Assembly: GCF_016900375.1 (NCBI RefSeq)
Contig: NZ_JACJKB010000002.1
Location: 124,001-188,000 of the forward strand
Source of the DNA: Collinsella tanakaei
GTDB lineage: Bacteria > Actinomycetota > Coriobacteriia > Coriobacteriales > Coriobacteriaceae
Length of the DNA: 64,000 bases
Reading direction: 5' to 3'
In this document: positions 1 through 64,000 of the stretch, piece after piece
How positions within the stretch are numbered: the first letter of the stretch is position 1
Layout of the letters: each line of letters opens with the position of its first letter
Translations under genes and position numbers: made by a program
The notes under the pieces: generated by a model
Databases searched by the model: none
The model's input: the letters and a program-made list of their open reading frames with translations, nothing else
What the model was told of the DNA's origin: nothing

Positions 1-1334
1 TCGCTTGCCGTGAGCTCGCCACCCGCCTGCTCCTTCTCGTAGGACAGGCCGGCGCAGCGCTCGCAGAAGCTCTCGAGCTCGCGAATGTTGTTGCCCGAGA
101 TCTCGGCCATATGGCGCAGGTGGTCATCGGTCAGATGACCCTCCTCCATGCCGATGCCGTCGAGCAGCGATGCCCCCGCACCATCGACGGGGCGCGCCGC
201 GACGGCGCGGATGGTGTGCTCGTAGTAGTTCTTGAGGATGGCGTACTTCATCTCAAAGCCCGGTTCAGACACGAGGCACAGCATGCCGGAGTTGAACCGG
301 CTCGTCAGGCGTTCATCCATACCGAGTTTCTTGGGGGCGCGGTCGCTGGCGATGACGATCTTCTTGTTCTCGCGGATGAACTCGTCGACGAGCTGGAAGA
401 AGAACTCGATGGACGCCTGGCGGCCGATGATGTTCTGGATATCGTCGATGATCAGCACGTCGGCGGCGCGGTACTCGCGCATGATCGGTTCGCCCGGCCC
501 GCGCTGCGCACCGAGGTCGCGCATGTAATCGTCGATATACGCCTGGCTGTTGGCGTACTTCACGCGGATGTAGGGCTTCTCGGCGGCAAGGTAGTTCTTG
601 ATGGCGAACAGCAGGTGCGTCTTGCCGAGGCCGGAGTTGCCGTAGATGAAGAGGCTCGTGCACTGGCCGGGCTCCTCGGCGAAGGCGGCGAAGCGCACGG
701 CCGACTGGTAGGCATGCTTGTTCTCGTCGCCGAAGACGAAGTTCTCGAACGTGTACTTGGCGTTGATGCCGACGGCCGGGTAGCTCTCCTCATGGGGCTG
801 CGGTTCCGGCTCGTGCACCGACACGGGCTCAGGCTCGGCCGCCCCGCTCGACTTGAGGTTGGCGATCAGGCGCTTGAACTGGTCGTTCGATATGGTGTTG
901 TTGACGTTCACGCGGTGCCCGTCGCCTGCGTCGGCGGCGAGCATCGGGCCCGTGTGACGTGGCATGTTTGCACCCGAGGCGGTCGCCTTGGCCGGTTCGG
1001 CGGCTGGTTCTGCGGTCCCGCGGGCAACGGGTGCCGCTGCGCCAGCGTTCGCCACCGGCTCGGTGCGCGACGCCGGGGCGCCCGCGACCTGCGGCACGGT
1101 GATGTTCAAGGCGATCGGGGCGAACGCGATCTCCTCCAGATAGCGTTCGATGATCGGCCGCTGCTTCACCAGATACGAGTAGGCGAACCTGCTCGGCGCC
1201 TCGATGGTGAGGGCGTCTTCGGTGAGGTCGGTCGCCCGCGCGCTGGCGAGCATGTTGATCAGCCGCGCATCCATGCCGTCCCGTTGGCAGAACGCGATGG
1301 CGTCGTCGAGGAGCAGTCGTGCCTCGCTCTCCAT
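1..1334 (-). CDS. dnaA: Chromosomal replication initiator DnaA (partial, C-terminus off the left edge)
   Basis: DnaA binds DnaA boxes at oriC, unwinds the origin as an ATP-bound oligomer and loads the helicase. The reverse strand reads openly from an ATG at 1334 to the window edge, giving about 444 residues. Residues 1-80 match the N-terminal interaction domain, about 80-190 is an Ala/Pro/Glu-rich linker, and the AAA+ domain follows with Walker A GNSGLGKT near residues 232-239 and Walker B VLIIDD near 300. Most or all of the C-terminal DNA-binding domain lies outside the window. An A/G-rich stretch (GAAAGG) precedes the start. The gene begins 19 bases after the ATPase-like gene at 1354-2556, so the two are probably co-transcribed. 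Confidence 0.97.
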   Translation of the reverse strand, partial: MESEARLLLDDAIAFCQRDGMDARLINMLASARATDLTEDALTIEAPSRFAYSYLVKQRPIIERYLEEIAFAPIALNITVPQVAGAPASRTEPVANAGAAAPVARGTAEPAAEPAKATASGANMPRHTGPMLAADAGDGHRVNVNNTISNDQFKRLIANLKSSGAAEPEPVSVHEPEPQPHEESYPAVGINAKYTFENFVFGDENKHAYQSAVRFAAFAEEPGQCTSLFIYGNSGLGKTHLLFAIKNYLAAEKPYIRVKYANSQAYIDDYMRDLGAQRGPGEPIMREYRAADVLIIDDIQNIIGRQASIEFFFQLVDEFIRENKKIVIASDRAPKKLGMDERLTSRFNSGMLCLVSEPGFEMKYAILKNYYEHTIRAVAARPVDGAGASLLDGIGMEEGHLTDDHLRHMAEISGNNIRELESFCERCAGLSYEKEQAGGELTAS

Positions 1335-1353
1335 GGTTCACCGGCCTTTCTGT

Positions 1354-2556
1354 TTATATCTGACGGCTTTGGATCCACGCCTGCCCGGCGTCGGTCAAAA
1401 AGCGCTTCTGTCCACGTTTGATAACGAGCCCGACCTGAGCGAGCGCCTCGAGCTCACGCGACCAGGTGGGCGCCGACGATCCGAAGGCACCGGCGAGGTC
1501 GGTGGGGCCGCCGCTTCCGCGCTCTGCCAGGAAGGCGAGTGCCTGCGCCCCGCGCTCGGACACGTAGGGCTCGGCTGCTGCATTCGGAGCGCCCGGCGCG
1601 CCTGCGTAGGGCTGCTGCCATGCCTGCTGTTGAGCGGCGGGATTTTGCCCCCAGGGATTCTGCTGGTACGGCGTCCATCCGCCCTGGCCGGGCCACGGCT
1701 GGGGCGGCTGCGGATAGGGCCATCCCTGCTGATAGGCCGGGTACATCGCCGACTGCATGCCGGGCGCCATCTGGTTCGCCGGCGCTTGCATTCCTGCCTG
1801 GGGATATCCCATGGCCTGGGGTGCGGCAGCTTGACCTGCGGGGATGCCGCCGGGCCCCATCGGCTGTCCAGGCATCGCGCCCGCAGGCGGCATCGGGGAA
1901 GGCATTCCCGCGGCACCGCGCACGGCGCCGCCGCGCGCGCCCGCCCGCTCGATCTCGGCCACGCGCGCAGGGTCGATCGATACGGTGACCACGGTGCCCT
2001 GATGCAGGTTGTCCTCGATGGACACGGCCCCGCCCGCGTTCTCCAGGTACTGCTGGACCATCGGGAAGCCCGCACCCGTGCCGCGGATGTAGCGCTTCTG
2101 GTTGCGGTCGGCGCTCGTCACGCCGAACTCGAACGCCCGCTCCTTGTCCTCGATACCCGGGCCCTGGTCGGCGAAGCGGATCGTATTGCCGTCGTCGAGG
2201 ATGGAGATGATCGGCTCCACGAAGTTCGCGTGGATGAAGTTTTCCACGATCTCGCGGATGACCATGAGCGAGATGCCTCCGCCCTGCTCTTTCATGCAGC
2301 GGTAGACGGTGTTCGTGATCTCCTCGAGGTAGGTTCTGACGTCTTTCGGCGCGATGACGATTACCCGCGGCGTCGAAAGCAGGTCGTCGTAGATGGCGAT
2401 GCGCGTGGCATAGCTGACCTGCGAAGCTACGTCGCCCCCGTTACCCGCGACCTCCTGCGCATCCGCTGCCCGCGCGCCATCGCCGCGCCCGGTTAAGTGC
2501 GCGTTATCTGGAGCGGGGTCTCCGGAGTCCACGAAAGGGTAGAAGTCATCTGACAT
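1354..2556 (-). CDS. GHKL-type ATPase with C-terminal winged-helix region, upstream of dnaA
   Basis: A 400-residue soluble protein. Residues about 60-195 carry a GHKL ATP-binding fold as in histidine kinases and anti-sigma kinases: N box REIVENFIHANF (101-112), G1 box DQGPGIED (130-137) and G2 box GTGAGFPMVQQY (159-170). No dimerisation/phosphoacceptor domain or membrane segment is visible. Residues about 215-330 form a Pro/Gln/Gly/Met-rich linker, and 335-400 look like a winged helix (YVSERGAQALAFLAERG onward, ending in a typical wing). ATP binding plus DNA binding is therefore inferred; the true role is unknown. It lies between the origin-like gap and dnaA in the dnaA transcription direction, which suggests a regulator tied to initiation. 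Confidence 0.8.
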   Translation of the reverse strand: MSDDFYPFVDSGDPAPDNAHLTGRGDGARAADAQEVAGNGGDVASQVSYATRIAIYDDLLSTPRVIVIAPKDVRTYLEEITNTVYRCMKEQGGGISLMVIREIVENFIHANFVEPIISILDDGNTIRFADQGPGIEDKERAFEFGVTSADRNQKRYIRGTGAGFPMVQQYLENAGGAVSIEDNLHQGTVVTVSIDPARVAEIERAGARGGAVRGAAGMPSPMPPAGAMPGQPMGPGGIPAGQAAAPQAMGYPQAGMQAPANQMAPGMQSAMYPAYQQGWPYPQPPQPWPGQGGWTPYQQNPWGQNPAAQQQAWQQPYAGAPGAPNAAAEPYVSERGAQALAFLAERGSGGPTDLAGAFGSSAPTWSRELEALAQVGLVIKRGQKRFLTDAGQAWIQSRQI

Positions 2557-2625
2557 GGGGCATATCGCAATCCTCGAACCTGCGGTGGCACAAGGATATC
2601 AGCTCGCCACGCCCGCCCGCGCAGC

Positions 2626-2654
2626 TTTCAACAACTTTTCCCAACTTGTTGAAA
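2626..2654. repeat. Inverted repeat in the origin-like gap
   Basis: Perfect 9-base arms TTTCAACAA (2626-2634) and TTGTTGAAA (2646-2654) around an 11-base spacer. It sits about 20 bases from the first DnaA box and could be an operator or an origin-binding site. Confidence 0.6.
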
Positions 2655-2676
2655 ACTGTCGCAAACGAATGAAAAG

Positions 2677-2685
2677 TTATTCACA
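2677..2685 (+). promoter_or_regulatory. DnaA box TTATTCACA
   Basis: Matches the relaxed DnaA-box consensus TTATNCACA at every fixed position. Confidence 0.65.
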
Positions 2686-2699
2686 GTTTCCCCGCTGCC

Positions 2700-2708
2700 T
2701 GTGGAAAA
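2700..2708 (-). promoter_or_regulatory. DnaA box TTTTCCACA
   Basis: Reads TTTTCCACA on the minus strand, one mismatch from TTATCCACA, 14 bases from the box at 2677-2685 and in the opposite orientation. Confidence 0.6.
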
Positions 2709-2905
2709 GTCTCTGAAAGAATCTGAAAACTTGTCGAGTCGGTTGCACGATGTATGAAGGGTTCGCGCGGAGATGAAAACTAAACGTGCTTTTAGCTCGC
2801 ATTCATTGACATCGCCGCACCATATTCCCTACAATCTCTAAGCTCACGAGTCTATACCGTGCATATCGCACTGAAAGCACTAAACGCAGCAGGAGGATGT
2901 CAACC

Positions 2906-3049
2906 ATGAAGCGTACGTACCAGCCTAACAAGCGTAAGCGCGCCAAGACCCACGGCTTCCGCGCCCGTATGGCCACCAAGGGCGGCCGTGCCGTGCTCGC
3001 CCGTCGTCGCGCCAAGGGCCGCAAGCGTCTTACCGTTAGCGATAACTAA
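2906..3049 (+). CDS. rpmH: 50S ribosomal protein bL34
   Basis: A 47-residue, very basic protein starting [18 protein letters not shown], the hallmark of bL34, and ending in the usual [11 protein letters not shown] stretch. It is part of the large ribosomal subunit and binds 23S rRNA. A strong AGGAGG lies at 2891-2896. It is the first gene of the plus-strand run rpmH-rnpA-yidD-yidC-jag, diverging from the dnaA side, as in most bacteria. Confidence 0.98.
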
Positions 3050-3064
3050 GACAATGCGTCTCGC

Positions 3065-3403
3065 ATGAGGACGATTAAGTCTCGATTGGATTTCGAGCGC
3101 GTCTTCCATCAGGGTAAAAGCTTCAAGCATCCCCTGATGCGTATGATTGCATGCGAATCCGTGAACGAAGGCGATCCGGGGCGGGTCGCCTTCGTTGCTG
3201 CAAAACGTCTTGGCTGTGCCGTCGTGCGCAACCGTTCCAAGCGCGTTTTGCGCGAGGCCGCCCGGTCCTGCGGGTTTCCCAGGCCGGGCTACGATGTCAT
3301 CCTGTTCGCGACGCATCGGTCGCGAACGTCTACGCCATGCGAGCTGCAAGCCGCCCTCACCACGCTGTGCTCACGGGCAGGCTTAGATGGACAACAGAGG
3401 TAA
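3065..3403 (+). CDS. rnpA: Ribonuclease P protein component
   Basis: A 112-residue basic protein that binds RNase P RNA and helps mature tRNA 5' ends. It opens [19 protein letters not shown] and carries the RNR signature as [10 protein letters not shown] near residues 57-66, where the family has its conserved RNA-binding helix. It begins 15 bases after rpmH with no clear ribosome-binding site, so translational coupling is likely, and its end overlaps the start of yidD by 17 bases. Confidence 0.96.
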
Positions 3404-3629
3404 CGTGCTTGCGCACCTGCCGCGACGCCTCGCCGTCGCTGCGGTGCGCTTTTACCAAAGAGCCATCTCGCCGCTTTTGCCCAACGCCTGCATCTACACG
3501 CCCTCGTGTTCCCAGTACACCCTCGAGGCCATCCAGAAATACGGTGCGCTCAAGGGCTGCTGGCTAGGGTTTCGCCGCATTCTGCGCTGTAACCCCTTCC
3601 ACGAGGGCGGTTACGATCCCGTGCCGTAA
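3387..3629 (+). CDS. yidD: Membrane protein insertion efficiency factor YidD
   Basis: An 80-residue protein of the YidD family. It shows the family pattern [29 protein letters not shown] with the conserved cysteines and the distal [20 protein letters not shown]. YidD has an N-terminal amphipathic segment at the inner face of the membrane and assists YidC-mediated insertion. It overlaps rnpA by 17 bases and precedes yidC by 30 bases, the standard order. Confidence 0.96.
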
Positions 3630-3659
3630 CACGGCGCCTTACGTTCGGAGGTTTTACAC

Positions 3660-4430
3660 ATGTGGGACTGGATAGTCAACATCCTCTTCCAGGTACTGAA
3701 GCTCATTCAGGGTTTCGCAGTTGACTGGGGCCTTTCGATCATCATCTTGGTGGTCATCATCCGTCTGCTGCTGACCCCGCTGATGGTCAAGTCGTCCAAG
3801 TCGACGGCTCGTATGCAGGTGCTGCAGCCCAAGATGATGGAGATCCAGGAGCGCTATGCCGACGATCCCCAGCGTCAGGCCGAGGAGATGCAGAAGTTCT
3901 ACTCCGAGAACAAGTTCAACCCGTTCGGCGGGTGCCTGCCGCTTCTCATCCAGATGCCCGTCCTGTTCGCCCTGTTCACGCTGCTGAACAACCTTCCGCA
4001 GTACTTCTCGGGCGAGAACTTCTCGTTCTACAACATCCTGCCCGACCTGCAGGCTACGCCTGCCGGCACGATGGGCGAGGGCCTGGCTGTCGCGGCTCCC
4101 TACCTGATCGCCCTGATCCTGTTCGCCGTCCTCACGCTGATCCCGCAGCTGTATATGTCTCGCAACCAGACCGGCCAGCAGGCCCAGACCATGCGCATGA
4201 CCGCCCTGATCATGACCGTCATGATGCTCTGGATCGGCTGGGGCCTGCCCGCGGGCGTTCTTCTGTACTACGACGTCTCGTCGCTGTGGCAGGTCGCCCA
4301 GCAGCTCTTCGTGACCCAGAAGGTCATCGAGAAGGCGAAGGCCGAGGAGGAGGAGCGCATGGCGAATGCTCCTATCGAGGTCAACGTCGTGCGTCGCGAG
4401 CGCAAGCAGCGTCCGCACAAGAAGAACTAG
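3660..4430 (+). CDS. yidC: YidC/Oxa1-type membrane protein insertase
   Basis: A 256-residue multi-spanning membrane protein that inserts and folds membrane proteins with or without SecYEG. Length and layout fit the short Gram-positive form lacking a large periplasmic domain: first membrane segment about residues 19-42, a basic cytoplasmic hairpin with KSTARMQVLQPKMMEIQERY, then FNPFGGCLPLLIQMPVLFAL and two further hydrophobic segments. The C-terminus is basic (RRERKQRPHKKN), typical for ribosome contact. GGAGG at 3647-3651 sets the start. Confidence 0.96.
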   Translation: MWDWIVNILFQVLKLIQGFAVDWGLSIIILVVIIRLLLTPLMVKSSKSTARMQVLQPKMMEIQERYADDPQRQAEEMQKFYSENKFNPFGGCLPLLIQMPVLFALFTLLNNLPQYFSGENFSFYNILPDLQATPAGTMGEGLAVAAPYLIALILFAVLTLIPQLYMSRNQTGQQAQTMRMTALIMTVMMLWIGWGLPAGVLLYYDVSSLWQVAQQLFVTQKVIEKAKAEEEERMANAPIEVNVVRRERKQRPHKKN

Positions 4431-4469
4431 CCTGAACAGTAATTAGGTACCTAACTAATGGAGTATGAC

Positions 4470-5024
4470 ATGACTGACGAGCTTCAAGAGGTAACCGAGG
4501 AAGTTGGCGGTCCGTACGCTCAGATCGCCGAGCGCTACAAGGCGGGGGAGGAGCTCTCCGACGAGGAGCTCGATGCCATCGCCGATCTCGCCGTCTCCGT
4601 TCTTCGCGACCTTCTGTTCTACTTTGACGCCCAGGATTCTCCCATCGATGAGTATGATGGGGACGAGGGGGAGCTTATCCTCGACGTCACCGCGCCCGAT
4701 CTGGCGGTGCTCATCGGTCGTCACGGCAAGACCCTGGAGTCGCTTCAGACCCTCTTCTCGCTGCTGGTTAGCCGCAAGCTCGGGTTCCGCTATCCCGTTG
4801 CCGTGGACGTCGAGGGCTATAAGAGCCGCCGTCACGACAAGGTGATCTCGATGGCCCACAACGCTGCCTCCCGCGCTGTGCGTCAGCATTCCTCCGTTTC
4901 GCTACCGCCCATGAGCGCGTACGAGCGCCGTCTGGTGCATATCGCGCTGCGCGATAACGCCCGCGTGGATACGCACTCCGAGGGCTCCGATCCCGAGCGC
5001 CGCGTTGTCATCACGCTTCGCTAG
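4470..5024 (+). CDS. jag: RNA-binding protein KhpB/Jag (KH and R3H domains)
   Basis: An RNA-binding protein of the Jag/KhpB family, linked in Gram-positives to cell elongation and small-RNA function. An acidic N-terminal part is followed by a KH-like domain with APDLAVLIGRHGKTLESLQ and a C-terminal R3H domain (PPMSAYERRLVHIALRDN). I chose the ATG at 4470, preceded by GGAG at 4460-4463 with 6-base spacing; an in-frame ATG at 4458 would add four residues. It follows yidC by 39 bases, and a terminator closes the operon. Confidence 0.94.
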   Translation: MTDELQEVTEEVGGPYAQIAERYKAGEELSDEELDAIADLAVSVLRDLLFYFDAQDSPIDEYDGDEGELILDVTAPDLAVLIGRHGKTLESLQTLFSLLVSRKLGFRYPVAVDVEGYKSRRHDKVISMAHNAASRAVRQHSSVSLPPMSAYERRLVHIALRDNARVDTHSEGSDPERRVVITLR

Positions 5025-5044
5025 TTTTCTTAGGAACTGGATCG

Positions 5045-5079
5045 AAGGGGTATGTCACCGACATGCCCCTTCTTTTTTG
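5045..5079 (+). terminator. Rho-independent terminator after jag
   Basis: Arms 5045-5056 and 5060-5071 pair over 12 positions with one G-T pair around a 3-base loop, followed by a T-rich run. Confidence 0.9.
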
Positions 5080-5142
5080 TCAAAACTTCTTGTTACACTG
5101 ATTTCTGTCGGAACATAAGGTTTGTAAGGTGAGGTCGCTGCC

Positions 5143-5913
5143 ATGTCCGATACACCCAATCGCACAATCCTGCTTCACGATCTGGATGTCGATGCTTCCC
5201 GCTTCGATAGTCTGAAGATTCGGCTTCGCTCTCTTGCCCAAGAGGTCGGTGTCTCGCTCGAAGATGATCAGGCGCGACTTTGCCTGGAGCATCTGCTGTA
5301 CGTCGACCAGGTGAATGCCTATATCAACCTGACGCGCATCACCGATCTCGATGATGCCGTCGTGCTGCATATTGTCGACTCGCTGACGCTTGTTCCCTAT
5401 ATCGCTGCTGACGTGTATTCGTTTGTGGATATGGGTACCGGTGCTGGTTTTCCGGGTGTGCCTTTGGGCGTGGTTTCCGGTCAAGCGGGTTACCTTCTTG
5501 ACTCGGTGGGGAAGAAGGTCAACGCTGTGAACGCAATCGTTCAGAAGCTCGGCCTCGATAGGCTCACTGCCGTCCACAGCCGCCTGGAGACGTATGGCAA
5601 GGAGCACCGCGGATCTGCCGATCTTGTTGTGGCTCGTGCGCTTGCCCAGCTTCCGATTCTGCTCGAGTACGCTTCGCCGATTCTGAAGCACGGGGGACAG
5701 CTTCTTGTCTCCAAGGGGAACCCGACTGATGATGAGGTGCAGCATGGTCGTGCTGCTGCCAAGCTCTGTGGGTTCGAGCTTGTTGATGTTCACCGTATCG
5801 AGCTTCCCGAAGGTTATGGTCATCGAGAGATCTGCGACTTCAGATTGCTTCACAAGCCTTCGGTGAAGCTACCTCGTGCCGATGGCATGGCAAAGCGCCA
5901 GCCACTCGGTTAA
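5143..5913 (+). CDS. rsmG: 16S rRNA (guanine-527-N7)-methyltransferase RsmG
   Basis: A 256-residue SAM-dependent methyltransferase that makes m7G527 in 16S rRNA. The SAM-binding motif I is seen as FVDMGTGAGFPGVPLG near residues 93-108, and the RsmG signatures NLTRITDLDDAVVLHIVDSL and DLVVARALAQLPILLEYASP follow. About 30 extra N-terminal residues precede the usual family start. It sits between jag and parA, the conserved context, and has its own terminators on both sides. Confidence 0.95.
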   Translation: MSDTPNRTILLHDLDVDASRFDSLKIRLRSLAQEVGVSLEDDQARLCLEHLLYVDQVNAYINLTRITDLDDAVVLHIVDSLTLVPYIAADVYSFVDMGTGAGFPGVPLGVVSGQAGYLLDSVGKKVNAVNAIVQKLGLDRLTAVHSRLETYGKEHRGSADLVVARALAQLPILLEYASPILKHGGQLLVSKGNPTDDEVQHGRAAAKLCGFELVDVHRIELPEGYGHREICDFRLLHKPSVKLPRADGMAKRQPLG

Positions 5914-5924
5914 GGGATATTCCA

Positions 5925-5963
5925 GTGAAAGGGCCAGATTTGCATCTGGCCCTTTCACTTTTA
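5925..5963 (+). terminator. Strong terminator after rsmG
   Basis: Perfect 15-base arms (5925-5939 and 5944-5958) with a 4-base loop and a short T run; it ends at the first parS site. Confidence 0.93.
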
Positions 5964-5977
5964 GTTTCACGTGAAAC
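5964..5977. promoter_or_regulatory. parS site 1
   Basis: Exact palindrome GTTTCACGTGAAAC, the ParB binding site; first of four identical copies upstream of parA-parB. Confidence 0.96.
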
Positions 5978-5984
5978 ATCAACG

Positions 5985-6056
5985 TTGGCCTCTTCCGGCT
6001 ACGTCCCCAATGAGGCCATCTTTGGCCTTATTGGGGACGTAGCCGGAAGAGGCCAA
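5985..6056. repeat. 72-base near-perfect hairpin between parS sites
   Basis: Two 33-base arms (5985-6017 and 6024-6056) are reverse complements with a single mismatch around a 6-base loop. It is not followed by a T run and follows an already complete terminator, so it is probably not a terminator. It lies 7 bases after parS site 1. No second copy was seen in the window. Confidence 0.9.
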
Positions 6057-6180
6057 GTATAAAGCTGGTCGTGTTTGGCTTGAGAGCTCGTTCTATTAAT
6101 ATGCGTGCTACATCGGCGATGCAATCAAGAGAGCCTGCTGATCACCTGATGTCGAAAATCAAAGTTTCCGGCGACTTCTG

Positions 6181-6194
6181 GTTTCACGTGAAAC
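6181..6194. promoter_or_regulatory. parS site 2
   Basis: Exact GTTTCACGTGAAAC. Confidence 0.96.
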
Positions 6195-6395
6195 GATGAC
6201 GGTGTATGAGAGTGTTGTTATGAGCTCATATATCTAGCAGAGCATGTTGAAGCAATACACGCGGTACGTCGTACATGAGGAATCTGAGGTTCAAATACGA
6301 CTCCCGTATCACCACTGCAAATCGCAATCCAATCTCAGCTCTCATCAATGTCTTTGAGATAGTTCAGAATGCCTCTCACGGACGCTTGCGCTTGG

Positions 6396-6409
6396 GTTTC
6401 ACGTGAAAC
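6396..6409. promoter_or_regulatory. parS site 3
   Basis: Exact GTTTCACGTGAAAC, extended by a 3' CA. Confidence 0.96.
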
Positions 6410-6448
6410 ATAATGAACGATGGAACGCGTGGGTGAGAATCGACACAT

Positions 6449-6462
6449 GTTTCACGTGAAAC
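6449..6462. promoter_or_regulatory. parS site 4
   Basis: Exact GTTTCACGTGAAAC with a leading T; it lies 43 bases before the parA start, so ParB bound here could also repress parAB transcription. Confidence 0.96.
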
Positions 6463-6504
6463 GCGCTTTCAGCACTGTAGACAATTCGTACCAAGGAGGG
6501 CGCA

Positions 6505-7311
6505 GTGGGATTCAGGGATACCAAACGCTCTAAATCCGGCATCAGCACACGCGTGATTTCGATCATCAACCAAAAAGGCGGCGTCGGAAAGTCAACGACT
6601 GCTGTCAATCTAGCAGCTGCCTTGGGAGAGCTCAATTACAAGGTGCTGGTTGTCGATTTCGACCCGCAGGGAAACACGACGAGCGGACTCGGTGTCGAGA
6701 AGGAGCAACTCGATCATTGCATCTACGACGCGCTGCTTCACGATGTGCCGGTTGAGGATATTATCCAGGACACCGAGTGCAAGAAGGTGTACGTGGTGCC
6801 TGCGACGATCCAGCTTGCGGGTGCAGAAATCGAGCTCGTTTCGACCATGGCGCGCGAAACGAGGCTGAAGGATCTTCTCGAGCCAGTAATCGATGAGTTT
6901 GATTTCATCTTTATCGATTGTCCACCCTCGCTCGGTCTGCTCACCATCAACGCTTTGACTGCAGCCGATAGCGTGCTGATTCCCATCCAGTGCGAGTACT
7001 ACGCGCTCGAGGGCGTTACGAAGCTGCTCGAGTCGATGAAGATGGTCAAGTCGCGTATCAACAAGAAGCTCGAGACCTTTGGCGTACTTATGACCATGCA
7101 CGACAGTAGGACCTCGCTTTCGAACCAAGTGGTGGATGAGGTTAAGGGTTACTTCGGCGATCTTGCGTTCAAGACGTGCATTCCGCGTTCGGTGAAGGTT
7201 TCCGAGGCTCCGTCGTTCGGCATGCCGGTCGTGACGTATGCACCCACCAATAAGGGTGCTCTGGCATACAAGGCTCTTGCGAAAGAGGTGGTGAAGCGTG
7301 CCAAGTCCTAA
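6505..7311 (+). CDS. parA: Chromosome partitioning ATPase ParA (Soj)
   Basis: A 268-residue Walker-type ATPase that binds nucleoid DNA when ATP-bound and moves ParB-parS complexes. The deviant Walker A KGGVGKSTT lies near residues 24-32, motif DFDPQGNTTSGLG near 51-63 and Walker B FIFIDCPPSLG near 132-142. A GTG start at 6505 follows a good GGAGGG. It has about 15 extra N-terminal residues before ISIINQKGG. It overlaps parB by 14 bases, so the two are translated together. Confidence 0.97.
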   Translation: MGFRDTKRSKSGISTRVISIINQKGGVGKSTTAVNLAAALGELNYKVLVVDFDPQGNTTSGLGVEKEQLDHCIYDALLHDVPVEDIIQDTECKKVYVVPATIQLAGAEIELVSTMARETRLKDLLEPVIDEFDFIFIDCPPSLGLLTINALTAADSVLIPIQCEYYALEGVTKLLESMKMVKSRINKKLETFGVLMTMHDSRTSLSNQVVDEVKGYFGDLAFKTCIPRSVKVSEAPSFGMPVVTYAPTNKGALAYKALAKEVVKRAKS

Positions 7312-8194
7312 GAAGAAGGCGCTCGGCCGTGGCTTGGGTTCCCTCATTCAGGAGGCTCAGACTGAAGCCGGTAGCAATCAGCAGGATCGCCAAGAGACCA
7401 TGGTCTCCATCGAGGACATCCATCCGAATCCCCATCAGCCCCGTACCCACTTCAACGAGACCGAACTCGAGGAGCTGAGCGAGTCCATTCGCAGCCATGG
7501 CGTTCTCCAGCCTCTGCTGGTGCGCAAGGACGATAAGGGCTATGAGATCATCGCGGGTGAGCGACGCTACCAAGCGTCCAAGATCGCTGGCGTGACTGAG
7601 GTCCCCGTCGTGGTCCGTGAGGTCGACGACAACGAGATGCTCGAACTTGCCCTCATCGAGAATCTTCAGCGCTCCGACCTCAATCCTATCGAAGAGGCAA
7701 AGGGCTATCGCAAGCTGATTCAGGCGACTGGTATGACGCAAGAGGCTCTCTCAAAAGCGGTCTCCAAGTCGAGGTCTGCCATCACCAACTCGCTGCGCCT
7801 GCTCGATTTGCCGCAGCGCGTTCAGGACCTTCTGTTCGAGGGTAAGCTGACTGCCGGACATGCACGTGCCATCCTTGCAGTGCCGTACGAGGAAGCGCGT
7901 ATCAAGCTGGCGGAGAAAGTGGTTGCTGAGGGTCTGTCCGTTCGTGCGACAGAAAACCTTGCTCCATTGTTTTCGGTCGGAGATACGCCAAAAGCCCCTC
8001 GTCCGGTCACGCCGCAGTCGTTTAAGAAGGCTGCGCGTATGCTTCGCCAGGTTTTCAATACCAACGTGAAAGTTAAGTCCTCCCGTGGCAAGAATAAGAT
8101 CGAGATCGAATTCAAGGACGAGGACGAGCTCGCGAACATCATGAATCGCGTGCTCTCCGATATGAAGCCTTCGGAGGTGGAGGATGAAGAGTAG
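7298..8194 (+). CDS. parB: Chromosome partitioning protein ParB (Spo0J)
   Basis: A 298-residue parS-binding CTP-dependent clamp. It opens KKKALGRGLGSLI, has the ParB N-terminal domain with the GERRYQASKIAG CTP-binding motif near residues 87-98 and ENLQRSDLNPIEEA near 124-137, then a helix-turn-helix (ALSKAVSKSRSAITNSLRLL). The C-terminal part is basic and ends acidic. Its targets are probably the four parS sites upstream of parA. GTG start inside the parA end; it overlaps the next small gene by 11 bases. Confidence 0.97.
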   Translation: MPSPKKKALGRGLGSLIQEAQTEAGSNQQDRQETMVSIEDIHPNPHQPRTHFNETELEELSESIRSHGVLQPLLVRKDDKGYEIIAGERRYQASKIAGVTEVPVVVREVDDNEMLELALIENLQRSDLNPIEEAKGYRKLIQATGMTQEALSKAVSKSRSAITNSLRLLDLPQRVQDLLFEGKLTAGHARAILAVPYEEARIKLAEKVVAEGLSVRATENLAPLFSVGDTPKAPRPVTPQSFKKAARMLRQVFNTNVKVKSSRGKNKIEIEFKDEDELANIMNRVLSDMKPSEVEDEE

Positions 8195-8438
8195 GATCAT
8201 CGCGGCGTTGATATCAGGTGCGGCCGTTATTGCGGGAGTCGCTGTCGGCTACAAGATGGTTACCGACGAAGAGTTTCGCGGAAGACTGACGCGTGGTGCG
8301 AAGGATGTCTACCAGACCTCGAAGAAGAAGGTGGGGGACATGACCGAGGACGTTGCGGTCCGCACCGCCCAGATGACCAAGAACCCCAAGATCAACCAGG
8401 AGTGGGTTGAGAACCAGTGGGAGGCTATTGGTCTATAA
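8184..8438 (+). CDS. Small membrane protein, YtxH-like
   Basis: An 84-residue protein with one N-terminal hydrophobic segment (about residues 4-23, ALISGAAVIAGVAVGYKM) followed by a charged, probably helical tail with GRLTRGAKDVYQTSKKKV. The layout fits the YtxH-like family of small envelope proteins of unknown function. It overlaps the end of parB by 11 bases, so it is probably the last gene of the par operon; the following hairpin ends transcription. Confidence 0.75.
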   Translation: MKSRIIAALISGAAVIAGVAVGYKMVTDEEFRGRLTRGAKDVYQTSKKKVGDMTEDVAVRTAQMTKNPKINQEWVENQWEAIGL

Positions 8439-8486
8439 GGTACCTAAATAATTGTCGGTACCTGCGCTAATAGCATCTAGTAAGAA

Positions 8487-8522
8487 CGAAGGCCTGCCGG
8501 CGATCGTGCCGGCAGGCCTTCG
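8487..8522. terminator. Bidirectional terminator between par operon and rlmN
   Basis: Perfect 15-base arms (8487-8501 and 8508-8522), 6-base loop, between convergent genes; the plus side continues TGTTT. Confidence 0.85.
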
Positions 8523-8523
8523 T

Positions 8524-8537
8524 GTTTCATGTGAAAC
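8524..8537. promoter_or_regulatory. Degenerate parS-like site
   Basis: GTTTCATGTGAAAC differs from the four upstream parS copies at one position and directly follows the terminator of the par operon. Confidence 0.6.
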
Positions 8538-8558
8538 GTCGTATCGCCTCGTGTGGGC

Positions 8559-9611
8559 TTACGCCTTCTGCTGGGCGCTCAGGCGCTGCTGCAGCTGGCC
8601 GCACGCGGCGTCGATGTCGGAGCCGCGCGAGTTGCGGATCGTCGCTTCGACGCCATGCATCTGCAGACGCTTCTGAAGCGTTTCGACCTTCTTCATGGGG
8701 GAGGGCTTCAGCAGGGCATTCGGCGTGTCGTTCAGCGGGATGAGGTTCACGTGGCATAGCGTGCCCTGGCAGAAGTCGATAAGCGCTTCCATTTCGGGGT
8801 TCGTATCGTTCACGCCGTCGATCATCGCGAACTCGTACGTCGGGCGGCGACCCGTCTTCTCGACATAGGCCTGAATCGCCTCGTGCAGGCGGGGAAGCGT
8901 GTACTTCTTGACGCCCGGCATCAGCTTGTTGCGGGTGCTCTGGATGGCGGAATGCAGCGAGATGGCGAGCGTGAACTGCTCGGGAAGCTCGGCGAAGCGC
9001 TTGATACCCGGAATAACGCCGCAGGTGGAGACCGTCAGATGGCGCGCACCGATGGCCATGCCGTTCGGGTCGTTCAGCATGCGCAGCGCCTCGATCGTGG
9101 CGTCCATGTTGACGAAGGGCTCGCCCTGGCCCATGAAGACGACGCTCGTCACGCGCTCGTCAAAGTCGCGGGCAACGTGGATGACCTGGTCGACGATCTC
9201 GCGCGCCGTCAGCGAGCGCTTGAGGCCGCCCATGCCGGTGGCGCAGAACGCGCAGCCCATGGCGCAGCCAGCCTGGGTCGACACGCAGACCGACAGCTTG
9301 CCGCGGCTCGGCATGCCGACGGTCTCAACCGAGGTCCCATCGCTGAACTCCAGCAGATACTTACGCGAACCGTCGTGTGAAACCTGCTTGGCGGCCTCGG
9401 TCGGCGTGGCGAACGTGAAGTGCTCGGCGAGCTGTTCGCGCAGCTTCTTGGGGATATTGGTCATCTCGTCGAACGAGCCTGCCTGCTTGGCGAAGAGCCA
9501 TTCGCAGATCTGCTTGGCCCTGAATGCGGGCTGGCCGAGTTCTTTGACGAGATCGGCGATCTCCTGCTCAGAAAGCGAGCGGATATCGCGCAGACGATGA
9601 GAACGTTCCAT
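8559..9611 (-). CDS. rlmN: Dual-specificity 23S rRNA/tRNA adenine-C2 methyltransferase RlmN
   Basis: A 350-residue radical SAM methylase that modifies A2503 of 23S rRNA and A37 of some tRNAs. The cluster motif CAMGCAFC lies near residues 115-122, followed by ATGMGGLKRSLTAREIV; VVFMGQGEPFVNM and TVSTCGVIPGI are typical. The C-terminal half has the second catalytic cysteine in GSDIDAACGQL. I start at the ATG at 9611, preceded by GGAAGG on the minus strand; a longer reading exists but lacks a good start and family similarity. Confidence 0.95.
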   Translation of the reverse strand: MERSHRLRDIRSLSEQEIADLVKELGQPAFRAKQICEWLFAKQAGSFDEMTNIPKKLREQLAEHFTFATPTEAAKQVSHDGSRKYLLEFSDGTSVETVGMPSRGKLSVCVSTQAGCAMGCAFCATGMGGLKRSLTAREIVDQVIHVARDFDERVTSVVFMGQGEPFVNMDATIEALRMLNDPNGMAIGARHLTVSTCGVIPGIKRFAELPEQFTLAISLHSAIQSTRNKLMPGVKKYTLPRLHEAIQAYVEKTGRRPTYEFAMIDGVNDTNPEMEALIDFCQGTLCHVNLIPLNDTPNALLKPSPMKKVETLQKRLQMHGVEATIRNSRGSDIDAACGQLQQRLSAQQKA

Positions 9612-9764
9612 GCAGTACCTTCCAAAGGTTGTACAGCTTGTAGGTGTACAGCTTACGATACCTATACAATAAAATAACGCGCGGCTCGCGGCCGCATGAG
9701 TCGCGCGCAATGGACAAAGAACATCAAGGCATGCGACCGTGACACCGATAAAGGAGCAACGATT

Positions 9765-10724
9765 ATGCAGAGCAGTCAACGTGCGGATATGCACATCGCC
9801 GTGCTTGCAGGAGGTTTCTCGTCGGAACGAGAGATCTCGTTCTCATCCGGACGCAATGCCGTCAATGCGCTGCAACAGGCCGGTTTCGGGTCCGTTGACC
9901 TGCTCGACCCCGCCGACGAGGGCTTCATCGACGCCATGCGCTCCAGCTCCTACGACGCCGCGTTCATCGCCTTGCACGGAGCCGGCGGCGAGGACGGCAT
10001 GATCCAGCATGTGATGGAGTTCCTCGACATCCCGTACACGGGCTCGGATGCCCAGGCGAGTGTCTGCGGTGCCGACAAGGAGCTCTCGAAGATCCTGTAC
10101 GAGCGCGCAGGCATCCCGATCGCCAAGGGTATGTCGGTGCAGAAGGGGGAGGATATCGACCCCGGGCGTGTCTTTGCCGAGCTCGGCAGCACACTGTTCG
10201 TGAAGCCCGCGGTCAACGGGTCCAGCTACGGAGTCACGAGGGTAGCCGACCCCGCCGAGCTCTCCTCGGCGGTTGATGCGGCGCTTGAGTACAGCGAGAA
10301 GGCCCTGATCGAGACCTGCCTCGAGGGAACCGAGATCACCGTCGGCGTCTTCGGCGGTGAAAACCTGAAGGCCCTGCCCATCGTGGAGATCTGCACGCCG
10401 GAGAACGCCGAGTTCTACGACCTGAGTGTCAAGTACGTCGACCCCACCGACATCCACCGCATTCCCGCGCGCCTGCCCGAGGACGTGTACGCCCGCGCGC
10501 AGGAGCTCGCCTGCCGCGCCCATCGCGCCCTCGGATGCTCTGGCTTCTCTCGCAGCGACTTCATCGTCACCGCCGACGGCCCGGTCATCCTCGAGACGAA
10601 TACCATTCCCGGAATGACCGATACCTCGCTGTTCCCCGATGAGGTCCGCCACGCGGGCATGGATTTCAGCGATGTGTGCGGTCAGCTGATCGAGATGGCG
10701 ATCGAGCGCCACGCGCGCCGATAA
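9765..10724 (+). CDS. ddl: D-alanine--D-alanine ligase
   Basis: A 319-residue ATP-grasp enzyme that joins two D-alanines for peptidoglycan precursors. Visible motifs: AVLAGGFSSEREISFSSG at residues 14-31, AFIALHGAGGEDGMIQ near 67-82, IPYTGSDAQASVCGADK, the ATP-grasp loop KPAVNGSSYGV near 147-157 and the metal-binding ETNTIPGMTDTSLFP near 280-294. The ATG at 9765 has AAGGAG 8 bases upstream. It precedes the helicase gene by 9 bases and is probably co-transcribed with it. Confidence 0.95.
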   Translation: MQSSQRADMHIAVLAGGFSSEREISFSSGRNAVNALQQAGFGSVDLLDPADEGFIDAMRSSSYDAAFIALHGAGGEDGMIQHVMEFLDIPYTGSDAQASVCGADKELSKILYERAGIPIAKGMSVQKGEDIDPGRVFAELGSTLFVKPAVNGSSYGVTRVADPAELSSAVDAALEYSEKALIETCLEGTEITVGVFGGENLKALPIVEICTPENAEFYDLSVKYVDPTDIHRIPARLPEDVYARAQELACRAHRALGCSGFSRSDFIVTADGPVILETNTIPGMTDTSLFPDEVRHAGMDFSDVCGQLIEMAIERHARR

Positions 10725-10733
10725 GGAGAGACC

Positions 10734-13634
10734 GTGCCCATGACGACGATGGAAGATGCCGTGATGGCGGGAACGCCCGACGCGGTTGTGGCGGCCTACG
10801 AGACCCTGGCCGAGCGCGCCAAGACGCGTTCGTTCGGCCTGATCGAAGATGACGTCATCATCCTCGACACCGAGACCACCGGTCTTTCGGTGCAGGACAA
10901 CCGCCTGATCGAGATCGCCGCGGCCCGCCTGCGCGGCCGCGAGATCGTCGACCGCTTCGACACCTTCGTACACCCAGGTGTGCCCATCCCCGACGAGATC
11001 GTGCGCCTGACCGGCATCCGCGATAGCGATGTCCAGCACGCGCCCTCGCCGGAGGAAGCGGTCGCCATGCTGGCCGATTTCGTGGGCGGATGCCCTGTCA
11101 TCGCGCATAACGCCACCTTCGACCGCTCGTTCATCGAAGCGGTTCGCGGCGGCGTTAACGTCAGCGACATCTGGATCGACTCGCTTGCGCTCTCGCGCAT
11201 CGCCCTGCCGCGCCTGGCGTCGCATAAGCTGTCCGTTTTGGCTGAGCTGTTTGGCTGCGATGCCGTTTCCCACCGCGCTATCGACGACGTCGAGGCGCTT
11301 GCCGGCGTCTGGCGCATCCTGCTCGTCGCCCTGACCGACCTGCCGCGCGGTCTGATGCGTCGTCTTGCCGATATGCATCCGGATGTTCCCTGGAGCTATC
11401 GCCCCATCTTCTCGTTCTTGGCCGGCGAGGACCCCGACGGCATCTTCTCTCTGCCTGCAGCCCGTACCGAGATCCTGCGCGCGCAGGCTCCCGATGAGCG
11501 TGTCGATGCCGATGACCTGCCATTTCTGTTGCTCCCGACCGCCGACGAGACCAAATCGTGCTATGAGCCGGGCGGTATCGTCGACCACATGTATCCCGGA
11601 TACGAGCCGCGCCCCGAGCAGGTCGAGATGGCCTGCGAGGTCCGTGATGCGCTTGAGACCAGCTCGCATCGCGTGATCGAGGCTGGTACCGGCGTCGGCA
11701 AGTCGATCGCCTACCTGGTGCCCTTCGCCGCTGCCGCCAAGCGCAACAACGTCACGGTTGGCATCGCGACGAAGTCGAATAACCTCGCCGACCAGTTGAT
11801 CTATCACGAGCTGCCTCGCTTGGCGCGTGAACTCGATGGCGGGCTGACCTTCTGCGCGCTCAAGGGGTACGACCACTACCCCTGCCTGCGCAAGCTCGAG
11901 CGCCTGAGCCGCTCCGACGCCGAGATCAGGACCACGCGCGACCCCGCAGACACCCTGACGGCCATCGCCGTGATCTATGCCTACGTATGCCAGTCGCCGA
12001 CCGGTGACCTCGACGGCTTGGGCATCCGTTGGCGCAGCGTCAACCGCGCCGACCTCACCACGCCCTCGCGGGAGTGCGCGCGCCGCCTGTGTCCGTTCTT
12101 CCCGGATCGCTGCCTGGTGCATGGTGCCCGCCGTCGCGCCTCGCGTGTGGATGTTGTGGTGACCAATCACTCGCTGCTGTTCCGCAACGTTGCTGCCGAT
12201 GGCAAGATTCTGCCTCCTATCAGGCATTGGGTTATCGATGAGGCCCATTCCATCGAGCGCGAGGCGCGCCGTCAGTGGGCGGTGACGGTTTCAGCCGATG
12301 AGTCGCGTGCCATCTTCGAGCGTTTGGGCGGCGAGCGCTCCGGCTCGCTCGGCCAGCTGGTGCGCAATCTGGCATCGTCTGACGCGGCGACGCTCTATAT
12401 GGGGTTGTCGGCAAAGGCGACCGCCACGGTTCAGCGCGCGTCGCTCGCCATGGCGGAGGTCTTCGATGGCGTCCGCGACCTGGCGCGCCGCGGCAGGTCC
12501 GATGGGTACGACAACGCCAACGTCTGGATCGGCCCCGAGATGCGCGAGAGCGCCGGCTGGCAGCACTTCCTCTCGCCCGCGCTGACCGCCATCGACGCGC
12601 TCGATGAGGCGCATAAGAATCTCGCCTCGCTCGTGGAGACCGTTTCGGCCGATAAACCCGAGTTCGTGGTCGATGTCGCCGACGGCACGCGACGCCTCAA
12701 GGAGATGCTCGATGGGCTCTCGCTCATCGTCAAGGGCGAAGATGAGCGCTATGTGTACTCCCTGCAGGTGAACCGCCGCCTGCGCGCTGGCGGCGAATCG
12801 CTGACCGCAGAGCTGCTCGACGTGGGCGAGATGCTCGCCGAGCGTTGGCTTCCCGAGGTACATACGGCCATCTTCACCTCGGCTACCATCTCGATCGCCG
12901 GCAACTTCAACCACTTCAACCGCGCAGTGGGTCTCGATAGGCTCGCGCCCGGCGCGTCGAAGGCCCTGCATCTCGATTCGAGCTACGACTTCGACGAGAA
13001 CATGACGGTCGTCGTGGCGGGCGATGTTCCCGATCCGCGCAACCGCGACGCGTATCTCGACACGCTTGAGCAGCTGCTTGTCGACGTGCACATCGCGATG
13101 GGCGGCTCCGCGCTCACCCTGTTCACCAACAGGCGCGATATGGAGGACCTGTTCGCGCGGGTCGAACCCAAGCTCGCGGCAGCGGGCCTCGAGCTCGCCT
13201 GTCAGCAGCGCAACTCCTCGGCGCGCCAGCTCAGAGACCGTTTCATCTCGGAAAAGAGCTCGTCGCTTTTTGCGCTGAAGGCCTTTTGGGAGGGATTCGA
13301 CGCATCGGGTGATACGCTGCGCTGCGTGGTCATCCCCAAGCTGCCTTTCTCGAGTCCGACCGATCCGCTCGCCTGTGAGCGCGAGCGCCGCGAGGAGCGC
13401 GCCTGGGCGCAGTATGCCCTGCCCGAGGCCGTGCTCGAGGTCAAGCAGGCGGCAGGCCGCCTTATCCGTTCGTCGTCCGACGTCGGTGTCCTCGTGCTGG
13501 CCGATTCCCGCCTCGTCACGAAGGGATACGGTAAGAAGTTTTTGAACTCCCTGCCCACCTCGGGATACCAGCGCATCGAAAGCGAGCAGGTCGGGCGCTA
13601 CCTCGAGCTGTGGCGCCGCGCGCACGGCGCGTAA
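10734..13634 (+). CDS. dinG: DinG-type helicase with N-terminal DnaQ-like exonuclease domain
   Basis: A 966-residue two-domain enzyme. Residues about 38-200 form a DEDD exonuclease domain (ILDTETTGLS near 42-51, VIAHNATFDRSF near 122-133, SHRAIDDVEA). From about 290 a superfamily 2 helicase of the XPD/DinG type follows: Walker A EAGTGVGKS near 315-323, cysteines in YPCLRK and ECARRLCPFFPDRC that fit an iron-sulfur cluster, VIDEAH near 500, and the C-terminal motifs GFDASGDTLRC and QAAGRLIRS. Such proteins act in DNA repair or R-loop/D-loop removal. A GTG start at 10734 sits 5-6 bases after AGGAGA; an ATG at 10740 is possible. Confidence 0.9.
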   Translation: MPMTTMEDAVMAGTPDAVVAAYETLAERAKTRSFGLIEDDVIILDTETTGLSVQDNRLIEIAAARLRGREIVDRFDTFVHPGVPIPDEIVRLTGIRDSDVQHAPSPEEAVAMLADFVGGCPVIAHNATFDRSFIEAVRGGVNVSDIWIDSLALSRIALPRLASHKLSVLAELFGCDAVSHRAIDDVEALAGVWRILLVALTDLPRGLMRRLADMHPDVPWSYRPIFSFLAGEDPDGIFSLPAARTEILRAQAPDERVDADDLPFLLLPTADETKSCYEPGGIVDHMYPGYEPRPEQVEMACEVRDALETSSHRVIEAGTGVGKSIAYLVPFAAAAKRNNVTVGIATKSNNLADQLIYHELPRLARELDGGLTFCALKGYDHYPCLRKLERLSRSDAEIRTTRDPADTLTAIAVIYAYVCQSPTGDLDGLGIRWRSVNRADLTTPSRECARRLCPFFPDRCLVHGARRRASRVDVVVTNHSLLFRNVAADGKILPPIRHWVIDEAHSIEREARRQWAVTVSADESRAIFERLGGERSGSLGQLVRNLASSDAATLYMGLSAKATATVQRASLAMAEVFDGVRDLARRGRSDGYDNANVWIGPEMRESAGWQHFLSPALTAIDALDEAHKNLASLVETVSADKPEFVVDVADGTRRLKEMLDGLSLIVKGEDERYVYSLQVNRRLRAGGESLTAELLDVGEMLAERWLPEVHTAIFTSATISIAGNFNHFNRAVGLDRLAPGASKALHLDSSYDFDENMTVVVAGDVPDPRNRDAYLDTLEQLLVDVHIAMGGSALTLFTNRRDMEDLFARVEPKLAAAGLELACQQRNSSARQLRDRFISEKSSSLFALKAFWEGFDASGDTLRCVVIPKLPFSSPTDPLACERERREERAWAQYALPEAVLEVKQAAGRLIRSSSDVGVLVLADSRLVTKGYGKKFLNSLPTSGYQRIESEQVGRYLELWRRAHGA

Positions 13635-13653
13635 GATTGAGCACGTAGATTGG

Positions 13654-13685
13654 CGGATAGGGGCTGCTTCGGCGGCCCCTATCCG
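13654..13685. terminator. Hairpin between convergent dinG and WYL genes
   Basis: Arms 13654-13664 and 13675-13685 pair perfectly (11 bases). It includes the stop codon of the minus-strand WYL gene; the flanking T runs are weak, so termination is inferred from its position. Confidence 0.65.
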
Positions 13686-14611
13686 TTGCTGATGCTGTCG
13701 AGCAGGGCATTCGCATACACGAGGAGCTCGTCACGCAGCTCGGCGGGCTCGAGCATCTCGATATCGCCGCCCATTGCGAGCACCTGGTCGAACAGCCAGG
13801 GTTTCGACGAGTAGAACAGCGTGAACTCCGTCGATCCGTCGTCGCTGCGCACGATATCCGCCACGCCGGCCCAATCGAGCATAAAGGAGGAGGCTCCGGC
13901 GCGCAGTCGCAGGCGCGTCGACGTTCCCGCTCGATGCAAGCTTTCCGCGATGTCGAGTGTCCCAACCTCATGGGCGTCGACCGACTCGTCGGTGAACGCG
14001 AGACCGCTGATGCGGTCGAGGCGGTAGCGCCGCTCGGCGTCCTTCTGCACATCCCAGGCCACCAGATAGGCGTCGCCGTGCTCCTCCTGGATGGAAAGAG
14101 GGTCAATCAGGCGTTCGCGCGCCGTGTCGTCCGTGAGGGAGCGGTATGACATCGTGCAGCGGATGCCATCCTCTATAGCCTCGCTGAGCTGGGAGAACCA
14201 TGATCCGTATCGCGCAGGCTCGGCGATGCCGGGGCGCTCAGCGCGGCCGTCGACAGGCCCCAAGGCGCGGCGGATACGCTCGCGTGTGTCGTCATCGAGG
14301 TCGAGCACGTCCAGAACGTGTGCGAGAACCATGCTCTCCTCGAGGCTGAAACGGCGCGGCATGATGAGCGCGGCATCACCCTGCAGGACGACGCGGTCGC
14401 CCGCGAGCTCCACGGCGGCGCGCGCACCGCTCGATCGGTCGGAAAGCGCGGAGAGGGTCTCCACAACCTGCCCGAGCTGCGCGCTATCGATACCCAAGCG
14501 CACGGTTGCGTCCTGCGCGCTGAGCGTCTGTCCCGGGGCGGCCGAGAGCGCCTCAAGCAGTCTGATGCCGGCGATTACCGTCTGCTCTGCGGTCAAACGT
14601 GCGTTAGCCAT
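13679..14611 (-). CDS. WYL-domain transcriptional regulator (PafC-like)
   Basis: A 310-residue protein. Residues 1-95 resemble a winged helix-turn-helix (TAEQTVIAGIRLLEAL, then a cluster of helices), followed by a WYL-type domain with CTMSYRSLTDDTARERLIDP near 150-170 and AYLVAWDVQKDAERRYRLDRI near 178-198, and a C-terminal WCX-like extension. In actinobacteria two neighbouring WYL proteins, PafB and PafC, together activate DNA-damage genes; this is the second gene of such a pair, overlapping the first by 8 bases. The paralogue assignment is inferred from order and domain layout. Confidence 0.8.
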   Translation of the reverse strand: MANARLTAEQTVIAGIRLLEALSAAPGQTLSAQDATVRLGIDSAQLGQVVETLSALSDRSSGARAAVELAGDRVVLQGDAALIMPRRFSLEESMVLAHVLDVLDLDDDTRERIRRALGPVDGRAERPGIAEPARYGSWFSQLSEAIEDGIRCTMSYRSLTDDTARERLIDPLSIQEEHGDAYLVAWDVQKDAERRYRLDRISGLAFTDESVDAHEVGTLDIAESLHRAGTSTRLRLRAGASSFMLDWAGVADIVRSDDGSTEFTLFYSSKPWLFDQVLAMGGDIEMLEPAELRDELLVYANALLDSISNG

Positions 14612-15629
14612 GGGCCGCCACCGCCTTATCTATACAAGCCTTCCAGGCGTTTACCAGTTTCTGCGGCGCCAGCGGCCTCATGCCGCACTGAGCGTGTGCG
14701 AGCGCAAACCGCGCTGCCTCGGTCACATCGCCTGCCTTGACGGTCCACACCCAGGCGCCCCGACTCTCGTCGCATGTCAGCTCGCCGCGCTCTTTGGTAA
14801 GGGCCTTGAGCTCGGCAGCGTCGACGGCGGCGGGAATGGTGAACGAGACCTTGGTGGCAAGGCCCGCGCCGAGGTCGAACGGCAGGAACAGGTAGTCGCG
14901 CACATCGAACCATGAGGGTATGGCATAGCTGCCCGTGGGGCGCCATGCGCGGACGATGCGATCGCCCCGGAATGTGCGCACGCTGCCCGATTGGTCGTCG
15001 AGTCCCACGTAATAGGTGTGGCCGTCCTGCATGAACATGCCCCAGATGGCGAGCGTGCGCTGGCTTTCGGAACCCTTGGCGTCAATGTAGGCGATCCGAA
15101 CCTTGCGCCGGAGCGCGAAGGCGCTCCAGAGCGTTTCGGCCGCGCGGCTCTCCTGGTGCGAAGGGCTCGCGTCGAGACTTGCCGGTACAGCTTCCCGGGA
15201 TGTCATGGTCTGCAGGCGCTGCCTGATATCGAGCAGCGCGCGTCGGAAGGGGATGTCGCTGCGCGAAAGGCACTCGTCGACGGCGCGCAGCAGCGCGTCG
15301 GCATCGTCGCGCGAGATGGCACCGAGCGATGCGTACGTGCTGGAGCGGTCGATGGTCCAGAGGCTTTCCTCGGTCCGCTGAGCCCCCTCGGGGCGGATCT
15401 CCTTGACGATCACGCCGCGCTCCGCGAGCTTCTCGCGATCGCGCTTGAACTTCTTCAGGTCCGAGGCCCTGTTGGCCGAACCGTAGCCGACGTCGGCATC
15501 GCTGATGATCTGCTCGGTCGTCAGGGGCACCGATGAGGCGTTGAGGATGAACAGGAGGTTGAGGATGCGCAGGGCGGTTTCGCTGAGCTCGAGCCCTTCG
15601 GGCTGCGCGGTGGTATCGGATTCCAACAT
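14604..15629 (-). CDS. WYL-domain transcriptional regulator (PafB-like)
   Basis: A 341-residue protein with an N-terminal helix-turn-helix (ALRILNLLFILNASSVPLTT near residues 18-37, then YGSANRASDLKKFKRDREKL), a WYL domain with RRKVRIAYIDAKGSESQRTL and TYYVGLDDQSGSVRTFRGDR, and a C-terminal WCX-like part. I chose the ATG at 15629; a TTG at 15665 would add 12 residues. With the overlapping gene downstream it forms a PafBC-like pair, here next to a DinG-type helicase, which fits a DNA-damage role. Confidence 0.82.
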   Translation of the reverse strand: MLESDTTAQPEGLELSETALRILNLLFILNASSVPLTTEQIISDADVGYGSANRASDLKKFKRDREKLAERGVIVKEIRPEGAQRTEESLWTIDRSSTYASLGAISRDDADALLRAVDECLSRSDIPFRRALLDIRQRLQTMTSREAVPASLDASPSHQESRAAETLWSAFALRRKVRIAYIDAKGSESQRTLAIWGMFMQDGHTYYVGLDDQSGSVRTFRGDRIVRAWRPTGSYAIPSWFDVRDYLFLPFDLGAGLATKVSFTIPAAVDAAELKALTKERGELTCDESRGAWVWTVKAGDVTEAARFALAHAQCGMRPLAPQKLVNAWKACIDKAVAAHG

Positions 15630-15764
15630 GACGGCGCCGCCTTTCTGCCGCAAGGTGAAAATCAACGGTTCCGGACCATTCTAGTCGATGTGGAGATAGG
15701 TGGCTGAACGGGAGGTGTGCAGCGGTAAGAGGTATGTAAAGCTGCGGGTCAATTGAGTTCAGGG

Positions 15765-15770
15765 TATACT
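15765..15770 (+). promoter_or_regulatory. -10-like element upstream of the M28-like gene
   Basis: TATACT 71 bases before the start codon; an imperfect inverted repeat (about 15780-15818, built on CGGACGGATG and its complement) lies between it and the gene and may be an operator or leader hairpin. Confidence 0.45.
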
Positions 15771-15840
15771 TTCGACTACATACGGACGGATGTGTTCGCA
15801 TCGTCCGTCCGCATATAGGTCATAACGATGTGGAGCCCTC

Positions 15841-18800
15841 ATGGCGAATACCCAAAAATACCTGAACCACCTGCTTCAGAGCGTCGGCATCACCCCTGCG
15901 TGCAGCGAGGAGGAGCGTGCCGCCGCCGAGGAGATCGCAAGTATCTTCTCGAACCACGGTTTCGAGCCGGAGATTCAGGAGTTCACCTCGTCATCGTCGC
16001 CGCGCCTCGTGCGCGCCGTGCTGTGCCTGCTGATGTTCATCGGCGTGGTCCTCATGGTGGTCGGCGGTGTCGTCGGTGCGGTGGGAACGTTGCTCGTGAT
16101 CATCTGCGGCGTTCTGTTCATGCTGGAGCGTTTCGGTCGTATTCGCTTTCCGCGGATCGGCGCCGGCGGTCTGTCGCAGAACGTAATCGCCTACCACAAG
16201 GCGGCCGGCCCGCTTGCCTCACCGCGTAACCGACCGGTTGTGGTCGTGGCCCATTACGACTCGCCTCGCGCCGACTTCCTGGCGCAGATGCCGTTTTCGC
16301 CCTACCGTCCGATCCTGGTCAAGCTGCTTCCCTTCGCCATGGCGATTCCTGTCGCCGTCGCGGTGGTGCGCCTGCTGCCCATCCCCGAGGTCGCGAAGCT
16401 GATCCTGTGGCTCGTTGCCCTGATCATCTCGCTCGTGCCGCTTGTCATCGGCGTTTCCGTGCTGCTCAACCGCTACGTGCTGCCCTATACGAGCGGCGCG
16501 GTGTGCAACAAGTCGTCGGTCGCCGCCATGCTCGGCGTCATGGATGCCGTCTCGCCCTTCAAGGGCTCCAAGGAGTTCCCGGAGGACGTTCCGTTTGCCG
16601 CCTTTATGGCCGAGCAGCGCCGTGAGTTCAACGATGCCTTTATGGAGGCCGCCGCTGCGAACGGTCAGGCACCGATCATCGAGCGCGGCGAGTCCGATGG
16701 TACGACCGACGAGGACGTCTTCACCGAAGAGGAGCCGGAGGAGGAGTTCGCCTACGGTCTCGAGGCGGCAGAGGACGAGGTGGCCGACGAGGAGGACGAC
16801 GTGGTCGTGCCTCTGACGGGCGTTACCGTTCAGATGCCTGTCGTCCAGGTTTCCGAGGATGATGAGCTTGTTGCCAACGACGGCGTTGAGGCCGCCCTCG
16901 AGTCGCTCGATGCCGAGCCCGCTCCCATCGAGGACGAGGACGAGGCGGACGTCGAGGAGGAGCTCGATGTCGAGCCCGAGCCCGTCGAGGAGGAAGAGCT
17001 TCCCGTCAACGATGCCGGTTGCATCCGCTACGGTCTGGACGCTATCCGCGGTCTCGGCATGGTCGCCGAGAGCACCGTGATCGAGTACGAGCCGAACGCG
17101 ATGCCCAAGCCGAAGCCCAAGGCCGTTTTGAATTTCCCGATTCGCAAGGCTGCGCCCAAGCCCGAGCCGGCACCGGAGCCTAAGCCTGAGCCCAAGCCTG
17201 AGGCGACTGCTCCCCGTGCTATCGCGGATATCCCCATGCCTGTCGTCGAGGCCGCTCCCGTCGCCGCTGCCGCTGCTGCCGCCGTGGCAAGCCAGGTCGC
17301 GCCCGCTGCCGATGAGGTTTCCGAGCGGGAGGAGGCCTACGAGGAAGAGGACGTATTCGAGTCCGACGCCATGGCCGCCGAGGTCGCCACGGAGGACGAA
17401 TATTTCGAGGACGATCAGGATATCGAGCCCGCCGAGTACGCGGAGAATGAGTACGACGCCGAGGACGAGCAGGACGTCGGCGCCTATGACGACTCGTACG
17501 AGATGATCGATGGGGAAGAGGACGACGAAGCTGCCGAGGAGTACCTCGAGGACGAGGATTACGAGGAGGACAGCTGGGAGGACGACATCGACATCCCGAT
17601 GGAGGCCATGTTCGAGGCCATCGAGGATGACGATGAGCTCACCGATGAGGACGAGGATGAAACCGAGTCTGAAATCCAGCCCGAGGGCGACGAGTACGTC
17701 GCTGACGACTACGCTGACGACGAGCTTGTCGAGGACGATACCGAGGCTGCATTTGAGGACGACGAGCAAGACGCCGCGTTCGACGAGGAGTCCGACGAGC
17801 TCGATGGCTACGACGATGTCCAGGAGGCGATCTTTGACGAGGTCGACGACGAGGACGAGGTCGAAACCGATGATGAGGAGCTGACCGACGAGGTTGCTCC
17901 GGTTGAGGGTGCCGACGTCGCGTTCGAGGAGGATGTGGCTGACGAGGAGATGCTCGAGGAAGAGGTTCCGGCCGAGGCCGAGGAGCAGGTCGAGGACCAG
18001 CAGGTCGAGCCTGCCCTCGAGGAGTCCGTGTCCGACGACGATGACCTGACGGCGTTCGCTTCCATCTACCAGAGCGCACTGTTCACCGAGCCCGTTGCCG
18101 GCTATGAGGATGAGTTCGTGTCCGAGCCTGCGGCAGCTGTGGAAGAGCTCCCGATGGAGGATGAGCTCCAGGGTGCCGTCGAGGCCGGTTACGAGCCCGA
18201 GTCGACGGCGGTCATGGAGCATATTCCCTTCGAGCAGCAGGAAGACGGTTCGTGGGCGATCGGCGTCTCGGACGATGCCGAAGCCATCGAGCCCGGCGCG
18301 ACCGCGGTCATGAGCGCCCTCGTCGAATCGTATGAGGACGAGGAGCCGGTTGATTCCTACGACGGGGAGATCGTCGAGGATGATGCTGAGGTCGACGCCA
18401 CCGCGCCCGCGCCTGAGTTCGAGGGTGAGCTCGAGCTCGAGCCCGAGTCCGACGGGGAGATCGTCGAGGACGAGGCTTCTGTTGAGGATGAGCCTGCAGT
18501 TAAGGATGAGCCGCTCGAGGATGCTCCGTCCGATGAGCGCATCGATGCTGCCTATGAGTCCCCCTCGTTCGATGACGTCTCGTTCGACGAGTCGATGTTC
18601 GACGTCGAGCCGCTCGCCGATGACCTCGACATCATGGAGGCGATCTTCGAGCCTGTCGACGATGACGAGTCCGAGGGCGATATCGACGAGGACGAGATCA
18701 TCATCAGCGATACCGAGATCACCGTGCCCGAAGAGGCCTCGATCGACCACACCGTCGAGTTCGCAGCTGCTGCTGACGCCGCCGCCGAGGAGGTCTCTGA

Positions 18801-20190
18801 GGACACCGAGACGGCTGTCGAGGACGAGACGTTCGCCATCGACGACGATGTCGTTGTAGAGTCCGAGGTCGACGAGTATATCGAGACTGAGGAGACTGAG
18901 CCCGCGTACGACGAGTTCGACGAGGAAGTCGCTTCCGTGGATGGGGGCTTCGTAGAGGACGCCGCTGCTTTCGAAGCCGAGGACGAGCTTCCGGTCGAGC
19001 AGGAGGATGAGTACATTCCTGAGCCCGAGCCGGTCCAGCATCAGGTGCGCGAGATTCCGAACCTGCCGACGCTCGATCAGGCTCAGGTGCCCCAGACATC
19101 TGCGGAGTCTCAGCCCGAGGCGCCTCTGAACGGGGAGACGCGGCTGTTCGACATGTCCACCGTCATCGATTCCACCGTGCCCGTGCCCGGCGTGGAGCCG
19201 CGTCGCGTGGAGACGGTCGACTCGATCATGAACGAGATCGAGCATGACGTTCCGCAGCGCCGCCAGCGCTCCATCAAGCTGCCGGATATTTCCGCCACGA
19301 CCGGTGCGGCGCCTGCACGTAGCCGCTCTTCGCTGCTCGACCTGCCCGATCCGACCCCGTCGGCTTCCGGTCAGCTGTGGACCGGCGGCGTGACCGACAC
19401 CAGCGCCCGCGCCAAGGGAGGCACCATGCAGTTCTCGGTCGTGAGCTCCGACGATGCGCCCAAGCCGTCGACCGGCAAGTTCAAGACCATCTCGGCTCCC
19501 ACGCCCCGGAAGGCGAAGAAGAAGCGCGGTCTCGGCGGTCTGTTCGGTCGCAAGAAGAAGCGCGACGAGAACAGCATGAGCGAGTGGCTTGGTGTCGACG
19601 AGGATTACGATGCCAAGAACTCCGGCCGTAACATCGGCTCGTGGGATAAGTTCGAGGGCGACGACAGCTGGAAGGGCGGCGCTGCCAGCGACGGTACGCT
19701 GACCGAGGATGAGCTGCGCGAGGCCGTCGCCTCTCTTGGTGACGACGAGCTGCTCGGCCATGACATCTGGTTCGTTGCGACCGGTGCGTCCGAGAACGGC
19801 AATGCCGGTATCCGCGAGTTCCTCGATGCGCATCGCGACAAGCTGCGCGGCGTGTTCATGATCAACCTCGAGTGCGTCGGCGCGGGTCGTCTGGCCATGC
19901 TGACAACCGAGGGCGAGCGCCGTGTGCTCAAGGGCGACAAGCGCATCATGGGCCTCATCTCGCGCGTGTCTTCCGACTTCCACCACGAGATCGGTTCGGT
20001 CGACATGCCGTTCCTGGACACCGACGCCCATGCTGCCATGGAGATGAGCCTGCGTGCCTGCACGCTGGCGGGTGTCGACGGCGCGAGCCTCGCCTGCTCG
20101 CACAGCCAGGAGGACATCTCGCTCAATGTCGATCCGGCGAATATCGCGCTTGCTGCCGACGTGGTGACCGAGGTCATCCGTCGCTCGTAG
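15841..20190 (+). CDS. Membrane-anchored M28-like peptidase split by a giant acidic region
   Basis: A 1449-residue protein whose two ends together look like an M28 (aminopeptidase Y-type) fold. N-terminal part: two hydrophobic segments (about 55-100), VVVVAHYDSPR with the H-x-D metal motif near 138-140, two more hydrophobic segments (about 160-215), and GAVCNKSSVAAML near 218-230, where the family usually has an Asp instead of C-N. C-terminal part: IWFVATGASENGNAG (family E-E is S-E here), NLECVG near 1341 and ACSHSQEDISL near 1418. Between them about residues 235-1190 are mostly Asp/Glu with Ala/Pro, then a basic patch (KKKRGLGGLFGRKKKR near 1224-1239). Several metal ligands deviate, so activity is doubtful. 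ATG at 15841 follows GGAG. Confidence 0.75.
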   Translation: MANTQKYLNHLLQSVGITPACSEEERAAAEEIASIFSNHGFEPEIQEFTSSSSPRLVRAVLCLLMFIGVVLMVVGGVVGAVGTLLVIICGVLFMLERFGRIRFPRIGAGGLSQNVIAYHKAAGPLASPRNRPVVVVAHYDSPRADFLAQMPFSPYRPILVKLLPFAMAIPVAVAVVRLLPIPEVAKLILWLVALIISLVPLVIGVSVLLNRYVLPYTSGAVCNKSSVAAMLGVMDAVSPFKGSKEFPEDVPFAAFMAEQRREFNDAFMEAAAANGQAPIIERGESDGTTDEDVFTEEEPEEEFAYGLEAAEDEVADEEDDVVVPLTGVTVQMPVVQVSEDDELVANDGVEAALESLDAEPAPIEDEDEADVEEELDVEPEPVEEEELPVNDAGCIRYGLDAIRGLGMVAESTVIEYEPNAMPKPKPKAVLNFPIRKAAPKPEPAPEPKPEPKPEATAPRAIADIPMPVVEAAPVAAAAAAAVASQVAPAADEVSEREEAYEEEDVFESDAMAAEVATEDEYFEDDQDIEPAEYAENEYDAEDEQDVGAYDDSYEMIDGEEDDEAAEEYLEDEDYEEDSWEDDIDIPMEAMFEAIEDDDELTDEDEDETESEIQPEGDEYVADDYADDELVEDDTEAAFEDDEQDAAFDEESDELDGYDDVQEAIFDEVDDEDEVETDDEELTDEVAPVEGADVAFEEDVADEEMLEEEVPAEAEEQVEDQQVEPALEESVSDDDDLTAFASIYQSALFTEPVAGYEDEFVSEPAAAVEELPMEDELQGAVEAGYEPESTAVMEHIPFEQQEDGSWAIGVSDDAEAIEPGATAVMSALVESYEDEEPVDSYDGEIVEDDAEVDATAPAPEFEGELELEPESDGEIVEDEASVEDEPAVKDEPLEDAPSDERIDAAYESPSFDDVSFDESMFDVEPLADDLDIMEAIFEPVDDDESEGDIDEDEIIISDTEITVPEEASIDHTVEFAAAADAAAEEVSEDTETAVEDETFAIDDDVVVESEVDEYIETEETEPAYDEFDEEVASVDGGFVEDAAAFEAEDELPVEQEDEYIPEPEPVQHQVREIPNLPTLDQAQVPQTSAESQPEAPLNGETRLFDMSTVIDSTVPVPGVEPRRVETVDSIMNEIEHDVPQRRQRSIKLPDISATTGAAPARSRSSLLDLPDPTPSASGQLWTGGVTDTSARAKGGTMQFSVVSSDDAPKPSTGKFKTISAPTPRKAKKKRGLGGLFGRKKKRDENSMSEWLGVDEDYDAKNSGRNIGSWDKFEGDDSWKGGAASDGTLTEDELREAVASLGDDELLGHDIWFVATGASENGNAGIREFLDAHRDKLRGVFMINLECVGAGRLAMLTTEGERRVLKGDKRIMGLISRVSSDFHHEIGSVDMPFLDTDAHAAMEMSLRACTLAGVDGASLACSHSQEDISLNVDPANIALAADVVTEVIRRS

Positions 20191-20210
20191 CAGAGGGTTT
20201 ATCGCATGCA

Positions 20211-20248
20211 AAAACGGCCGCGCTCCCTTGGGATCGCGGCCGTTTTTT
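20211..20248. terminator. Bidirectional terminator
   Basis: Perfect 12-base arms (20211-20222 and 20235-20246) with A and T runs at both outer ends, between convergent genes. Confidence 0.92.
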
Positions 20249-20267
20249 CTGGTGTCCTCATGTGTTG

Positions 20268-20510
20268 CTAGCTCAGGTTCTTCGCCAGGTAGTCGATGAT
20301 GTCGAGCGATTCGTAGAGCGGCTTTCCATCGATGAACAGGCAGGGAACCTGACGCTTTCCGCCCACATCGATCAGAGTTTGCTCGGCCTCGCGATCCGTC
20401 GTGATGTCCCTCAAGGGGATGTTGATGTCATGGTCGTCCATGAACGCGAGAACGCGATGGCAAAACGGGCAGGAGGGCATGATATACAGCTCGTAGGAAT
20501 GGTCTGCCAT
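20268..20510 (-). CDS. Glutaredoxin-like thiol protein
   Basis: An 80-residue thioredoxin-fold protein. The active site is CPFC at residues 14-17 (YIMPSCPFCHRVL), the cis-proline motif is QVPCLFIDGKPLYES near 54-68, and the C-terminal helix carries DIIDYLAKNL. It resembles bacterial glutaredoxins that reduce disulfides or glutathione/mycothiol-type mixed disulfides; the reductant in this organism is not evident. An AAGGACG sequence lies upstream of the ATG at 20510. Confidence 0.88.
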   Translation of the reverse strand: MADHSYELYIMPSCPFCHRVLAFMDDHDINIPLRDITTDREAEQTLIDVGGKRQVPCLFIDGKPLYESLDIIDYLAKNLS

Positions 20511-20661
20511 AATCGTCCTTTCAGGTTGCTTGCTTTAACCCGGTTATGGCTTTCCTACCCGTTTTCTGGAGCATATTCCCTATGGTGATGCGGGTAGAGG
20601 ACACCTTTTTCGTCGAATGCTGCTAGCATACCAATCAACCGAGGAAATCACAGGAGGGCTT

Positions 20662-20940
20662 GTGTTCTCATTCATCAAGAAGCATTGGGTGTTCTATCTG
20701 GTCGGCGCCATCGTCGCCGTGGCCCTTGGTTTCGCGCTTGCCCTGTTCGTGGGTGCCAAGGGGTCAACCCCTGAGAACCTCCATGCCGACGACGTCGTTC
20801 AGGAGGCTACCGATTCGACTACTGTTCAGGATGGAGCTGCCGAGGGCGATGCTGCCGTTCAGGGCGATGTTAACGCCGAGGGCGGCACTGCTGCTTCCGG
20901 CGAGGCTGCCGATGCCACTGAGGGTGAACCCGCGGCCTAG
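20662..20940 (+). CDS. Small single-pass membrane protein with acidic Ala/Glu-rich tail
   Basis: About 92 residues. The start is set by AGGAGGG at 20652-20658 with a GTG at 20662 (short spacing). The N-terminus FSFIKKHWVFYLVGAIVAVALGFALALFVGAK is one membrane segment, followed by a low-complexity Ala/Gly/Glu/Asp/Thr tail that would lie outside the cell. No family recognised. It is convergent with the sortase gene, with only 20 bases between the stop codons. Confidence 0.7.
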   Translation: MFSFIKKHWVFYLVGAIVAVALGFALALFVGAKGSTPENLHADDVVQEATDSTTVQDGAAEGDAAVQGDVNAEGGTAASGEAADATEGEPAA

Positions 20941-20960
20941 GCTTTCACGCCGGGTTTCCA

Positions 20961-21734
20961 CTACTCCTCAGACAACGCGTCTACTTGGGCGAACACGATA
21001 AGCGTGCGCGTCCTGCCGCCGGCTTGAGCTTCAGAGCAGGTCACGAGCGTCAAAACCCGTATGGCGTGTTCGGTAAAAGCGATGGCGTTCGGCGATACCG
21101 CGGTGGCAGAACCGATGAGATCCTCGAGCCATGCGTGCAAGTCGTTGGAATCGGTAAACTCAAAACGCTGGATGCTGGCGTAGGATGCGTCGACGTTCAT
21201 CGCCAGCAATGGCGTGAATTCGGTTACATCCCCTTGCGGGGTAGCCCAGCTCGCCATGCGTATCGTGTCGAATGAATCCTGCTCGTAGGCCGAAGAGAGT
21301 TCGCTGAACATCTGATTGGTGCCTTGCATATGGTGGCCAAACACCAAAAGGTGCTTGCCCTCTACGCCCGATCGGCGATCAAGGTACGGGCAGCCCAAGG
21401 GATCCCAATCTCCCCATACATTGTGGGTCAGATACCAGTCGCGCGGCAGCTCGTCATCTGGTTGCACGACGGGATAGGAGATATCCGTACCGCCGACGGT
21501 AAGCCATGCTGCGATGTCCATCGACCGAAGGTTATCCATATCAGGGGAAGCGCCGTCCTGGCCGGTATCGTTTTGATCTGCACTTTCAGGGGACGAAACG
21601 GCATCTCGCAGCTCGTCATACGCGCGATCGTTAACGGTCGTATGGGCCAACAGGATGGCTGCCGACATGACGCAAACGAAGCAGGTAAAGGCAGCGATGA
21701 GCCGAACGGCGCGGCGAACGACCGACGTCATCAT
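20961..21734 (-). CDS. Sortase, class B-like
   Basis: A 257-residue membrane-anchored transpeptidase that links surface proteins to the cell wall or to each other. It has an N-terminal hydrophobic segment (about residues 9-30), the catalytic His in LLVFGHHMQGTNQMF near 130, Cys in LTLVTCSEA near 231-239 and Arg in GGRTRTLIVFAQ. The DISYPVVQPDD start of the core and the lack of a C-terminal membrane segment fit class B-like sortases better than class A or pilus class C. Start overlaps the stop of the upstream surface gene (21731-21734), so it is the last gene of the surface operon. Confidence 0.9.
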   Translation of the reverse strand: MMTSVVRRAVRLIAAFTCFVCVMSAAILLAHTTVNDRAYDELRDAVSSPESADQNDTGQDGASPDMDNLRSMDIAAWLTVGGTDISYPVVQPDDELPRDWYLTHNVWGDWDPLGCPYLDRRSGVEGKHLLVFGHHMQGTNQMFSELSSAYEQDSFDTIRMASWATPQGDVTEFTPLLAMNVDASYASIQRFEFTDSNDLHAWLEDLIGSATAVSPNAIAFTEHAIRVLTLVTCSEAQAGGRTRTLIVFAQVDALSEE

Positions 21735-23032
21735 GTCAGAGCCTCGAACGTGAAACGAATAAGGCCAAGGCGCTGTTCAGATTGAGTTGCAGCAGCTATG
21801 AGGTCCGCATGGTTCGCAGCATCCAGCGGACCGATTTGCCAGGTGAGCTCCTTGGAATCCTTCACACCAATTGATAGCCCGCTGCCGCCACCTGCGGTCG
21901 AGAAGACGATGGTATCGCCGTCGTGCAGGGAGATCGTCGTATCAGCCTCCTGCTCTACCGCTTCGATCGACACTGCGGTCACATCGACGCAGGAGTCGTT
22001 TTCGATTGCGTATCCATCGGGGGCGACGACTTCTCCCGAGGGTAGGATCGTGCAGGGGACAATCGCCGGCACGCGCACCGTGATGATGGGCTCGTAGACG
22101 GGGCGCACGATCAGGTCGGCTGTGACGCAGCTGAGGTCCGCATCCCATCCGCATGAAGCGTAGCCGTCTCTATCGGGAATCGCGGGAGCATCGATGGAGG
22201 TGCCGTCGTCGACGGTTTCCCGTGCGATTTCATTGCCGTCGCCATCGAGAAAGACAACGCTCCAGACCTTGCGGAATGTCGCTTCGATTCGATGGTCGCC
22301 ATTGATATCGGTAAAGGTGTATGAGCTGACAGGCCCGACATCCTCTCCATCGACAAGAACGGCATCGATGCGGTATCCCTCATCGGGGGTAATCGCAAAG
22401 GTGTGGGTCGATCCGGGATCCGCATACAGTGAGGCGGAGGGGCTGATTGAGCCGCCTTCGTTATCGCCCACAGCGATAGCGAAGGGGACCTTGACCTCGA
22501 AGTCCCATCCAGCCTTTGTTTGGGTACCACCTCTGAACTCAGTTTCCGTGCTCGTGATGCGGTGGACGCCGCTTTCCGACAGGAAGAACGTGGCGGATTG
22601 GGTGATACTGCCACCCATGCCGGCCTCATCGTAGCTTGGCTCAATGCCTGCTACCCATGTGCCATCGCAGTAGATGTCCTTCGAGGTCGTCCACATCACG
22701 TAATTGAGGCCTGTGTTGTAGATCGTGGTGCGGACGGTGACGCCGATGGAGCCATCCGATGTGGGCTGTTCAGCGATAAAGAAGTCGTTGACCTGCACCA
22801 TCCCGATGCCTTCCTCGCGGCTGAACTCCTCCCATTGTCCCGGCTGGGCGTCGAAGATTGTGGAGCTTCTAGCGCGCGCCTGAGGCAAGATAAGGGTCGG
22901 TGCGGGAAGGCCGTAATGTTCCGCCAGGTCGGATATGTCGCTTGCAAGGGCAGGCATAGGGTTCAATGCGAGCGTGAGAGCCAGGGCCAGAGCGGGGACC
23001 GCCCTTCGCATAAGAGCGACAATATGATTCAC
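21731..23032 (-). CDS. Secreted surface protein with InlB-like/bacterial repeat region and WxL-like C-terminus
   Basis: A 433-residue protein with a clear signal peptide (residues about 8-30, cleavage after PALA). Residues 200-255 resemble the bacterial repeat (GSISPSASLYADPGSTHTF followed by ITPDEGYRIDAVLVDGEDV), 256-315 an InlB B-repeat-like block (WSVVFLDGDGNEIARETVDDG), and 320-433 share a pattern with the protein at 23382-23981: VPAIVPCTILPSGEVVAPDG, an IEN/ISN motif, and a final LIRFTFEA strand. No LPXTG-like signal is seen. Likely a structural or adhesive partner in the sortase locus; function inferred from context only. Confidence 0.75.
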   Translation of the reverse strand: MNHIVALMRRAVPALALALTLALNPMPALASDISDLAEHYGLPAPTLILPQARARSSTIFDAQPGQWEEFSREEGIGMVQVNDFFIAEQPTSDGSIGVTVRTTIYNTGLNYVMWTTSKDIYCDGTWVAGIEPSYDEAGMGGSITQSATFFLSESGVHRITSTETEFRGGTQTKAGWDFEVKVPFAIAVGDNEGGSISPSASLYADPGSTHTFAITPDEGYRIDAVLVDGEDVGPVSSYTFTDINGDHRIEATFRKVWSVVFLDGDGNEIARETVDDGTSIDAPAIPDRDGYASCGWDADLSCVTADLIVRPVYEPIITVRVPAIVPCTILPSGEVVAPDGYAIENDSCVDVTAVSIEAVEQEADTTISLHDGDTIVFSTAGGGSGLSIGVKDSKELTWQIGPLDAANHADLIAAATQSEQRLGLIRFTFEALT

Positions 23033-23050
23033 GGCGGTCCCCTTTCTAGG

Positions 23051-23389
23051 CTATTGGGTGCTGCTATTCGATGCGGTGTCAGATGTGGCGGCGAGGAGCA
23101 GGCAGGAACCGAGACCTGCGATCATGATGAACGTCGCGGGATTAGCGGTTCCCGTTTGAGCAAGGTCTCCGGTGCGAACGGTAGTGGGTTGCGTGCTCCT
23201 TGGAGCGGCGCTCGCCTTCGGGGAGACCTGCATGACGGAGACCTCGGTGGTTCCCGACGCGGTCTGCTCGGCGGCCGCCGGTACGTCTGTTGCCCAAGCT
23301 GCTCGAATGCCGCTGAGCGGCCAGGTAAGAGCAGCTGCCGCGCAGATGCACGTCAAGCCATACATCTGCGCACGCGGGTGATTAGACAT
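23051..23389 (-). CDS. Small secreted protein with LAQTG-type sorting signal
   Basis: About 112 residues from the ATG at 23389, which overlaps the stop of the gene upstream by 8 bases. An N-terminal hydrophobic stretch (YGLTCICAAAALTWPLSGI) acts as signal peptide, then a Thr/Ser/Pro-rich spacer, then TGDLAQTG followed by a hydrophobic segment (TFIMIAGLGSCLLLAA). The pentapeptide LAQTG resembles LPXTG, but the expected basic tail is missing (SDTASNSSTQ), so anchoring may be weak or by another route. It lies between two related surface genes and upstream of the sortase. Confidence 0.68.
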   Translation of the reverse strand: MSNHPRAQMYGLTCICAAAALTWPLSGIRAAWATDVPAAAEQTASGTTEVSVMQVSPKASAAPRSTQPTTVRTGDLAQTGTANPATFIMIAGLGSCLLLAATSDTASNSSTQ

Positions 23390-23981
23390 GATGCTGGCCG
23401 GCCTCAACCGTCCACGTGATGGTGGCTACCTTGGAGCCGTCTGCGGAAAGGTCTTCGGTGACATGGGATATATGTCCTGATGCGGAAAGATTGAGGGATT
23501 CCGTGCCCGAGCCTAGGTATCCCATGTCCCATTTTGCATTTCCTGAAAGGTCAGTTCCTCCATTTTGCGAGGCGTTGTACGCATCTTTCTCGTCTGTTTC
23601 TGGACCAACTTTGAAGTCAATGGAGTTGCTTTCATCAGAGTCCAGGGCATCCTTAACAAGAGTCCAGGGGTCTTCCTGCGTAACCTCCATGTTGGTGACG
23701 TGGATAGCGAAAATCGATTTGTTCGAAATCTGAAGAGTCTCACTGTCCGGCACGATCAGCGAACCGTCGCCGCCCGCAGCAAAGGGAATAACCGTCGGCA
23801 CCTCAAACACAATGTTGCCTTCTGCCGCCTTGACGGTCACCTCCGTTGTCCCCTCATTGCCGGTTACTTCGGTTGTTGTAGTAGCGAAGGCGCTAACTGG
23901 CGCCATGAGCGCCGAGAGCGTTCCCAGCGCGCACGCCGTCATCCCTACGTACTGCCTCGTTCGATTCAGTTGCTGTCCCAT
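23382..23981 (-). CDS. Secreted WxL/TasA-like surface subunit
   Basis: A 199-residue secreted protein with a signal peptide ending near ALMAPVSAFA (about residue 33). The mature part has VFEVPTVIPFAAGGDGSLIVPDSE (in pieces about 58-81), QISNKSIFAIHVTNMEV and a closing ATITWTVEAG strand. The same order of motifs is found in the C-terminal domain of the 433-residue protein downstream. It is small, beta-rich and lacks a sorting signal, as expected for a fibre-type or wall-associated subunit, but no characterised family could be named with certainty. Confidence 0.7.
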   Translation of the reverse strand: MGQQLNRTRQYVGMTACALGTLSALMAPVSAFATTTTEVTGNEGTTEVTVKAAEGNIVFEVPTVIPFAAGGDGSLIVPDSETLQISNKSIFAIHVTNMEVTQEDPWTLVKDALDSDESNSIDFKVGPETDEKDAYNASQNGGTDLSGNAKWDMGYLGSGTESLNLSASGHISHVTEDLSADGSKVATITWTVEAGQHHV

Positions 23982-24023
23982 GGTCCATCCTTTCTCTTTC
24001 GGGCATCGCGCACGATGCCAAAC

Positions 24024-24527
24024 CTACGAAGCTTGTGCTTCGTTGACGGTGATGTTGACCCGCGTGGGGCTGCCGTGAGCTTCGTTCGTGTCTTCCGTCA
24101 CGGCCTGTATCTCGATGCTCGCCTCGCCCGGTTCGAGGCCGTCGATCTCGCAGGTTTCGATCTTGCGGCCCGGAGCGAGCGGCTCCGATGTGTACAGGAC
24201 CTCTTCGTCCTGAATGATCGAATACTGCTGATAAAACGCATTGTCTTCGGGGTTGACGAGGTTGACGCGCACCGAGCCGTCCTCGTTGATGATCGCCGTG
24301 GACGCTATCGAGACCGTCATCATGTTCTCTTCGACCGTGCGATTGAGTGCCTCTTGGATCTCGTCGCGCGTCATGCCCTCGTAGTCCCCGATCGTCGTGC
24401 CCACCGGATCGTCCCTCATGCCAACGATCTGCCAAATGAGGCATCCAAAGCAAACGAGCGCGAGCATGATCGCAACGGCACGGATGATCCTGCCTTTATC
24501 AAATCGGTTTGTGTCACGTGAAACCAT
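24024..24527 (-). CDS. Membrane-anchored extracellular protein of the surface locus
   Basis: A 167-residue protein with one N-terminal membrane segment (IIRAVAIMLALVCFGCLIWQIVG, about residues 14-36) and an extracellular beta-rich domain containing TVSIASTAIINEDGSVRVNLV and a terminal RVNITVNEA strand. Family not recognised. It starts 4 bases downstream of the adhesin stop. Codons 1-5 contain a parS-like palindrome (24511-24524), which is unusual. Position between adhesin and wall subunit suggests an accessory or chaperone-like role; this is inference. Confidence 0.7.
   Translation of the reverse strand: MVSRDTNRFDKGRIIRAVAIMLALVCFGCLIWQIVGMRDDPVGTTIGDYEGMTRDEIQEALNRTVEENMMTVSIASTAIINEDGSVRVNLVNPEDNAFYQQYSIIQDEEVLYTSEPLAPGRKIETCEIDGLEPGEASIEIQAVTEDTNEAHGSPTRVNITVNEAQAS
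24511..24524. promoter_or_regulatory. parS-like palindrome inside a coding start
   Basis: GTGTCACGTGAAAC differs by one base from the parS copies at 5964-6462. It overlaps codons 2-6 of the minus-strand gene, 18 kb from the main cluster. Confidence 0.5.
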
Positions 24528-24530
24528 CGC

Positions 24531-27500
24531 CTACCATCTCCTTCTTCTTATCGGTATGGGTCGGATACGGCGGCTGCGCATCATCGACCAGATGCCCGCC
24601 CCTGCGGCGGTTGCGGCAACGAATAGAAACCCTCCGATAGAAACGCCGGTTTGATCGAGATCCCAGATGGTGGCACCGGCTCCCTGCCGCACGCGGTCGC
24701 TGTCATGAGCTTCAAGGCCGTCGCCTCCGCCGTTGCGGAACGCATCGACGCGCGCGGTGTTGGCAAGCTCGACGCCATCGCTGAAGACCTCGGTGGTCTT
24801 CAGCTTGACGATGAGTCCTGACGACTGGCCCGCCTCTTGAGCGTCGGCCACGCTGTCGCCCTCGTCGTGTAGGTCGGAACGGTCCCAAAGGTCGATGCGT
24901 GTCGAAAAATCGGCGTCGACCGCTCCGTATTCCAGGCGGATGGCGATAATGTGCTCTCCGCCCTGCAAGGGAAGGTTGCTTGTGGTCAGATAGGTCGAAT
25001 TATCCGCTTTGACCGATTCCCTCCACAGGTGCCAACCGTTGTAATCGAGGGCACGGCGGTCCTCACCTAAGCCGTTGAGCACCGTCTCATCGTCGAGCCA
25101 TGGATTGGAAGATGCCTCGTTGTACGTTGCGTTCGCGCTGGATGTCTCGATCGCTGAGGTCTCCGCATCGGTTCGATACCACACGTTGAGCACGCCATCG
25201 CGATCTCCTGCGATGCGGGGCGTGGTGATGCCCTCGAGATAGGCCGATCCGTTCGTGGCGGCCTCGATTTCGTCGGTGACAGTGAATTCATCGACCCATG
25301 TCGAGCTCGTATTGCGGAAGTCGATGCAGTAGGAGATTTCCTTTCCCGCTTTGACATCCTCCTCAAGCTGCTCCTGACGCTTATCGATCGTCGCCGAGAT
25401 GCTAATTGGGTCGTCATACATCGTGACCGACTGAACCTCGGGTGTTTCCTCGACGGTAAAGGCGACCTCGGTTGCCTCGTTGTACTCGCGCGGTGCGGTT
25501 TCCTCGGCAAGGATGTACTCGCCAGGCGCCAGACCCTCGACGCGATGGGGAACAGCTTCGGATGTCCAGCTTTCGATGGGCCAGCCTTCGCTGTCGAGAA
25601 GTGCCAACTGAGCACCTTCAATAAACGATTCATCGGCCGAGCTGCGTTTTGAGATGTCCACCTTGGTCGTGTCGTTCTCGATGGTAAATGCGGCATGGGG
25701 TTGTCCGTCGATGAGGCCATCGGGGGATACCTCGAAGGTGGGGCCGGATGCCAGGTATTTGATATAGCCCTCGGGAGACGCGACCTCTTCGATGCGGTAC
25801 GTGCCGGAATCCAGATGGAGCACCGTGCAAGTTCCCTGCTCATTGGTCGTGTAGACACCGGACTGGGCATCCTCCACCGGTTCGTCGTCACCTGACTCGG
25901 TCACTGAATCGGTTTCCGGTTCAGTGGTTTCATCGATGGTGGTATCGCTGTTGTCTGCGGATTCATCGTCGTCAGGCGTCTGGTCCGTCTCTTCATCGGT
26001 TGCCGGATCATTCTGCTGCTCCTGCGTGCGCAGTGCTGTTGTTTGTGGCTCTACCTGCTCGTCGCTCCGATTGTTTTCGGAATCCTGATCAGTGGCGGAG
26101 TCGTCCGGAGCGTCAGCGTCCTCGGTTGGGGATTCATCGGCCGTATCGTCCTCCACGGGTGCCGCCTCGTCAGTGGGTACGATGCGGAACTGGGCGCCCT
26201 CGAGCACCTGGCCACCTTCGCCAGCCGCAATCTTGGTGATGGTGATGCCGGTCGGCTCGTTGGTCGCTGAAACCTGCGCCTCGACCACGGGCGTTTCCTG
26301 GTCGACGTACGAAACGGTGAACGCAAGGGGCTCGGTGCTAAGGGCATGTCCGATAGGCGCTTTCGTCTCGATGAAGGCATAGGATGCGGTTCCAGAACCC
26401 AAGGGAAGACTCTCGATTCGGGCCGTGCCGTCGGCACCGGTCGTTACCGCTCCCATGGTTTGCCCCGCCGTTGCGCAGATCGTACCAGTGGGGTCGACGA
26501 CATCCTCCTGCGCCACTACGCGGTACTCAGCCCCTTCAAGCGGCTGGTTGTCCGCGCTGCAGGTCTTGGTGAGCGTCGCCGCGCCGGTGGCGGGACGGTC
26601 AGATACGGTGACGACCGCCTTCGGCATGCCCTCGTCAATCACGAGCTCGGTGTCCTCTTCCCTGACGACATAGGGCGCCGGCGCGCTGGTCTCGCGAATG
26701 CGGTAAATTCCGGCGCGCAGATAGGAGGGCAGTGTGACCTGACCGGTTTCATCGGTGGTGAATGAGCTGCTCTCTGGTGCGGTGGGATACCACGCGTCGT
26801 TTCCGACGGGCTGGCCGTCCGAATCGAGGATCGTGAAGGTGAATCCGGCCAGTTTGACCGGCATGCCGCTCTCTTCGTCCGTCTTCACGATGGTGAGCTG
26901 AGAGGTTACCACGGTGTTCGTAACGGCGTAGTGCAGCGTTGCACCGTCGACCATCTCGTCTGCACCGATGACCCAGTCGCCAAGGGGCGCGGCTCCCACC
27001 GGAACGGTTGCGGGGTCTTCGCGTACGGTGTAGCCGGCCGCGTCATAGGGGATAGATCCCTGTGCGCCATCGGGACGCTCACCGGTTCCCATCCAGGTTC
27101 CCACGGTGGAAGCATGGCCATCGGCATCGGTGATCATCGTGCCGACGACCTCGTTTGTCGTGTTGGAAATGATCTGGAACGTGACGCCCTCTGCGGGAGG
27201 AAGCTCTTCTCCCTCGGCTTCCTGTCCCGAGTCGAGCGTTTTAACCAGGTCGATGTCGAATGCGATAGGAGTCTCGTAAAAGATGTCGGCAGGGGAGAGC
27301 ATGAACGGTGCTCCGGACGAGATGTCCTCAGCGGTCACCTCGAAGACGTGCTCCGTGGCGTCGAGTGCATAGCCGGGCGACGCGGCGGTTTCCACGATGC
27401 TAATCGATCCAAGAGGGATTCCGTCGAACACGATGCGTCCTTCGGCGTCGGTCGTGCCCGATTTGGTAAACCCGGCGGTTGAGGTAGAGGTAAGCGTATA

Positions 27501-28574
27501 GGTCGCGCCCTCGAGCGAGGCGCCCGGCTGCGCGGAGCCACCCGTGGCGGCATCCTTTTTGGTGAGTTCGAACGAGAAGGTCAGCGGGTCGTCCAGCAGC
27601 TCGACGGTTGTCGGTTCGAGCGCGGTTTCAAAGGGTATGCGCTCCTCGGAGCTGGAATATCCAGCGGGAGCCGCAGTTTCAACAGCGTAGTACGAGGTAT
27701 TCGGCTTGAGCTTTACCTCGGCATGGCCATTCGCGTCGGTCGTGACGGAATCGACGAGTTCCTCGCTCTCGGTCAAGAAGATGTCGTATGATGCGGCCTC
27801 GAGGGAGTAGGCGGCGTTGCCGCCGGTGAGGGAGGGATTGCTCGAGGCCTTCTCGAACGAGACCGTCACCCGCTTTTCCGCAGTGACAAGAGCCTGATAG
27901 CTGTAGTTGTTATCGACCTCATAGATCGTATGGTTGAGCCATATGATGGCGCAGCCGGCCTCGTCGCCGCCTGCTCCCGCCTCGCGATAGGCGACAGCTT
28001 GGTCATACAGCTCCTTGGCAGCGTTCTTGACCTGCTCATCCTCGAGGCGCTGCCAGCGCTCGAGATACATCTTGTTGCCGTGGAACGGCTCACCGTTATT
28101 GGGAACGAAGTTGAGGACCTCCGGGCACTGCTCGCCGATGGCCAGCCAGACTGCGGCCGTTGTGGCGGCTTCGGAGCGCTCCTCGTCGAGTCCGAGCACC
28201 GAGGTGACGGTTACGCCGTCGTAGCCGTGGTACATGACGTAGTCGAGCTCGGGGATGTCGATCGCGCCATGGCGCTCGAGGACCTGACCCTCCTGAGGGA
28301 TGATGAGCCAGCCCTGAGCGCAGTACGCGACAGGGGAGTCCGCCTGATCGGTTCGGATGAAGTGGCCGGTTCCTCCGTAGGAGTACGGGTTGGGTACCAA
28401 GGAACCGACGGTGATGCTTTCTGGCTCGGCGAGTGCGGTGCGCGGGCATGCTGCCGCCGCGCAGCAGGCGGCGATGGCGGTGATGATCGCGATCGCGCGC
28501 ATCAGGATATGCAGCGTCGCCTGATGGTGCGCAGCGGGACGCAGAGAGACATCGCTGCATGTCGATGGACTCAT
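24531..28574 (-). CDS. Large sortase-anchored adhesin: thioester-like head and Cna-B/SpaA stalk
   Basis: A 1347-residue surface protein starting at the ATG at 28574 behind AAGGAGG. Signal peptide to about residue 49. Residues about 55-245 resemble a thioester domain, with the reactive-type Cys in VAYCAQG (Cys85) and a later TTAAVWLAIGE where the usual Gln of TQxAxW is not seen, so the bond is uncertain. About seven SpaA/Cna-B-type beta domains follow (repeated patterns such as LEGATYTLTS, VEGLAPGEYILAEETAP with E in the last strand). A Asp/Glu/Thr-rich insert lies near 815-915. The C-terminus has LDQTG near 1306, a membrane segment and a basic tail (RSRRIRPIPIRRRRW). First gene of the surface operon. 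Confidence 0.88.
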   Translation of the reverse strand: MSPSTCSDVSLRPAAHHQATLHILMRAIAIITAIAACCAAAACPRTALAEPESITVGSLVPNPYSYGGTGHFIRTDQADSPVAYCAQGWLIIPQEGQVLERHGAIDIPELDYVMYHGYDGVTVTSVLGLDEERSEAATTAAVWLAIGEQCPEVLNFVPNNGEPFHGNKMYLERWQRLEDEQVKNAAKELYDQAVAYREAGAGGDEAGCAIIWLNHTIYEVDNNYSYQALVTAEKRVTVSFEKASSNPSLTGGNAAYSLEAASYDIFLTESEELVDSVTTDANGHAEVKLKPNTSYYAVETAAPAGYSSSEERIPFETALEPTTVELLDDPLTFSFELTKKDAATGGSAQPGASLEGATYTLTSTSTAGFTKSGTTDAEGRIVFDGIPLGSISIVETAASPGYALDATEHVFEVTAEDISSGAPFMLSPADIFYETPIAFDIDLVKTLDSGQEAEGEELPPAEGVTFQIISNTTNEVVGTMITDADGHASTVGTWMGTGERPDGAQGSIPYDAAGYTVREDPATVPVGAAPLGDWVIGADEMVDGATLHYAVTNTVVTSQLTIVKTDEESGMPVKLAGFTFTILDSDGQPVGNDAWYPTAPESSSFTTDETGQVTLPSYLRAGIYRIRETSAPAPYVVREEDTELVIDEGMPKAVVTVSDRPATGAATLTKTCSADNQPLEGAEYRVVAQEDVVDPTGTICATAGQTMGAVTTGADGTARIESLPLGSGTASYAFIETKAPIGHALSTEPLAFTVSYVDQETPVVEAQVSATNEPTGITITKIAAGEGGQVLEGAQFRIVPTDEAAPVEDDTADESPTEDADAPDDSATDQDSENNRSDEQVEPQTTALRTQEQQNDPATDEETDQTPDDDESADNSDTTIDETTEPETDSVTESGDDEPVEDAQSGVYTTNEQGTCTVLHLDSGTYRIEEVASPEGYIKYLASGPTFEVSPDGLIDGQPHAAFTIENDTTKVDISKRSSADESFIEGAQLALLDSEGWPIESWTSEAVPHRVEGLAPGEYILAEETAPREYNEATEVAFTVEETPEVQSVTMYDDPISISATIDKRQEQLEEDVKAGKEISYCIDFRNTSSTWVDEFTVTDEIEAATNGSAYLEGITTPRIAGDRDGVLNVWYRTDAETSAIETSSANATYNEASSNPWLDDETVLNGLGEDRRALDYNGWHLWRESVKADNSTYLTTSNLPLQGGEHIIAIRLEYGAVDADFSTRIDLWDRSDLHDEGDSVADAQEAGQSSGLIVKLKTTEVFSDGVELANTARVDAFRNGGGDGLEAHDSDRVRQGAGATIWDLDQTGVSIGGFLFVAATAAGAGIWSMMRSRRIRPIPIRRRRW

Positions 28575-28584
28575 GTCTAGACCT

Positions 28585-28604
28585 CCTTCACATAGTGGTG
28601 AAGG
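28585..28604 (-). promoter_or_regulatory. Hairpin overlapping the adhesin ribosome-binding site
   Basis: On the minus strand CCTTCAC (28604-28598) and GTGAAGG (28591-28585) pair perfectly around 6 bases. The second arm shares AAGG with the AAGGAGG ribosome-binding site (28588-28582), so folding could limit translation. Confidence 0.5.
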
Positions 28605-28869
28605 AATCCTAAACGGGGGTTTCAAACAGATTCTGGGCGGCTTCTATCCCGATCCGGACAGCTGGTTGCAGACGTACGGTCCCGTTTCCAACACGGCAGG
28701 ATTATGGCTGTGGATTGGGCTCTACGCTTGCGTCTCGTACGCTCGAGTCACGGCGCGTCTTGCCGGCAATCATAAAAGGAGCAAAGCTTCGAGGACGTGC
28801 TCACCGTGGGCAGATTGTTGCGTGCGGACGTTCTGCGCGCTTGTCGAGCCCGATGCCGCGGGAACACGC

Positions 28870-28875
28870 TATACT
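28870..28875 (+). promoter_or_regulatory. -10 element for tRNA-Gly
   Basis: TATACT, 32 bases before the mature tRNA 5' end; no well-spaced -35 box was recognised. The rest of 28626-28907 holds no convincing gene. Confidence 0.55.
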
Positions 28876-28907
28876 ATCCCGTACGCCGCATCGCGGCGGA
28901 CACATAC

Positions 28908-28982
28908 GCGGGCATCGCCAAGTGGTAAGGCATCAGCTTCCCAAGCTGACACTCGCGGGTTCGAGTCCCGTTGCCCGCTCCA
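28908..28982 (+). tRNA. tRNA-Gly (anticodon CCC)
   Basis: Acceptor GCGGGCA pairs with TGCCCGC; the anticodon stem TCAGC/GCTGA encloses the loop TTCCCAA, giving CCC; the T arm is CGGGTTCGAGTCCCG. The CCA end is encoded in the DNA (28980-28982). Confidence 0.96.
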
Positions 28983-28991
28983 GGATTATTT

Positions 28992-29021
28992 ACGGCACCA
29001 GCAATGGTGCCGTTTCTCGTT
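28992..29021 (+). terminator. Hairpin after tRNA-Gly
   Basis: ACGGCACC (28992-28999) pairs with GGTGCCGT (29006-29013), followed by a T-rich stretch. Confidence 0.7.
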
Positions 29022-29035
29022 TGGGCACCCTGCAC

Positions 29036-29160
29036 GGACTCGAACCGCAAGGTCGCGAGACTGTGCAAACGCGTGAGCGTTTGCCAGTGAGCGTGCGAGG
29101 GCGCAAAGCGCCTGAAGCTGCGGACGGCGGAGCCGGACGCGAGTCCCGTTGCCCGATCCA
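29036..29160 (+). repeat. tRNA-tail element, Gly copy
   Basis: A 125-base structured element. It opens GGACTCGAACCGCAAGG, contains the hairpin GCAAACGC...GCGTTTGC and a GGCGC...GCGCC hairpin, and ends in a copy of the last 21 bases of tRNA-Gly (29140-29160 against 28962-28982, 20 of 21 identical, CCA included). Its opening GGACTCG can pair with its own closing CGAGTCC. The Lys copy at 47567-47698 is closely similar. Confidence 0.8.
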
Positions 29161-29172
29161 GTAAAAAGTGCA

Positions 29173-29206
29173 GGTCAGAGGTATTAAAACCTCCGACCTT
29201 CTTTCG
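29173..29206 (+). terminator. Terminator-like hairpin after the Gly tail element
   Basis: GGTC-GAGGT (29173-29182) pairs with ACCTC-GACC (29189-29198) with one mismatch, followed by TTCTTT. It would end a transcript that includes the tail element. Confidence 0.6.
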
Positions 29207-29215
29207 TATTCAGAA

Positions 29216-29317
29216 GCGACAAGAAGGTGCCAGGTACAAACTTGTCGCCAAAAACATGACACTGGGAACCGTTCTAACTGTCATATTGCAAAAATGGGGA
29301 GTGTCCCCAATTTTGCA
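29216..29317. repeat. Palindromic repeat island (families A, B, C)
   Basis: Three short palindromes in a row: A (29216-29248, GCGACAAG...CTTGTCGC), B (29256-29284, ATGACA...TGTCAT with CTAACTG) and C (29287-29317, TGCAAAAATGGGGA with its near complement). Relatives of each recur elsewhere in the window, notably in the same A-B-C order at 55911-56130. Confidence 0.85.
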
Positions 29318-29386
29318 TGGGGGTGAGTTCGAGCGCGTACAATATGTGCGTACCGTTCGCGTGCCAATAATCAAAAAGGAGCCGCA

Positions 29387-30730
29387 ATGATCGATCGCTA
29401 TACCCGTCCGGAGATGGATCACATCTTCTCGCTCGAGAACAAATACGCCATCTGGCAGGAGATCGAGGTGCTTGCCTGCGAGGCGCAGGCCGAGCTCGGC
29501 AACATCGGCATCACCAAGGAGGAGGCCGCGTGGATCCGCGAGCACGCCGCCTTCAACAAGGAGGAGGTCGACGCCATCGAGGCCGTCACCAACCATGATG
29601 TCATCTCGTTTCTCACCAACATGGGCGAGTATATCGACAAGGACGTTCCCGAAGGCGAGCCCAAGCCCAGCCGCTGGGTCCACTTCGGCATGACCTCTTC
29701 CGATCTGGGCGACACCGCCCTGTGCTACCAGCTGGTTCAGGCTACCGACATCCTCATCGACGACTGCAAGAAGCTCGGCGAGATCTGCAAGCGCCGCGCC
29801 TTCGAGGAGCGCAACACCCTGTGCGTGGGTCGCACCCACGGCATCCATGCCGAGCCCATGACCTTCGGCATGAAGTTCGGCAGCTGGGCTTGGGAGCTCA
29901 AGCGCGATCTCGATCGCCTGGTCGATGCCCGCGCCAACGTCGCGTTCGGCGCTATCTCCGGTGCGGTGGGCACCTATTCCTCCATCGACCCCTTCGTCGA
30001 GGAATACGTCTGCGAGCATCTCGGCCTTGTTCACGATCCGCTGTCCACGCAGGTCATCTCGCGCGATCACCATGCCTATCTCGCCGGCGTCCTTGCCACC
30101 ACGGCTGCCACCTGCGAGCGCATCGCCACCGAGATCCGCAACCTGCAGAAGACCGATACCCTTGAGGCCGAAGAGCCGTTCAAGAAGGGTCAGAAGGGCA
30201 GTTCGGCCATGCCGCATAAGCGCAACCCCATCACCATGGAGAAGGTCTGCGGCCTCTCCCGCGTGGTGAAGGCCAACGCGCAGGTCGCCTTCGATAACGT
30301 GGCCCTGTGGCATGAGCGCGACATCTCGCACTCCTCCGCCGAGCGTGTGGCCCAGGCCGACAGCTTCATCGCGCTCGACCACATGTTCCAGTGCCTGATT
30401 CGCGTGGTCGACGGCCTCATCCTGTATCCCGAGCAGATGAAGGCCAACCTCAACAAGACGCGCGGTCTGATCTTCTCGTCCAAGGTGCTGCTCGCCCTCG
30501 TGGAGACGGGCATCACGCGCGAGGAGGCCTATGCCATCGTCCAGGAGAACGCCATGGCCACGTGGCGCGAGGTTCAGCAGTGTGCCGGCGGCACGACGTT
30601 CCGCGAGAAGCTCGAGGCAGATCCGCGTTGCACGGTCGCGTCCGAGAAGCTCGACGAGATCTTCGATCCGTGGGACTTCCTGACCCGTGTCGACCGCGTT
30701 TTCGATCGCCTGGAGCAGCTCGAGTTCTAA
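29387..30730 (+). CDS. purB: Adenylosuccinate lyase
   Basis: A 447-residue fumarase/aspartase-superfamily enzyme that acts twice in purine synthesis, releasing fumarate from SAICAR and from adenylosuccinate. Visible motifs: FGMTSSDLGDTA near residues 99-110, VGRTHGIHAEPMTFG near 146-160 with the catalytic His, and the signature SSAMPHKRNPIT near 272-283. Length fits the family. AAAAGGAG lies just before the ATG at 29387. It stands alone, between a repeat island and its own terminator; purC is elsewhere in the window. Confidence 0.97.
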   Translation: MIDRYTRPEMDHIFSLENKYAIWQEIEVLACEAQAELGNIGITKEEAAWIREHAAFNKEEVDAIEAVTNHDVISFLTNMGEYIDKDVPEGEPKPSRWVHFGMTSSDLGDTALCYQLVQATDILIDDCKKLGEICKRRAFEERNTLCVGRTHGIHAEPMTFGMKFGSWAWELKRDLDRLVDARANVAFGAISGAVGTYSSIDPFVEEYVCEHLGLVHDPLSTQVISRDHHAYLAGVLATTAATCERIATEIRNLQKTDTLEAEEPFKKGQKGSSAMPHKRNPITMEKVCGLSRVVKANAQVAFDNVALWHERDISHSSAERVAQADSFIALDHMFQCLIRVVDGLILYPEQMKANLNKTRGLIFSSKVLLALVETGITREEAYAIVQENAMATWREVQQCAGGTTFREKLEADPRCTVASEKLDEIFDPWDFLTRVDRVFDRLEQLEF

Positions 30731-30758
30731 GCTTGCAGGCGGAATGACACGCTAAGCG

Positions 30759-30805
30759 AAGGCGACCGCACCGGACTGAATCGGTTCGATGCGGTCGCCT
30801 TTCTC
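30759..30805 (+). terminator. Terminator after purB
   Basis: AAGGCGACCGCA (30759-30770) pairs perfectly with TGCGGTCGCCTT (30790-30801), then TTCTC. Confidence 0.85.
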
Positions 30806-30855
30806 GTGCGATGCGGTTCTGACGCGGTCTTGAAGCGGTGCGGTGCGGTCGGAAG

Positions 30856-32409
30856 CTAGCGCTTGGGATTGCCATACTCGGCGATGTAGTCCAGAATCTC
30901 CTGGCGCGAGTGCAGATCGGTCTTGTCGTAGATGCGCTTGATATGCGTGTGCACCGTGTTGGTGGAAAGCTTAAGCTCCTCGCTCACGCGGGCCTGCGTG
31001 TGGCCGAGTGCGTACAGGGTCAAAACCTCGACCTCGCGTCCCGTCAGACCGAAGCGCTGGCCCATCTCCATAACGGAGGTGGCGATATGCACGTCGGGCT
31101 TCTGCTGGACCATGGGCGGCTGAGACTGGGGAGAGATCGCCAGCACACCCATGAAGGGGACGCGACGGATATCGTCCTCGGTCACGGGGCTCGACGCATG
31201 TTGACGCTCGGTGCGCTGCGTGGGCGAGAACAATAGGCGGGTGAACACGACCTGCGCTGCGATGAGCACGAACAGGCTCATGATGGAGATGATGACGGGC
31301 GTGTTGCTGGGAATGACCTGCGTGATGATATTGTCGACACGCATTCCGGCGACCTGCAGGAGGGTCTTAGCGATCCACGCGGCGCTGCAGTAATAGAAGG
31401 GGTCGCGCCAACCGAAGCTGATGAACGCGATGGTCAGATACCAGATGAATGCCTGCAAAATGAGTGACGACGCCATGACGAACGAAGCTCCGACCGAAAT
31501 CGTCTTGGGCCAGACCGAGAAGAAGACGGCGCCCAGCGCGATAAGCACCTGCATGACGATCCAGATGCTCGCGGTGATGGCGCGCATGCGCGAGGCCAGG
31601 CCGAAGCGGATCCACTGGATGGAGACGCCGACCACAAAGAGCAGCACCAAAAAGCGCGGCACCGTGCTCATATAGATCGCCTCGCCGCTGGAAAAGCCCA
31701 GGCCCATGCCCATGGGGATGGAGATGAACCAGATGCCGAGCGCGGCGACGGCAAGGAAGCTGCGGTTTGAGAACTGGTCCTCGTCGGTACCGAAATACGA
31801 TTCCGAAACTGCCGGGAAGGGGTCGCCCGCAGCTCCGAGGCGGCGCGAGGCGCGGATGGTACTGAACTGCGCATAGCTGAGCAGCACGCCGGCGGTGTAC
31901 CAGACGAGCTCGCCCGAGAAGCTCAGGCAATAGGTGACGAACTCCGACAGAGCGAGCGCGCAGAACACCACGATGACGGTTGCCTGGGCAGAGGTGCCGC
32001 GCAGCTTGCGAAGCCAGTAGAACTTGACGAATGTGCTTCCCAGCGCCACGCCTGCCTGCAGCAGGACGGCGAGCCCCAGGGGAACGGTAGCCCCCTGGGC
32101 GGTCAGCAGCGCGAGTACAAGGCAAGATAGGGCGGCGATGTGCGTCGAGGCGAGCACGAAGACCGAAACGAATCGCTTGGTGAATCGTTTAATCGAGAAC
32201 GTCGCCAAGAACAGAAGGCCAGCAAGAAGTGCGGCCACGATCATCGCCGATCCGTTGAACGTCGACACCCCGGTGGTGCGATGTGCCTGCTGGACCGCAA
32301 CATTCACCACGGTGGACGAGAGCGCGAGGCCGACGATGGGCGGGAGCAGCACCCGGTAGGTTTCAAACGAAACCGGCGGCATCGCCTGGTTGTCATCGCG
32401 TTGCTGCAC
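30856..32409 (-). CDS. LuxR-family regulator with large multi-pass membrane domain
   Basis: About 517 residues. Roughly residues 15-435 form some ten to twelve hydrophobic segments, with an overall look of an MFS-like permease; the C-terminal 65 residues are a LuxR/NarL helix-turn-helix (FGLTGREVEVLTLYALGHTQ, ARVSEELKLSTNTVHTHIKR and IYDKTDLHSRQEILDYI). This architecture is common in Coriobacteriia and is thought to sense signals at the membrane. The GTG at 32409 has AGGTGG 5 bases upstream; an ATG at 32382 is the alternative. It diverges from the gene at 32530, with which it shares a 120-base promoter gap. Confidence 0.85.
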   Translation of the reverse strand: MQQRDDNQAMPPVSFETYRVLLPPIVGLALSSTVVNVAVQQAHRTTGVSTFNGSAMIVAALLAGLLFLATFSIKRFTKRFVSVFVLASTHIAALSCLVLALLTAQGATVPLGLAVLLQAGVALGSTFVKFYWLRKLRGTSAQATVIVVFCALALSEFVTYCLSFSGELVWYTAGVLLSYAQFSTIRASRRLGAAGDPFPAVSESYFGTDEDQFSNRSFLAVAALGIWFISIPMGMGLGFSSGEAIYMSTVPRFLVLLFVVGVSIQWIRFGLASRMRAITASIWIVMQVLIALGAVFFSVWPKTISVGASFVMASSLILQAFIWYLTIAFISFGWRDPFYYCSAAWIAKTLLQVAGMRVDNIITQVIPSNTPVIISIMSLFVLIAAQVVFTRLLFSPTQRTERQHASSPVTEDDIRRVPFMGVLAISPQSQPPMVQQKPDVHIATSVMEMGQRFGLTGREVEVLTLYALGHTQARVSEELKLSTNTVHTHIKRIYDKTDLHSRQEILDYIAEYGNPKR

Positions 32410-32529
32410 GCTACCCACCTGTACCCTTTCGCGCCTGTACCACGGGTCACCTGTTTCAGGCGATATAAGAGTATAGCTTGTACTACACTGAACCAAGCCG
32501 ATGCGAAGAACCGATTTTGCGAGGTGCGT

Positions 32530-33306
32530 ATGATGCAGGAGGAATCGAGCGAGCTGATCGACGGCGCCCATGCCGACGACGCCGTGACGGCGCAGGACGC
32601 CACTCAGGCACAGGATGCAGTGGAGCTCGAACGTATCCATGCGGAAAACAAGTTCATCCGGGCCATGGACGAGGCGCTCACCGACGTCCGCCAGCGCTCC
32701 TACGAGGGGAAGCTCACGAAGTCGTCACGTTGGCGCAAGCTCGCGCTCACGCCCGAGGGCATGGATGCGCGCACCTTCGAGGAGCAGGTCCTCATGTTCA
32801 TCGAGACGCACGACCATGCGGAGGACACCCCCGCGATCGGCAAGCTCGTAGCGCCCAAGCCGCTTTCGGTTCAGCTGGAGGGGACTGAGGTCTCCGATGA
32901 CGAGCCACTGCCCGAGCTCGACGTCTCAGATATCGTGCTGATCTACGGCAAGAAGGGCATCTACCTGTATTCGAAGGCGCTGATGTCGCACAGCTTCGCC
33001 CATGCCCTGTACCAGACATCCGAGAACAACGCCGTGGCGACGTTCGTCGACGTGGTCCGCAGCGAGTCGAAGACCTATCCGCGGCCCGTCGCGGTGGGCA
33101 CGTTCATGAACCCGCCGTACCTGTGGGCGAACAGCAAGACGCTCGAGGTGTATGAGCAGGTCAAGAAGTCCGGCTCGTTCGACGACATCCACATGGTGCG
33201 CACCAGCATGGGTGAGCCCTATTTCTACTCGACCCTGTACCTGTCCGACGCCCAGGGCAAGTCCCTCGCCGAGTGGTATGGCGTCGAGAAGCGCCTGAAC
33301 CCCTAA
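32530..33306 (+). CDS. Conserved protein of unknown function next to redox genes
   Basis: A 258-residue soluble protein starting MMQEESSELIDG (a second ATG follows at once). N-terminal part is acidic and helical; the C-terminal half (from DIVLIYGKKGIYLYSKALMS) looks like a compact alpha/beta domain with VGTFMNPPYLWANSKTLEVY and ends AEWYGVEKRLNP. I do not recognise a characterised family; it might be related to accessory proteins of YdhV-type oxidoreductase systems, but this is a guess. It precedes the IscU-like gene by 36 bases and diverges from the LuxR-type regulator. Confidence 0.75.
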   Translation: MMQEESSELIDGAHADDAVTAQDATQAQDAVELERIHAENKFIRAMDEALTDVRQRSYEGKLTKSSRWRKLALTPEGMDARTFEEQVLMFIETHDHAEDTPAIGKLVAPKPLSVQLEGTEVSDDEPLPELDVSDIVLIYGKKGIYLYSKALMSHSFAHALYQTSENNAVATFVDVVRSESKTYPRPVAVGTFMNPPYLWANSKTLEVYEQVKKSGSFDDIHMVRTSMGEPYFYSTLYLSDAQGKSLAEWYGVEKRLNP

Positions 33307-33342
33307 CGCACCTGCCTGCACGAACTACGAAGGAGAACAACG

Positions 33343-33930
33343 ATGCCCAAGCAGAAGCTCACCGAGGACACGCCGTTTCTGCGTACCCCCGATATGTATC
33401 AGATCGAGAACGACGCTCCCATCACGGAGTATTCCGACACGCTGCTCGACCTGATCGCCGACACGCCGAACGGCGGCGTGCCCGATGGCGCCAATGCGTT
33501 TTGCAGCGTCGGCAAGGAGAAGCGCGGCACGGTGCAGATGCAGCTGTTCGCGGTGGTCGATCCTGAAACCGAGACCTTCGGCAACGTGGGCTTCCGCAGC
33601 CATGGCTGCCTGGCGGCAATCGGCTGCGCGGCGACCCTTGCCGAGATGCTTCCCGGCAAGACGTTCGCCGAGGCCCTTGCCATCACGAAAGACGAGATCA
33701 ACGAGCGCCTGGGCGGCGTTCCCTCGGCCAAGATGTACACGCTGATTCTTGCCACCTGCGCAGTCAAGGCGGTCATCGGCGACTACCTGATGCGCGTGAA
33801 GGAGGCGCCGGAAGAGCTCGATGCGCTCTTCACCTGCCAGAGCCTTTCGGTCGATTGCCTCATGACCGAGAACTGCTCGCTGCGCGACGAGCGCGTTGAC
33901 GCCTACATGCGCGCTTGCGGCGAAATCTAG
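33343..33930 (+). CDS. IscU/NifU-like iron-sulfur scaffold protein
   Basis: A 195-residue protein resembling NifU N-terminal/IscU scaffolds, on which Fe-S clusters are built. Typical pieces are FGNVGFRSHGCLAAIGCAATLAEML (in parts, near 80-104), GKTFAEALAITKDEI and the region LILATCAVKAVIGDYL that corresponds to the KLHC-type segment. Cysteines at these places could hold a cluster, and more cysteines lie in the tail (FTCQSLSVDCLMTENCSL). GGAG precedes the ATG. Context with radical SAM, ferredoxin and AOR genes supports Fe-S work. A palindromic repeat starts right after the stop. Confidence 0.8.
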   Translation: MPKQKLTEDTPFLRTPDMYQIENDAPITEYSDTLLDLIADTPNGGVPDGANAFCSVGKEKRGTVQMQLFAVVDPETETFGNVGFRSHGCLAAIGCAATLAEMLPGKTFAEALAITKDEINERLGGVPSAKMYTLILATCAVKAVIGDYLMRVKEAPEELDALFTCQSLSVDCLMTENCSLRDERVDAYMRACGEI

Positions 33931-33931
33931 A

Positions 33932-33962
33932 TGAAAGTTTGGGACCTGTCCCCAAACTTTCA
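33932..33962. repeat. Family C palindrome between convergent genes
   Basis: TGAAAGTTTGGG (33932-33943) pairs with CCCAAACTTTCA (33951-33962). It begins just after the stop of the IscU-like gene and covers the stop codon of the radical SAM gene on the other strand; it may double as a terminator. Confidence 0.8.
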
Positions 33963-35309
33963 CTCGGCGTCGGCGGCTTGAGCAGCGGCGATCTGGCGCT
34001 CGGCTGAGTCCGAGAACATCTTGCGCTCGTCGGCCGGCAGCTGTGTGCGCAGGCGGTCGCGCTCGGTGTTCATGCCGATGAAGATCTGGCGCATCATCAC
34101 GAGCACCAGGTAGCGGCCGCGGCGCGTGAGCGTGAGCTCGTCGGCGTTGTTCTTGTCGAAGGCGCCGTTCGCGGCGAGGTAGCCGTACTCGATCGGCATA
34201 TCGTACTGGATGTACTTGCCGAAGTCGCGGCGCCAGGCGCGGTTGTCCAGGCGCAGGCCGAACAGCTCGCGGCCCATGCGGTAGCGCTTCCAGTTGGCGC
34301 GACCCATCTCGATGCACGAGGCGACGCTCATGTGGCCGCTCTCGATGCGCTGGATGTAGCCCGAAACGGACGAGTCGTTGTTGAAGATGTGCTCATCCAG
34401 GAAGGAATAGGCACCGCAGCCTGCACCGACGTACTCGGCATAGTCAACCACGTACTCGTCGATCATGGCGTCGCGGTCGGCAGCGAAGGTGTAGACGTCG
34501 GTGGCGTAGAAGCCGGCGCCGCCCTCGCTCACCGGTGCGGTCATGCGGTCGAACAGGGTGTGGTACAGGGTCTTCTCGAGCTTGTAGTCGACCTGCCCGT
34601 GGAAACAGGTCTGCATGAGCTTCTCGGAGCCGGGCGACGCCATGAGCGGGTAGTACGTCAGCTGGTTGGCACCGGTGGTCTTGAAGATATCGATGTCGCG
34701 CAGGATCATCTCCGGGGTCTGACCCGGGAAGTTGAAGATCATATCGACGTTGAAGGTGTCGAACATGTCGTGCACGTTCTGGATGCGCTCGACGATCTCT
34801 TCGGCACTGCCGTACTTGTCATAGCGGTCCATGCGCTTGAGCAGCGTGTTGTCGAAGCTCTGGACGCCGACCGAGAAGCGCTGGACCATGCGCGAGATGC
34901 GCTCGAGGCGCTTGCGGTCGAGGTGCGGCGGGTTGGTCTCGCTCGACACCTCGTGGATGGTGGGGAACAGCTCGCGCATGTAGTCGATGGTGCGCTCGAG
35001 CTCGTCCATCATGATGGTGGGTGTGCCGCCGCCGATGTAGGCGCTCGTAGGCTCGTAGCCCAGGTCGCGGATCATCTTGAGCTCTTTGCGCAGCGCGCCG
35101 AAGTAGCGGACGGCGAGGTCTTCCTTAAAGGGGAAACGCGTGAACGAGCAGTAGGGGCACAAAACGTCGCAGAACGGAACGTGTACGTACAGCAGGTACT
35201 CATGGCCCGGCTGCGGGGCGGGGACCAAGGGGCTCACTGCGTCCTTGGAGCGCAGCAGGTGCGTGGCGCCGAAGCCGATGGTCTTGGAAAGCAGGCGTTC
35301 AGAAAGCAT
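33960..35309 (-). CDS. HemN/HemW-like radical SAM protein
   Basis: A 449-residue radical SAM protein of the coproporphyrinogen-oxidase-like family. The 4Fe-4S motif is HVPFCDVLCPYCSFTRFPF (C-x3-C-x2-C) near residues 46-64, followed by AYIGGGTPTIMMDEL and RFSVGVQSFDNTLLKRMDR, both typical. The C-terminus has a small winged-helix-like HemN domain (LTLTRRGRYLVLVMMRQI). Members include oxygen-independent coproporphyrinogen oxidase, heme chaperone HemW and anaerobic heme-degrading methylases; which one applies is not clear. The multiheme cytochrome nearby gives a use for heme handling. ATG at 35309 behind AGGAGGT. Confidence 0.82.
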   Translation of the reverse strand: MLSERLLSKTIGFGATHLLRSKDAVSPLVPAPQPGHEYLLYVHVPFCDVLCPYCSFTRFPFKEDLAVRYFGALRKELKMIRDLGYEPTSAYIGGGTPTIMMDELERTIDYMRELFPTIHEVSSETNPPHLDRKRLERISRMVQRFSVGVQSFDNTLLKRMDRYDKYGSAEEIVERIQNVHDMFDTFNVDMIFNFPGQTPEMILRDIDIFKTTGANQLTYYPLMASPGSEKLMQTCFHGQVDYKLEKTLYHTLFDRMTAPVSEGGAGFYATDVYTFAADRDAMIDEYVVDYAEYVGAGCGAYSFLDEHIFNNDSSVSGYIQRIESGHMSVASCIEMGRANWKRYRMGRELFGLRLDNRAWRRDFGKYIQYDMPIEYGYLAANGAFDKNNADELTLTRRGRYLVLVMMRQIFIGMNTERDRLRTQLPADERKMFSDSAERQIAAAQAADAE

Positions 35310-35748
35310 GGGACTTACCTCCTGCGGGCAGCGCGCCCGCGTGTCGATAACTTGACCATTGTGCCACACGTTGGCACGGTTTGGTGCAGTCGTCGCGCAG
35401 TTGCCACAGGCGTCGTACAGCGGCTGGCAGGGCGCCTGCCACAGCCATCGGCAGCGTTCCGAACAGCGTTCCAAAGAGGAAGCGCGGCAGTCATTGAGCA
35501 CCAACCAGCCATATGGCGCAGTCGACAACCCGCAGGTAGCGATAGGTACCCTATTACAGGTGATGCCGTTTTGGCCGAATTGGAGGGAATGTCACCAAAT
35601 TACCCACAAGGAGGTGATGCCGCGCGGGCGGCGGCAGGCACAATAAACTCGTCGAGGTATGGCGCGCATCGCCGTGCGCCGTACCGACAAGAGGGGCCGG
35701 GCGTCTGCCCTTGGCGTTTCCGGCCGAAGATCCTGAAAAGGGGGGACT
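35310..35748. other. Intergenic region between divergent radical SAM and ferredoxin genes
   Basis: 439 bases without a convincing gene. It must hold both promoters. A short inverted repeat GTGCCA...TGGCAC lies near 35361-35378, and a very short frame (MPRGRRQAQ, ending near 35646) sits behind AAGGAGG with too little spacing to be believed. GGGGGG before 35749 is the ferredoxin gene's ribosome-binding site. No riboswitch family was recognised. Confidence 0.5.
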
Positions 35749-36471
35749 ATGAAAGAGAACACCGCTTTGGAGCATGTGGGCTCCGGCGCGGACCGTCTCG
35801 ACTCCTTCTTCACCCGTCGCGGGTTCGTGAAGGTATCGAGCGCGTTCGTGGCCAGCATGGTGGCGCTGGGACTGCTCCCGGATTCCGCCGCAGCTGCTCC
35901 CACGAGCTCGAAGGGTAGGGTCGACTACTACGCGACCCCGTCTCACGTGCTCAAGGTCAACCGCGCCAAGTGCACCGGTTGCCAGCGCTGCGAGATGAGC
36001 TGCACCCTGCTGAACGACGGCAAGGCGCAGCCCGCGGCCGCCCGTATCCACGTGAACGACGGCTTCTTCTACGGCAGTGAGCTCGGTAGCGGCGACGGCA
36101 TCTACTACTCCATGGAGTGGAACGTCCGCACCTGCCACATGTGCACCACCGCCCTGTGCCAGACCGCTTGCCCGCACGGCGCCATCATCACCAACGACAA
36201 CGGCGTGCGCGTGGTCGATTCCGAGAAGTGCGTCGGCTGCGGCACCTGCGTCGCCGCTTGCCCGTGGCACATGCCCGTGGTGAACACCGAGACCGGTAAG
36301 TCCGCCAAGTGCATCGCCTGCGGCCGTTGCGCCGAGCAGTGCCCCAACGGCGCCCTCGAGCTGGTCGAGTGGGAGGATGTCAACCATTCCTCCGGTCCGA
36401 CCCGCCAGGAGGATCCGCTGCCGCTCGTGAGCGAGCAGCAGGACTTCATTGCCGGCGGCAAGATCGCGTAA
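35749..36471 (+). CDS. Tat-exported 4Fe-4S ferredoxin-type electron transfer subunit
   Basis: A 240-residue protein. A twin-arginine signal (FTRRGFVKVSSAFVASMVAL, residues 21-40) leads to a mature part with four cysteine clusters: CTGCQRCEMSC, CHMCTTALCQTACP, CVGCGTCVAACP and CIACGRCAEQCP, enough for four 4Fe-4S clusters. This resembles HycB/DmsB-type subunits and E. coli YdhY. Such proteins carry electrons between an oxidoreductase and a membrane or cytochrome partner. It is 16 bases upstream of the AOR gene. The Tat signal implies the mature protein is outside the cytoplasm, while the AOR has none; co-export as a complex is possible. Confidence 0.9.
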   Translation: MKENTALEHVGSGADRLDSFFTRRGFVKVSSAFVASMVALGLLPDSAAAAPTSSKGRVDYYATPSHVLKVNRAKCTGCQRCEMSCTLLNDGKAQPAAARIHVNDGFFYGSELGSGDGIYYSMEWNVRTCHMCTTALCQTACPHGAIITNDNGVRVVDSEKCVGCGTCVAACPWHMPVVNTETGKSAKCIACGRCAEQCPNGALELVEWEDVNHSSGPTRQEDPLPLVSEQQDFIAGGKIA

Positions 36472-36487
36472 GTAGAGGAGTAACGCA

Positions 36488-38728
36488 ATGGCTGATAACG
36501 TCTCTTACGGTTGGATGGGCTGGATCGCCCGTGTCAACCTTTCGACTGGCGAGATCACCGAAGAGTCCGATGAGGCGATGCAGAAGGACTACATCGGTGG
36601 TATGGGTTTCGCCAACAAGATCATGTACGACGAGGTTCCCGCCGGTGTCGACTGGATGGACGAGGAGAACAAGGCCGTTCTCGCCGTCGGTCCCCTCACC
36701 GCTGCGGGTGTGCCGCTGGCCGGCCGCTCCACGTGGGCCACGCTCTCCACGTTCACCAAGGACCACCTGGTCGTTGACTGCCACTGCGGCGGTCAGCTGG
36801 GCGCCAAGCTCAAGTACTCCGGCCATGACGGCCTGATCATCGAGGGCAAGGCCGACAAGCCGGTCTACATCCTGATCGACGACGACAAGATCTCGATCGA
36901 GGACGCCTCCGCGCTGTGGGGCAAGGGCACCCGCGAGACCACCGAGGCCCTGTGCAAGAAGCACGGCGTCGACGTCTGCGTGGCCGCCATCGGCCCTGCG
37001 GGCGAGAACCTGCTGCCCTACGCCTGCGTCATCAACACCCGCAGCCACTCCGCGGGTGCCGGCCTGGGCGCCGTGCTCGGCTCCAAGAACGTCAAGGCGG
37101 TCGTGGTGCGCGGCACCAAGGGCGTCAACGTTGCCGACCCGCAGATGGTCGCCGACCTGTCCGACTACATGATCGACCAGGTCATCGGCTCCAACAACAA
37201 CCACGTCGTGCCGTCGACCCAGCAGTCCTGGGCCGAGTACTACGACAAGGGTTCCCGCTGGACGGCCAAGAAGGGCCTGTACTGGGCTGCCGCCGAGGGC
37301 GGTCCCATCGAGACCGGCGAGCCCAAGCCGCATGAGCCCAACACCATGGGCTATCGCTGCATGAAGTCCACCAAGGACCTGGGTCCCGAGGCCGAGAAGT
37401 ACACCGTCAAGATGGCCGGCTGCCACGGCTGCCCCGTGCGCTGCTACGCTCAGGTGAAGCACCCGCAGATCCTCGAGAAGACCGGTTACGAGTCCATGGG
37501 CAACACCTGCGTGCCCAACTTCCCGTTCTCGAGCTATATGCAGGGCATGATGAAGGTCCCCGGCACCACCACCGAGGAAGGTGCCCTCACCGAGCAGTCC
37601 GTCCTCTACAACCTGCTCATCCAGGCTGTTGTCGACGATCTCGGCCTGTGGTGCAACTACGCCCAGCTCTACCGTGATATCGCCCACACCTACGTGGACG
37701 GCATCCTCGAGCGCGAGCTTGGCGACCAGTTCGCCGAGTACGGCTTCGACCAGATCATGGCCGGCGATCCCACGCCGTTCATCAAGATTCTGTCCGATAT
37801 CGCCTCCAACGATACCGAGAACAAGCCGATCGCCTGGCTCGGTCACGGCCCGCTCGTGTGGACCGAGAAGTGGAACGACGCCGCGTGGTACGACGATTCC
37901 CGCTCCTGCCTGATCAACTATCGCGGCTGGCCCGTGCACCACGCCATCGAGTGCTTCGGCCAGGTCGGCGGCCTGTACAACATGGTCTTCAACCGCGACG
38001 ACATGATTCACTCCGCCGTCAACTTCCAGGGTTGCGGCCTGCCCATCGACCTCAAGAAGGAGATGGGTGCCGAGATGTGGGGCGAGGGCGCCGTCGACGC
38101 CGACAAGAACTACACCCCGATGAACGAGGCCAAGGCCGAGTTCGCCTGGTGGAGCATCGTCACCGACGTCCTGCATGACTGCCTCACCCTGTGCAACTGG
38201 GTGTGGCCCATGGCCATGGCTCCCGACAAGGACCGCAGCTATCGTGGCGACCTGGACCTCGAGGCCCAGTTCTATACCGCGGTCACCGGCCAGGAGGTCA
38301 CCATCGACGACCTGTACAAGGCCGGCGAGCGCGTCATGACCCTGCAGCGCGCCAACACTGCCCGCGGCATGACCGACAAGGATGGCAAGATGGGTTGCAA
38401 CGACTTCCGCAACATCCACGATGTCATCACCGAGTGGCCGTTCACCAAGGACCCGGACATCGAGCCCTTCACCGAGGGCACCGACAAGATGGAGCGCGAG
38501 GACTGGAAGACCGCCCTCACCATGCTCTACAAGCGCTTCGGTTGGGACGAGGAGCTCGGCTGTCCGACGAAGGAGTGCCTGGAGGATCTCGGCCTGACCG
38601 ATCAGGCGGCCGACCTCGAGGAGCTCGGCCTGCTCACCGAGGGTGCTGCCAAGTACGATGACCGTACGCGCACGTATCACCACGTGCTCGAGAAGTACTG
38701 CGGCGACAACCCGGCGCTGAGCGCCTAA
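36488..38728 (+). CDS. Aldehyde:ferredoxin oxidoreductase-family enzyme (YdhV-like)
   Basis: A 746-residue member of the tungsten/molybdenum AOR family. The N-terminal domain shows GWIARVNLSTGEITEES, YIGGMGFANKI and the cofactor-contacting GPLTAAGVPLAGRS and STWATLS; the 4Fe-4S ligands appear as CHGCPVRC near residues 312-319 with a distant Cys in LTLCNWVW near 567. Family members oxidise aldehydes or reduce acids with a bis-pterin W or Mo cofactor; E. coli YdhV, a relative, binds Mo. Substrate unknown. It lies between the Tat ferredoxin and the multiheme cytochrome, with small gaps, so the three form one operon. Confidence 0.93.
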   Translation: MADNVSYGWMGWIARVNLSTGEITEESDEAMQKDYIGGMGFANKIMYDEVPAGVDWMDEENKAVLAVGPLTAAGVPLAGRSTWATLSTFTKDHLVVDCHCGGQLGAKLKYSGHDGLIIEGKADKPVYILIDDDKISIEDASALWGKGTRETTEALCKKHGVDVCVAAIGPAGENLLPYACVINTRSHSAGAGLGAVLGSKNVKAVVVRGTKGVNVADPQMVADLSDYMIDQVIGSNNNHVVPSTQQSWAEYYDKGSRWTAKKGLYWAAAEGGPIETGEPKPHEPNTMGYRCMKSTKDLGPEAEKYTVKMAGCHGCPVRCYAQVKHPQILEKTGYESMGNTCVPNFPFSSYMQGMMKVPGTTTEEGALTEQSVLYNLLIQAVVDDLGLWCNYAQLYRDIAHTYVDGILERELGDQFAEYGFDQIMAGDPTPFIKILSDIASNDTENKPIAWLGHGPLVWTEKWNDAAWYDDSRSCLINYRGWPVHHAIECFGQVGGLYNMVFNRDDMIHSAVNFQGCGLPIDLKKEMGAEMWGEGAVDADKNYTPMNEAKAEFAWWSIVTDVLHDCLTLCNWVWPMAMAPDKDRSYRGDLDLEAQFYTAVTGQEVTIDDLYKAGERVMTLQRANTARGMTDKDGKMGCNDFRNIHDVITEWPFTKDPDIEPFTEGTDKMEREDWKTALTMLYKRFGWDEELGCPTKECLEDLGLTDQAADLEELGLLTEGAAKYDDRTRTYHHVLEKYCGDNPALSA

Positions 38729-38751
38729 GCGCAGCCCGAGAGGAGAACACT

Positions 38752-39408
38752 ATGGCTGACGAGATCAAGGAGACCACGGAGGCTGCCGCCCCCGAGAAGG
38801 CTCCGAAGAAGAAGATCAACTGGAAGGGCAAGCGCCTGCCCATCGTCATCGCCGCGGTCGTCGTCGTGACGGTCATCGGCGTTGCCGGCTGGGCCTGGCA
38901 TGCCACCCCCGAGTGCTGCGACACCATCTGCCACAGCACCATGGGCAAGTACTACAACACGTTCGTGAACGACACGAGCTCGCTGGTCTACCAGCATCGT
39001 TCCGCCGCGAACAACCAGTGCCTCGGCTGCCACGAGGCCACCCTGCCCCAGATGATGCACGAGGTTCAGGTGCAGCTCTCCGGCAGCTATGAGCAGCCGT
39101 TCGAGAAGGTCACCTTCTCCAACGACTTCTGCCTGCAGAGCGGTTGCCACTCCGGCGCCGGTGTGATGCCGGGCGCGACGGAGTCCTCCACCGCCGACTG
39201 GAGCTTCGACCCGCACAGCACCGCCCACGGCGTGCAGCAGTGCAACTCCTGCCACCTGATGCACGACCAGAGCGTGTTCACGTGTGCCAGCTGCCACACG
39301 AGCTATGAGGCTCCCGAGAGCTGGACGCAGGAGGCCGACGTCAACGGCAAGACCATCAAGCTCCCCGAGGGCTGGACGGTTCCGCAGAGCTTCGAGGCCG
39401 CTCAGTAA
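38752..39408 (+). CDS. Membrane-anchored multiheme cytochrome c
   Basis: A 218-residue protein with a cytoplasmic Lys/Glu-rich N-terminus, one membrane anchor (IVIAAVVVVTVIGVAGWAW, about residues 31-49) and an outside domain with heme-binding motifs. Three are canonical C-x2-C-H (CLGCH, CNSCH, CASCH) and two are stretched (CCDTICH and CLQSGCH). This resembles small NrfH/NapC-type or cytochrome c7-like carriers that pass electrons between quinol or redox enzymes and periplasmic partners. It ends the AOR operon (23 bases after it) and is followed by a terminator. No cytochrome c maturation genes lie in the window. Confidence 0.88.
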   Translation: MADEIKETTEAAAPEKAPKKKINWKGKRLPIVIAAVVVVTVIGVAGWAWHATPECCDTICHSTMGKYYNTFVNDTSSLVYQHRSAANNQCLGCHEATLPQMMHEVQVQLSGSYEQPFEKVTFSNDFCLQSGCHSGAGVMPGATESSTADWSFDPHSTAHGVQQCNSCHLMHDQSVFTCASCHTSYEAPESWTQEADVNGKTIKLPEGWTVPQSFEAAQ

Positions 39409-39437
39409 GCGAGCGTTCGAAAGCATCCGAGCGTCGA

Positions 39438-39471
39438 GAGGCGGTTCCCCCACGGGAGCCGCCTCTTTTTT
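39438..39471 (+). terminator. Terminator after the cytochrome gene
   Basis: Arms 39438-39449 and 39454-39465 (12 bases, one G-T), followed by six T. Confidence 0.92.
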
Positions 39472-39480
39472 GCGACAAGA

Positions 39481-39586
39481 CCGACAAGAAGGGGCCAGGT
39501 ACAAACTTGTCGGCTTTAAGACAAGGTGAAACCCGGTTCAGCCTTATCGAAAGCCGACAAGTTTGTACCTGGCCCCTTCTTGTCGG
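39481..39586. repeat. Composite palindrome: two family A repeats in opposite orientation
   Basis: A2 (39481-39513) and A3 (39554-39586) are 33-base exact reverse complements, each itself with CCGACAAG/CTTGTCGG ends. The 40-base middle also has complementary ends (CTTT...AAAG). The layout is like a bacterial interspersed mosaic element. Confidence 0.92.
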
Positions 39587-39610
39587 TGCTGGCCCCCATC
39601 TGGTTATAAT
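39580..39610 (+). promoter_or_regulatory. Promoter of the TSCPD gene, overlapping repeat A3
   Basis: Perfect -10 TATAAT (39605-39610); TTGTCG (39580-39585) inside the end of repeat A3 can serve as -35 with a 19-base spacer. Confidence 0.6.
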
Positions 39611-39638
39611 GGCCTTCAACCAAGAGAGGGGTATTCCG

Positions 39639-39902
39639 ATGATTCATCTTGATTACAAGCCGCGCGGCGTCTGCTCCCGCATGATCCATGTCGACCTGTC
39701 CGACGACGGCAAGACCATCGAGCAGGTGAGCTTCGAGGGCGGCTGCAACGGCAACCTCAAGGCTGTATCCAAGCTCGTCGCAGGCCAGCAGGTCGATCAC
39801 ATCGTCGAGATTCTTGCGGGCAACACCTGCGGTCCGCGTCAGACCTCGTGCGCCGATCAGCTCATCCATGCGCTGACCGAGGCCGCCTCGAAGGCGTGCT
39901 GA
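39639..39902 (+). CDS. TSCPD-domain protein
   Basis: An 87-residue protein matching the small TSCPD family: it has IHLDYKPRGVCSRMIHVDL, VSFEGGCNGNLKAVSKLV and the closing ILAGNTCGPRQTSCADQL that contains the TSC-(P/A)-D signature. The same domain occurs at the C-terminus of some ribonucleotide reductases; stand-alone copies have no proven role. GAGAGGGG lies 8 bases before the ATG. Its stop overlaps the start of the next gene (TGATG), so the two are co-translated. Confidence 0.88.
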   Translation: MIHLDYKPRGVCSRMIHVDLSDDGKTIEQVSFEGGCNGNLKAVSKLVAGQQVDHIVEILAGNTCGPRQTSCADQLIHALTEAASKAC

Positions 39903-41113
39903 TGAAGCTCTTTGGCAAAGACGGCGTCTCGCGCCGTCGCTTTTTGATCGGCGGTGCGGCGGCGACGGCGGCGGCAACCGCGGCCATGTCGCTTTCCGGC
40001 TGCAACGGCGGCGAGGAGGAGGACAAGACCGGCGAGCCCCAGTTCGTCGACGACGACTCCCAGATCATCGACGCGCTCGAGGAGTACGCCGATGCCGAGC
40101 CGGCCGTCACCCTCAACGCCACGTGGACGCTGCCGCTCGGCACCCTGCTCTACCACAGCGACGGCGTATGGGCGGCGGCCATGATGACGCCCGAGTCGGC
40201 GACCTCCATCAACACGCTGGGTGTGCTCTCGCTCACCTCGGGCGACCTGTACACGCTCGTGTCGTCCCCGGTGCGCGGCCGCACCTACGGCTTCCACGAT
40301 GTCCGCTGCGGCTCGGGTATCTTCACCTGGCTGGAGGTCGAGTACTCCACCAACACCTGGGTGCTGCTCGCCGCGAGCTACGCCGACGCGTCGCTGCTGA
40401 GCGACCCGGTGGAGCTCGATAGCGGCGGTGCCGATTGGGATCCGCCGATGTTCACGGCCATCGGTTCGACGGTCTACTGGCAGAAGTGCCCGAGCCTCAC
40501 GGGTTCGCGCACCTCTGACGCCAGCCACTGCTACGCATGGTCGGTGGGCGACGAGGGTCGTCACGAGGTGTGGGAGTCGCCGGGCCGCTTTGCCACGCAG
40601 CCGCGGGTGTGCGGTGGCATCCTGACCATCTCGCCGCGCGTGCGCGCCGACGAGGGCACCTATTACGGCATGACGGCGCTCGATGTGTCGAACGGCTCGT
40701 ACAAGCAGGTCGACCAGCTCGTGCTGCCGGCCGGCGTGCGCCCCTTCGAGGCGGTATATATGGATGGCTCCTTTGCCTTCGCCATCGAGGCGAGCTACAA
40801 CGGCAGCGGAAGCCTGGGCAACATGGGTACGTTCATCGGCCGCGAGGGCGGTCCGTACGTGTACCTCGGCCGCGAGCCGGCCGCATGCCCTGCGGGCAAG
40901 GGGACCCGCTATATCATCAAGACCCGCTCGTCGCACTGCGTGATCGACACGGCCGAGCAGACCTACGGCATGATCTCGTGCCCCGACCGTTCGCTCGACT
41001 ATGGCGATTACCCGGCAAGCGAGGGGACCTGCGACCTGTTCTTGGTCTATGCGACCGTCAAGAATGAGCAGGGCATGCCCGACAGCGTGAACGCGCGCGT
41101 CTACGCACTGTAA
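39902..41113 (+). CDS. Tat-dependent lipoprotein of unknown function
   Basis: A 403-residue exported protein. The N-terminus has a twin-arginine motif (SRRRFLIGG, residues 10-18), an alanine-rich hydrophobic stretch and a lipobox LSGC ending near residue 34, then an acidic spacer. The mature part is rich in short beta strands with recurring W/Y/G turns (for example LLYHSDGVWAAAMMTPES and GIFTWLEVEYSTNTWVLLA), suggestive of a beta-propeller, though I cannot name the family. Start codon overlaps the stop of the TSCPD gene. Being Tat-exported it is folded before export. Confidence 0.8.
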   Translation: MKLFGKDGVSRRRFLIGGAAATAAATAAMSLSGCNGGEEEDKTGEPQFVDDDSQIIDALEEYADAEPAVTLNATWTLPLGTLLYHSDGVWAAAMMTPESATSINTLGVLSLTSGDLYTLVSSPVRGRTYGFHDVRCGSGIFTWLEVEYSTNTWVLLAASYADASLLSDPVELDSGGADWDPPMFTAIGSTVYWQKCPSLTGSRTSDASHCYAWSVGDEGRHEVWESPGRFATQPRVCGGILTISPRVRADEGTYYGMTALDVSNGSYKQVDQLVLPAGVRPFEAVYMDGSFAFAIEASYNGSGSLGNMGTFIGREGGPYVYLGREPAACPAGKGTRYIIKTRSSHCVIDTAEQTYGMISCPDRSLDYGDYPASEGTCDLFLVYATVKNEQGMPDSVNARVYAL

Positions 41114-41118
41114 CTAAG

Positions 41119-41155
41119 AAGACCGCGGACGAAAAATGCTCGTCCGCGGTCTTTT
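41119..41155. terminator. Bidirectional terminator
   Basis: Perfect 14-base arms (41119-41132 and 41140-41153), between convergent genes, T run on the plus side. Confidence 0.9.
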
Positions 41156-41755
41156 CTATGCCTCGCTTTCGGCGAAGCGCCTGTTCACGCGCTCCAAAAG
41201 CGCTCCGACAAGATCCGGATCGGGCGCCGTGCGTGGGTCCGGGTCGGTATCGCAGGGGAGCAGCTGCTTTTCGAGCCAGAGCACCGATAGCCATTGGCCA
41301 AGCTTGTATCCGCACGCCTTCTGCTTGCCGCAAAGATGGTAGCCGTGCCGCTTGTGGAAGGCCACCGAGGCGTCGTTGCCGTCGGTGATGCAGGATTCCG
41401 CCATGCGGATGCCCTGCAGGCGCATGAGCTCCTCGAGGGCCTCCAGCAGCGCGGAACCCAAGCCGCGGCCCTGATGCTCGGGCGCAAGGTAGATGGAGAT
41501 CTCCGACGACCAATCGTAGGCCGGGCGCGACCGGAACTCATGGTTGTAGGCGAATCCGACGACGGCATCGGTGTTGCCGTCCACGGCGACGATGAAGGCG
41601 TAGCGCGCGCCGATGTCGGCGATGCGCCGCTCGAACTCGGCGGCGTCGGGCACCTCGGTTTCGAAGCTGATCACGGTATCGCGCACGAACGGCGCGTAGA
41701 TGGCGGCGACCTGAGCTGCGTCTGCGGGCGTGGCGATGCGGATTCGGTAGGGCAT
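41156..41755 (-). CDS. GNAT-family N-acetyltransferase (phosphinothricin acetyltransferase-like)
   Basis: A 199-residue acetyl-CoA-dependent acetyltransferase. It starts MPYRIRIATPADAAQVAAIY and carries FVRDTVISFETEVPD and, for acetyl-CoA binding, SIYLAPEHQGRGLGSALLEA near residues 98-117 (the Q/R-x-x-G-x-G/A loop), then a terminal HKRHGYHLCGKQKACGYKLG. This pattern fits the PAT subgroup, which acetylates small amines such as methionine sulfoximine. The ATG at 41755 follows AGGAG; longer upstream readings are not supported. About 35 extra C-terminal residues. Confidence 0.88.
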   Translation of the reverse strand: MPYRIRIATPADAAQVAAIYAPFVRDTVISFETEVPDAAEFERRIADIGARYAFIVAVDGNTDAVVGFAYNHEFRSRPAYDWSSEISIYLAPEHQGRGLGSALLEALEELMRLQGIRMAESCITDGNDASVAFHKRHGYHLCGKQKACGYKLGQWLSVLWLEKQLLPCDTDPDPRTAPDPDLVGALLERVNRRFAESEA

Positions 41756-41926
41756 GGGGTCTCCTGGAACTCTGCTGGAAGAAATTCTGCGCTCTGGGAA
41801 TAATGTACAGCAGCCACGCCGCTGTGCCGAGTGCACGGCCGATCGGTTGCGCACACAAAACGCACGATATCACGATGTGCGCTAAAATGGGCAGTTGTCG
41901 AGTCGAACGGGAAAAGGAGGCCGCAC

Positions 41927-42652
41927 ATGGCTTCGGACGCAAGGAAGATTCTGCTAGTCGAAGACGAGAAGGCAATCCGCGATGCTGTGGCCGCCTACCT
42001 GGAGCGCGAGGGATACTGGGTCGTGGGCGTCGGCGACGGCCAGTCCGCTGTCGAGGAGTTCGAGAAGCACCAGTTCGACCTCATCGTGCTCGATCTGATG
42101 CTTCCCAAGCTGTCGGGCGAGCGCGTGTGCCGCGCCATCCGCGACACCTCCGATGTGCCCATCATCATGCTGACCGCCAAGGGCGAGGTCGAGGATCGCA
42201 TCATCGGTCTCGAGCTCGGCGCCGACGACTATCTCATCAAGCCGTTCTCTCCGCGCGAGCTCGTGGCCCGCGTGCGCGCCCTGTTCCGCCGTGCCCACCA
42301 GTCCGATGAGCCCCAGGTTGAGGTTCTCGACTTCGGCGATCTGGTCATCGACATCTCCGGCCATAAGATTTTGGTTGAGGGTCGCGAGGTCGACCTGACC
42401 GCTTCCGAGTTCAAGCTCCTCACCACGCTGGCCCGCCATCCCGGCCGCGTGTACAACCGCATGGAGCTCGTCGAGAAGGTTCTGGGCTACGACTTCGAGG
42501 GCTACGAGCGCACCATCGACAGCCACGTCAAGAACCTGCGCGCCAAGCTGGGCGACGACCCCAAGAAGCCCAAGTGGCTCTACACCGTCCACGGCGTCGG
42601 CTATCGCTTCGAGGCGCCCCAGCAGCCTAAGAACGAGGACGCCGGCAAGTAA
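41927..42652 (+). CDS. OmpR/PhoB-family response regulator
   Basis: A 241-residue regulator. The receiver domain has ILLVEDEKA (acidic pair near 12-13), the phospho-acceptor Asp in FDLIVLDLMLPKLSG near residue 55, Thr in IIMLTAKGE and Lys in DDYLIKPFSPREL. The C-terminal winged helix carries LTASEFKLLTTLARHPGRVY and TIDSHVKNLRAKLGDD. AAGGAGG precedes the ATG at 41927. Its stop overlaps the start of the kinase gene by one base, so the two proteins form a pair. Regulated genes are not evident. Confidence 0.95.
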   Translation: MASDARKILLVEDEKAIRDAVAAYLEREGYWVVGVGDGQSAVEEFEKHQFDLIVLDLMLPKLSGERVCRAIRDTSDVPIIMLTAKGEVEDRIIGLELGADDYLIKPFSPRELVARVRALFRRAHQSDEPQVEVLDFGDLVIDISGHKILVEGREVDLTASEFKLLTTLARHPGRVYNRMELVEKVLGYDFEGYERTIDSHVKNLRAKLGDDPKKPKWLYTVHGVGYRFEAPQQPKNEDAGK

Positions 42653-44244
42653 TGATTCCCGCGCATCTGGCTACGGATCAAAAGAATAAGCAGGATTCCG
42701 AGGCGAGTTCCCGCGCAAGCTGGAACACGCCTCGTTCCGATTCGCGCGGCCGCATGAGCTACGGTTCGCGCATGGCGCTGTCGTTCGCGCTGACCTCGCT
42801 CATGACCGTGCTCATCATGATCTGCGTGGTGTCGGTCGTGTGGGGCGGCGTGTTCTCCGAGTACACGCGCTCGAACGTGACCGAGATCGCGCACCTGACG
42901 ACGCAGAAGCTCGCGAGCATCTACGAGCAGAACGGCTCGTGGAGCCTGTCCGACCTTGCCTCCCTTGCCGATTCGACGATCTCCTCGGGCGATATCGGCC
43001 TGCAGGTCGTGGACGTCGACGGCACGATTCTCTACGACGACACCTGGCCTGCGGCCCCCGTTGCCGCCGAGCTCAAGCGCCTGAAGGAAAGCGAGGGTAA
43101 CACCTCCGATAAAAACGATAAGGGCGACGAGGACTGGTCGCGCCGCGCGCACAGCCTGGTTTCGACCGCCCCCATCGATTCGGAGGGCGCCGTCACCGAG
43201 CCGATCGTAACCTCCGACGGCGTGACCGTGGGCAAGGTGAGCCTGTGGGTCATGGGCAGCGACGTGCTGCTCACCAAGGCCGACACCACCTTCCGTGACC
43301 GCACGTTCAACGCCATGGTCATCGCCGCGTTCGTGGCCGTCGCCATCTCGATGCTCATCGGCCTGCTCGTGTCGCGCATGCTCACGAACCCCATCCGACG
43401 CATCACCAGCACCGCGAAGCAGATCCGCGACGGCGACCTGTCCGCCCGCACCGACCTGCGTGGAGACGACGAGATCGATCAACTCGGCGAGACCTTCGAC
43501 GAGATGGCGACCTCGCTCGAGAAGGACCTCAAGCACGAGCGCCGCCTCACCTCCGACGTCGCGCACGAGCTGCGCACGCCGCTCATGGCCATGCTCGCCA
43601 CCGTGGAGGCCATGCAGGACGGCGTGTACCCCACCGATTCCGAGCATCTCGAGACCGTCGCATCCGAGACGCGCCGCCTGGCGCGCCTCGTGCAGCAGAT
43701 GCTCGACCTGTCGCGCATGGAGAACCGCACCGCCCCGCTCAACCTCGAGACGGTCGACGTCGTCGCACTCACCCGCAACATCGTGAACTCCCAGGAGCAG
43801 CTGTTCACCCAGCGCGACCTGCGCCTTCGTTTTGCCGACGAGACGGCCGGCCGCGGGGCGAACATCGAGATAGATCCCGATATGATCACGCAGGCGGTCA
43901 TCAACCTGCTCTCCAATGCCATGCGCTATACGCCCGAGGGCGGTTGGGTGGTCGCATCCGTCTCGCTCGACCGCAAGAACGTGCTCATCTCGGTGGCCGA
44001 CACGGGTATCGGCATCGCCAAGGAAGACCTGTCGCGTATCTTCGGACGATTCTGGCGTGCGGATGCCAGTCGCGCACGCGAGGCGGGCGGCCTGGGCGTG
44101 GGCCTTGCGGTAACCAAGCAGATCGTCGAGCGCCACCATGGTTTCATCTCGGTTGAGTCGGAACTTGGAAAGGGTACGACTTTTACGATTCATCTGCCGC
44201 GCGAGCACGCACCCGAAGCCCCATCTACTACAATGAATCATTAG
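42652..44244 (+). CDS. Sensor histidine kinase
   Basis: A 530-residue membrane kinase, partner of the response regulator immediately upstream. A basic N-terminus is followed by a membrane segment (about residues 42-65), an extracellular sensor region of about 155 residues, a second membrane segment (about 222-244), a HAMP domain (SRMLTNPIRRITSTAKQI onward), HisKA with the phosphorylated His in DVAHELRTPLMAML near 303-316, and a HATPase with NLLSNAMRYTPEGG, VADTGIGIAKEDL and GGLGVGLAVTKQIV. It ends shortly before the structured purC leader. Confidence 0.95.
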   Translation: MIPAHLATDQKNKQDSEASSRASWNTPRSDSRGRMSYGSRMALSFALTSLMTVLIMICVVSVVWGGVFSEYTRSNVTEIAHLTTQKLASIYEQNGSWSLSDLASLADSTISSGDIGLQVVDVDGTILYDDTWPAAPVAAELKRLKESEGNTSDKNDKGDEDWSRRAHSLVSTAPIDSEGAVTEPIVTSDGVTVGKVSLWVMGSDVLLTKADTTFRDRTFNAMVIAAFVAVAISMLIGLLVSRMLTNPIRRITSTAKQIRDGDLSARTDLRGDDEIDQLGETFDEMATSLEKDLKHERRLTSDVAHELRTPLMAMLATVEAMQDGVYPTDSEHLETVASETRRLARLVQQMLDLSRMENRTAPLNLETVDVVALTRNIVNSQEQLFTQRDLRLRFADETAGRGANIEIDPDMITQAVINLLSNAMRYTPEGGWVVASVSLDRKNVLISVADTGIGIAKEDLSRIFGRFWRADASRAREAGGLGVGLAVTKQIVERHHGFISVESELGKGTTFTIHLPREHAPEAPSTTMNH

Positions 44245-44332
44245 GGAGGTCGTGACCGATCGATCTTGAGGCGGTAACGCCGCAAGAATGACCGGTCATT
44301 GCCTCCTTAGTCTGCGTTGCCGGTTAAGGAGG
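44245..44332 (+). promoter_or_regulatory. Structured leader upstream of purC
   Basis: A folded stretch: GGAGG (44245-44249) with CCTCC (44302-44306); GTGACCG (44252-44258) with CGGTCAT (44293-44299); CTTG-A-GGCG / CGCC-G-CAAG (44265-44286) closed by a GTAA tetraloop of the GNRA type. CCTCCTTA (44302-44309) can instead pair with TAAGGAGG (44325-44332), which is the ribosome-binding site of a 21-codon leader frame. Two exclusive folds are therefore possible. It does not match the riboswitch families I know. Confidence 0.55.
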
Positions 44333-44341
44333 GCGCACGCC

Positions 44342-44407
44342 GTGCCGCCGCTGCCGCTCCGTGCTGCGCAGGCTGCGCGCAAGCGCGCCATCATTCCATC
44401 TATGTGA
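44342..44407 (+). CDS. Possible leader peptide upstream of purC
   Basis: A 21-codon frame from GTG 44342 to TGA 44407 (MPPLPLRAAQAARKRAIIPS then M). It sits 9 bases after a strong TAAGGAGG. Its stop overlaps the GAGGAG ribosome-binding site of purC, which starts 13 bases later, so translation of the leader could control purC. Coding is inferred only from the signals. Confidence 0.4.
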   Translation: MPPLPLRAAQAARKRAIIPSM

Positions 44408-44420
44408 GGAGTTGACCAAC

Positions 44421-45308
44421 GTGACTTCGATCGAGCGCCGTCCGGATTCCCAGGGTAAGGTTCGCGACATCTACGATGCGGGTGACAACCTGCTCATGGT
44501 CGCATCCGACCGCATTTCGGCTTTCGACTACATCCTGCCCGACGAGATTCCGTTCAAGGGCGAGGTCCTGAACCGCATCTCCGCGTTCTGGTTCGATAAG
44601 TTCGCCGACATCGTGCCGAACCACCTCGTGTCCATCGACGTGAACGAGTTCCCGGCGGAGTTCGCCGAGTACCGCGACTATCTGGCTGGTCGTGCCATGC
44701 TCGTCAAGAAGGCCGAGCCGATCAAGATCGAGTGCATCGTGCGCGGCTACCTGACCGGTTCCGGCAAGAAGACCTACGACGCCGACGGTACCGTGTGCGG
44801 CATCAAGCTGCCCGCCGGCCTGACCGAGGCCTCCAAGCTGCCCGAGCCGCTGTTCACGCCCTCCACGAAGGCCGACCTGGGCGATCACGACGAGAACATC
44901 TCGTACGAGCGCTGCGTCGAGATCGTGGGCGCCGACATCGCCTCGCAGATTCGCGACCTTTCGATCAAGATCTACTCCGCCGCCGCCGAGTACGCGGCGA
45001 CCCGCGGCATCATCATCGCCGACACCAAGTTCGAGTTCGGCGTGATCGACGGCAAGGTCACCCTGATCGACGAGTGCCTCACGCCCGATTCGAGCCGCTT
45101 CTGGCCCGCCGACACCTACGAGGAGGGCAAGGTCCAGGACAGCTACGACAAGCAGTTCGTGCGCAACTGGCTGCTCGCCAACTGGGATATGACCGGCGAC
45201 GCCCCGCATCTGCCCGCCGAGGTCGTGGAGGGCACGTCCGCCCGCTACATCGAGGCCTACGAGATGCTCACGGGCACCAAGTTTGAGTCCATGAAGGAGA
45301 ACAAGTAA
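44421..45308 (+). CDS. purC: Phosphoribosylaminoimidazole-succinocarboxamide synthase (SAICAR synthetase)
   Basis: A 295-residue enzyme that joins aspartate to CAIR with ATP, making SAICAR, the step before PurB. It shows GKVRDIYDAGDNLLMVASDRISAFDYILP (in parts, residues 13-40), ECIVRGYLTGSGKKTYDADG, and the C-terminal LIDECLTPDSSRFWPADTYEEG that identifies the family. Length suits the longer, eukaryote-like subgroup. The GTG at 44421 has GAGGAG 9 bases upstream. It directly precedes the membrane-protein gene at 45309. Confidence 0.96.
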   Translation: MTSIERRPDSQGKVRDIYDAGDNLLMVASDRISAFDYILPDEIPFKGEVLNRISAFWFDKFADIVPNHLVSIDVNEFPAEFAEYRDYLAGRAMLVKKAEPIKIECIVRGYLTGSGKKTYDADGTVCGIKLPAGLTEASKLPEPLFTPSTKADLGDHDENISYERCVEIVGADIASQIRDLSIKIYSAAAEYAATRGIIIADTKFEFGVIDGKVTLIDECLTPDSSRFWPADTYEEGKVQDSYDKQFVRNWLLANWDMTGDAPHLPAEVVEGTSARYIEAYEMLTGTKFESMKENK

Positions 45309-45905
45309 GTGAGTACCCGCAACCCCATGAACAAGCGGACCCAGGCGCAGATGCAGGGCGAGTCGAGCGGTTTCACCCGCAAGTCCGCCGGCTCCGCCAA
45401 ACCTGCCCGCGCCGCCGCCTCGTCGGTGCGCGTCGTTCCGGCGTCCGCCAAGGAGAAGCGCAAGCAGGCTGAGCGCGGCGAGTCGCTCGAGGGCCTGTCG
45501 CGCGAGGAGAAGCGCGCCCGCAAGCGCGAGCTTCGCCTGAAGGAAGACCGCATCTACACCGCGTCGACCGAGCTGCTCAAGAGCGAGCCGGACTACGCGA
45601 AGCACCGCCGCGTCTTCTGGGGGCTGCTGGTCATCGGCATCATCGCGAGCGTGTTCGTGTGGGTTGTGATGCTCGGGCTGCCGGAGGGCAGCAACGAGCT
45701 CTCCACGCCGATTCAGATCGGCGGTCTGATCGTTGCCTACGTGTGCATCATCTCCGCGTTCATCTACGACCTGGTGAAGATCCGCCCGCTGCGCAACGAC
45801 GCCCGTCGCCGCGCCGAGGGCATGTCCGATTCCAAGCTGGTCGCCCTCCTCGAGGAATCCGCCGAGGAGAACCGCCGCAAGCGCGAGGAGCGCAAGAAGA
45901 AGTAG
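45309..45905 (+). CDS. Conserved membrane protein with long basic N-terminus
   Basis: A 198-residue protein. Residues 1-95 are highly basic and polar (many Lys/Arg/Ala), with KEKRKQAERGESLEGLSREE and EKRARKRELRLKED, then two membrane segments (about 100-123 and 133-155) and a charged C-terminal helix (EGMSDSKLVALLEESAEENR). No enzyme motif is seen. The basic arm could contact nucleic acid or lipid head groups. GTG start right after the purC stop; the two are probably one operon. Confidence 0.72.
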   Translation: MSTRNPMNKRTQAQMQGESSGFTRKSAGSAKPARAAASSVRVVPASAKEKRKQAERGESLEGLSREEKRARKRELRLKEDRIYTASTELLKSEPDYAKHRRVFWGLLVIGIIASVFVWVVMLGLPEGSNELSTPIQIGGLIVAYVCIISAFIYDLVKIRPLRNDARRRAEGMSDSKLVALLEESAEENRRKREERKKK

Positions 45906-46032
45906 CGCCTCACCGGCGCAGGAGCTCCATGGGAGCCATGTGGTTGTATCTGAGGGGGCGTGTCGCAGCAAGGCGATGCGCCCCGCTTTGGTTATAGGGG
46001 CATTGCGCGCAATGCCGACGATGGGAGACGAT

Positions 46033-47316
46033 ATGACAGCAAAACCCGAGATGACGGCACAGGAAGCCCGCGAGGGCATCCGTGCCCTCGAGCCCCAGAT
46101 CGATCGCTACGCGCAGCTGGTCGTGAAGACGGGCGTGAACGTCAAGCCCGGCCAGGAGCTGGTCATCCAGGCTCCGGTCGATGCGAGTGCGTTCGTGCGC
46201 CTGCTGGTCAAGCACGGCTATCAGGCGGGCGCCGGCCACGTGACGGTCATCTGGCACGACGACGCCGTGACGCGTCTGACGTACGAGCATGTGGAGACCT
46301 CCTACTTCGAGCAGACGCCGGAGTGGCAGCGCATCCAGCTCGATTCCCTTGCCGAGGCGGGTGCCTGCTTCGTGTTCGTCGAGGGCGCGGACCCCGATGC
46401 CCTGCGCGGCATCGACCCGGCCAAGCCCGCCACTGCCTCCAAGGCTCGCAACACGCAGTGCCGCGTCTTCCGTCGCGGACTGGACTTCAACATCAACCCG
46501 TGGTGCATTGCCGGCGCGCCGGTTCCCGCATGGGCCGAGCAGGTCTTTCCGGGCGTGCCCACCGAGGTGGCCATCTACCGCCTGTGGTGCGCGATCCTTT
46601 CGGTTTCCCGCGCCGATGGCGACGACCCCGAGAGCGATTGGGAGCTCCACAACGCGACGTTCGAGAAGAACCTGCGCTTGTTGAACGAGAAGCGCTTCGT
46701 CGCACTGCACTACACAGCCGAAAACGGCACGGATCTCACCGTGGGCCTGACCGACCGTCACCTGTGGGCGGGCGGCTGCGGCGAGACTCCCGACGGCCAT
46801 CCGTTCTTCCCGAACATCCCCACCGAGGAGGTCTTTACCTCGCCGGACTGCGAGCGCGCCGACGGCATCGTGCATTCGGCCCTGCCGCTGATCTACCACG
46901 GCAACCGCATCGACGGCTTCTGGTTGCGCTTTGAGGGCGGTCAGGTCGTCGACTACGATGCTGTCGTGGGCAAGGATGCGCTCAAGAGCATTCTCGCGAT
47001 CGACGAGGGCGCACGCCGCCTGGGCGAGGTTGCGCTCATCTCCAAGAATACGCCTATCCGCGAGAGCGAGACGCTGTTCTACGACACCCTCTACGACGAG
47101 AATGCCAGCTGCCATCTGGCGCTGGGCATCGGCTTCCCCGAGTGCTACGAGGGCGGCTACGACATGACGGCTGAGGAGCTGCGCGCCCACGGCATCAACA
47201 CGTCGAGCACACACGTCGACTTCATGATCGGCACCGACGACATGGACATCATGGGCATCTGCGCCGACGGCACCGAGGTACCCGTGTTCGTGAACGGCCA
47301 ATGGAGCTGGGAGTAG
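46033..47316 (+). CDS. M29-family aminopeptidase
   Basis: A 427-residue metalloaminopeptidase of the thermophilic M29 family (AmpS/aminopeptidase T). It carries RYAQLVVKTGVNVKPGQELVIQAP (in parts near 20-45), the metal-ligand region FPNIPTEEVFTSPDCERADG near residues 257-276, and the terminal histidines in GINTSSTHVDFMIGTDDMDI. These enzymes release N-terminal residues from peptides in the cytoplasm, using two Co or Zn ions. I chose the ATG at 46033, 5 bases after GGGAG. It is transcribed alone. Confidence 0.93.
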   Translation: MTAKPEMTAQEAREGIRALEPQIDRYAQLVVKTGVNVKPGQELVIQAPVDASAFVRLLVKHGYQAGAGHVTVIWHDDAVTRLTYEHVETSYFEQTPEWQRIQLDSLAEAGACFVFVEGADPDALRGIDPAKPATASKARNTQCRVFRRGLDFNINPWCIAGAPVPAWAEQVFPGVPTEVAIYRLWCAILSVSRADGDDPESDWELHNATFEKNLRLLNEKRFVALHYTAENGTDLTVGLTDRHLWAGGCGETPDGHPFFPNIPTEEVFTSPDCERADGIVHSALPLIYHGNRIDGFWLRFEGGQVVDYDAVVGKDALKSILAIDEGARRLGEVALISKNTPIRESETLFYDTLYDENASCHLALGIGFPECYEGGYDMTAEELRAHGINTSSTHVDFMIGTDDMDIMGICADGTEVPVFVNGQWSWE

Positions 47317-47434
47317 CTTTGCGCCGCGCGCTTCGACCGTGCGGGTGTTAGCGCAAGCGTCCGGTATGTGAGCGAGTTTCCAATTGGCAAGCGACTCTGG
47401 CCGCCCGCGCCGCGCGTGGTACAATGCCTGTCGC

Positions 47435-47507
47435 GGGCCGTTAGCTCAGCTGGCAGAGCAGGGGACTTTTAATCCCAAGGTCTAGGGTTCGAACCCCTAA
47501 CGGCCCA
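47435..47507 (+). tRNA. tRNA-Lys (anticodon TTT)
   Basis: Acceptor GGGCCGT pairs with ACGGCCC; discriminator A; D arm GCTC...GAGC; anticodon loop CTTTTAA gives TTT; T arm GGGTTCGAACCC. CCA is not encoded (CCC follows). TACAAT at 47420-47425 is too close to the gene for a standard -10 of a long leader but fits a start just before the tRNA. Confidence 0.96.
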
Positions 47508-47520
47508 CCCTTGATTGAAG

Positions 47521-47546
47521 AGGACCTCGCGGGAGCGGGGTCCTTT
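47521..47546 (+). terminator. Hairpin after tRNA-Lys
   Basis: AGGACC-CGC (47521-47530) pairs with GCG-GGTCCT (47535-47544), followed by TTTC. Confidence 0.75.
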
Positions 47547-47566
47547 CACGTTCGTGGCCCCGGCGG

Positions 47567-47698
47567 GGGTTCGAACCGCAAGGTCGCGAAGCTGAGCAAA
47601 CGCGCGAGCGTTTGCCAGAGAGCGTGCGAGGGCGGCGCAGCCGCCCGGAGCTGCGGACGCCGCAGGCGGACGCGAACCCCTAACGGCCCACCCTTGAT
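47567..47698 (+). repeat. tRNA-tail element, Lys copy
   Basis: Opens GGGTTCGAACCGCAAGG, contains GCAAACGC...GCGTTTGC and GGGCGGC...GCCGCCC hairpins and a GACGCCGCAGGCGGA hairpin, and closes with a perfect 26-base copy of the tRNA-Lys 3' end plus 8 flanking bases (47673-47698 equals 47490-47515, 183 bases apart). The opening GGGGTTCG pairs with the closing CGAACCCC. Confidence 0.85.
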
Positions 47699-47796
47699 CG
47701 AAAGGCTCTAAGCACGCGCTGCACCGCAGACTGTCGCATCCACATCAGATGGTAAGATGGGCGGCGTTCGAGCATCTTCAGGAAAGGGGGGAAGCC

Positions 47797-48369
47797 ATGA
47801 CGAGAGACGAGGCCCTGAGCGTCTTGGGACTCAAACCGGGCGCATCGCGCGACCAGATCACCATCGCGTACCGTGAGCTCGTCCAGATGCTTCACCCCGA
47901 CAAATACGGCGATAACAAGCGCCTTCGTGCCCGCGCGGAGCAGCAGATGCGCACCATCAACGAAGCGCGTGACGTGCTGCTCAAGGGCGCCCGTACCTCG
48001 AGCAGATCCTCATCGGCCTCCGCTTCGCCCACGTCGCCCGATGTCATCGCCTACGAGGCGACCATACGGGCCAATGCTGCCGAAACGGCGCGTCTGTCCG
48101 TTGTCGCCGAAGCCCGCACGCTGCGTGAGCGTCGTCGCTCCATGCTCACGATGGCGGGAATCGCCGCGGTCGTGGCGCTTGTCTGCTCGCGCATGCGCGG
48201 CGGCCTCGGGGTGACCGTCTTTTCCATTGCCTCCATGGTGGCAGTGTGGGGTGTGGTGGATGCGGCGTTGCTCTCGAGCCAAGTCGAGGCCCTGCAAAAG
48301 CGCTCGCGCGAGCTGCTGCAAGCGCGTGACGCCGCGCGCAAGATCGCCGAGGAGGCGCGCCGACTGTAA
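47797..48369 (+). CDS. J-domain protein with membrane C-terminus
   Basis: A 190-residue protein. Residues 1-65 form a J domain (TRDEALSVLGLKPGASRDQI, then AYRELVQMLHPDKYGD with the HPD motif near 36-38), which stimulates Hsp70 ATPase. A Ser-rich linker follows, then a charged helix, two hydrophobic segments (about 115-133 and 136-160) and a charged coiled-coil-like tail (SSQVEALQKRSRELLQARDA). It would place a DnaK contact at the membrane. The ATG at 47797 follows a G-rich ribosome-binding site. Downstream of the Lys tail element. Confidence 0.85.
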   Translation: MTRDEALSVLGLKPGASRDQITIAYRELVQMLHPDKYGDNKRLRARAEQQMRTINEARDVLLKGARTSSRSSSASASPTSPDVIAYEATIRANAAETARLSVVAEARTLRERRRSMLTMAGIAAVVALVCSRMRGGLGVTVFSIASMVAVWGVVDAALLSSQVEALQKRSRELLQARDAARKIAEEARRL

Positions 48370-48600
48370 TGCTGAGCCGTGCAGTCTTCCAAATGGATAG
48401 AGCGTAGGCCATTTCGGCAGAAAATGAATAAGGAACGACAGGCGCGGTTCTGCCTGAAATCACGAATAATGTCTGATATAAACCGAGGTGCGATTTCGAG
48501 GCGGCGTGCACTTGGCGGCCGACAATCCTGCCCGCTGCAGTCGGGCCGTCGCGCTAGAATAGAGCGGTTATCCCGCATATGCACCGAGGAAGGACGCCCG

Positions 48601-49053
48601 ATGCCCCAGAACAATCAGAACGCCGGCGCCGTGTCGTCCGAGCTCGATGCCATGACCTGCGATGTTATCGGCGCGTTTTTGGATTCCCTGGCCGAAGGCG
48701 AGGATCCGGGCGTGGTCGTGTGCGCCGAGGACGAGACCGGCGCCCGCTACGAGGCGGAATTCACCGATGACGGCGAGGAAGCGTGCCTGACGGCGGCGAC
48801 CGAGTTCATCTCGCAAAACGCTGCCTGCGGCATCCCCGACGAGGGCGTCGGTCGCATCGAGCGCTATGCGATCGCCTATACCGGGTGCGTCGAGGTCGAC
48901 GGCGGCTATGCCAACGCGGTGCTCGTCAGCTTCTGTGAGCGCGGCCTGCCGTGCGGCTACTCGGCCTTCGTGCTGTTCGACGGCATGGGCGAGGGAGACA
49001 ACTTTATGTGGAGCGACCCTGAACCTGCAGGTGAGGAACCCGCGCTCTTCTAA
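48601..49053 (+). CDS. Acidic protein of unknown function upstream of typA
   Basis: A 150-residue soluble protein, strongly acidic, with no signal peptide or membrane segment. Possible alpha/beta core: CDVIGAFLDSLAEGEDPGVV, CLTAATEFISQNAACGIPDE and the C-terminal GYSAFVLFDGMGEGDNFMW. Six cysteines are spread along it without a recognisable metal motif. GAGGAAGGA precedes the ATG. It lies 102 bases before typA and may share its transcript. No family recognised. Confidence 0.65.
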   Translation: MPQNNQNAGAVSSELDAMTCDVIGAFLDSLAEGEDPGVVVCAEDETGARYEAEFTDDGEEACLTAATEFISQNAACGIPDEGVGRIERYAIAYTGCVEVDGGYANAVLVSFCERGLPCGYSAFVLFDGMGEGDNFMWSDPEPAGEEPALF

Positions 49054-49155
49054 GAAACGCTACTATATATTCGTTTTTTCCGAACCGGTTACCGAGAATA
49101 TCGCGCGCCCGCCGATTGGCGCTGGCTCGCTGCTGCACTGAGTGAAAGGGAACAC

Positions 49156-50991
<1,836 letters not shown>

Positions 50992-51010
50992 GGCTTTATC
51001 ACATCAACTG

Positions 51011-51046
51011 AAAGGGGCGGGTCAAACGACCCGCCCCTTTCTTTTT
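51011..51046. terminator. Terminator between typA and the TRIC-like gene
   Basis: Perfect 13-base arms (51011-51023 and 51028-51040) with 4-base loop and CTTTTT on the plus side; A run on the other side serves the convergent gene. Confidence 0.93.
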
Positions 51047-51935
51047 ATATGTCGAGACGACGGTGCGCACGTGCCTTGCGATGCTTGCGCAGCTTGTCGA
51101 GGGCGGCCTTGCGGCGTTCGTAATGGCGGCGGCGCTCGATATCGGCCTGGACACGCTCGCGGCGCTCCTCGAGCTCCTCGACGGAGCGATTCGTGGTTTC
51201 GGGGCGGGTGCTGTTGCGCACACGGCGGCGCGAACGGTGCAGCGCTTGGGCGATATCCATATCGACCGGGCTTTTGATGTCGAAGTGCAGCGACAGGTAG
51301 CGCAGCGACATGGTGACGATCACGCATGCGACGAGCGCGACGATGTTGGAGAGCCCGGCGCCGACCATGAGCACGTAGACGACGGCGCCCGCGATGGCGG
51401 CGACCGCGTAGAAGTTGCTGCGCTGGAAGATAGCTGGCGTCTGGCCGAGGCAGATGTCGCGCAGCATGCCGCCGCCCACGGCGGTGAAGAAGCCCATCAT
51501 GACGCCGATGATCGGCTCGAAGCCGTAGGCGAGCGCCTTGTCGGCACCGGTGGCCGAGAACAGGCCGACCGAGAAGATGTCCAGAAGGCCGATGAGTCGG
51601 TCCTGCTTTTCCAGCAGCGAGGGGATGAGGAACGACACCGCGGCGGTGATGATGGCGGCGGGCAGTGCCAAGGGCTGATTCAGGATGTAGACGTTTCCCA
51701 CCTGAAGGATAACGTCGCGCAACAGACCGCCGCCCAAGCTGACGATCACGGCCAAGCATACAGCTCCCAGCAGGTCGAGTTGCTTTTCACGCGCTTTGAG
51801 GGCACCGGTGACTGATGCCGTGATGATGGCCATCATCTCGAACCCGATGGGGATCGTCACCATGCGGCTGGCTGCGCCGGCACCGGCGACGGCTGCCGTC
51901 ACAGCGGGGTATGCGATATCGAGCAGGGCGGTCAT
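51045..51935 (-). CDS. TRIC-type/UPF0126 membrane channel
   Basis: A 296-residue membrane protein. Two homologous blocks of three membrane segments each contain the family's GGG-L-R-D signature: LGGGLLRDVILQ near residues 68-79 and VGGGMLRDICLG near 152-163. This is the YicG/TRIC family, proposed cation channels or glycine transporters. An unusual, highly basic cytoplasmic tail of about 75 residues (SVEELEERRERVQADIERRR, then KALDKLRKHRKARAHRR) follows; it is not part of the core family and may be a coiled coil. ATG at 51935. Confidence 0.88.
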   Translation of the reverse strand: MTALLDIAYPAVTAAVAGAGAASRMVTIPIGFEMMAIITASVTGALKAREKQLDLLGAVCLAVIVSLGGGLLRDVILQVGNVYILNQPLALPAAIITAAVSFLIPSLLEKQDRLIGLLDIFSVGLFSATGADKALAYGFEPIIGVMMGFFTAVGGGMLRDICLGQTPAIFQRSNFYAVAAIAGAVVYVLMVGAGLSNIVALVACVIVTMSLRYLSLHFDIKSPVDMDIAQALHRSRRRVRNSTRPETTNRSVEELEERRERVQADIERRRHYERRKAALDKLRKHRKARAHRRLDI

Positions 51936-52082
51936 GCAAGGGTCTTTCCGGTCGATCGTGCGCTGTCGGGCGGGCCATGTGGCCGCCCTGTGCCATCTTA
52001 CACGGAATCGGGCGCGCCGAACGGGGCATTGCCTGCCGCTTGACCCGGCATACGGTATTCACTTTTGCACCGCACTCATGCA
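51936..52082. other. Intergenic stretch before the repeat island
   Basis: Upstream region of the TRIC-like gene; nothing else recognised. Confidence 0.4.
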
Positions 52083-52248
52083 CATGACAGTTAGGACGGG
52101 GCGCACTGTCATGTTTTTCTCCTTCCAGGCAGCCATCGCCAGCCGCTCCGAAATCGAACCTACGGGTTTGTACCGTTTCAACGCCCCCAAACGGTACAAA
52201 CCCACAGGTTCGATTTTCATGACAGTTAGGACGGGTCCCAGTGTCATG
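52083..52248. repeat. Repeat island: two family B palindromes flanking a 66-base hairpin (E)
   Basis: B2 (52083-52113) and B3 (52218-52248) share CATGACAGTTAGGACGGG and end in TGTCATG. Between them lies E (52151-52216): 28-base arms matching at 26 positions with a 10-base loop. Confidence 0.88.
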
Positions 52249-52267
52249 TTTTGCTGTCCGCGGCGCG

Positions 52268-52300
52268 GGTCCTGCGGGTTCGAATCCCTCTCTCGGTTGG
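52268..52300 (-). repeat. tRNA-tail element, Ser series, truncated second start
   Basis: On the minus strand it reads GAGAGGGATTCGAACCCGCAGG, in the first 22 bases matching the opening of the full Ser element exactly 180 bases away; only the opening is present. Confidence 0.7.
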
Positions 52301-52333
52301 GCAATCGACCTGTTCGATATGCCGTCGCTGAGT

Positions 52334-52477
52334 GGCGGAGAGAGAGGGATGTCGGCCGCCGCTTCGCGCCGCCCTCCCGCTGCGGGCGGCTGCGCCGCCC
52401 TTGCGACTCATGCTGGCAAAGACGCTCACGCGCTTTGCGCAGCATGAGGCCCTGCGGGTTCGAATCCCTCTCGCGCG
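52334..52477 (-). repeat. tRNA-tail element, Ser copy
   Basis: On the minus strand, downstream of tRNA-Ser. It opens GAGGGATTCGAACCCGCAGG, has GCAAAGCGC...GCGTCTTTGC and GGGCGGC...GCCGCCC hairpins, and closes with a 17-base exact copy of the tRNA-Ser end (52334-52350 equals 52530-52546). Confidence 0.78.
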
Positions 52478-52531
52478 TGGTCGAGAAGGGCTCCGGGCCT
52501 CAAACTATTTCATTGTTGGGGATTTAACGGG

Positions 52532-52618
52532 CGGAGAGAGAGGGATTCGAACCCTCGGAACGCTCGCGCGCTCAACGGTTTTCAAGACCGCCGCATTCAA
52601 CCGCTCTGCCATCTCTCC
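52532..52618 (-). tRNA. tRNA-Ser (anticodon TGA)
   Basis: Minus-strand 87-nt tRNA with a long variable arm. Acceptor GGAGAGA pairs with TCTCTCC, discriminator G; anticodon loop CTTGAAA gives TGA; T arm AGGGTTCGAATCCCT. CCA is not encoded. Confidence 0.95.
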
Positions 52619-52670
52619 GTAATGTGTAATGATAGCATCGAATCCAGACGAGTAGGGGAAGGGGAGGCGC

Positions 52671-54422
52671 GTGGTCGCGATGGATGCGGACGAGAGGTTC
52701 ATGCGCGAGGCGCTGGCAGAGGCGCGTGCCGCTGCGGAGGCCGGCGAGGTTCCCATCGGTGCGGTCGTTGTTTTCGAGGGCCGTGTTATCGCGCGCGCCC
52801 ATAACCGCCGCGAGCTCGACGAAGACCCATCCGCCCATGCCGAGTTCTCCGCGATGGTTGCCGCTGCACACGCGCTCGGGCGCTGGCGCCTGACGGGCTG
52901 CACGGTGTACGTGACGCTCGAGCCCTGCACCATGTGCGCGGGCCTCATGGTCAACGCGCGCATCGACCGCTGTGTCTACGGCGCGACGGATCCCAAGGCG
53001 GGTGCGGTGGGGTCGCTCTACGACCTCAGCCGCGATTCCCGGCTGAACCATGCGTTCGAGGTGCGCTCCGGCGTGCTCGAGCAGGAATGCGCGGAGGTGC
53101 TGCGCACGTTCTTTGCGGCCGCCCGAACGCGCGAGCTGCCGCGCGAGACTCCCGATGACGTGCCTCGCGCGAACGACCGCCCCAGCTCGCAGCCACGCAT
53201 CCCGCAACCACGCGTGCTGCTGGCTCTCGACTCGTTTAAGGGCTCGGCGCAAAGCGCTCGGGTCGAAGCCTGGGTGCAGGAAGGCGTCGAGCGCGCTTGC
53301 CCGGGCGTTCGCGTGCGCTGCCTGCCCATCGCCGATGGCGGCGAGGGTACGCTCGAGGCCATCGGGGCGACGCTCGGCGGTATCGAGCAGACGGCATCGG
53401 TCACCGGCCCGCTCGGCTCGCCGGTGCGTGCCCGCTACCTGCAGGGCGCGGGCGAGCGGGGCGACATAGCCGTTATCGAGATGGCCGAGGCAGCGGGTAT
53501 CGAGTACTCGCCCCGCACGCAAAGCGCCGCCCTGCGGGCAACGACCCGAGGCGTGGGCGAGCTGCTGCTCGAGGCGCTAAAGGCGGGTGCCCGCACGGTC
53601 TACTTTGCCATCGGTGGCAGCGCGACGAGCGACGGTGGCGCGGGATTTCTGCAGGCGCTCGGAGCGCAGCTGCTCGACGAGCGCGGTGAGCAGATCGCGC
53701 CCGGTCTTGCCGGCTTGGCTGACCTTGCGCATATCGACATCGCCCCTGCGCTGAAGGTCCTTACAGGCTGCCGTCTTGTGGTGCTTTCCGATGTCGATAA
53801 TCCGCTCGTGGGGGCTCGCGGCGCGGTGTGCACCTTCGGTCCGCAGAAGGGCCTGGGTAGCGATGCGGCAAATGACGCAGATCGCACTGACATCTTGCGG
53901 AAACTCGACGCCCGCATGGTCGCCTATGGTCGCCGGCTCGATGCTGCGCGCGGGGGCGTTTGTCTCGACGCCGAGCCTCCTGCGCGCCGCTTCCGCTCGG
54001 TGCTCGGCGTGCCAGGCGCGGGTGCTGCCGGCGGCCTCGGCGCGGCGCTCCTCGCCCTGGGGGCGCAGATGGTCCCCGGCGGCAACGCGGTGCTCGATCT
54101 CGTGGGATTCGACGAAGCCGTTGCCAACGCGGATCTGGTCATCACGGGCGAGGGCATGATCGACGCCCAGACGGCTCACGGCAAGGCGCCGGTGGCCGTC
54201 GCGCGCCGCGCCAAGCGCTTCCACAAGCCGGTGGTCGCTCTGGGCGGTGGCCGGGCCGAGCAGCTTGAAGCTGTGTACGCCGAAGGCGTCGACCTCGTGC
54301 TTCCCATCGTGCGCGCGCCGATGTCGCTCGCCCAGGCGCTTTCGCCCGAGGAGACCCGGCGCAACCTCATCTGCGCTGGCGAAGAGGCCCTGCGCGCCTA
54401 TCTGCTGCGCAACGCCCACTGA
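52671..54422 (+). CDS. Fusion of tRNA adenosine deaminase (TadA) and glycerate kinase
   Basis: A 583-residue protein with two enzymes in one frame. Residues about 4-150 are TadA-like: FMREALAEARAAAEAGEVPI, zinc ligands HAE (near 56-58) and PCTMC in VTLEPCTMCAGLMVNARIDR; TadA makes inosine-34 in tRNA-Arg. After a Pro/Arg-rich linker (about 155-180), residues about 181-580 are a glycerate 2-kinase (GarK type): LLALDSFKGSAQSARVEAW, PIADGGEGTLEAI, FAIGGSATSDGGAGFLQALG and VITGEGMIDAQTAHGKAPV. No stop or frameshift separates them. GTG 52671 has GGGGAGG close by; ATG 52680 is an alternative. Upstream is tRNA-Ser. Confidence 0.9.
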   Translation: MVAMDADERFMREALAEARAAAEAGEVPIGAVVVFEGRVIARAHNRRELDEDPSAHAEFSAMVAAAHALGRWRLTGCTVYVTLEPCTMCAGLMVNARIDRCVYGATDPKAGAVGSLYDLSRDSRLNHAFEVRSGVLEQECAEVLRTFFAAARTRELPRETPDDVPRANDRPSSQPRIPQPRVLLALDSFKGSAQSARVEAWVQEGVERACPGVRVRCLPIADGGEGTLEAIGATLGGIEQTASVTGPLGSPVRARYLQGAGERGDIAVIEMAEAAGIEYSPRTQSAALRATTRGVGELLLEALKAGARTVYFAIGGSATSDGGAGFLQALGAQLLDERGEQIAPGLAGLADLAHIDIAPALKVLTGCRLVVLSDVDNPLVGARGAVCTFGPQKGLGSDAANDADRTDILRKLDARMVAYGRRLDAARGGVCLDAEPPARRFRSVLGVPGAGAAGGLGAALLALGAQMVPGGNAVLDLVGFDEAVANADLVITGEGMIDAQTAHGKAPVAVARRAKRFHKPVVALGGGRAEQLEAVYAEGVDLVLPIVRAPMSLAQALSPEETRRNLICAGEEALRAYLLRNAH

Positions 54423-54671
54423 CGATTGCTGCCGGGGGCAATGCGCTCGGGGGAAACTGCCTCCCGGTACCAAACGCCCAGAATGCACCTTGCGGAGAGC
54501 CCGATTCCGTCCAACTGGTATCGGATGGCCAAACCGGGCCGCCGTAGACGCCGCGCCCACCGCAGCCACGGCGGTCGCCAAGCCGAACCATCCCGCCGCC
54601 GTGCCATCCGCCTTGCCCTCCGCGTGCGTGATACGATGCCTATCGTTTACCGCCAAGCGATGGGAGCGCCT
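54423..54671. other. Intergenic region before the PatB-like gene
   Basis: 249 bases, very GC-rich; a possible -10 (TACGAT near 54631-54636) lies upstream of the next gene. No RNA family recognised. Confidence 0.4.
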
Positions 54672-55910
54672 ATGTCCGAGCACATCACCTACAACTTCGA
54701 CCAGGTCATCGATCGTCGTCACGATCGCTGGAGCTACTCGGAGAAGTGGAGCGATTCGGCGGAGACCGCCGAGCATTGCGGCGTGCCGGCCATCGCCGAC
54801 GACCATATCGCCCTCTTCACCGCCGATATGGATTTCCGCTGCGCCCAGCCCATTCTGGACGCCCTGCACGCGACCGTCGACCATGGCATTTTCGGCTACT
54901 CGGGCCTGGCGGGCAACACCCGCTACTACGATGCGTTGCGCGCCTGGTTTGCGCGCCGCGACGGCTGGGACATCGACACCGACCTCGTGTCGTACTCGCC
55001 TGGCACGGTGCTGGCGCTCAACATCTGCGTCCACGCCTTCACCAAGCCGGGCGATGCCATCATCATCCAGCGCCCTGTCTACCCGCCCTTCACCAGCGCG
55101 GTCGAGGGCAACGACCGCGTCGTGCTCGACAACCACCTCGTGCGTCACACAGCCGACGACGAGCAGGGCGACCTTTACTACACCATGGACTTCGACCAGC
55201 TCGAAGAGCTTGCCGCTCGCGATGACGCGCGCATGCTCATCCTGTGCAACCCGCACAACCCGGTCGGCCGCGCTTGGACGGCCGAGGAGCTCGCTCGCGT
55301 GGCGGATATCTGCACCGCCCATGACGTGCTGATCGTGGCCGACGAGATCCACGGCGACCTCATGGCGCCCGGCTACCGCATGGTGCATCTGGCTCAGGCT
55401 GCGCCCAAGGCGCGCGTCGTCACCTGCACGGCCACCAACAAGACGTTCAACCTGGCCGGTCTTCCCGCGACTAACATGGTGTTCAGCAACGCCGCCGATA
55501 AGGCCCGCTTCGAGGAGGTTCGCGGCTACGCCGAGCCCTCGCCGTTTGCCATCAGCGCCGCTATCGCCGCATACGAGGACGGCGAGGACTGGCTCGCGCA
55601 GTGTCTTGCCTACATCCAGGGGAATATCGACGCGGTGATCGGCTACTTTGCCGAGCATCTGCCCGACGTGGGCGTTCGCGCGCCGGAGGGCACCTACATC
55701 CTGTGGTTCGACTTCACCGAGCGCTGCCGGAAGCTGGGCATCGACGGCGCCGAGCTGCATCGCCGCATCTACGAGGATGCCCGCGTCTTGCTGCAGGACG
55801 GCACGAACTTCGACCCGCAGGGCGGCGAGTTCTTCCAGCGCATGGTGGTGCCGAGCCCGCGCAGCATGCTGCTCGACGCCTGCGAGCGCATCGCCCGCGC
55901 ACTCTCCTAG
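54672..55910 (+). CDS. MalY/PatB-type cystathionine beta-lyase (PLP enzyme)
   Basis: A 412-residue fold-type I PLP enzyme of the MalY/PatB subgroup, which cleave C-S bonds in cystathionine and other cysteine conjugates giving pyruvate, ammonia and a thiol. Typical motifs: MDFRCAQPILDALHATVDHG, IFGYSGLAGNTRYYDALRAW, LILCNPHNPVGRAWTAEEL near 190-208, IVADEIHGDLMAPG near 221-234, and the PLP lysine in TATNKTFNLAGLPATNMVF near 254. ATG at 54672 with GGGAG 6-7 bases before. Stop codon directly abuts a repeat island. Confidence 0.92.
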   Translation: MSEHITYNFDQVIDRRHDRWSYSEKWSDSAETAEHCGVPAIADDHIALFTADMDFRCAQPILDALHATVDHGIFGYSGLAGNTRYYDALRAWFARRDGWDIDTDLVSYSPGTVLALNICVHAFTKPGDAIIIQRPVYPPFTSAVEGNDRVVLDNHLVRHTADDEQGDLYYTMDFDQLEELAARDDARMLILCNPHNPVGRAWTAEELARVADICTAHDVLIVADEIHGDLMAPGYRMVHLAQAAPKARVVTCTATNKTFNLAGLPATNMVFSNAADKARFEEVRGYAEPSPFAISAAIAAYEDGEDWLAQCLAYIQGNIDAVIGYFAEHLPDVGVRAPEGTYILWFDFTERCRKLGIDGAELHRRIYEDARVLLQDGTNFDPQGGEFFQRMVVPSPRSMLLDACERIARALS

Positions 55911-56130
55911 CCGACAAGTTGGTGCCAGGTACAAACTTGTCGCCCGGCACCCCGTCGCCGATGCGCGCTTACGGAACATGGTACGAGGGTTGGCTGTGCG
56001 CTTACGGAACACATGGGGCCTCGGGGCGTTCCGATAGCGCACAGTCATTGCAATCGGCCAGTTTTATGACAGTGGGCCCCGTCCTAACTGTCATGCTTTT
56101 GCGATTTTGGGGACAGGTCCCAAAAATGCA
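55911..56130. repeat. Palindromic repeat island (families A, D, B, C)
   Basis: A4 (55911-55943, CGACAAG...CTTGTCG), D (55994-56044, CTGTGCGC...CGGAAC pairing with GTTCCG...GCGCACAG, preceded by a half copy near 55967), B4 (56066-56094, ATGACAG...CTGTCAT) and C3 (56101-56130, TTTTGGG...CCCAAAA). The order A-B-C repeats that at 29216-29317. The island begins directly after the PatB-like stop. Confidence 0.85.
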
Positions 56131-56155
56131 CGGGGTCTGCTAGTATGGAGCGACA

Positions 56156-56273
56156 GCGCCTAGCGCGCTCGATGGGTTCGGGTGACGATATGTTCCGAAT
56201 CTGGTCAGGTCCGGGAGGAAGCAGCCATAAGGATCCTCTGCCGGGCACCCGTTCCCATCGAGCGCACGGGCGC
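56156..56273 (+). ncRNA. ffs: Signal recognition particle RNA (4.5S-type)
   Basis: The conserved Ffh-binding core is clear: GGTCAGGTCCGGGAGGAAGC followed by AGCC and, on the other arm, GGATCCTCTGCCGGG. The outer stem GCGCGCTCGATGGG pairs with CCCATCGAGCGC, and GCGCC with GGCGC, setting the ends. It forms the RNA of the particle that targets membrane proteins to SecYEG. Confidence 0.93.
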
Positions 56274-56491
56274 TACTTTTATGCCGCGACGGCGTGTCAG
56301 GCGGCTGCGAACGGCCCGGCGCACCCCCATATCTGCGATTTACCTGAACTCATAGTTGCCTTTACCCCAGCGTTACGTATGTGTGCGGGCGGGTGTCGTA
56401 TGATAGCGGGCGGTTGTGTCCCGCCCGGCACCGCGCCCGCAGCCCCGGCTGCATGCCGCGCGATGTGCCGTGGCCGTAACGAGGGTACCTT
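56274..56491. other. Intergenic region before the ABC exporter genes
   Basis: 218 bases. A short T run (56276-56280) after the SRP RNA may terminate it. No gene or known element seen. Confidence 0.4.
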
Positions 56492-58324
56492 ATGCTGGAA
56501 CTGCTCAAACGTTTTTCAGCCGGCTTTCGCCGGTACTTTGTCATCGGGCCGGCATGCAAGCTGCTTGAGGTGTTCTTCGACCTGCTGACGCCACTGGTCA
56601 TCGCGCGCATGATCGACGAGGGCGTCGGCGCGCGCGACGCGGGCATCGTGTTGCGCTACGGCGCACTGCTCATCGGTATGGCCGTCGTGGGCATGGGCTT
56701 CACGCTCGTGTGCCAAAAGATGGCTGCTCTGGCATCGCAGGGCATGGGCACGTCCATCCGCTCGGCGCTCTACCGCCGCATCAACGAGTTCTCGTACGCC
56801 GAGCTTGACCGCTTCGGCACGCCCTCGCTCATCACCCGCATCACCAACGACATCAACCAGGTGCAGCTCGCCGTGGCGCTCGGTGTTCGCCAGCTCATCC
56901 GCTGGCCGTTTCTCGCCGTGGGCTCCATGGTGGCGGCCCTGCTGATCGACCTCAAGCTCGGTTTGATCTTCCTGATTTCCACCCCGCTCATCGGCCTGGT
57001 GTTCTGGATCGTCATGGCCCGCTGCGTGCCGTATTTCAAGCAGATGCAGGCGCGCCTCGACCACATCGGCCTCATCACGCGCGAGGGCCTGTCGGGCGTC
57101 CGCGTGGTGCGCGCCTTCGTGCGCGAGGACCACGAGCGCACGCGCTTCCGCGACGCCGCCTACGCGCAGGCCGCCGTGGCCATCGCGGTGGGCAAGCTCT
57201 CGAGCGTGCTCAACCCCGTGACCTTCCTCGTCATGAACCTCGGCGTGTGCGCCATCCTGTGGATGGGCGGCATCCAGGTGAACACCGGTGCGCTCACCCA
57301 AGGTGAGGTCATGGCCTTCGTGAACTACATGACGCAGACCCTGCTCTCCATCGTGTACGTGGCGAACCTCGTGGTCGTGTTCACCAAGGCGAGCGCCTCG
57401 GCTTCGCGCGTGAACGAGGTGCTCGACTGCGAGCCGAGCATCACCGATGAGGGCAACGAGCCCGTCGCGCTGCCGAGCGCCGAGGCTGCGGCCGCCGGTA
57501 CGGCCGCGCCCGCACTGCGCATGGACGCCGCGTGCTTCGCCTTTGGCGATGCCGACGTCAACACGATCGACCGCGCGAGCCTGACGCTTAAGCTCGGCCA
57601 GACGCTCGGCGTGATTGGCGGCACGGGCTCCGGCAAGTCGACGCTCGTCTCGCTCATCCCGCGCCTGTACGACGTGCGATCCGGCGCCGTCGAGGTCATG
57701 GGCGCCGACGTGCGCACCTGGCCGCTTGTGCAGCTCCGCCACGTGGTGGGCATCGTGCCGCAGCGCGCGAGCCTGCTTTCGGGAACCATCCGCTCCAACC
57801 TCTGCTGGCGCGAGACCGGTGCCTCCGACGACGACCTGTGGAGCGCGCTCGAGGTTGCCCAGGCGGCCCACTTCGTGCGCAAGCTGCCCCAGGGGCTCGA
57901 TGCTCCGGTCGAGGCCGGCGGTAAGAACTTCTCCGGTGGCCAGCGCCAGCGCCTGACCATCGCCCGCGCGCTGGTGGGCAATCCCTTGCTGCTGATTCTG
58001 GACGACTCCGCCTCGGCGCTCGACTTCAAGACCGACGCCGCGCTGCGCCATGCGATTTGCGAGCGCGCGGCGGGCGGCGTGGCCGCGGGTGGGTTGCCGC
58101 TCTCCACGGTGATCGTGAGCCAGCGTGTGTCGTCGGTGCGCGACGCCGATCTCATCTGCGTGATGTCGCATGGCAGCGTTGCGGGCCTCGGCACCCACGA
58201 TGAGCTGCTGGCCAGCTGCCCGCTTTACGAGGAGATCTGCCTGTCGCAGCTCAAGCGCGAGGAGCTCGAGGGGGCTGGCGCCGCCGCACCCTCCGCAGCC
58301 GCAGGAAAGGAGGTCGCCGAATGA
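56492..58324 (+). CDS. ABC exporter subunit with degenerate catalytic site
   Basis: A 610-residue half transporter: six membrane segments in residues about 15-310, then an ATPase domain with Walker A GGTGSGKSTL near 374-383, signature FSGGQRQRL near 484-492 and Walker B LLLILDDSASALD. The usual catalytic Glu after Walker B is Asp, and the H-loop His is Gln (TVIVSQRVSSV). This pattern marks the degenerate half of heterodimeric exporters such as BmrCD or TM287/288. Its stop overlaps the start of the second subunit (ATGA). Substrate unknown: drugs, lipids or peptides are possible. Confidence 0.93.
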   Translation: MLELLKRFSAGFRRYFVIGPACKLLEVFFDLLTPLVIARMIDEGVGARDAGIVLRYGALLIGMAVVGMGFTLVCQKMAALASQGMGTSIRSALYRRINEFSYAELDRFGTPSLITRITNDINQVQLAVALGVRQLIRWPFLAVGSMVAALLIDLKLGLIFLISTPLIGLVFWIVMARCVPYFKQMQARLDHIGLITREGLSGVRVVRAFVREDHERTRFRDAAYAQAAVAIAVGKLSSVLNPVTFLVMNLGVCAILWMGGIQVNTGALTQGEVMAFVNYMTQTLLSIVYVANLVVVFTKASASASRVNEVLDCEPSITDEGNEPVALPSAEAAAAGTAAPALRMDAACFAFGDADVNTIDRASLTLKLGQTLGVIGGTGSGKSTLVSLIPRLYDVRSGAVEVMGADVRTWPLVQLRHVVGIVPQRASLLSGTIRSNLCWRETGASDDDLWSALEVAQAAHFVRKLPQGLDAPVEAGGKNFSGGQRQRLTIARALVGNPLLLILDDSASALDFKTDAALRHAICERAAGGVAAGGLPLSTVIVSQRVSSVRDADLICVMSHGSVAGLGTHDELLASCPLYEEICLSQLKREELEGAGAAAPSAAAGKEVAE

Positions 58325-60186
58325 ACCCCTATGCTTCCGCAGGATCCGTCTCGACCGTGACGGCGAGCGTGTCCGGTAACGACAACCTGAACGGCGACGG
58401 CAAGGGCACCCCGCGCGGCGACATCGGGGGCCGCCGCCTCTCGACCGCCGAGGTCACGCGCCGCCTGCTGACCTACGTGCGGCCTCACGCCGGGTCGTTC
58501 TCCATCTCGTTCATCTCCGCCGCCATCTCGGTGGTGCTCCAACTCTACACGCCGATTCTCATCGGCCAGGGCATCGACCTCATCATCAGCACCGGCCAGG
58601 TCGACTTCGCCGCGCTCTTCCCGCTCGTGCGCACGCTCGCGTTCGTGGTCGCGGGAGCGGCTGCCTTCCAGTGGCTGCAGGGCTACTGCGTGAACCGCCT
58701 GTGCTACGAGACGGTGCGCGACATGCGCATCGAGGCCAGCGAGAAGCTCGGCCGCATGCCACTGTCGTTCATCGACGCGCATCCGCATGGCGACCTCATC
58801 TCGCGCGTGGTCAACGATGTCGACCAGGTGGGCGACGGCCTGCTCCAGGGCTTCACGCAGCTGTTCACCGGCGTGGTCACCATCGTGGGAACGCTCGTGT
58901 TCATGCTTACGATCTCGGTTCCCATGGCGATCGTCGTCGTGCTCGTGACCCCGCTGTCGGTGCTCGCGGCCTCGCTCATCGCCAAGTTCTCCAACCGCAG
59001 CTTCGTCGACCAGCAGCGCATCCAGGGCCAGCTCGGCGGCTACATCGAGGAGTATGTCGGCAACCAGAAGCTCGTGGAGGCCTTTGCGCACGGCAGCGAC
59101 GCCCAGGAGGGTTTCGACGCCATCAACGGGCAGCTGTACACCGCGGGCGAGCGCGCGCAGTTCTTGAGTTCTCTCTCCAACCCGGGCACGCGCTTCATCA
59201 ACAACATCATCTACGCCGTGGTGGCCATCATCGGCTGCATCTGCGTGATCACGGGCGTGCCCGCCGCGCTCACGGTCGGCGAGGTGCAGACCTTCCTGTC
59301 CTACGCCAACCAGTACACCAAGCCGTTCAACGAGATCACGAGCGTCATCACGCAGATCCAGACGGCCTACGCCTCGGCCCGTCGCCTGTTCGCGCTGCTC
59401 GACGCCACCGAGGAGGAGCCCGACGCGGCCGACGCCCTCGAGCTTTCCGACGCGCGCGGCGAGGTGGAGCTCTCGCACGTGGACTTCAGCTATGTGAAGG
59501 ACCGCAAGCTGCTGCAGGACATCTGCATCGACGCCCGCGCCGGCATGCGGTTCGCGCTCGTCGGCCCCACAGGCTGCGGCAAGACGACGCTCATCAACCT
59601 GCTGCTGCGCTTTTACGACGTGGACGCCGGCACGATCATGATCGACGGTCACGACACGACGGACATCACGCGCGCGAGCCTGCGCCGGAGCTTCGGCATG
59701 GTGCTGCAGGATACCTGGCTGTTCGAGGGCACGGTGCACGATAACATCGCCTACGGCAAGCCGGATGCCACGCGCGAGGAGGTCATCGACGCCGCGCGCC
59801 GTGCGCGTGCCGACAAGTTCATCGCCGCTCTGCCGCAGGGCTACGACACGGTGATCGGCGAGGACGGCGGCTCGTTCTCCGCCGGCCAGAAGCAGCTTCT
59901 GTGCATCGCCCGCGTCATGCTGACTGACCCGGCGATCCTGCTGCTCGACGAGGCGACCTCGAGCATCGATACCCGTACCGAGCTGCAGATTCAGGCAGCC
60001 TTCGACGAGCTCATGGCGGGCCGCACGAGCTTCGTGGTGGCGCACCGTCTGAGCACGATCCGCAACTCCGACTGCATTCTGTACATGCGCGACGGTGTGA
60101 TCGAGGAGCGCGGCACCCACGACGAGCTCCTCGCCCGCGGCGGCGCCTACGCCGAGCTCTACAACTCCCAGTTCGCCGAGGCCTGA
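58321..60186 (+). CDS. ABC exporter subunit with consensus catalytic site
   Basis: A 621-residue half transporter, partner of the preceding protein. About 45 extra N-terminal residues rich in Ser/Gly/Asp precede six membrane segments (about 55-340). The ATPase domain has Walker A GPTGCGKTTL near 418-427, a slightly altered signature FSAGQKQLL, Walker B ILLLDEATSSID with the catalytic Glu, and the H-loop VVAHRLSTI. It should do most of the hydrolysis in the heterodimer. The stop codon TGA is the first three bases of a family B palindrome. Confidence 0.94.
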   Translation: MNPYASAGSVSTVTASVSGNDNLNGDGKGTPRGDIGGRRLSTAEVTRRLLTYVRPHAGSFSISFISAAISVVLQLYTPILIGQGIDLIISTGQVDFAALFPLVRTLAFVVAGAAAFQWLQGYCVNRLCYETVRDMRIEASEKLGRMPLSFIDAHPHGDLISRVVNDVDQVGDGLLQGFTQLFTGVVTIVGTLVFMLTISVPMAIVVVLVTPLSVLAASLIAKFSNRSFVDQQRIQGQLGGYIEEYVGNQKLVEAFAHGSDAQEGFDAINGQLYTAGERAQFLSSLSNPGTRFINNIIYAVVAIIGCICVITGVPAALTVGEVQTFLSYANQYTKPFNEITSVITQIQTAYASARRLFALLDATEEEPDAADALELSDARGEVELSHVDFSYVKDRKLLQDICIDARAGMRFALVGPTGCGKTTLINLLLRFYDVDAGTIMIDGHDTTDITRASLRRSFGMVLQDTWLFEGTVHDNIAYGKPDATREEVIDAARRARADKFIAALPQGYDTVIGEDGGSFSAGQKQLLCIARVMLTDPAILLLDEATSSIDTRTELQIQAAFDELMAGRTSFVVAHRLSTIRNSDCILYMRDGVIEERGTHDELLARGGAYAELYNSQFAEA

Positions 60187-60443
60187 CAGTTAGGCCGGGG
60201 CCTACTGTCATAAAAACCTTGCCGTTGCATTGACTGTGCGTTATCGGAACGCCGGCCGCGACTGGCTGTGCACCATCGGAACATCCTCATCGCCGATATG
60301 TTCCTAAAGCGCACAGCCAGACCCTGCGCAATGTTCCGATAGCGCACATGAGGCGCCGCAAGGATGCGCCGATGCGCAAAAAACTTGCCGCCGCAGGCTT
60401 CGCGCCCACGGCGGCAAGTTTGTACCTGGCACCATCTTGTCGC
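60184..60443. repeat. Palindromic repeat island (families B, D, A)
   Basis: B5 (60184-60210, TGACAG...CTGTCA), a D array (about 60234-60349: TGTGCG...CGGAAC half copies, a longer pair GGCTGTGCACCATCGGAACA / complement around 60271-60325, and a last half copy), then a perfect 13-base hairpin AAACTTGCCGCCG (60381-60393 with 60409-60421) merging into A5 (60411-60443). It fills the whole gap between two convergent genes and touches both stop codons. Confidence 0.82.
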
Positions 60444-61195
60444 TACAGCACCTCGACGCCGTTGGTGGCGCAGGCCTGCAGAAAGTCGGCCGGCAAGTTG
60501 CCGTCGCTGACGATGATGTCCACCTTGTCGAGTCCGCAGACCGAGAACGTGCTGCGGTTGCCCACCTTGCTGGAATCCATAAGGGCGATCACCTCGTCGG
60601 CCTGCTCGATGCACGCGCGTTTGAGGCTCGCCTCCTTGCTCGAGCCGCAGGAGAAGCCCGTCTTGGGCGAATAGCCCGTCACGCCCATGAAGTACTGGTC
60701 GAACGCGAGCTCTTTGATGGCATCGACGCTCTGGCTGCCGGTGATGCTCATGCTGTAGCGGTTGAGCTTGCCGCCGATAACGTAGACCTGAGGGCGCTCG
60801 AGACGCGCAAGCTCGGCGGCGCAGGTGAGGCCCGAGGTGAAGATCAGCGCGTTCTCGTCGGGGAACTCCGCCGCAAGTGCTGTCGTCGTGCTGCCGGAAT
60901 CAAGAAATACGCTGGTATTGGGCTTGATGAGCTCGAGTGCCTTGCGGGCGACCAGGCTCTTGGCCTCGATGTTCTTGCCCGTACGCGTGCTCAGCAGGCC
61001 GTCGGTGCCGATGATCTGCTCCACCGAGCGCGCCCCGCCGTGGATGCGCACGATGCGCCCCTCGGCATCGAGCGCCTTCAGGTCGGTGCGCAGCGTCATC
61101 TCCGACACGTTGGGAAACTGCTCTTTCAGCTGTCGGAACGAAACCGTACCCATAGCATCGACCAGCCCAACGATAGCGTTACGGCGCTCTTCCAT
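60443..61195 (-). CDS. DeoR-family transcriptional regulator
   Basis: A 250-residue sugar-metabolism regulator. The N-terminal helix-turn-helix reads RRNAIVGLVDAMGTVSFRQL and NVSEMTLRTDLKALDAEGRI, followed by the typical RIHGGARSV; the C-terminal sensor domain of the DeoR/GlpR type has VFLDSGSTTTALAAE and FMGVTGYSPKTGFSC, where sugar phosphates bind. I chose the ATG at 61195 behind AGGTGG; a GTG at 61204 is less likely. Likely controls a nearby carbohydrate operon such as the SorE/kinase genes to its right; this is inferred. Confidence 0.92.
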   Translation of the reverse strand: MEERRNAIVGLVDAMGTVSFRQLKEQFPNVSEMTLRTDLKALDAEGRIVRIHGGARSVEQIIGTDGLLSTRTGKNIEAKSLVARKALELIKPNTSVFLDSGSTTTALAAEFPDENALIFTSGLTCAAELARLERPQVYVIGGKLNRYSMSITGSQSVDAIKELAFDQYFMGVTGYSPKTGFSCGSSKEASLKRACIEQADEVIALMDSSKVGNRSTFSVCGLDKVDIIVSDGNLPADFLQACATNGVEVL

Positions 61196-61327
61196 ATCAA
61201 CCACCTAGATAATCGAGGCAATCATTCGGAAGCTCTATCTTATCAGCTTTCGAAGCGACAATTCGGGTGCGATCGGGGCTGCGGCCATACAGGCAAGGCG
61301 ATGCTACGAACGCGCAAAAACCTTGCT

Positions 61328-61612
61328 CTACAGATGGTTCACAACGTTGTTAATGCTACCGGCTATGCAGAGGACGCCGAGAATGAAGAACAGAACAATG
61401 CCGATAGTGCGCGAACGCGGCTTCTCTCCTTCTAGAGGAAACCGGTATATCACTGCGCAATGGATCAGACAGACGACCCCAAACATGATACCCAGCGCAT
61501 ACGAGACCGCTTTTGCATCCATGAGGATGGCTACGCCGTTCGTAATTACAAGGACGCTCGTTATGCCCGACAGGGTCCTTCGAGGGGATAATGCATCGTT
61601 CTGCTTGGCCAT
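61328..61612 (-). CDS. Small membrane protein
   Basis: A 94-residue protein with three hydrophobic segments (about residues 14-32, 37-57 and 70-90; SVLVITNGVAILMDA, VSYALGIMFGVVCLIHCAVI, GIVLFFILGVLCIAGSI). Polar ends (MAKQNDALSPRR). No conserved motif recognised. It is separated from the DeoR gene by 132 bases and runs in the same direction; regulator-linked function is speculative. Confidence 0.65.
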   Translation of the reverse strand: MAKQNDALSPRRTLSGITSVLVITNGVAILMDAKAVSYALGIMFGVVCLIHCAVIYRFPLEGEKPRSRTIGIVLFFILGVLCIAGSINNVVNHL

Positions 61613-61919
61613 CGGACGCTTCCGTCAGCTGATTTGCGACATGCGTATGGTTCTCTGTCGCTACGTTTCCCGTTAATTCGAAAGTTTAAATGACGAGAGC
61701 CGGTCCGTAGCGTACGGCTCTTTTGTCGCGCAGAAGCGCGGCGCAAGCGGCGAAAGACATTCGAGCGAGGACGCGCCAGGCGACCCATATGCATAATGCG
61801 CGCCCGGCCAGGTTACAAGTGGCCGGGCGCGAGCAAGGTCAACAAAGGCGCCGAAGCCGGGTGCGCGCAAGATGGGGAGAGGCGACGCACCCGGCCGGCG
61901 GACGGAAGGAGCGAAAAGG
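61613..61919. other. Intergenic region with hairpins before the sugar operon end
   Basis: 307 bases. It holds GAGCCG...CGGCTC followed by TTTT (61697-61724), a perfect GCGCCCGGCCA...TGGCCGGGCGC hairpin (about 61799-61829) and CGGGTGCG...CGCACCCG (about 61858-61895). The last two could end the minus-strand sorE transcript, though T runs are poor. No gene seen. Confidence 0.5.
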
Positions 61920-63188
61920 CTACTCGGTCTCAGTCCAGTGCTCGAGCAGGTATCGCTCGGCAGCGGGGCACCACAGGCCACGGTTGGCCTCAACGATGTC
62001 GGCGAGCCCGGCGTAGCGCTCGTCCTCGGCGGCGCGGTCGCGCAGCTCGTCGAGGGCGGTCAGCGGCATGCTGATATGCGTGTAGATGAGCTTCTTGCCG
62101 CCAGGGATCTTCGGCAGGGTGAGCGTGGTCTCGGCTGCGGCGTCAAGACCGCCCACGTGGGTGACCATGACGGAGGGGTCGACGCGGTCGGCGGCGGTGA
62201 GCTCGAGCGACTCGACCATGTCGGCGGTGTTGCCGCCGGTCGTGCCCATCACGTGGTGGCTGCCGTAGTGGACCTCGTAGAAGTTGATCGGCGCGCTGAA
62301 GGCCTTGTCGGTCGGGCCGGCGAAGAAGTTCAGGCAGCCGTCGCGGCCCATGATGGCGTCGGCGAGCGTGACCACGGGCGCCACGGGCGCGTAGCACAGC
62401 ACGTCGTCGAAGCCCTCGCCGCCGGCGATGGCGCGCAGCTCGGCCACGGGATCGGCCATCTCGCCGTTGTTCGCGAACACGAGCTCGATGCCCGTCTGCT
62501 CCTTGATCTCCGCCGGCGGGAAGAGCTCGGCGGCGCGGTCGAGGCGCTCCTGGTTGATGTCGGCCACGACCACGAGGCTCGGCCTGCGGTCGCAGTGCAG
62601 CGCGTAGGTGAGCGCGCCCAGGCCCATCGGGCCCGCGCCGGCAACAATCGCGAGCTTGCCGCCCTCGCGGATGCCCATCTCGTGCGTGTAGACGCCCATC
62701 TGGGTGTGGTACGCGGCGTGGAAGGCGCCGATCGAGCAGCTCATCGGCTCGGCGAGCGACGCCTGGTAGTAGGCCTCGCCGGTGTACTCGAGCAGGCAGT
62801 CGCACTCCATGACCTCGGCGGGCAGGATGCAATAGGTGGCGTCGCCGCCGCAGAACTCGTAGGAGTAGCCGGGGCTCCACATGGTGCCCTTGTAGTTGAG
62901 GGCGGGCTGGATGGTGAACTTCATGCCCGGCTTGAAGCGGTCGGCCCACTTGGCGCCGACCTCAACGATATCGCCGGCGAACTCGTGGCCCATGATGGCC
63001 GGGTGCTCGGCCACATCCTCGTGCACGCGCTTGTGCTCGACGCCCAGCGTGGCGCACTTGTACGTGGACATGCAGATGCTGTCGGACACGACGCGCACCA
63101 GCACCTCGTCGTCCTTGATCTGCGGGAGCTCGAACTCGTCGAGACGCAGGTCGTTGGCGGCATGAAGACGAACGGCTTTGGCTTTCAT
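61920..63188 (-). CDS. sorE: L-sorbose-1-phosphate reductase-like zinc alcohol dehydrogenase
   Basis: A 422-residue medium-chain dehydrogenase. The start KAKAVRLHAANDLRLDEFEL and VRVVSDSICMSTYKCATLG, with GHEFAGDIVEVG (residues 67-78) and the nucleotide-binding AIVAGAGPMGLGALTYAL near 185-202, match the SorE group, which reduces L-sorbose 1-phosphate to glucitol 6-phosphate. The length exceeds that of ordinary alcohol dehydrogenases, as in SorE. Other sugar-phosphate substrates are possible. It follows the kinase gene by 126 bases in the same direction. GAAAGGAAACG precedes the ATG. Confidence 0.82.
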   Translation of the reverse strand: MKAKAVRLHAANDLRLDEFELPQIKDDEVLVRVVSDSICMSTYKCATLGVEHKRVHEDVAEHPAIMGHEFAGDIVEVGAKWADRFKPGMKFTIQPALNYKGTMWSPGYSYEFCGGDATYCILPAEVMECDCLLEYTGEAYYQASLAEPMSCSIGAFHAAYHTQMGVYTHEMGIREGGKLAIVAGAGPMGLGALTYALHCDRRPSLVVVADINQERLDRAAELFPPAEIKEQTGIELVFANNGEMADPVAELRAIAGGEGFDDVLCYAPVAPVVTLADAIMGRDGCLNFFAGPTDKAFSAPINFYEVHYGSHHVMGTTGGNTADMVESLELTAADRVDPSVMVTHVGGLDAAAETTLTLPKIPGGKKLIYTHISMPLTALDELRDRAAEDERYAGLADIVEANRGLWCPAAERYLLEHWTETE

Positions 63189-63314
63189 GACGTTTCCTTT
63201 CTATTTCGCATCTCGCGGATAGGAGATGCTGGGTTACGGTATGGGGGAGGGGAGGTGGTAGGAGATTTCCCGGTTGCCGCGGCTAGGCGCGGTGATTCTT
63301 CGGGGCTGCGGGCG

Positions 63315-64000
63315 CTAGAGCGCTTCGACGGTGACCTGCTCCAGCAGGCGGTCGATGTCGTCCTTGTGCGCGGGCTCGGTGCCCGGACGCATGACGGTTG
63401 CGGCGCCTACGGCCATGGACAGGCGCGCGGCCTCGTCGAGCGGCAGGGCGCGGTCGGTGGCAAAGGCCAGCGTGGCGACCACGGAGTCGCCGGCGCCCAC
63501 GGTGGACTCGACGTCGACGGTGGGCTGGCGCAGGCGCCACGTGCCCTTCTCGGTGGCGAAAACGGCTCCCTCGCCGCCCATGGACACCATTACCTGACGG
63601 ATACCGCTGGCCACGAGCTCGCGCGCTGCGGCGACGATGTCCTCGACGGTCGAAAGCTCGCGGCCAAGCAGGCGGCCGAGCTCGACGTCGTTGGGCTTCA
63701 CCAGGTACGGCTTGGCGGCGAGGCCCTCGCGCAGGGCGTCGCCATCCGCATCGAGGAACACGCGGGCGCCGGCCTTGCGCAGGGAGCGCGCCCAGGTGGC
63801 GTAGGTGTTCTGGGGGCTGCCCGCGGGCAGGCTGCCCGAGAGCACGACGATGTCGCCCGGGTTGACGCCCAGCGTGACGATGGCGAGCGCGTCGTCGAGC
63901 AGCTCCTGGGTAACGGCCGTGCCCGGCTCGTTGACGTCGGTGTAGGTGCGGTTTGCGAGGTCGACGATCTTGGTGTTGGTGCGCGTCTGCCCCGGTACGT
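63315..64000 (-). CDS. PfkB-family sugar-phosphate kinase, 1-phosphofructokinase-like (partial, N-terminus off the right edge)
   Basis: About 228 C-terminal residues of a PfkB (ribokinase-like) kinase; the frame stays open to the window end. Near the edge GQTRTNTKIVDLANRTYTDVNEPG (in parts) matches the fructose-1-phosphate/tagatose-6-phosphate kinase group, followed by VLSGSLPAGSPQNTYATWA, a KPNDVELGRLLGREL segment, and the catalytic signature STVGAGDSVVATLAF with the base Asp. It lies upstream of the SorE-like gene and so probably belongs to one ketose-phosphate pathway. Confidence 0.88.
   Translation of the reverse strand, partial: VPGQTRTNTKIVDLANRTYTDVNEPGTAVTQELLDDALAIVTLGVNPGDIVVLSGSLPAGSPQNTYATWARSLRKAGARVFLDADGDALREGLAAKPYLVKPNDVELGRLLGRELSTVEDIVAAARELVASGIRQVMVSMGGEGAVFATEKGTWRLRQPTVDVESTVGAGDSVVATLAFATDRALPLDEAARLSMAVGAATVMRPGTEPAHKDDIDRLLEQVTVEAL

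Follow-up and report, generated by a model that had tools for sequence, protein, structure and literature searches.

A hairpin element behind tRNA genes of Collinsella with ends that match the host tRNA

Background

Why does the 3' end of a tRNA-Gly gene, CCA included, occur a second time a short distance downstream of the gene, and what kind of sequence lies between the two copies? The question is raised by a stretch of 64,000 nucleotides of Collinsella tanakaei DNA, referred to here as the window. Repeats of the tRNA-Tyr tail have been known in E. coli for decades as a single curiosity, and integrative elements and casposons use the T-loop and 3' end of tRNA and tmRNA genes, where they duplicate the tail and form tandem arrays. 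Our search of the literature found nothing on RttR, tyrT repeats or tRNA-tail repeats; older subscription papers lay beyond its reach, so that an earlier description of the wider family is possible.

The elements of the window

The host gene, tRNA-Gly(CCC), is located on the plus strand at 28908..28982 (ARAGORN; Rfam RF00005, 63.5 bits), and the parts of it that are copied are the T-arm CGGGTTCGAGTCCCG and the 3' tail GTTGCCCGCTCCA. An intrinsic terminator identified by a terminator scan at 28992..29021 (+; ACGGCACC AGCAATG GTGCCGT, then T-rich) separates the tRNA from the element. The left end of the element, GGACTCGAACC at 29036..29046 (+), is the reverse complement of the host T-loop and T-stem, called the inverted T-arm below, and the 5' strand of the closing stem P1 consists of its first 6 nt. 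The hairpin body with stems P2-P5 occupies 29044..29140 (+), as indicated by the fold, covariation, the shared core and a covariance model, R1, which was built from 11 copies with a structure drawn by hand; the core is common to tRNA loci of many genomes, and R1 matches 29033-29160 with 133 bits for this copy, which is in its training set. The right end at 29140..29160 (+) is a direct repeat of the tRNA-Gly 3' tail with CCA, and its first part supplies the 3' strand of P1. The original prediction of a tail copy matching at 20 of 21 positions up to the CCA, 178 bases downstream of the original, was confirmed; with one more base, 28962-28983 (CGAGTCCCGTTGCCCGCTCCAG) reappears at 29140-29161 as CGAGTCCCGTTGCCCGATCCAG, identical at 21 of 22 positions and at the same distance.

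Each of the three tRNA genes of the window (Gly, Lys and Ser) has the same arrangement behind it. Behind tRNA-Lys(UUU), called at 47435..47509 (+), the inverted T-arm, body and tail copy CGAACCCCTAACGGCCCACC lie at 47564..47693 (+; R1 127 bits, also a training copy). The identical stretch that had been noticed in the Gly and Lys elements (29033-29160 and 47564-47693) is indeed present and reads CGAACCGCAAGGTCGCGA. The original prediction named only these two loci; tRNA-Ser(UGA), called at 52529..52619 on the minus strand, also has an element at 52333..52470 (-), with the inverted T-arm GAGAGGGATTCGAACCC, a body of a second type and the tail copy ATCCCTCTCTCTCCGCC, followed by the start of a truncated second unit at 52270..52294 (-; GAGAGAGGGATTCGAACCCGCAGG). 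This element is absent from the R1 training set and is still matched with 63 bits.

A hairpin stands 3' of the Gly tail copy at 29172..29206 (+), and it had been taken for a terminator of the element's own. The hairpin does exist, but in the scan it is terminator-like on the minus strand, where its T-run is found, and 29161-29206 bears a weak likeness to the end of an integrative element described below, so that the reading as an own terminator did not hold up and is unlikely. It is no copy of the tRNA-Gly terminator at 28992-29021, whereas many sister loci do repeat theirs.

Layout and distribution

The 50 tRNAs of the source genome were surveyed together with about 700 nt downstream of each, less at contig ends. 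The order was constant: tRNA, intrinsic terminator, inverted T-arm, hairpin body of about 110 nt, and a copy of the host 3' tail with CCA. The inverted T-arm lies 46-57 nt and the tail copy about 160 nt past the tRNA gene in this genome. About 15 of the 50 tRNA genes bear an element or a remnant. Full elements were found behind Gly-CCC, Lys-UUU, Lys-CUU, Ser-UGA, Ser-CGA, Ala-CGC (two full units and part of a third), Thr-CGU and Leu-CAG, and truncated or contig-end copies and remnants behind Ala-UGC, Thr-UGU, Val-UAC, Leu-UAA, Ser-GCU and Arg-CCU. A chance repeat is ruled out by this common layout at about 15 of 50 tRNAs and by the model matches.

R1 has matches in 40 of the 43 genomes of the genus Collinsella and strong matches in other genera of the same family. 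Three other families of the order gave weak matches, which are genuine: 14 of the 16 loci examined there are behind a tRNA, and in nearly all the tail matches at 17-18 of 18 bases. Among 396 sampled genomes of the phylum, R1 had no match outside the family of Collinsella, and a DNA pattern scan matched Collinsella species and Candidatus Limicola. Altogether, the host range in Coriobacteriales comprises 22 or more isoacceptors and tmRNA. The tmRNA (ssrA) elements are those at loci L130 (genome G016) and L189 (G158), where the inverted T-arm and the tail match the tmRNA 3' end. These data support the view of the original prediction that this is a discrete element with ends matched to the host tRNA, and they show its conservation in relatives.

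Linkage to tRNA-like ends

Analysis of 159 unique R1 matches showed a tRNA upstream on the same strand in 151; 131 of these lie 45-66 nt from the tRNA and 16 are second units. The remaining eight comprise four copies at contig edges, two after tmRNA and two after displaced tRNA 3' halves, one of which adjoins the end of an integrase-like reading frame. Apart from the four contig-edge copies, none of the 159 is away from a tRNA-like 3' end.

The ends follow the host closely. In 148 units, which were chosen by tail match, a comparison of the 8 acceptor and discriminator positions gives 7.96 matches to the host and 3.3 to other tRNAs, and the host tRNA is strictly the best match in 146. Identity per tail position in these units is 96-100%, with 84% for the final A. 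The tail still matches at 15.3 of 16 positions in 27 units with unrelated terminators. In 62 of 141 units the terminators are at least 90% identical within the locus, yet different between species. The host tRNA gene remains intact, and the displaced tail copy stands at the far end. Identical tails could also be maintained by gene conversion.

Movement of the body and array structure

The nearest relative of the body was found at a different tRNA for 68 of 139 bodies. For example, the Gly-CCC body of C. tanakaei ET10 (G016) is 98% identical to the Arg-CCU body of the same genome and 99% identical to the Arg-CCU body of Ca. C. stercoripullorum (G013). The alignment boundary is informative: the common core, from TCGAA to CGA, matches the nearly universal T-loop, and the sequence on both sides is host-specific. 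Since bodies up to 99% identical stand behind different tRNAs with host-matched tails, we infer that the body moves and that the ends are rewritten. We also detected a difference in occupancy at tRNA-Glu(UUC), where the source genome has a terminator without an element, and G008 and G017 have an element; in G008 a second terminator accompanies it, with almost the sequence of the source-genome terminator at this place. This presence and absence could reflect loss by recombination rather than gain.

The arrays have the form (tail-terminator-inverted T-arm-body)n with a truncated last unit, the tail plus terminator being often repeated. The right ends of the last partial units fall at scattered points, which rules out a target-site duplication with a fixed breakpoint. 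In one Collinsella group, the later units at three tRNA-Gly(CCC) loci (L011, L024 and L026) are without terminator and inverted T-arm; only the last hairpin and the tail are repeated, and each ends in or near GTTGCCCGCTCCA.

Genes resembling IS110 transposases by eye are located in or near an element at L062 (source genome, Ser GCU) and L017 (G032, Gly CCC), as if the element hairpins were a target.

Fold and covariation

The Gly element has a predicted fold of -61.5 kcal/mol (z -3.0), and 1 of 200 shuffles was equally good. The fold is a closed multi-branch structure with, at its base, the inverted T-arm paired with the tail copy. This is consistent with the original prediction on the opening GGACTCG and the closing CGAGTCC, which pair at the fold base and change together in the Lys element and in 113 distinct aligned copies; across these copies the pairing is kept by compensatory change. 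Double changes occur in 35 of 40 pairs (613 cells, against 153 when shuffled) in this large alignment, which was fitted to the structure, and a MAFFT alignment of 11 sequences agrees (27 double changes against 9).

G-U makes up 1.4-1.9% of the pair cells of the elements, against 5% in tRNA acceptor stems and 9% in T stems, and A-C mismatches in the elements reach about half the frequency of G-U or more. In minimum-energy folds the G-U share is 3.1% for the elements, 9.5% for shuffles, 9.6% for tRNAs and 13.9% for terminators. Strong covariation almost without G-U points to DNA hairpins rather than selection at the RNA level, because RNA-level selection tolerates G-U and DNA hairpins would not; a DNA-level process is thus favoured. 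The scarcity of G-U could in part result from strong G+C stems or from the replacement of whole hairpins.

Counterparts in E. coli and Salmonella

The tyrT-tyrV-rttR region of K-12 has the tRNA-Tyr tail, 56 nt, a left end GGGGAAGGATGAGAA that is the inverted T-arm of tRNA-Tyr, hairpins, and a tail copy with CCA, and the tyrT/tyrV repeat has a period of 178 bp. In RefSeq the RttR small RNA begins 7 nt past the tyrV CCA and ends with the CCA of the first tail copy, and the Rfam RtT model (RF00391) holds the same closing stem and tail. Of 5426 complete E. coli genomes, 4695 have RtT, at 1 to 14 places in each. An unannotated element is present at proK of K-12 MG1655 (NC_000913.3; L256): the tRNA-Pro gene is followed by a terminator, an inverted T-arm at +47, an RtT body, a tail copy matching at 19 of 20 positions at +148, an unchanged repeat of the terminator, a second inverted T-arm and a REP-like palindrome. 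In strain CKJ_1000_3.1 the proK element is labelled RtT "processed from tyrT transcript", and Salmonella proK has two full units. The Tyr and Pro units of E. coli have one common body and core with Tyr-specific or Pro-specific ends, the same behaviour as that of the Collinsella elements.

The Coriobacteriales elements share with the E. coli tyrT/tyrV 178-bp repeats and RtT (RttR, RF00391) the repeated tail with CCA and a spacer of about 56 nt, the inverted T-arm at the left end that pairs with the tail, a body with GA spacers and GNA loops, and arrays with a truncated last unit. They differ in that the window copy is unmatched by RF00391, and in that they occur at tmRNA and at 22 or more isoacceptors, in most cases downstream of an intrinsic terminator. 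The proK element of E. coli and Salmonella shows exactly the Collinsella layout, including the repeated terminator and, in K-12, the truncated second unit; its body sequence is enterobacterial. The Rfam RtT model has no match in the window at the curated threshold (45 bits) and none at E values up to 10 for 28980-29230; no known Rfam family could be assigned to the window element at threshold. RF00391 matched 0 of 198 genomes of the phylum, with a positive E. coli control. Conversely, R1 ranked the four E. coli units first, with only 7-10 bits (E 0.065-0.22). Since homology between the Collinsella and E. coli bodies is unproven, it is well supported that the window element works like RtT, and membership in RF00391 is unsupported.

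Integrative elements and casposons resemble the element studied here in their T-loop and 3' end target, duplicated tail and tandem arrays, but this element is without genes, has a hairpin body of about 110 nt and an extra inverted T-arm, and includes the terminator in its repeat. REP/BIME sequences with RAYT (Y1) transposases are likewise short, non-coding, palindromic DNA with alternating inverted units in many copies; in contrast to them, Collinsella-type elements occur only at tRNA-like 3' ends, have ends copied from the target and are also present in genomes without a Y1 transposase. By eye, no conserved tetranucleotide, a REP/BIME trait, was seen at the hairpin foot. Of 43 Collinsella genomes, 37 have Y1 transposase genes (PF01797), and several of these genes lie no further than 4-5 kb from an element; G001, G005, G026 and G033 have elements and no PF01797 match. 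An origin from RAYT/REP is ruled out by such genomes, and a phage origin was rejected after neither phage records nor viral contigs gave a match.

Origin of the element

We consider it probable that the sequence behind tRNA-Gly is a mobile DNA hairpin element of the RtT type, non-coding and linked to tRNA and tmRNA 3' ends, with ends written from the host. Many different tRNAs are followed by a common hairpin core whose borders match the T-loop; its left flank is the reverse complement and its right flank the direct copy of the host T-loop and T-stem 3' strand, and the right copy also includes the acceptor, the discriminator and CCA. With a body of about 110 nt, too small for a gene, the element lacks coding capacity, and we could tie no recombinase or transposase to it. 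Hairpin DNA, single-stranded or cruciform, would be the form in which the core is copied or inserted at the T-loop and tail; the target tail would thereby be duplicated and the ends written from the target, and exchange between tail copies would add or remove whole units. A pairing of the tail acceptor strand with DNA 5' of the inverted T-arm, seen by eye at a few Gly loci only, was dropped.

It is unlikely, though worth weighing, that the element instead encodes a functional RNA, made by read-through of the terminator, folded into a structured RNA, given its 3' CCA by tRNA-processing enzymes and having a function as RNA. The annotated RttR of E. coli, which extends from just past the tyrV CCA to the first tail-copy CCA, is a precedent for transcription, and RF00391 includes the closing stem and tail found here. 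The fold lies on the transcript strand, GNRA or GNA loops are frequent, covariation is strong, and the tail is preserved through the CCA at 96-100% per position (84% at the last A). Against such a role, an intrinsic terminator stands between tRNA and element in the window, at most loci and at E. coli proK, a scan found no plus-strand promoter-like site in the Gly copy of the window, G-U pairs are rarer than in tRNAs, terminators and shuffled sequence, and bodies interchange freely between tRNAs. Small RNAs may arise from transcription of the element, as RtT does in E. coli, and would probably be a by-product.

Two further explanations start from the tail copy. The copies might serve phages and integrative elements as extra integration sites at tRNA and tmRNA 3' ends, the usual integrase targets. 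In G017, the DNA that follows the tail copies at Gln(UUG) and Thr(UGU) agrees over about 45 nt with a hairpin of the related genome G010. There the hairpin forms the tRNA-side end of an integrative element that has inserted at tRNA-Gly, and it lies by an integrase-like ORF; the window hairpin is weakly similar. This likeness suggests that tail copies may sometimes be used as attachment sites and that the supposed terminator of the window may be a leftover of one. As an account of the element itself, the spare site is nevertheless improbable: known insertions also use the tRNA itself, pushing the array outward (L063, L169, L171), the hairpin could be carried by other sequences, and the body and inverted T-arm are left unexplained. 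Very improbable, in our judgement, is that these are old tail duplications kept alike by slippage, gene conversion and hairpin-templated correction, with neither mobility nor function. Truncated last units with scattered breakpoints and the within-locus identity of terminators in the 62 of 141 units agree with it, and palindromes free of G-U would be a product of hairpin-templated correction; but different tRNAs of different species have cores with up to 99% identity, tmRNA is also a host, spacing and order are fixed across an order and in Enterobacteriaceae, and the tail is kept in the 27 units with unrelated terminators. A simple tandem duplication of the tRNA end yields neither the inverted T-arm nor the interchange of bodies.

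Implications and further observations

It is quite possible, and we propose it tentatively, that RtT-type elements form a cross-phylum class of self-customising mobile DNA hairpins whose core moves between tRNA and tmRNA genes and whose two ends are written from the T-arm and 3' tail of the target at each insertion by a copying mechanism as yet undescribed. If this is true, the E. coli tyrT repeat puzzle would be one enterobacterial case. If the Collinsella and K-12 proK elements are of the same kind, the tyrT curiosity would become a case of a general class of tRNA-linked DNA in which mobility would write the target's own sequence into the element ends, and two K-12 loci would allow the purpose of the tyrT repeats to be tested. 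An annotation would be corrected too, since the label "RtT processed from tyrT" sits at a tRNA-Pro gene, and a breakpoint site of draft Collinsella assemblies would be marked. Contigs C4, C16, C17, C23, C24, C45 and C55 of genome G000 stop at a tRNA or no more than about 200 bases from one; draft assemblies thus seem to break at the repeats, which makes the element counts minimum values.

Other short palindromic repeats (ATGACAGTTAGGACGG... and GGGAAAATAGGGACAGGCACC...) are located just past elements, at 29220-29310 and 52200-52260 of the window and at L002, L003 and L039, and tRNA 3' flanks therefore seem to gather palindromic repeats. The window also contains a bacterial small SRP RNA at 56169-56264 (RF00169, 51.9 bits).

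Follow-up and report, generated by a model that had tools for sequence, protein, structure and literature searches.

Why the 3' end of a tRNA gene should be repeated a short distance downstream of the gene itself, at the close of a strongly structured element, is the question raised by a tRNA-Lys locus of Collinsella tanakaei. The locus lies in the window, which is the whole stretch of 64,000 nt that was analysed, and a preliminary description had noticed there, after tRNA-Lys and its terminator, an element of 130 nt ending in a copy of the tRNA 3' end. The copy is exact. The 26 bases at 47673-47698 equal those at 47490-47515, running from T-loop nt 56 to 6 nt past the ACC with an offset of 183 nt. 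The complementarity noted between the first bases of the element and its closing copy is also present, GGGGTTCG (47566-47573) pairing with CGAACCCC (47673-47680) and enclosing three strong hairpins and a small stem. All three tRNA genes of the window (Lys, Gly and Ser) carry such an element, as had been stated. The parts of the three units are as follows.

47435..47509, + strand: tRNA-Lys(TTT), host gene of the unit, with tRNA nt 59 at 47493 (ARAGORN and Rfam)
47522..47546, + strand: intrinsic terminator of tRNA-Lys, GGACCTCGCGGGAGCGGGGTCC TTT (sequence)
47566..47577, + strand: inverted copy of the tRNA-Lys T arm, GGGGTTCGAACC, the first 8 nt of which are the 5' strand of base stem P1 (sequence and family-wide analysis)
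47573..47675, + strand: body of the tRNA-Lys unit with stems P2, P3, P4 and P5, ending ...GGACGCGA where tRNA nt 58 would be (match to covariance model R1 at G000:C2:171573-171652; covariation)
47673..47698, + strand: direct copy of the 3' part of tRNA-Lys, matching from nt 56 and followed by 6 nt of trailer; it contains the 3' strand of P1 (identity to 47490-47515; junction analysis)
28908..28982, + strand: tRNA-Gly(CCC), with a unit downstream (tRNA finding)
29033..29160, + strand: unit behind tRNA-Gly, consisting of inverted T arm 29033-29046, body, and tail copy from nt 59 at 29143-29160
52529..52619, - strand: tRNA-Ser(TGA), with a unit downstream (tRNA finding)
52333..52472, - strand: unit behind tRNA-Ser, consisting of inverted T arm 52472-52456, body, and tail copy 52350-52333
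52276..52294, - strand: second inverted T arm of tRNA-Ser (sequence; similar stubs at other loci), which, judged by its sequence, is the stub of a decayed distal unit

The units share one architecture. The T arm of the tRNA comes first, copied in inverted orientation; a multi-hairpin body of ~105 nt follows; and last stands a direct tRNA copy that starts at nt 59 and takes in trailer and terminator. Two points go beyond the preliminary description: the 5' end repeats the T arm of the local tRNA in inverted form, and at other loci the terminator is part of the tail copy. The same arrangement can be read as a repeat, present 1-3 times, of tRNA nt 59 to 3' end, trailer and terminator, short spacer, inverted T arm and ~105-nt body. 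Units are ~180 bp long (range 175-259 bp, median period 186) and gene-free, and most of those in Coriobacteriaceae include a terminator. In P1, the inverted T arm pairs with the T-stem strand that the tail copy supplies, and this stem closes a multi-branched fold in the tRNA sense around P2-P5. At tRNA nt 59, it contains T-A, A-T, C-G or G-C depending on the tRNA, so all four pair types occur. One unit behind tRNA-Val (L091, genome G035) has a palindromic insert of ~70 nt between terminator and inverted T arm, which indicates that units are able to carry additional sequence.

The fold is conserved while its sequence changes. Model R1 describes the body core (82 positions, 26 pairs) and was built from nine copies of the C. 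tanakaei genome, among which 12 of the 26 pairs covary. The nine-sequence alignment was not fitted to the model, and its covariation score is 0.303, against 0.123 when shuffled. With 103 distinct copies, in an alignment that was fitted to R1, double compensatory changes are found in 21 of the 26 pairs, 94% of the cells are paired, and the score is 0.301 compared with 0.095 for shuffled and at most 0.063 for slid partners. The exchange of GCC/GGC for GGC/GCC between the Lys and Gly copies, from which selection on structure had been argued, is thus real and one of many.

Folding favours the tRNA-sense strand. Relative to dinucleotide shuffles, the + strand of the tRNA-Lys element gives z scores of -3.7 as RNA and -3.3 as DNA, and the - strand folds less well (-2.6 and -2.7). 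The 25 G-T versus 2 A-C cells in P3 likewise favour the sense strand as the folded form. G-U pairs account for 1.4% of paired cells in the units, whereas tRNAs of the same genome have 6.7% in their acceptor and T stems. This scarcity follows in part from GC content and is counted in phylogenetically related sequences; a DNA strand, or correction guided by the hairpins, would explain it no less well than RNA. GNA triloops are enriched yet mixed with GNRA-type tetraloops, and as a signature of DNA they are not decisive.

Occupation of tRNA genes is selective. Of 50 retrieved tRNA genes of the 2.48-Mb C. tanakaei genome, ~10 carry complete units and 4-5 more carry fragments, most of the others having neither. 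In the 500 nt read behind each gene, complete units follow Ala-CGC (two plus a stub), Gly-CCC, Lys-TTT, Lys-CTT, Ser-CGA, Ser-TGA, Thr-CGT and Leu-CAG; fragments follow Ala-TGC, Thr-TGT, Ser-GCT and Leu-TAA (at a contig end). A search with the nine-copy model found 13 copies in the genome, adding Val-TAC (two units spanning a contig break) and tmRNA. The tRNA-Ser(GCT) unit (L044) appears to have been broken within P3 by an insertion-sequence-like element. Palindromic repeats of another kind (CATGACAGTTAGGACGGTTCCCAGTGTCATG; AAAGTTTGGGACCTGTCCCCAAACTTT) are abundant in this genome and are placed immediately 3' of tRNA terminators, for example behind tRNA-Asn, tRNA-Lys(CTT) and tRNA-Ala(GGC) (L010, L013, L027). 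The genome also has four Y1-type transposase genes, one of which adjoins tRNA-Ala(GGC).

Beyond C. tanakaei, model R1 found copies in 35 of 37 same-genus genomes of a first sample (C. tanakaei included) and none in 23 genomes of other genera of the order. Across the class, 46 of 248 Coriobacteriia genomes were positive, all from one family except G135, which belongs to another family of the same order. A scan of 84,980 species, made with an exact pattern and so blind to distant relatives, gave matches in Collinsella, Enorma, 'Limicola' and unnamed Coriobacteriaceae only. A same-strand tRNA or tmRNA gene lies upstream of 155 of 165 copies, at 58-436 nt (median 63); the 10 exceptions lie at contig ends, or next to a tmRNA or tRNA remnant overlooked by the tRNA finder. 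Some of the 165 loci were retrieved via tRNA-Lys and tRNA-Phe queries, whereas the hits of C. tanakaei, G008, G013, G016, G018 and G023 were picked by model score alone. The occupied hosts comprise 24 kinds of tRNA/tmRNA genes. The preliminary description had named two outcomes that would speak against it, no excess behind tRNAs and no covariation among further copies; what was found is linkage of 155/165 copies to tRNA or tmRNA genes and covariation in 21/26 pairs.

No Rfam family matches the Coriobacteriaceae units, and database comparison gave no match that would indicate a phage or plasmid origin. The single IMG/VR match is a host flank beside a serine-integrase prophage at tRNA-Lys. That prophage, from a Collinsella-like host (L260; IMGVR_UViG_2921084881_000004), encodes a large serine integrase and abuts the tRNA-Lys 3' end, and its integrase gene extends beyond the tRNA tail copy. 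The open literature on Collinsella, Coriobacteriia and tRNA repeats contained nothing relevant, and subscription papers may hold earlier descriptions.

The borders of the units are precise. In 103 of 107 analysable units, the tail copy starts at tRNA nt 55-59. Starts earlier than 59 reflect chance matches of the body's last bases (...CGA, ...GGA, ...TGA), and in the body class ending GAC the match begins exactly at nt 59. The long direct repeats (~54-90 bp where intact) also begin at nt 59. Comparison of relatives at tRNA-Phe defines the other border. Empty sites there read tail, terminator and CTTTTAT followed directly by TGAGGGCTC; occupied sites read tail, terminator and CTTTTAT, then the unit body, then nt 56/59, tail, terminator and CTTTTAT, and again TGAGGGCTC, so that the distal tail and terminator adjoin the original flank. 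The direct repeat therefore begins in the T loop and ends with the terminator, and the upstream tRNA is left intact.

Copy number varies at a given site. In a C. aerofaciens-like clade, tRNA-Lys loci with zero, one and two units exist side by side, zero-unit loci can retain a stub whose last part is the inverted T arm, and identical tandem copies occur among units. Because recombination between the direct repeats recreates the same sequence, an empty site may have lost its unit or never have had one, and present-day insertion at new tRNA genes is not proven by such sites. In the annotation of DNA behind tRNA genes, the units produce false partial tRNAs and false attachment sites. At one locus (G012:C32:810-11044), an integrative element of ~10 kb with a phage-type tyrosine integrase lies between tRNA-Lys(TTT) and its unit, and has a 44-nt tRNA copy at its far end.

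The ends of a unit stay with the locus, whereas bodies are exchanged. The base of the inverted arm that corresponds to nt 59 agrees with the unit's own tRNA in 100% of 133 copies, compared with 40% for other tRNA kinds. Bodies behind Thr-CGT and Lys-TTT in G013 are 97% identical, those behind Ala-TGC and Arg-CCT in G016 are 95% identical, and in both pairs the terminator, spacer and inverted arm each belong to their own locus. Among near-identical bodies, spacers agree at 0.81 for the same tRNA and 0.65 for different tRNAs, the background for unrelated pairs being 0.58. Since bodies are common to different tRNA loci and ends are locus-matched, the body must move or be converted between loci; this sharing could be ordinary gene conversion.

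A search for an enzyme that tracks the unit, by comparing tyrosine recombinases, reverse transcriptases and Y1 transposases in carriers and non-carriers, found none. Two carriers, G013 (with 16 copies) and G005, encode just two tyrosine recombinases, which we take to be XerC and XerD. This speaks against a dedicated tyrosine integrase, and the earlier suggestion that the elements are remnants of repeated integration by related enzymes is not supported. C. tanakaei has a third Xer-like tyrosine recombinase of 375 aa (L247:907-2034; G000:C2:260257-261291), which adjoins a sirtuin gene and occurs in just a few relatives; it was rejected as a candidate, being found in few carriers and also in the non-carrier G034. 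Reverse transcriptases (PF00078) are absent from most of the tested carriers, including G000 (C. tanakaei), G008, G012, G016, G018 and G023. Y1/RAYT transposases are encoded by many carriers and also by non-carriers, and RAYT-type genes are absent from five carriers (G005, G027, G035, G219 and G247), so this candidate was discarded as well.

The reading that best accommodates these observations, with a probability of about 0.6, is that the unit is a non-coding, non-autonomous, recombining tRNA tail, the working form of which is the folded sense strand; the enzyme and the mechanism of first insertion are putative. Of the meanings offered at the outset, it retains that of a small non-autonomous element tied to tRNA ends, which is the best fit to the tRNA/tmRNA linkage, the empty and filled sites and the shared bodies. 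First insertion at a new tRNA gene would target the T loop between nt 58 and 59 and duplicate tail and terminator. Copy number would shift when the direct repeats on either side of the hairpin body recombine or replication slips between them, and the tRNA would survive each change because every unit restores its 3' half and terminator. Between loci, bodies would be swapped through conversion or through recombination of folded single strands, with the two T-loop-like borders as the points of exchange. The reacting form might be folded single-stranded DNA on which functions of the host act, with no dedicated integrase involved. The single-strand recombination of integron-like and CTX-like systems may serve as an analogy.

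The strong covariation of the sense strand, and the strictly same-sense placement behind tRNAs, would equally suit a structured RNA of benefit to the host, such as an RtT-type sRNA, a tRNA decoy, or a read-through or processing signal, in which transcripts that extend beyond the terminator would fold, with the T arm of the tRNA, or its copy, as partner of the inverted one. RtT of E. coli is indeed annotated as an sRNA, one that is released from the tyrT transcript by processing. Such a role nevertheless appears rather unlikely: the units sit past intrinsic terminators, they are patchy among sister species and few of their pairs are G-U, all of which is mildly against it, and their bodies swap between loci. 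Of 5426 E. coli genomes, 4687 have RtT at 1 to 14 places each, and 739 gave no match at the limit of the search. RNA could instead have been the template. Position 58 is a methylated A in many tRNAs, and a pre-tRNA copied from the terminator to the T loop, with a stop at 58, a switch to a body RNA and joining of the product behind the terminator, would generate a duplication with just the two borders observed, tRNA nt 59 and, in the clean tRNA-Phe insertions, the end of the terminator T-run. This retroposition-like origin is improbable given that most tested carriers lack a reverse transcriptase and the E. coli tyrT repeat lacks an intrinsic terminator, and it leaves the tRNA-matched inverted arm unexplained.

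Site-specific integration at the T loop through a dedicated tyrosine integrase, in the manner of integron cassettes or genomic islands, is the least probable of the alternatives, very much so in view of the two recombinases of G013 and G005 and of the failure of C. tanakaei's extra Xer-like protein to co-occur with the units. The layout does mirror an attC site, with inverted box, hairpins and direct box; attC sites react as folded single strands (PMC4792948), and the T loop is a known crossover site, for example for phage Ms6 (PMC1762012). The overlap sequence of the T loop is, however, absent from the body side of the junction. It is also doubtful that the units are purely passive, that is, ancient sequences immobile today and amplified or homogenised by RecA-type recombination between repeats. 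Direct repeats flanking strong hairpins, identical tandem copies, and spacers and ends inherited with the locus are all as passive amplification would have them. What it does not explain is that 24 kinds of tRNA/tmRNA genes have an inverted arm matched to each and a tail copy beginning at nt 59, and there are related units in another family (G135).

Compared with known systems, the recombining tRNA-tail unit stands apart from several that it resembles in part. Like REP/REPIN elements with their RAYT, it is a small non-autonomous hairpin element, unlike them it is strictly linked to tRNA genes. With integron cassettes it shares the logic of a folded single strand, tandem units, and an inverted and a direct box, P1 being formed from inverted T arm and tail; it differs in targeting the tRNA T loop and in having neither cargo gene nor IntI-like integrase, no tyrosine integrase of the IntI type being present in the genomes tested. 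Genomic islands in tRNA genes (Islander type, PMC4383910) also restore the target tRNA and have the displaced 3' fragment at the far end, whereas the Coriobacteriaceae units are of ~180 bp, lack integrase and cargo, and possess an inverted T arm and a covarying body. In place of the terminal inverted repeats and short target-site duplication of a MITE, long direct repeats are found.

The closest likeness is to the 178-bp repeats behind E. coli tRNA-Tyr, the RtT RNA of Rfam (RF00391, rttR). At tyrT, there are three copies with a period of 178, a tail copy reading ...GAGTA/ATCCTTCCCCCACCACCA, an inverted T stem GGGGAAGGAT ~60 nt past the tRNA, and hairpins whose loops are GCA and GAA. The tyrT/tyrV repeats and the Coriobacteriaceae units agree in period (178 versus a median of 186), in tandem arrays of a unit of about 178 bp, in a direct tRNA tail from nt 58/59, in an inverted T arm ~60 nt behind the tRNA, in a P1 closing to the tail, and in GNA-loop hairpins. 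They differ in sequence, with no detectable homology and no covariance-model match in either direction (best 8 bits); in the loci searched, the RF00391 gathering cut-off of 45 bits was not reached and no RtT match appeared at E up to 5 or 10. The E. coli repeat has no intrinsic terminator, whereas most Coriobacteriaceae units have one, and it is annotated only as an RNA processed from tyrT, compared with 24 tRNA/tmRNA kinds in Coriobacteriaceae.

Through a weaker RtT match, further units came to light at lysV of E. coli and Klebsiella and at tRNA-Lys of Providencia; NCBI labels those at the E. coli tRNA-Lys loci (L380, L386-L389) 'RtT sRNA processed from tyrT transcript'. In the E. coli lysV unit, the inverted T arm reads GATTCGAACCTGC, the tail copy starts at nt 59 and the terminator is duplicated; some strains lack the unit, and in these the terminator runs directly into the flank (L386 versus L387 and L389). 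Near-identical units occur three times behind another E. coli tRNA-Lys (L388). These tRNA-Lys units share with those of Coriobacteriaceae the inverted T arm, a body, the nt-59 tail, the duplicated terminator and the coexistence of filled and empty strains, but they occupy few tRNA kinds and their body is unrelated by model.

By architecture, then, the Coriobacteriaceae units are the counterpart of the E. coli tyrT/RtT repeats. We would tentatively extend this to a general class, RtT included, of reprogrammable, gene-less mobile units that may colonise tRNA/tmRNA genes as a folded single strand, with a closing stem copied from the T arm of the target and without a dedicated recombinase. So far the E. 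coli repeats have passed for a local oddity. Their equivalent in a distant phylum, a family with matched ends at 24 kinds of tRNA/tmRNA genes, makes of this oddity a general phenomenon with a testable mechanism, and the polymorphic tyrT and lysV loci of E. coli bring the question within reach of a laboratory strain. The tyrT kind of repeat is greatly enlarged by the Coriobacteriaceae units, and its origin and mobility become testable.
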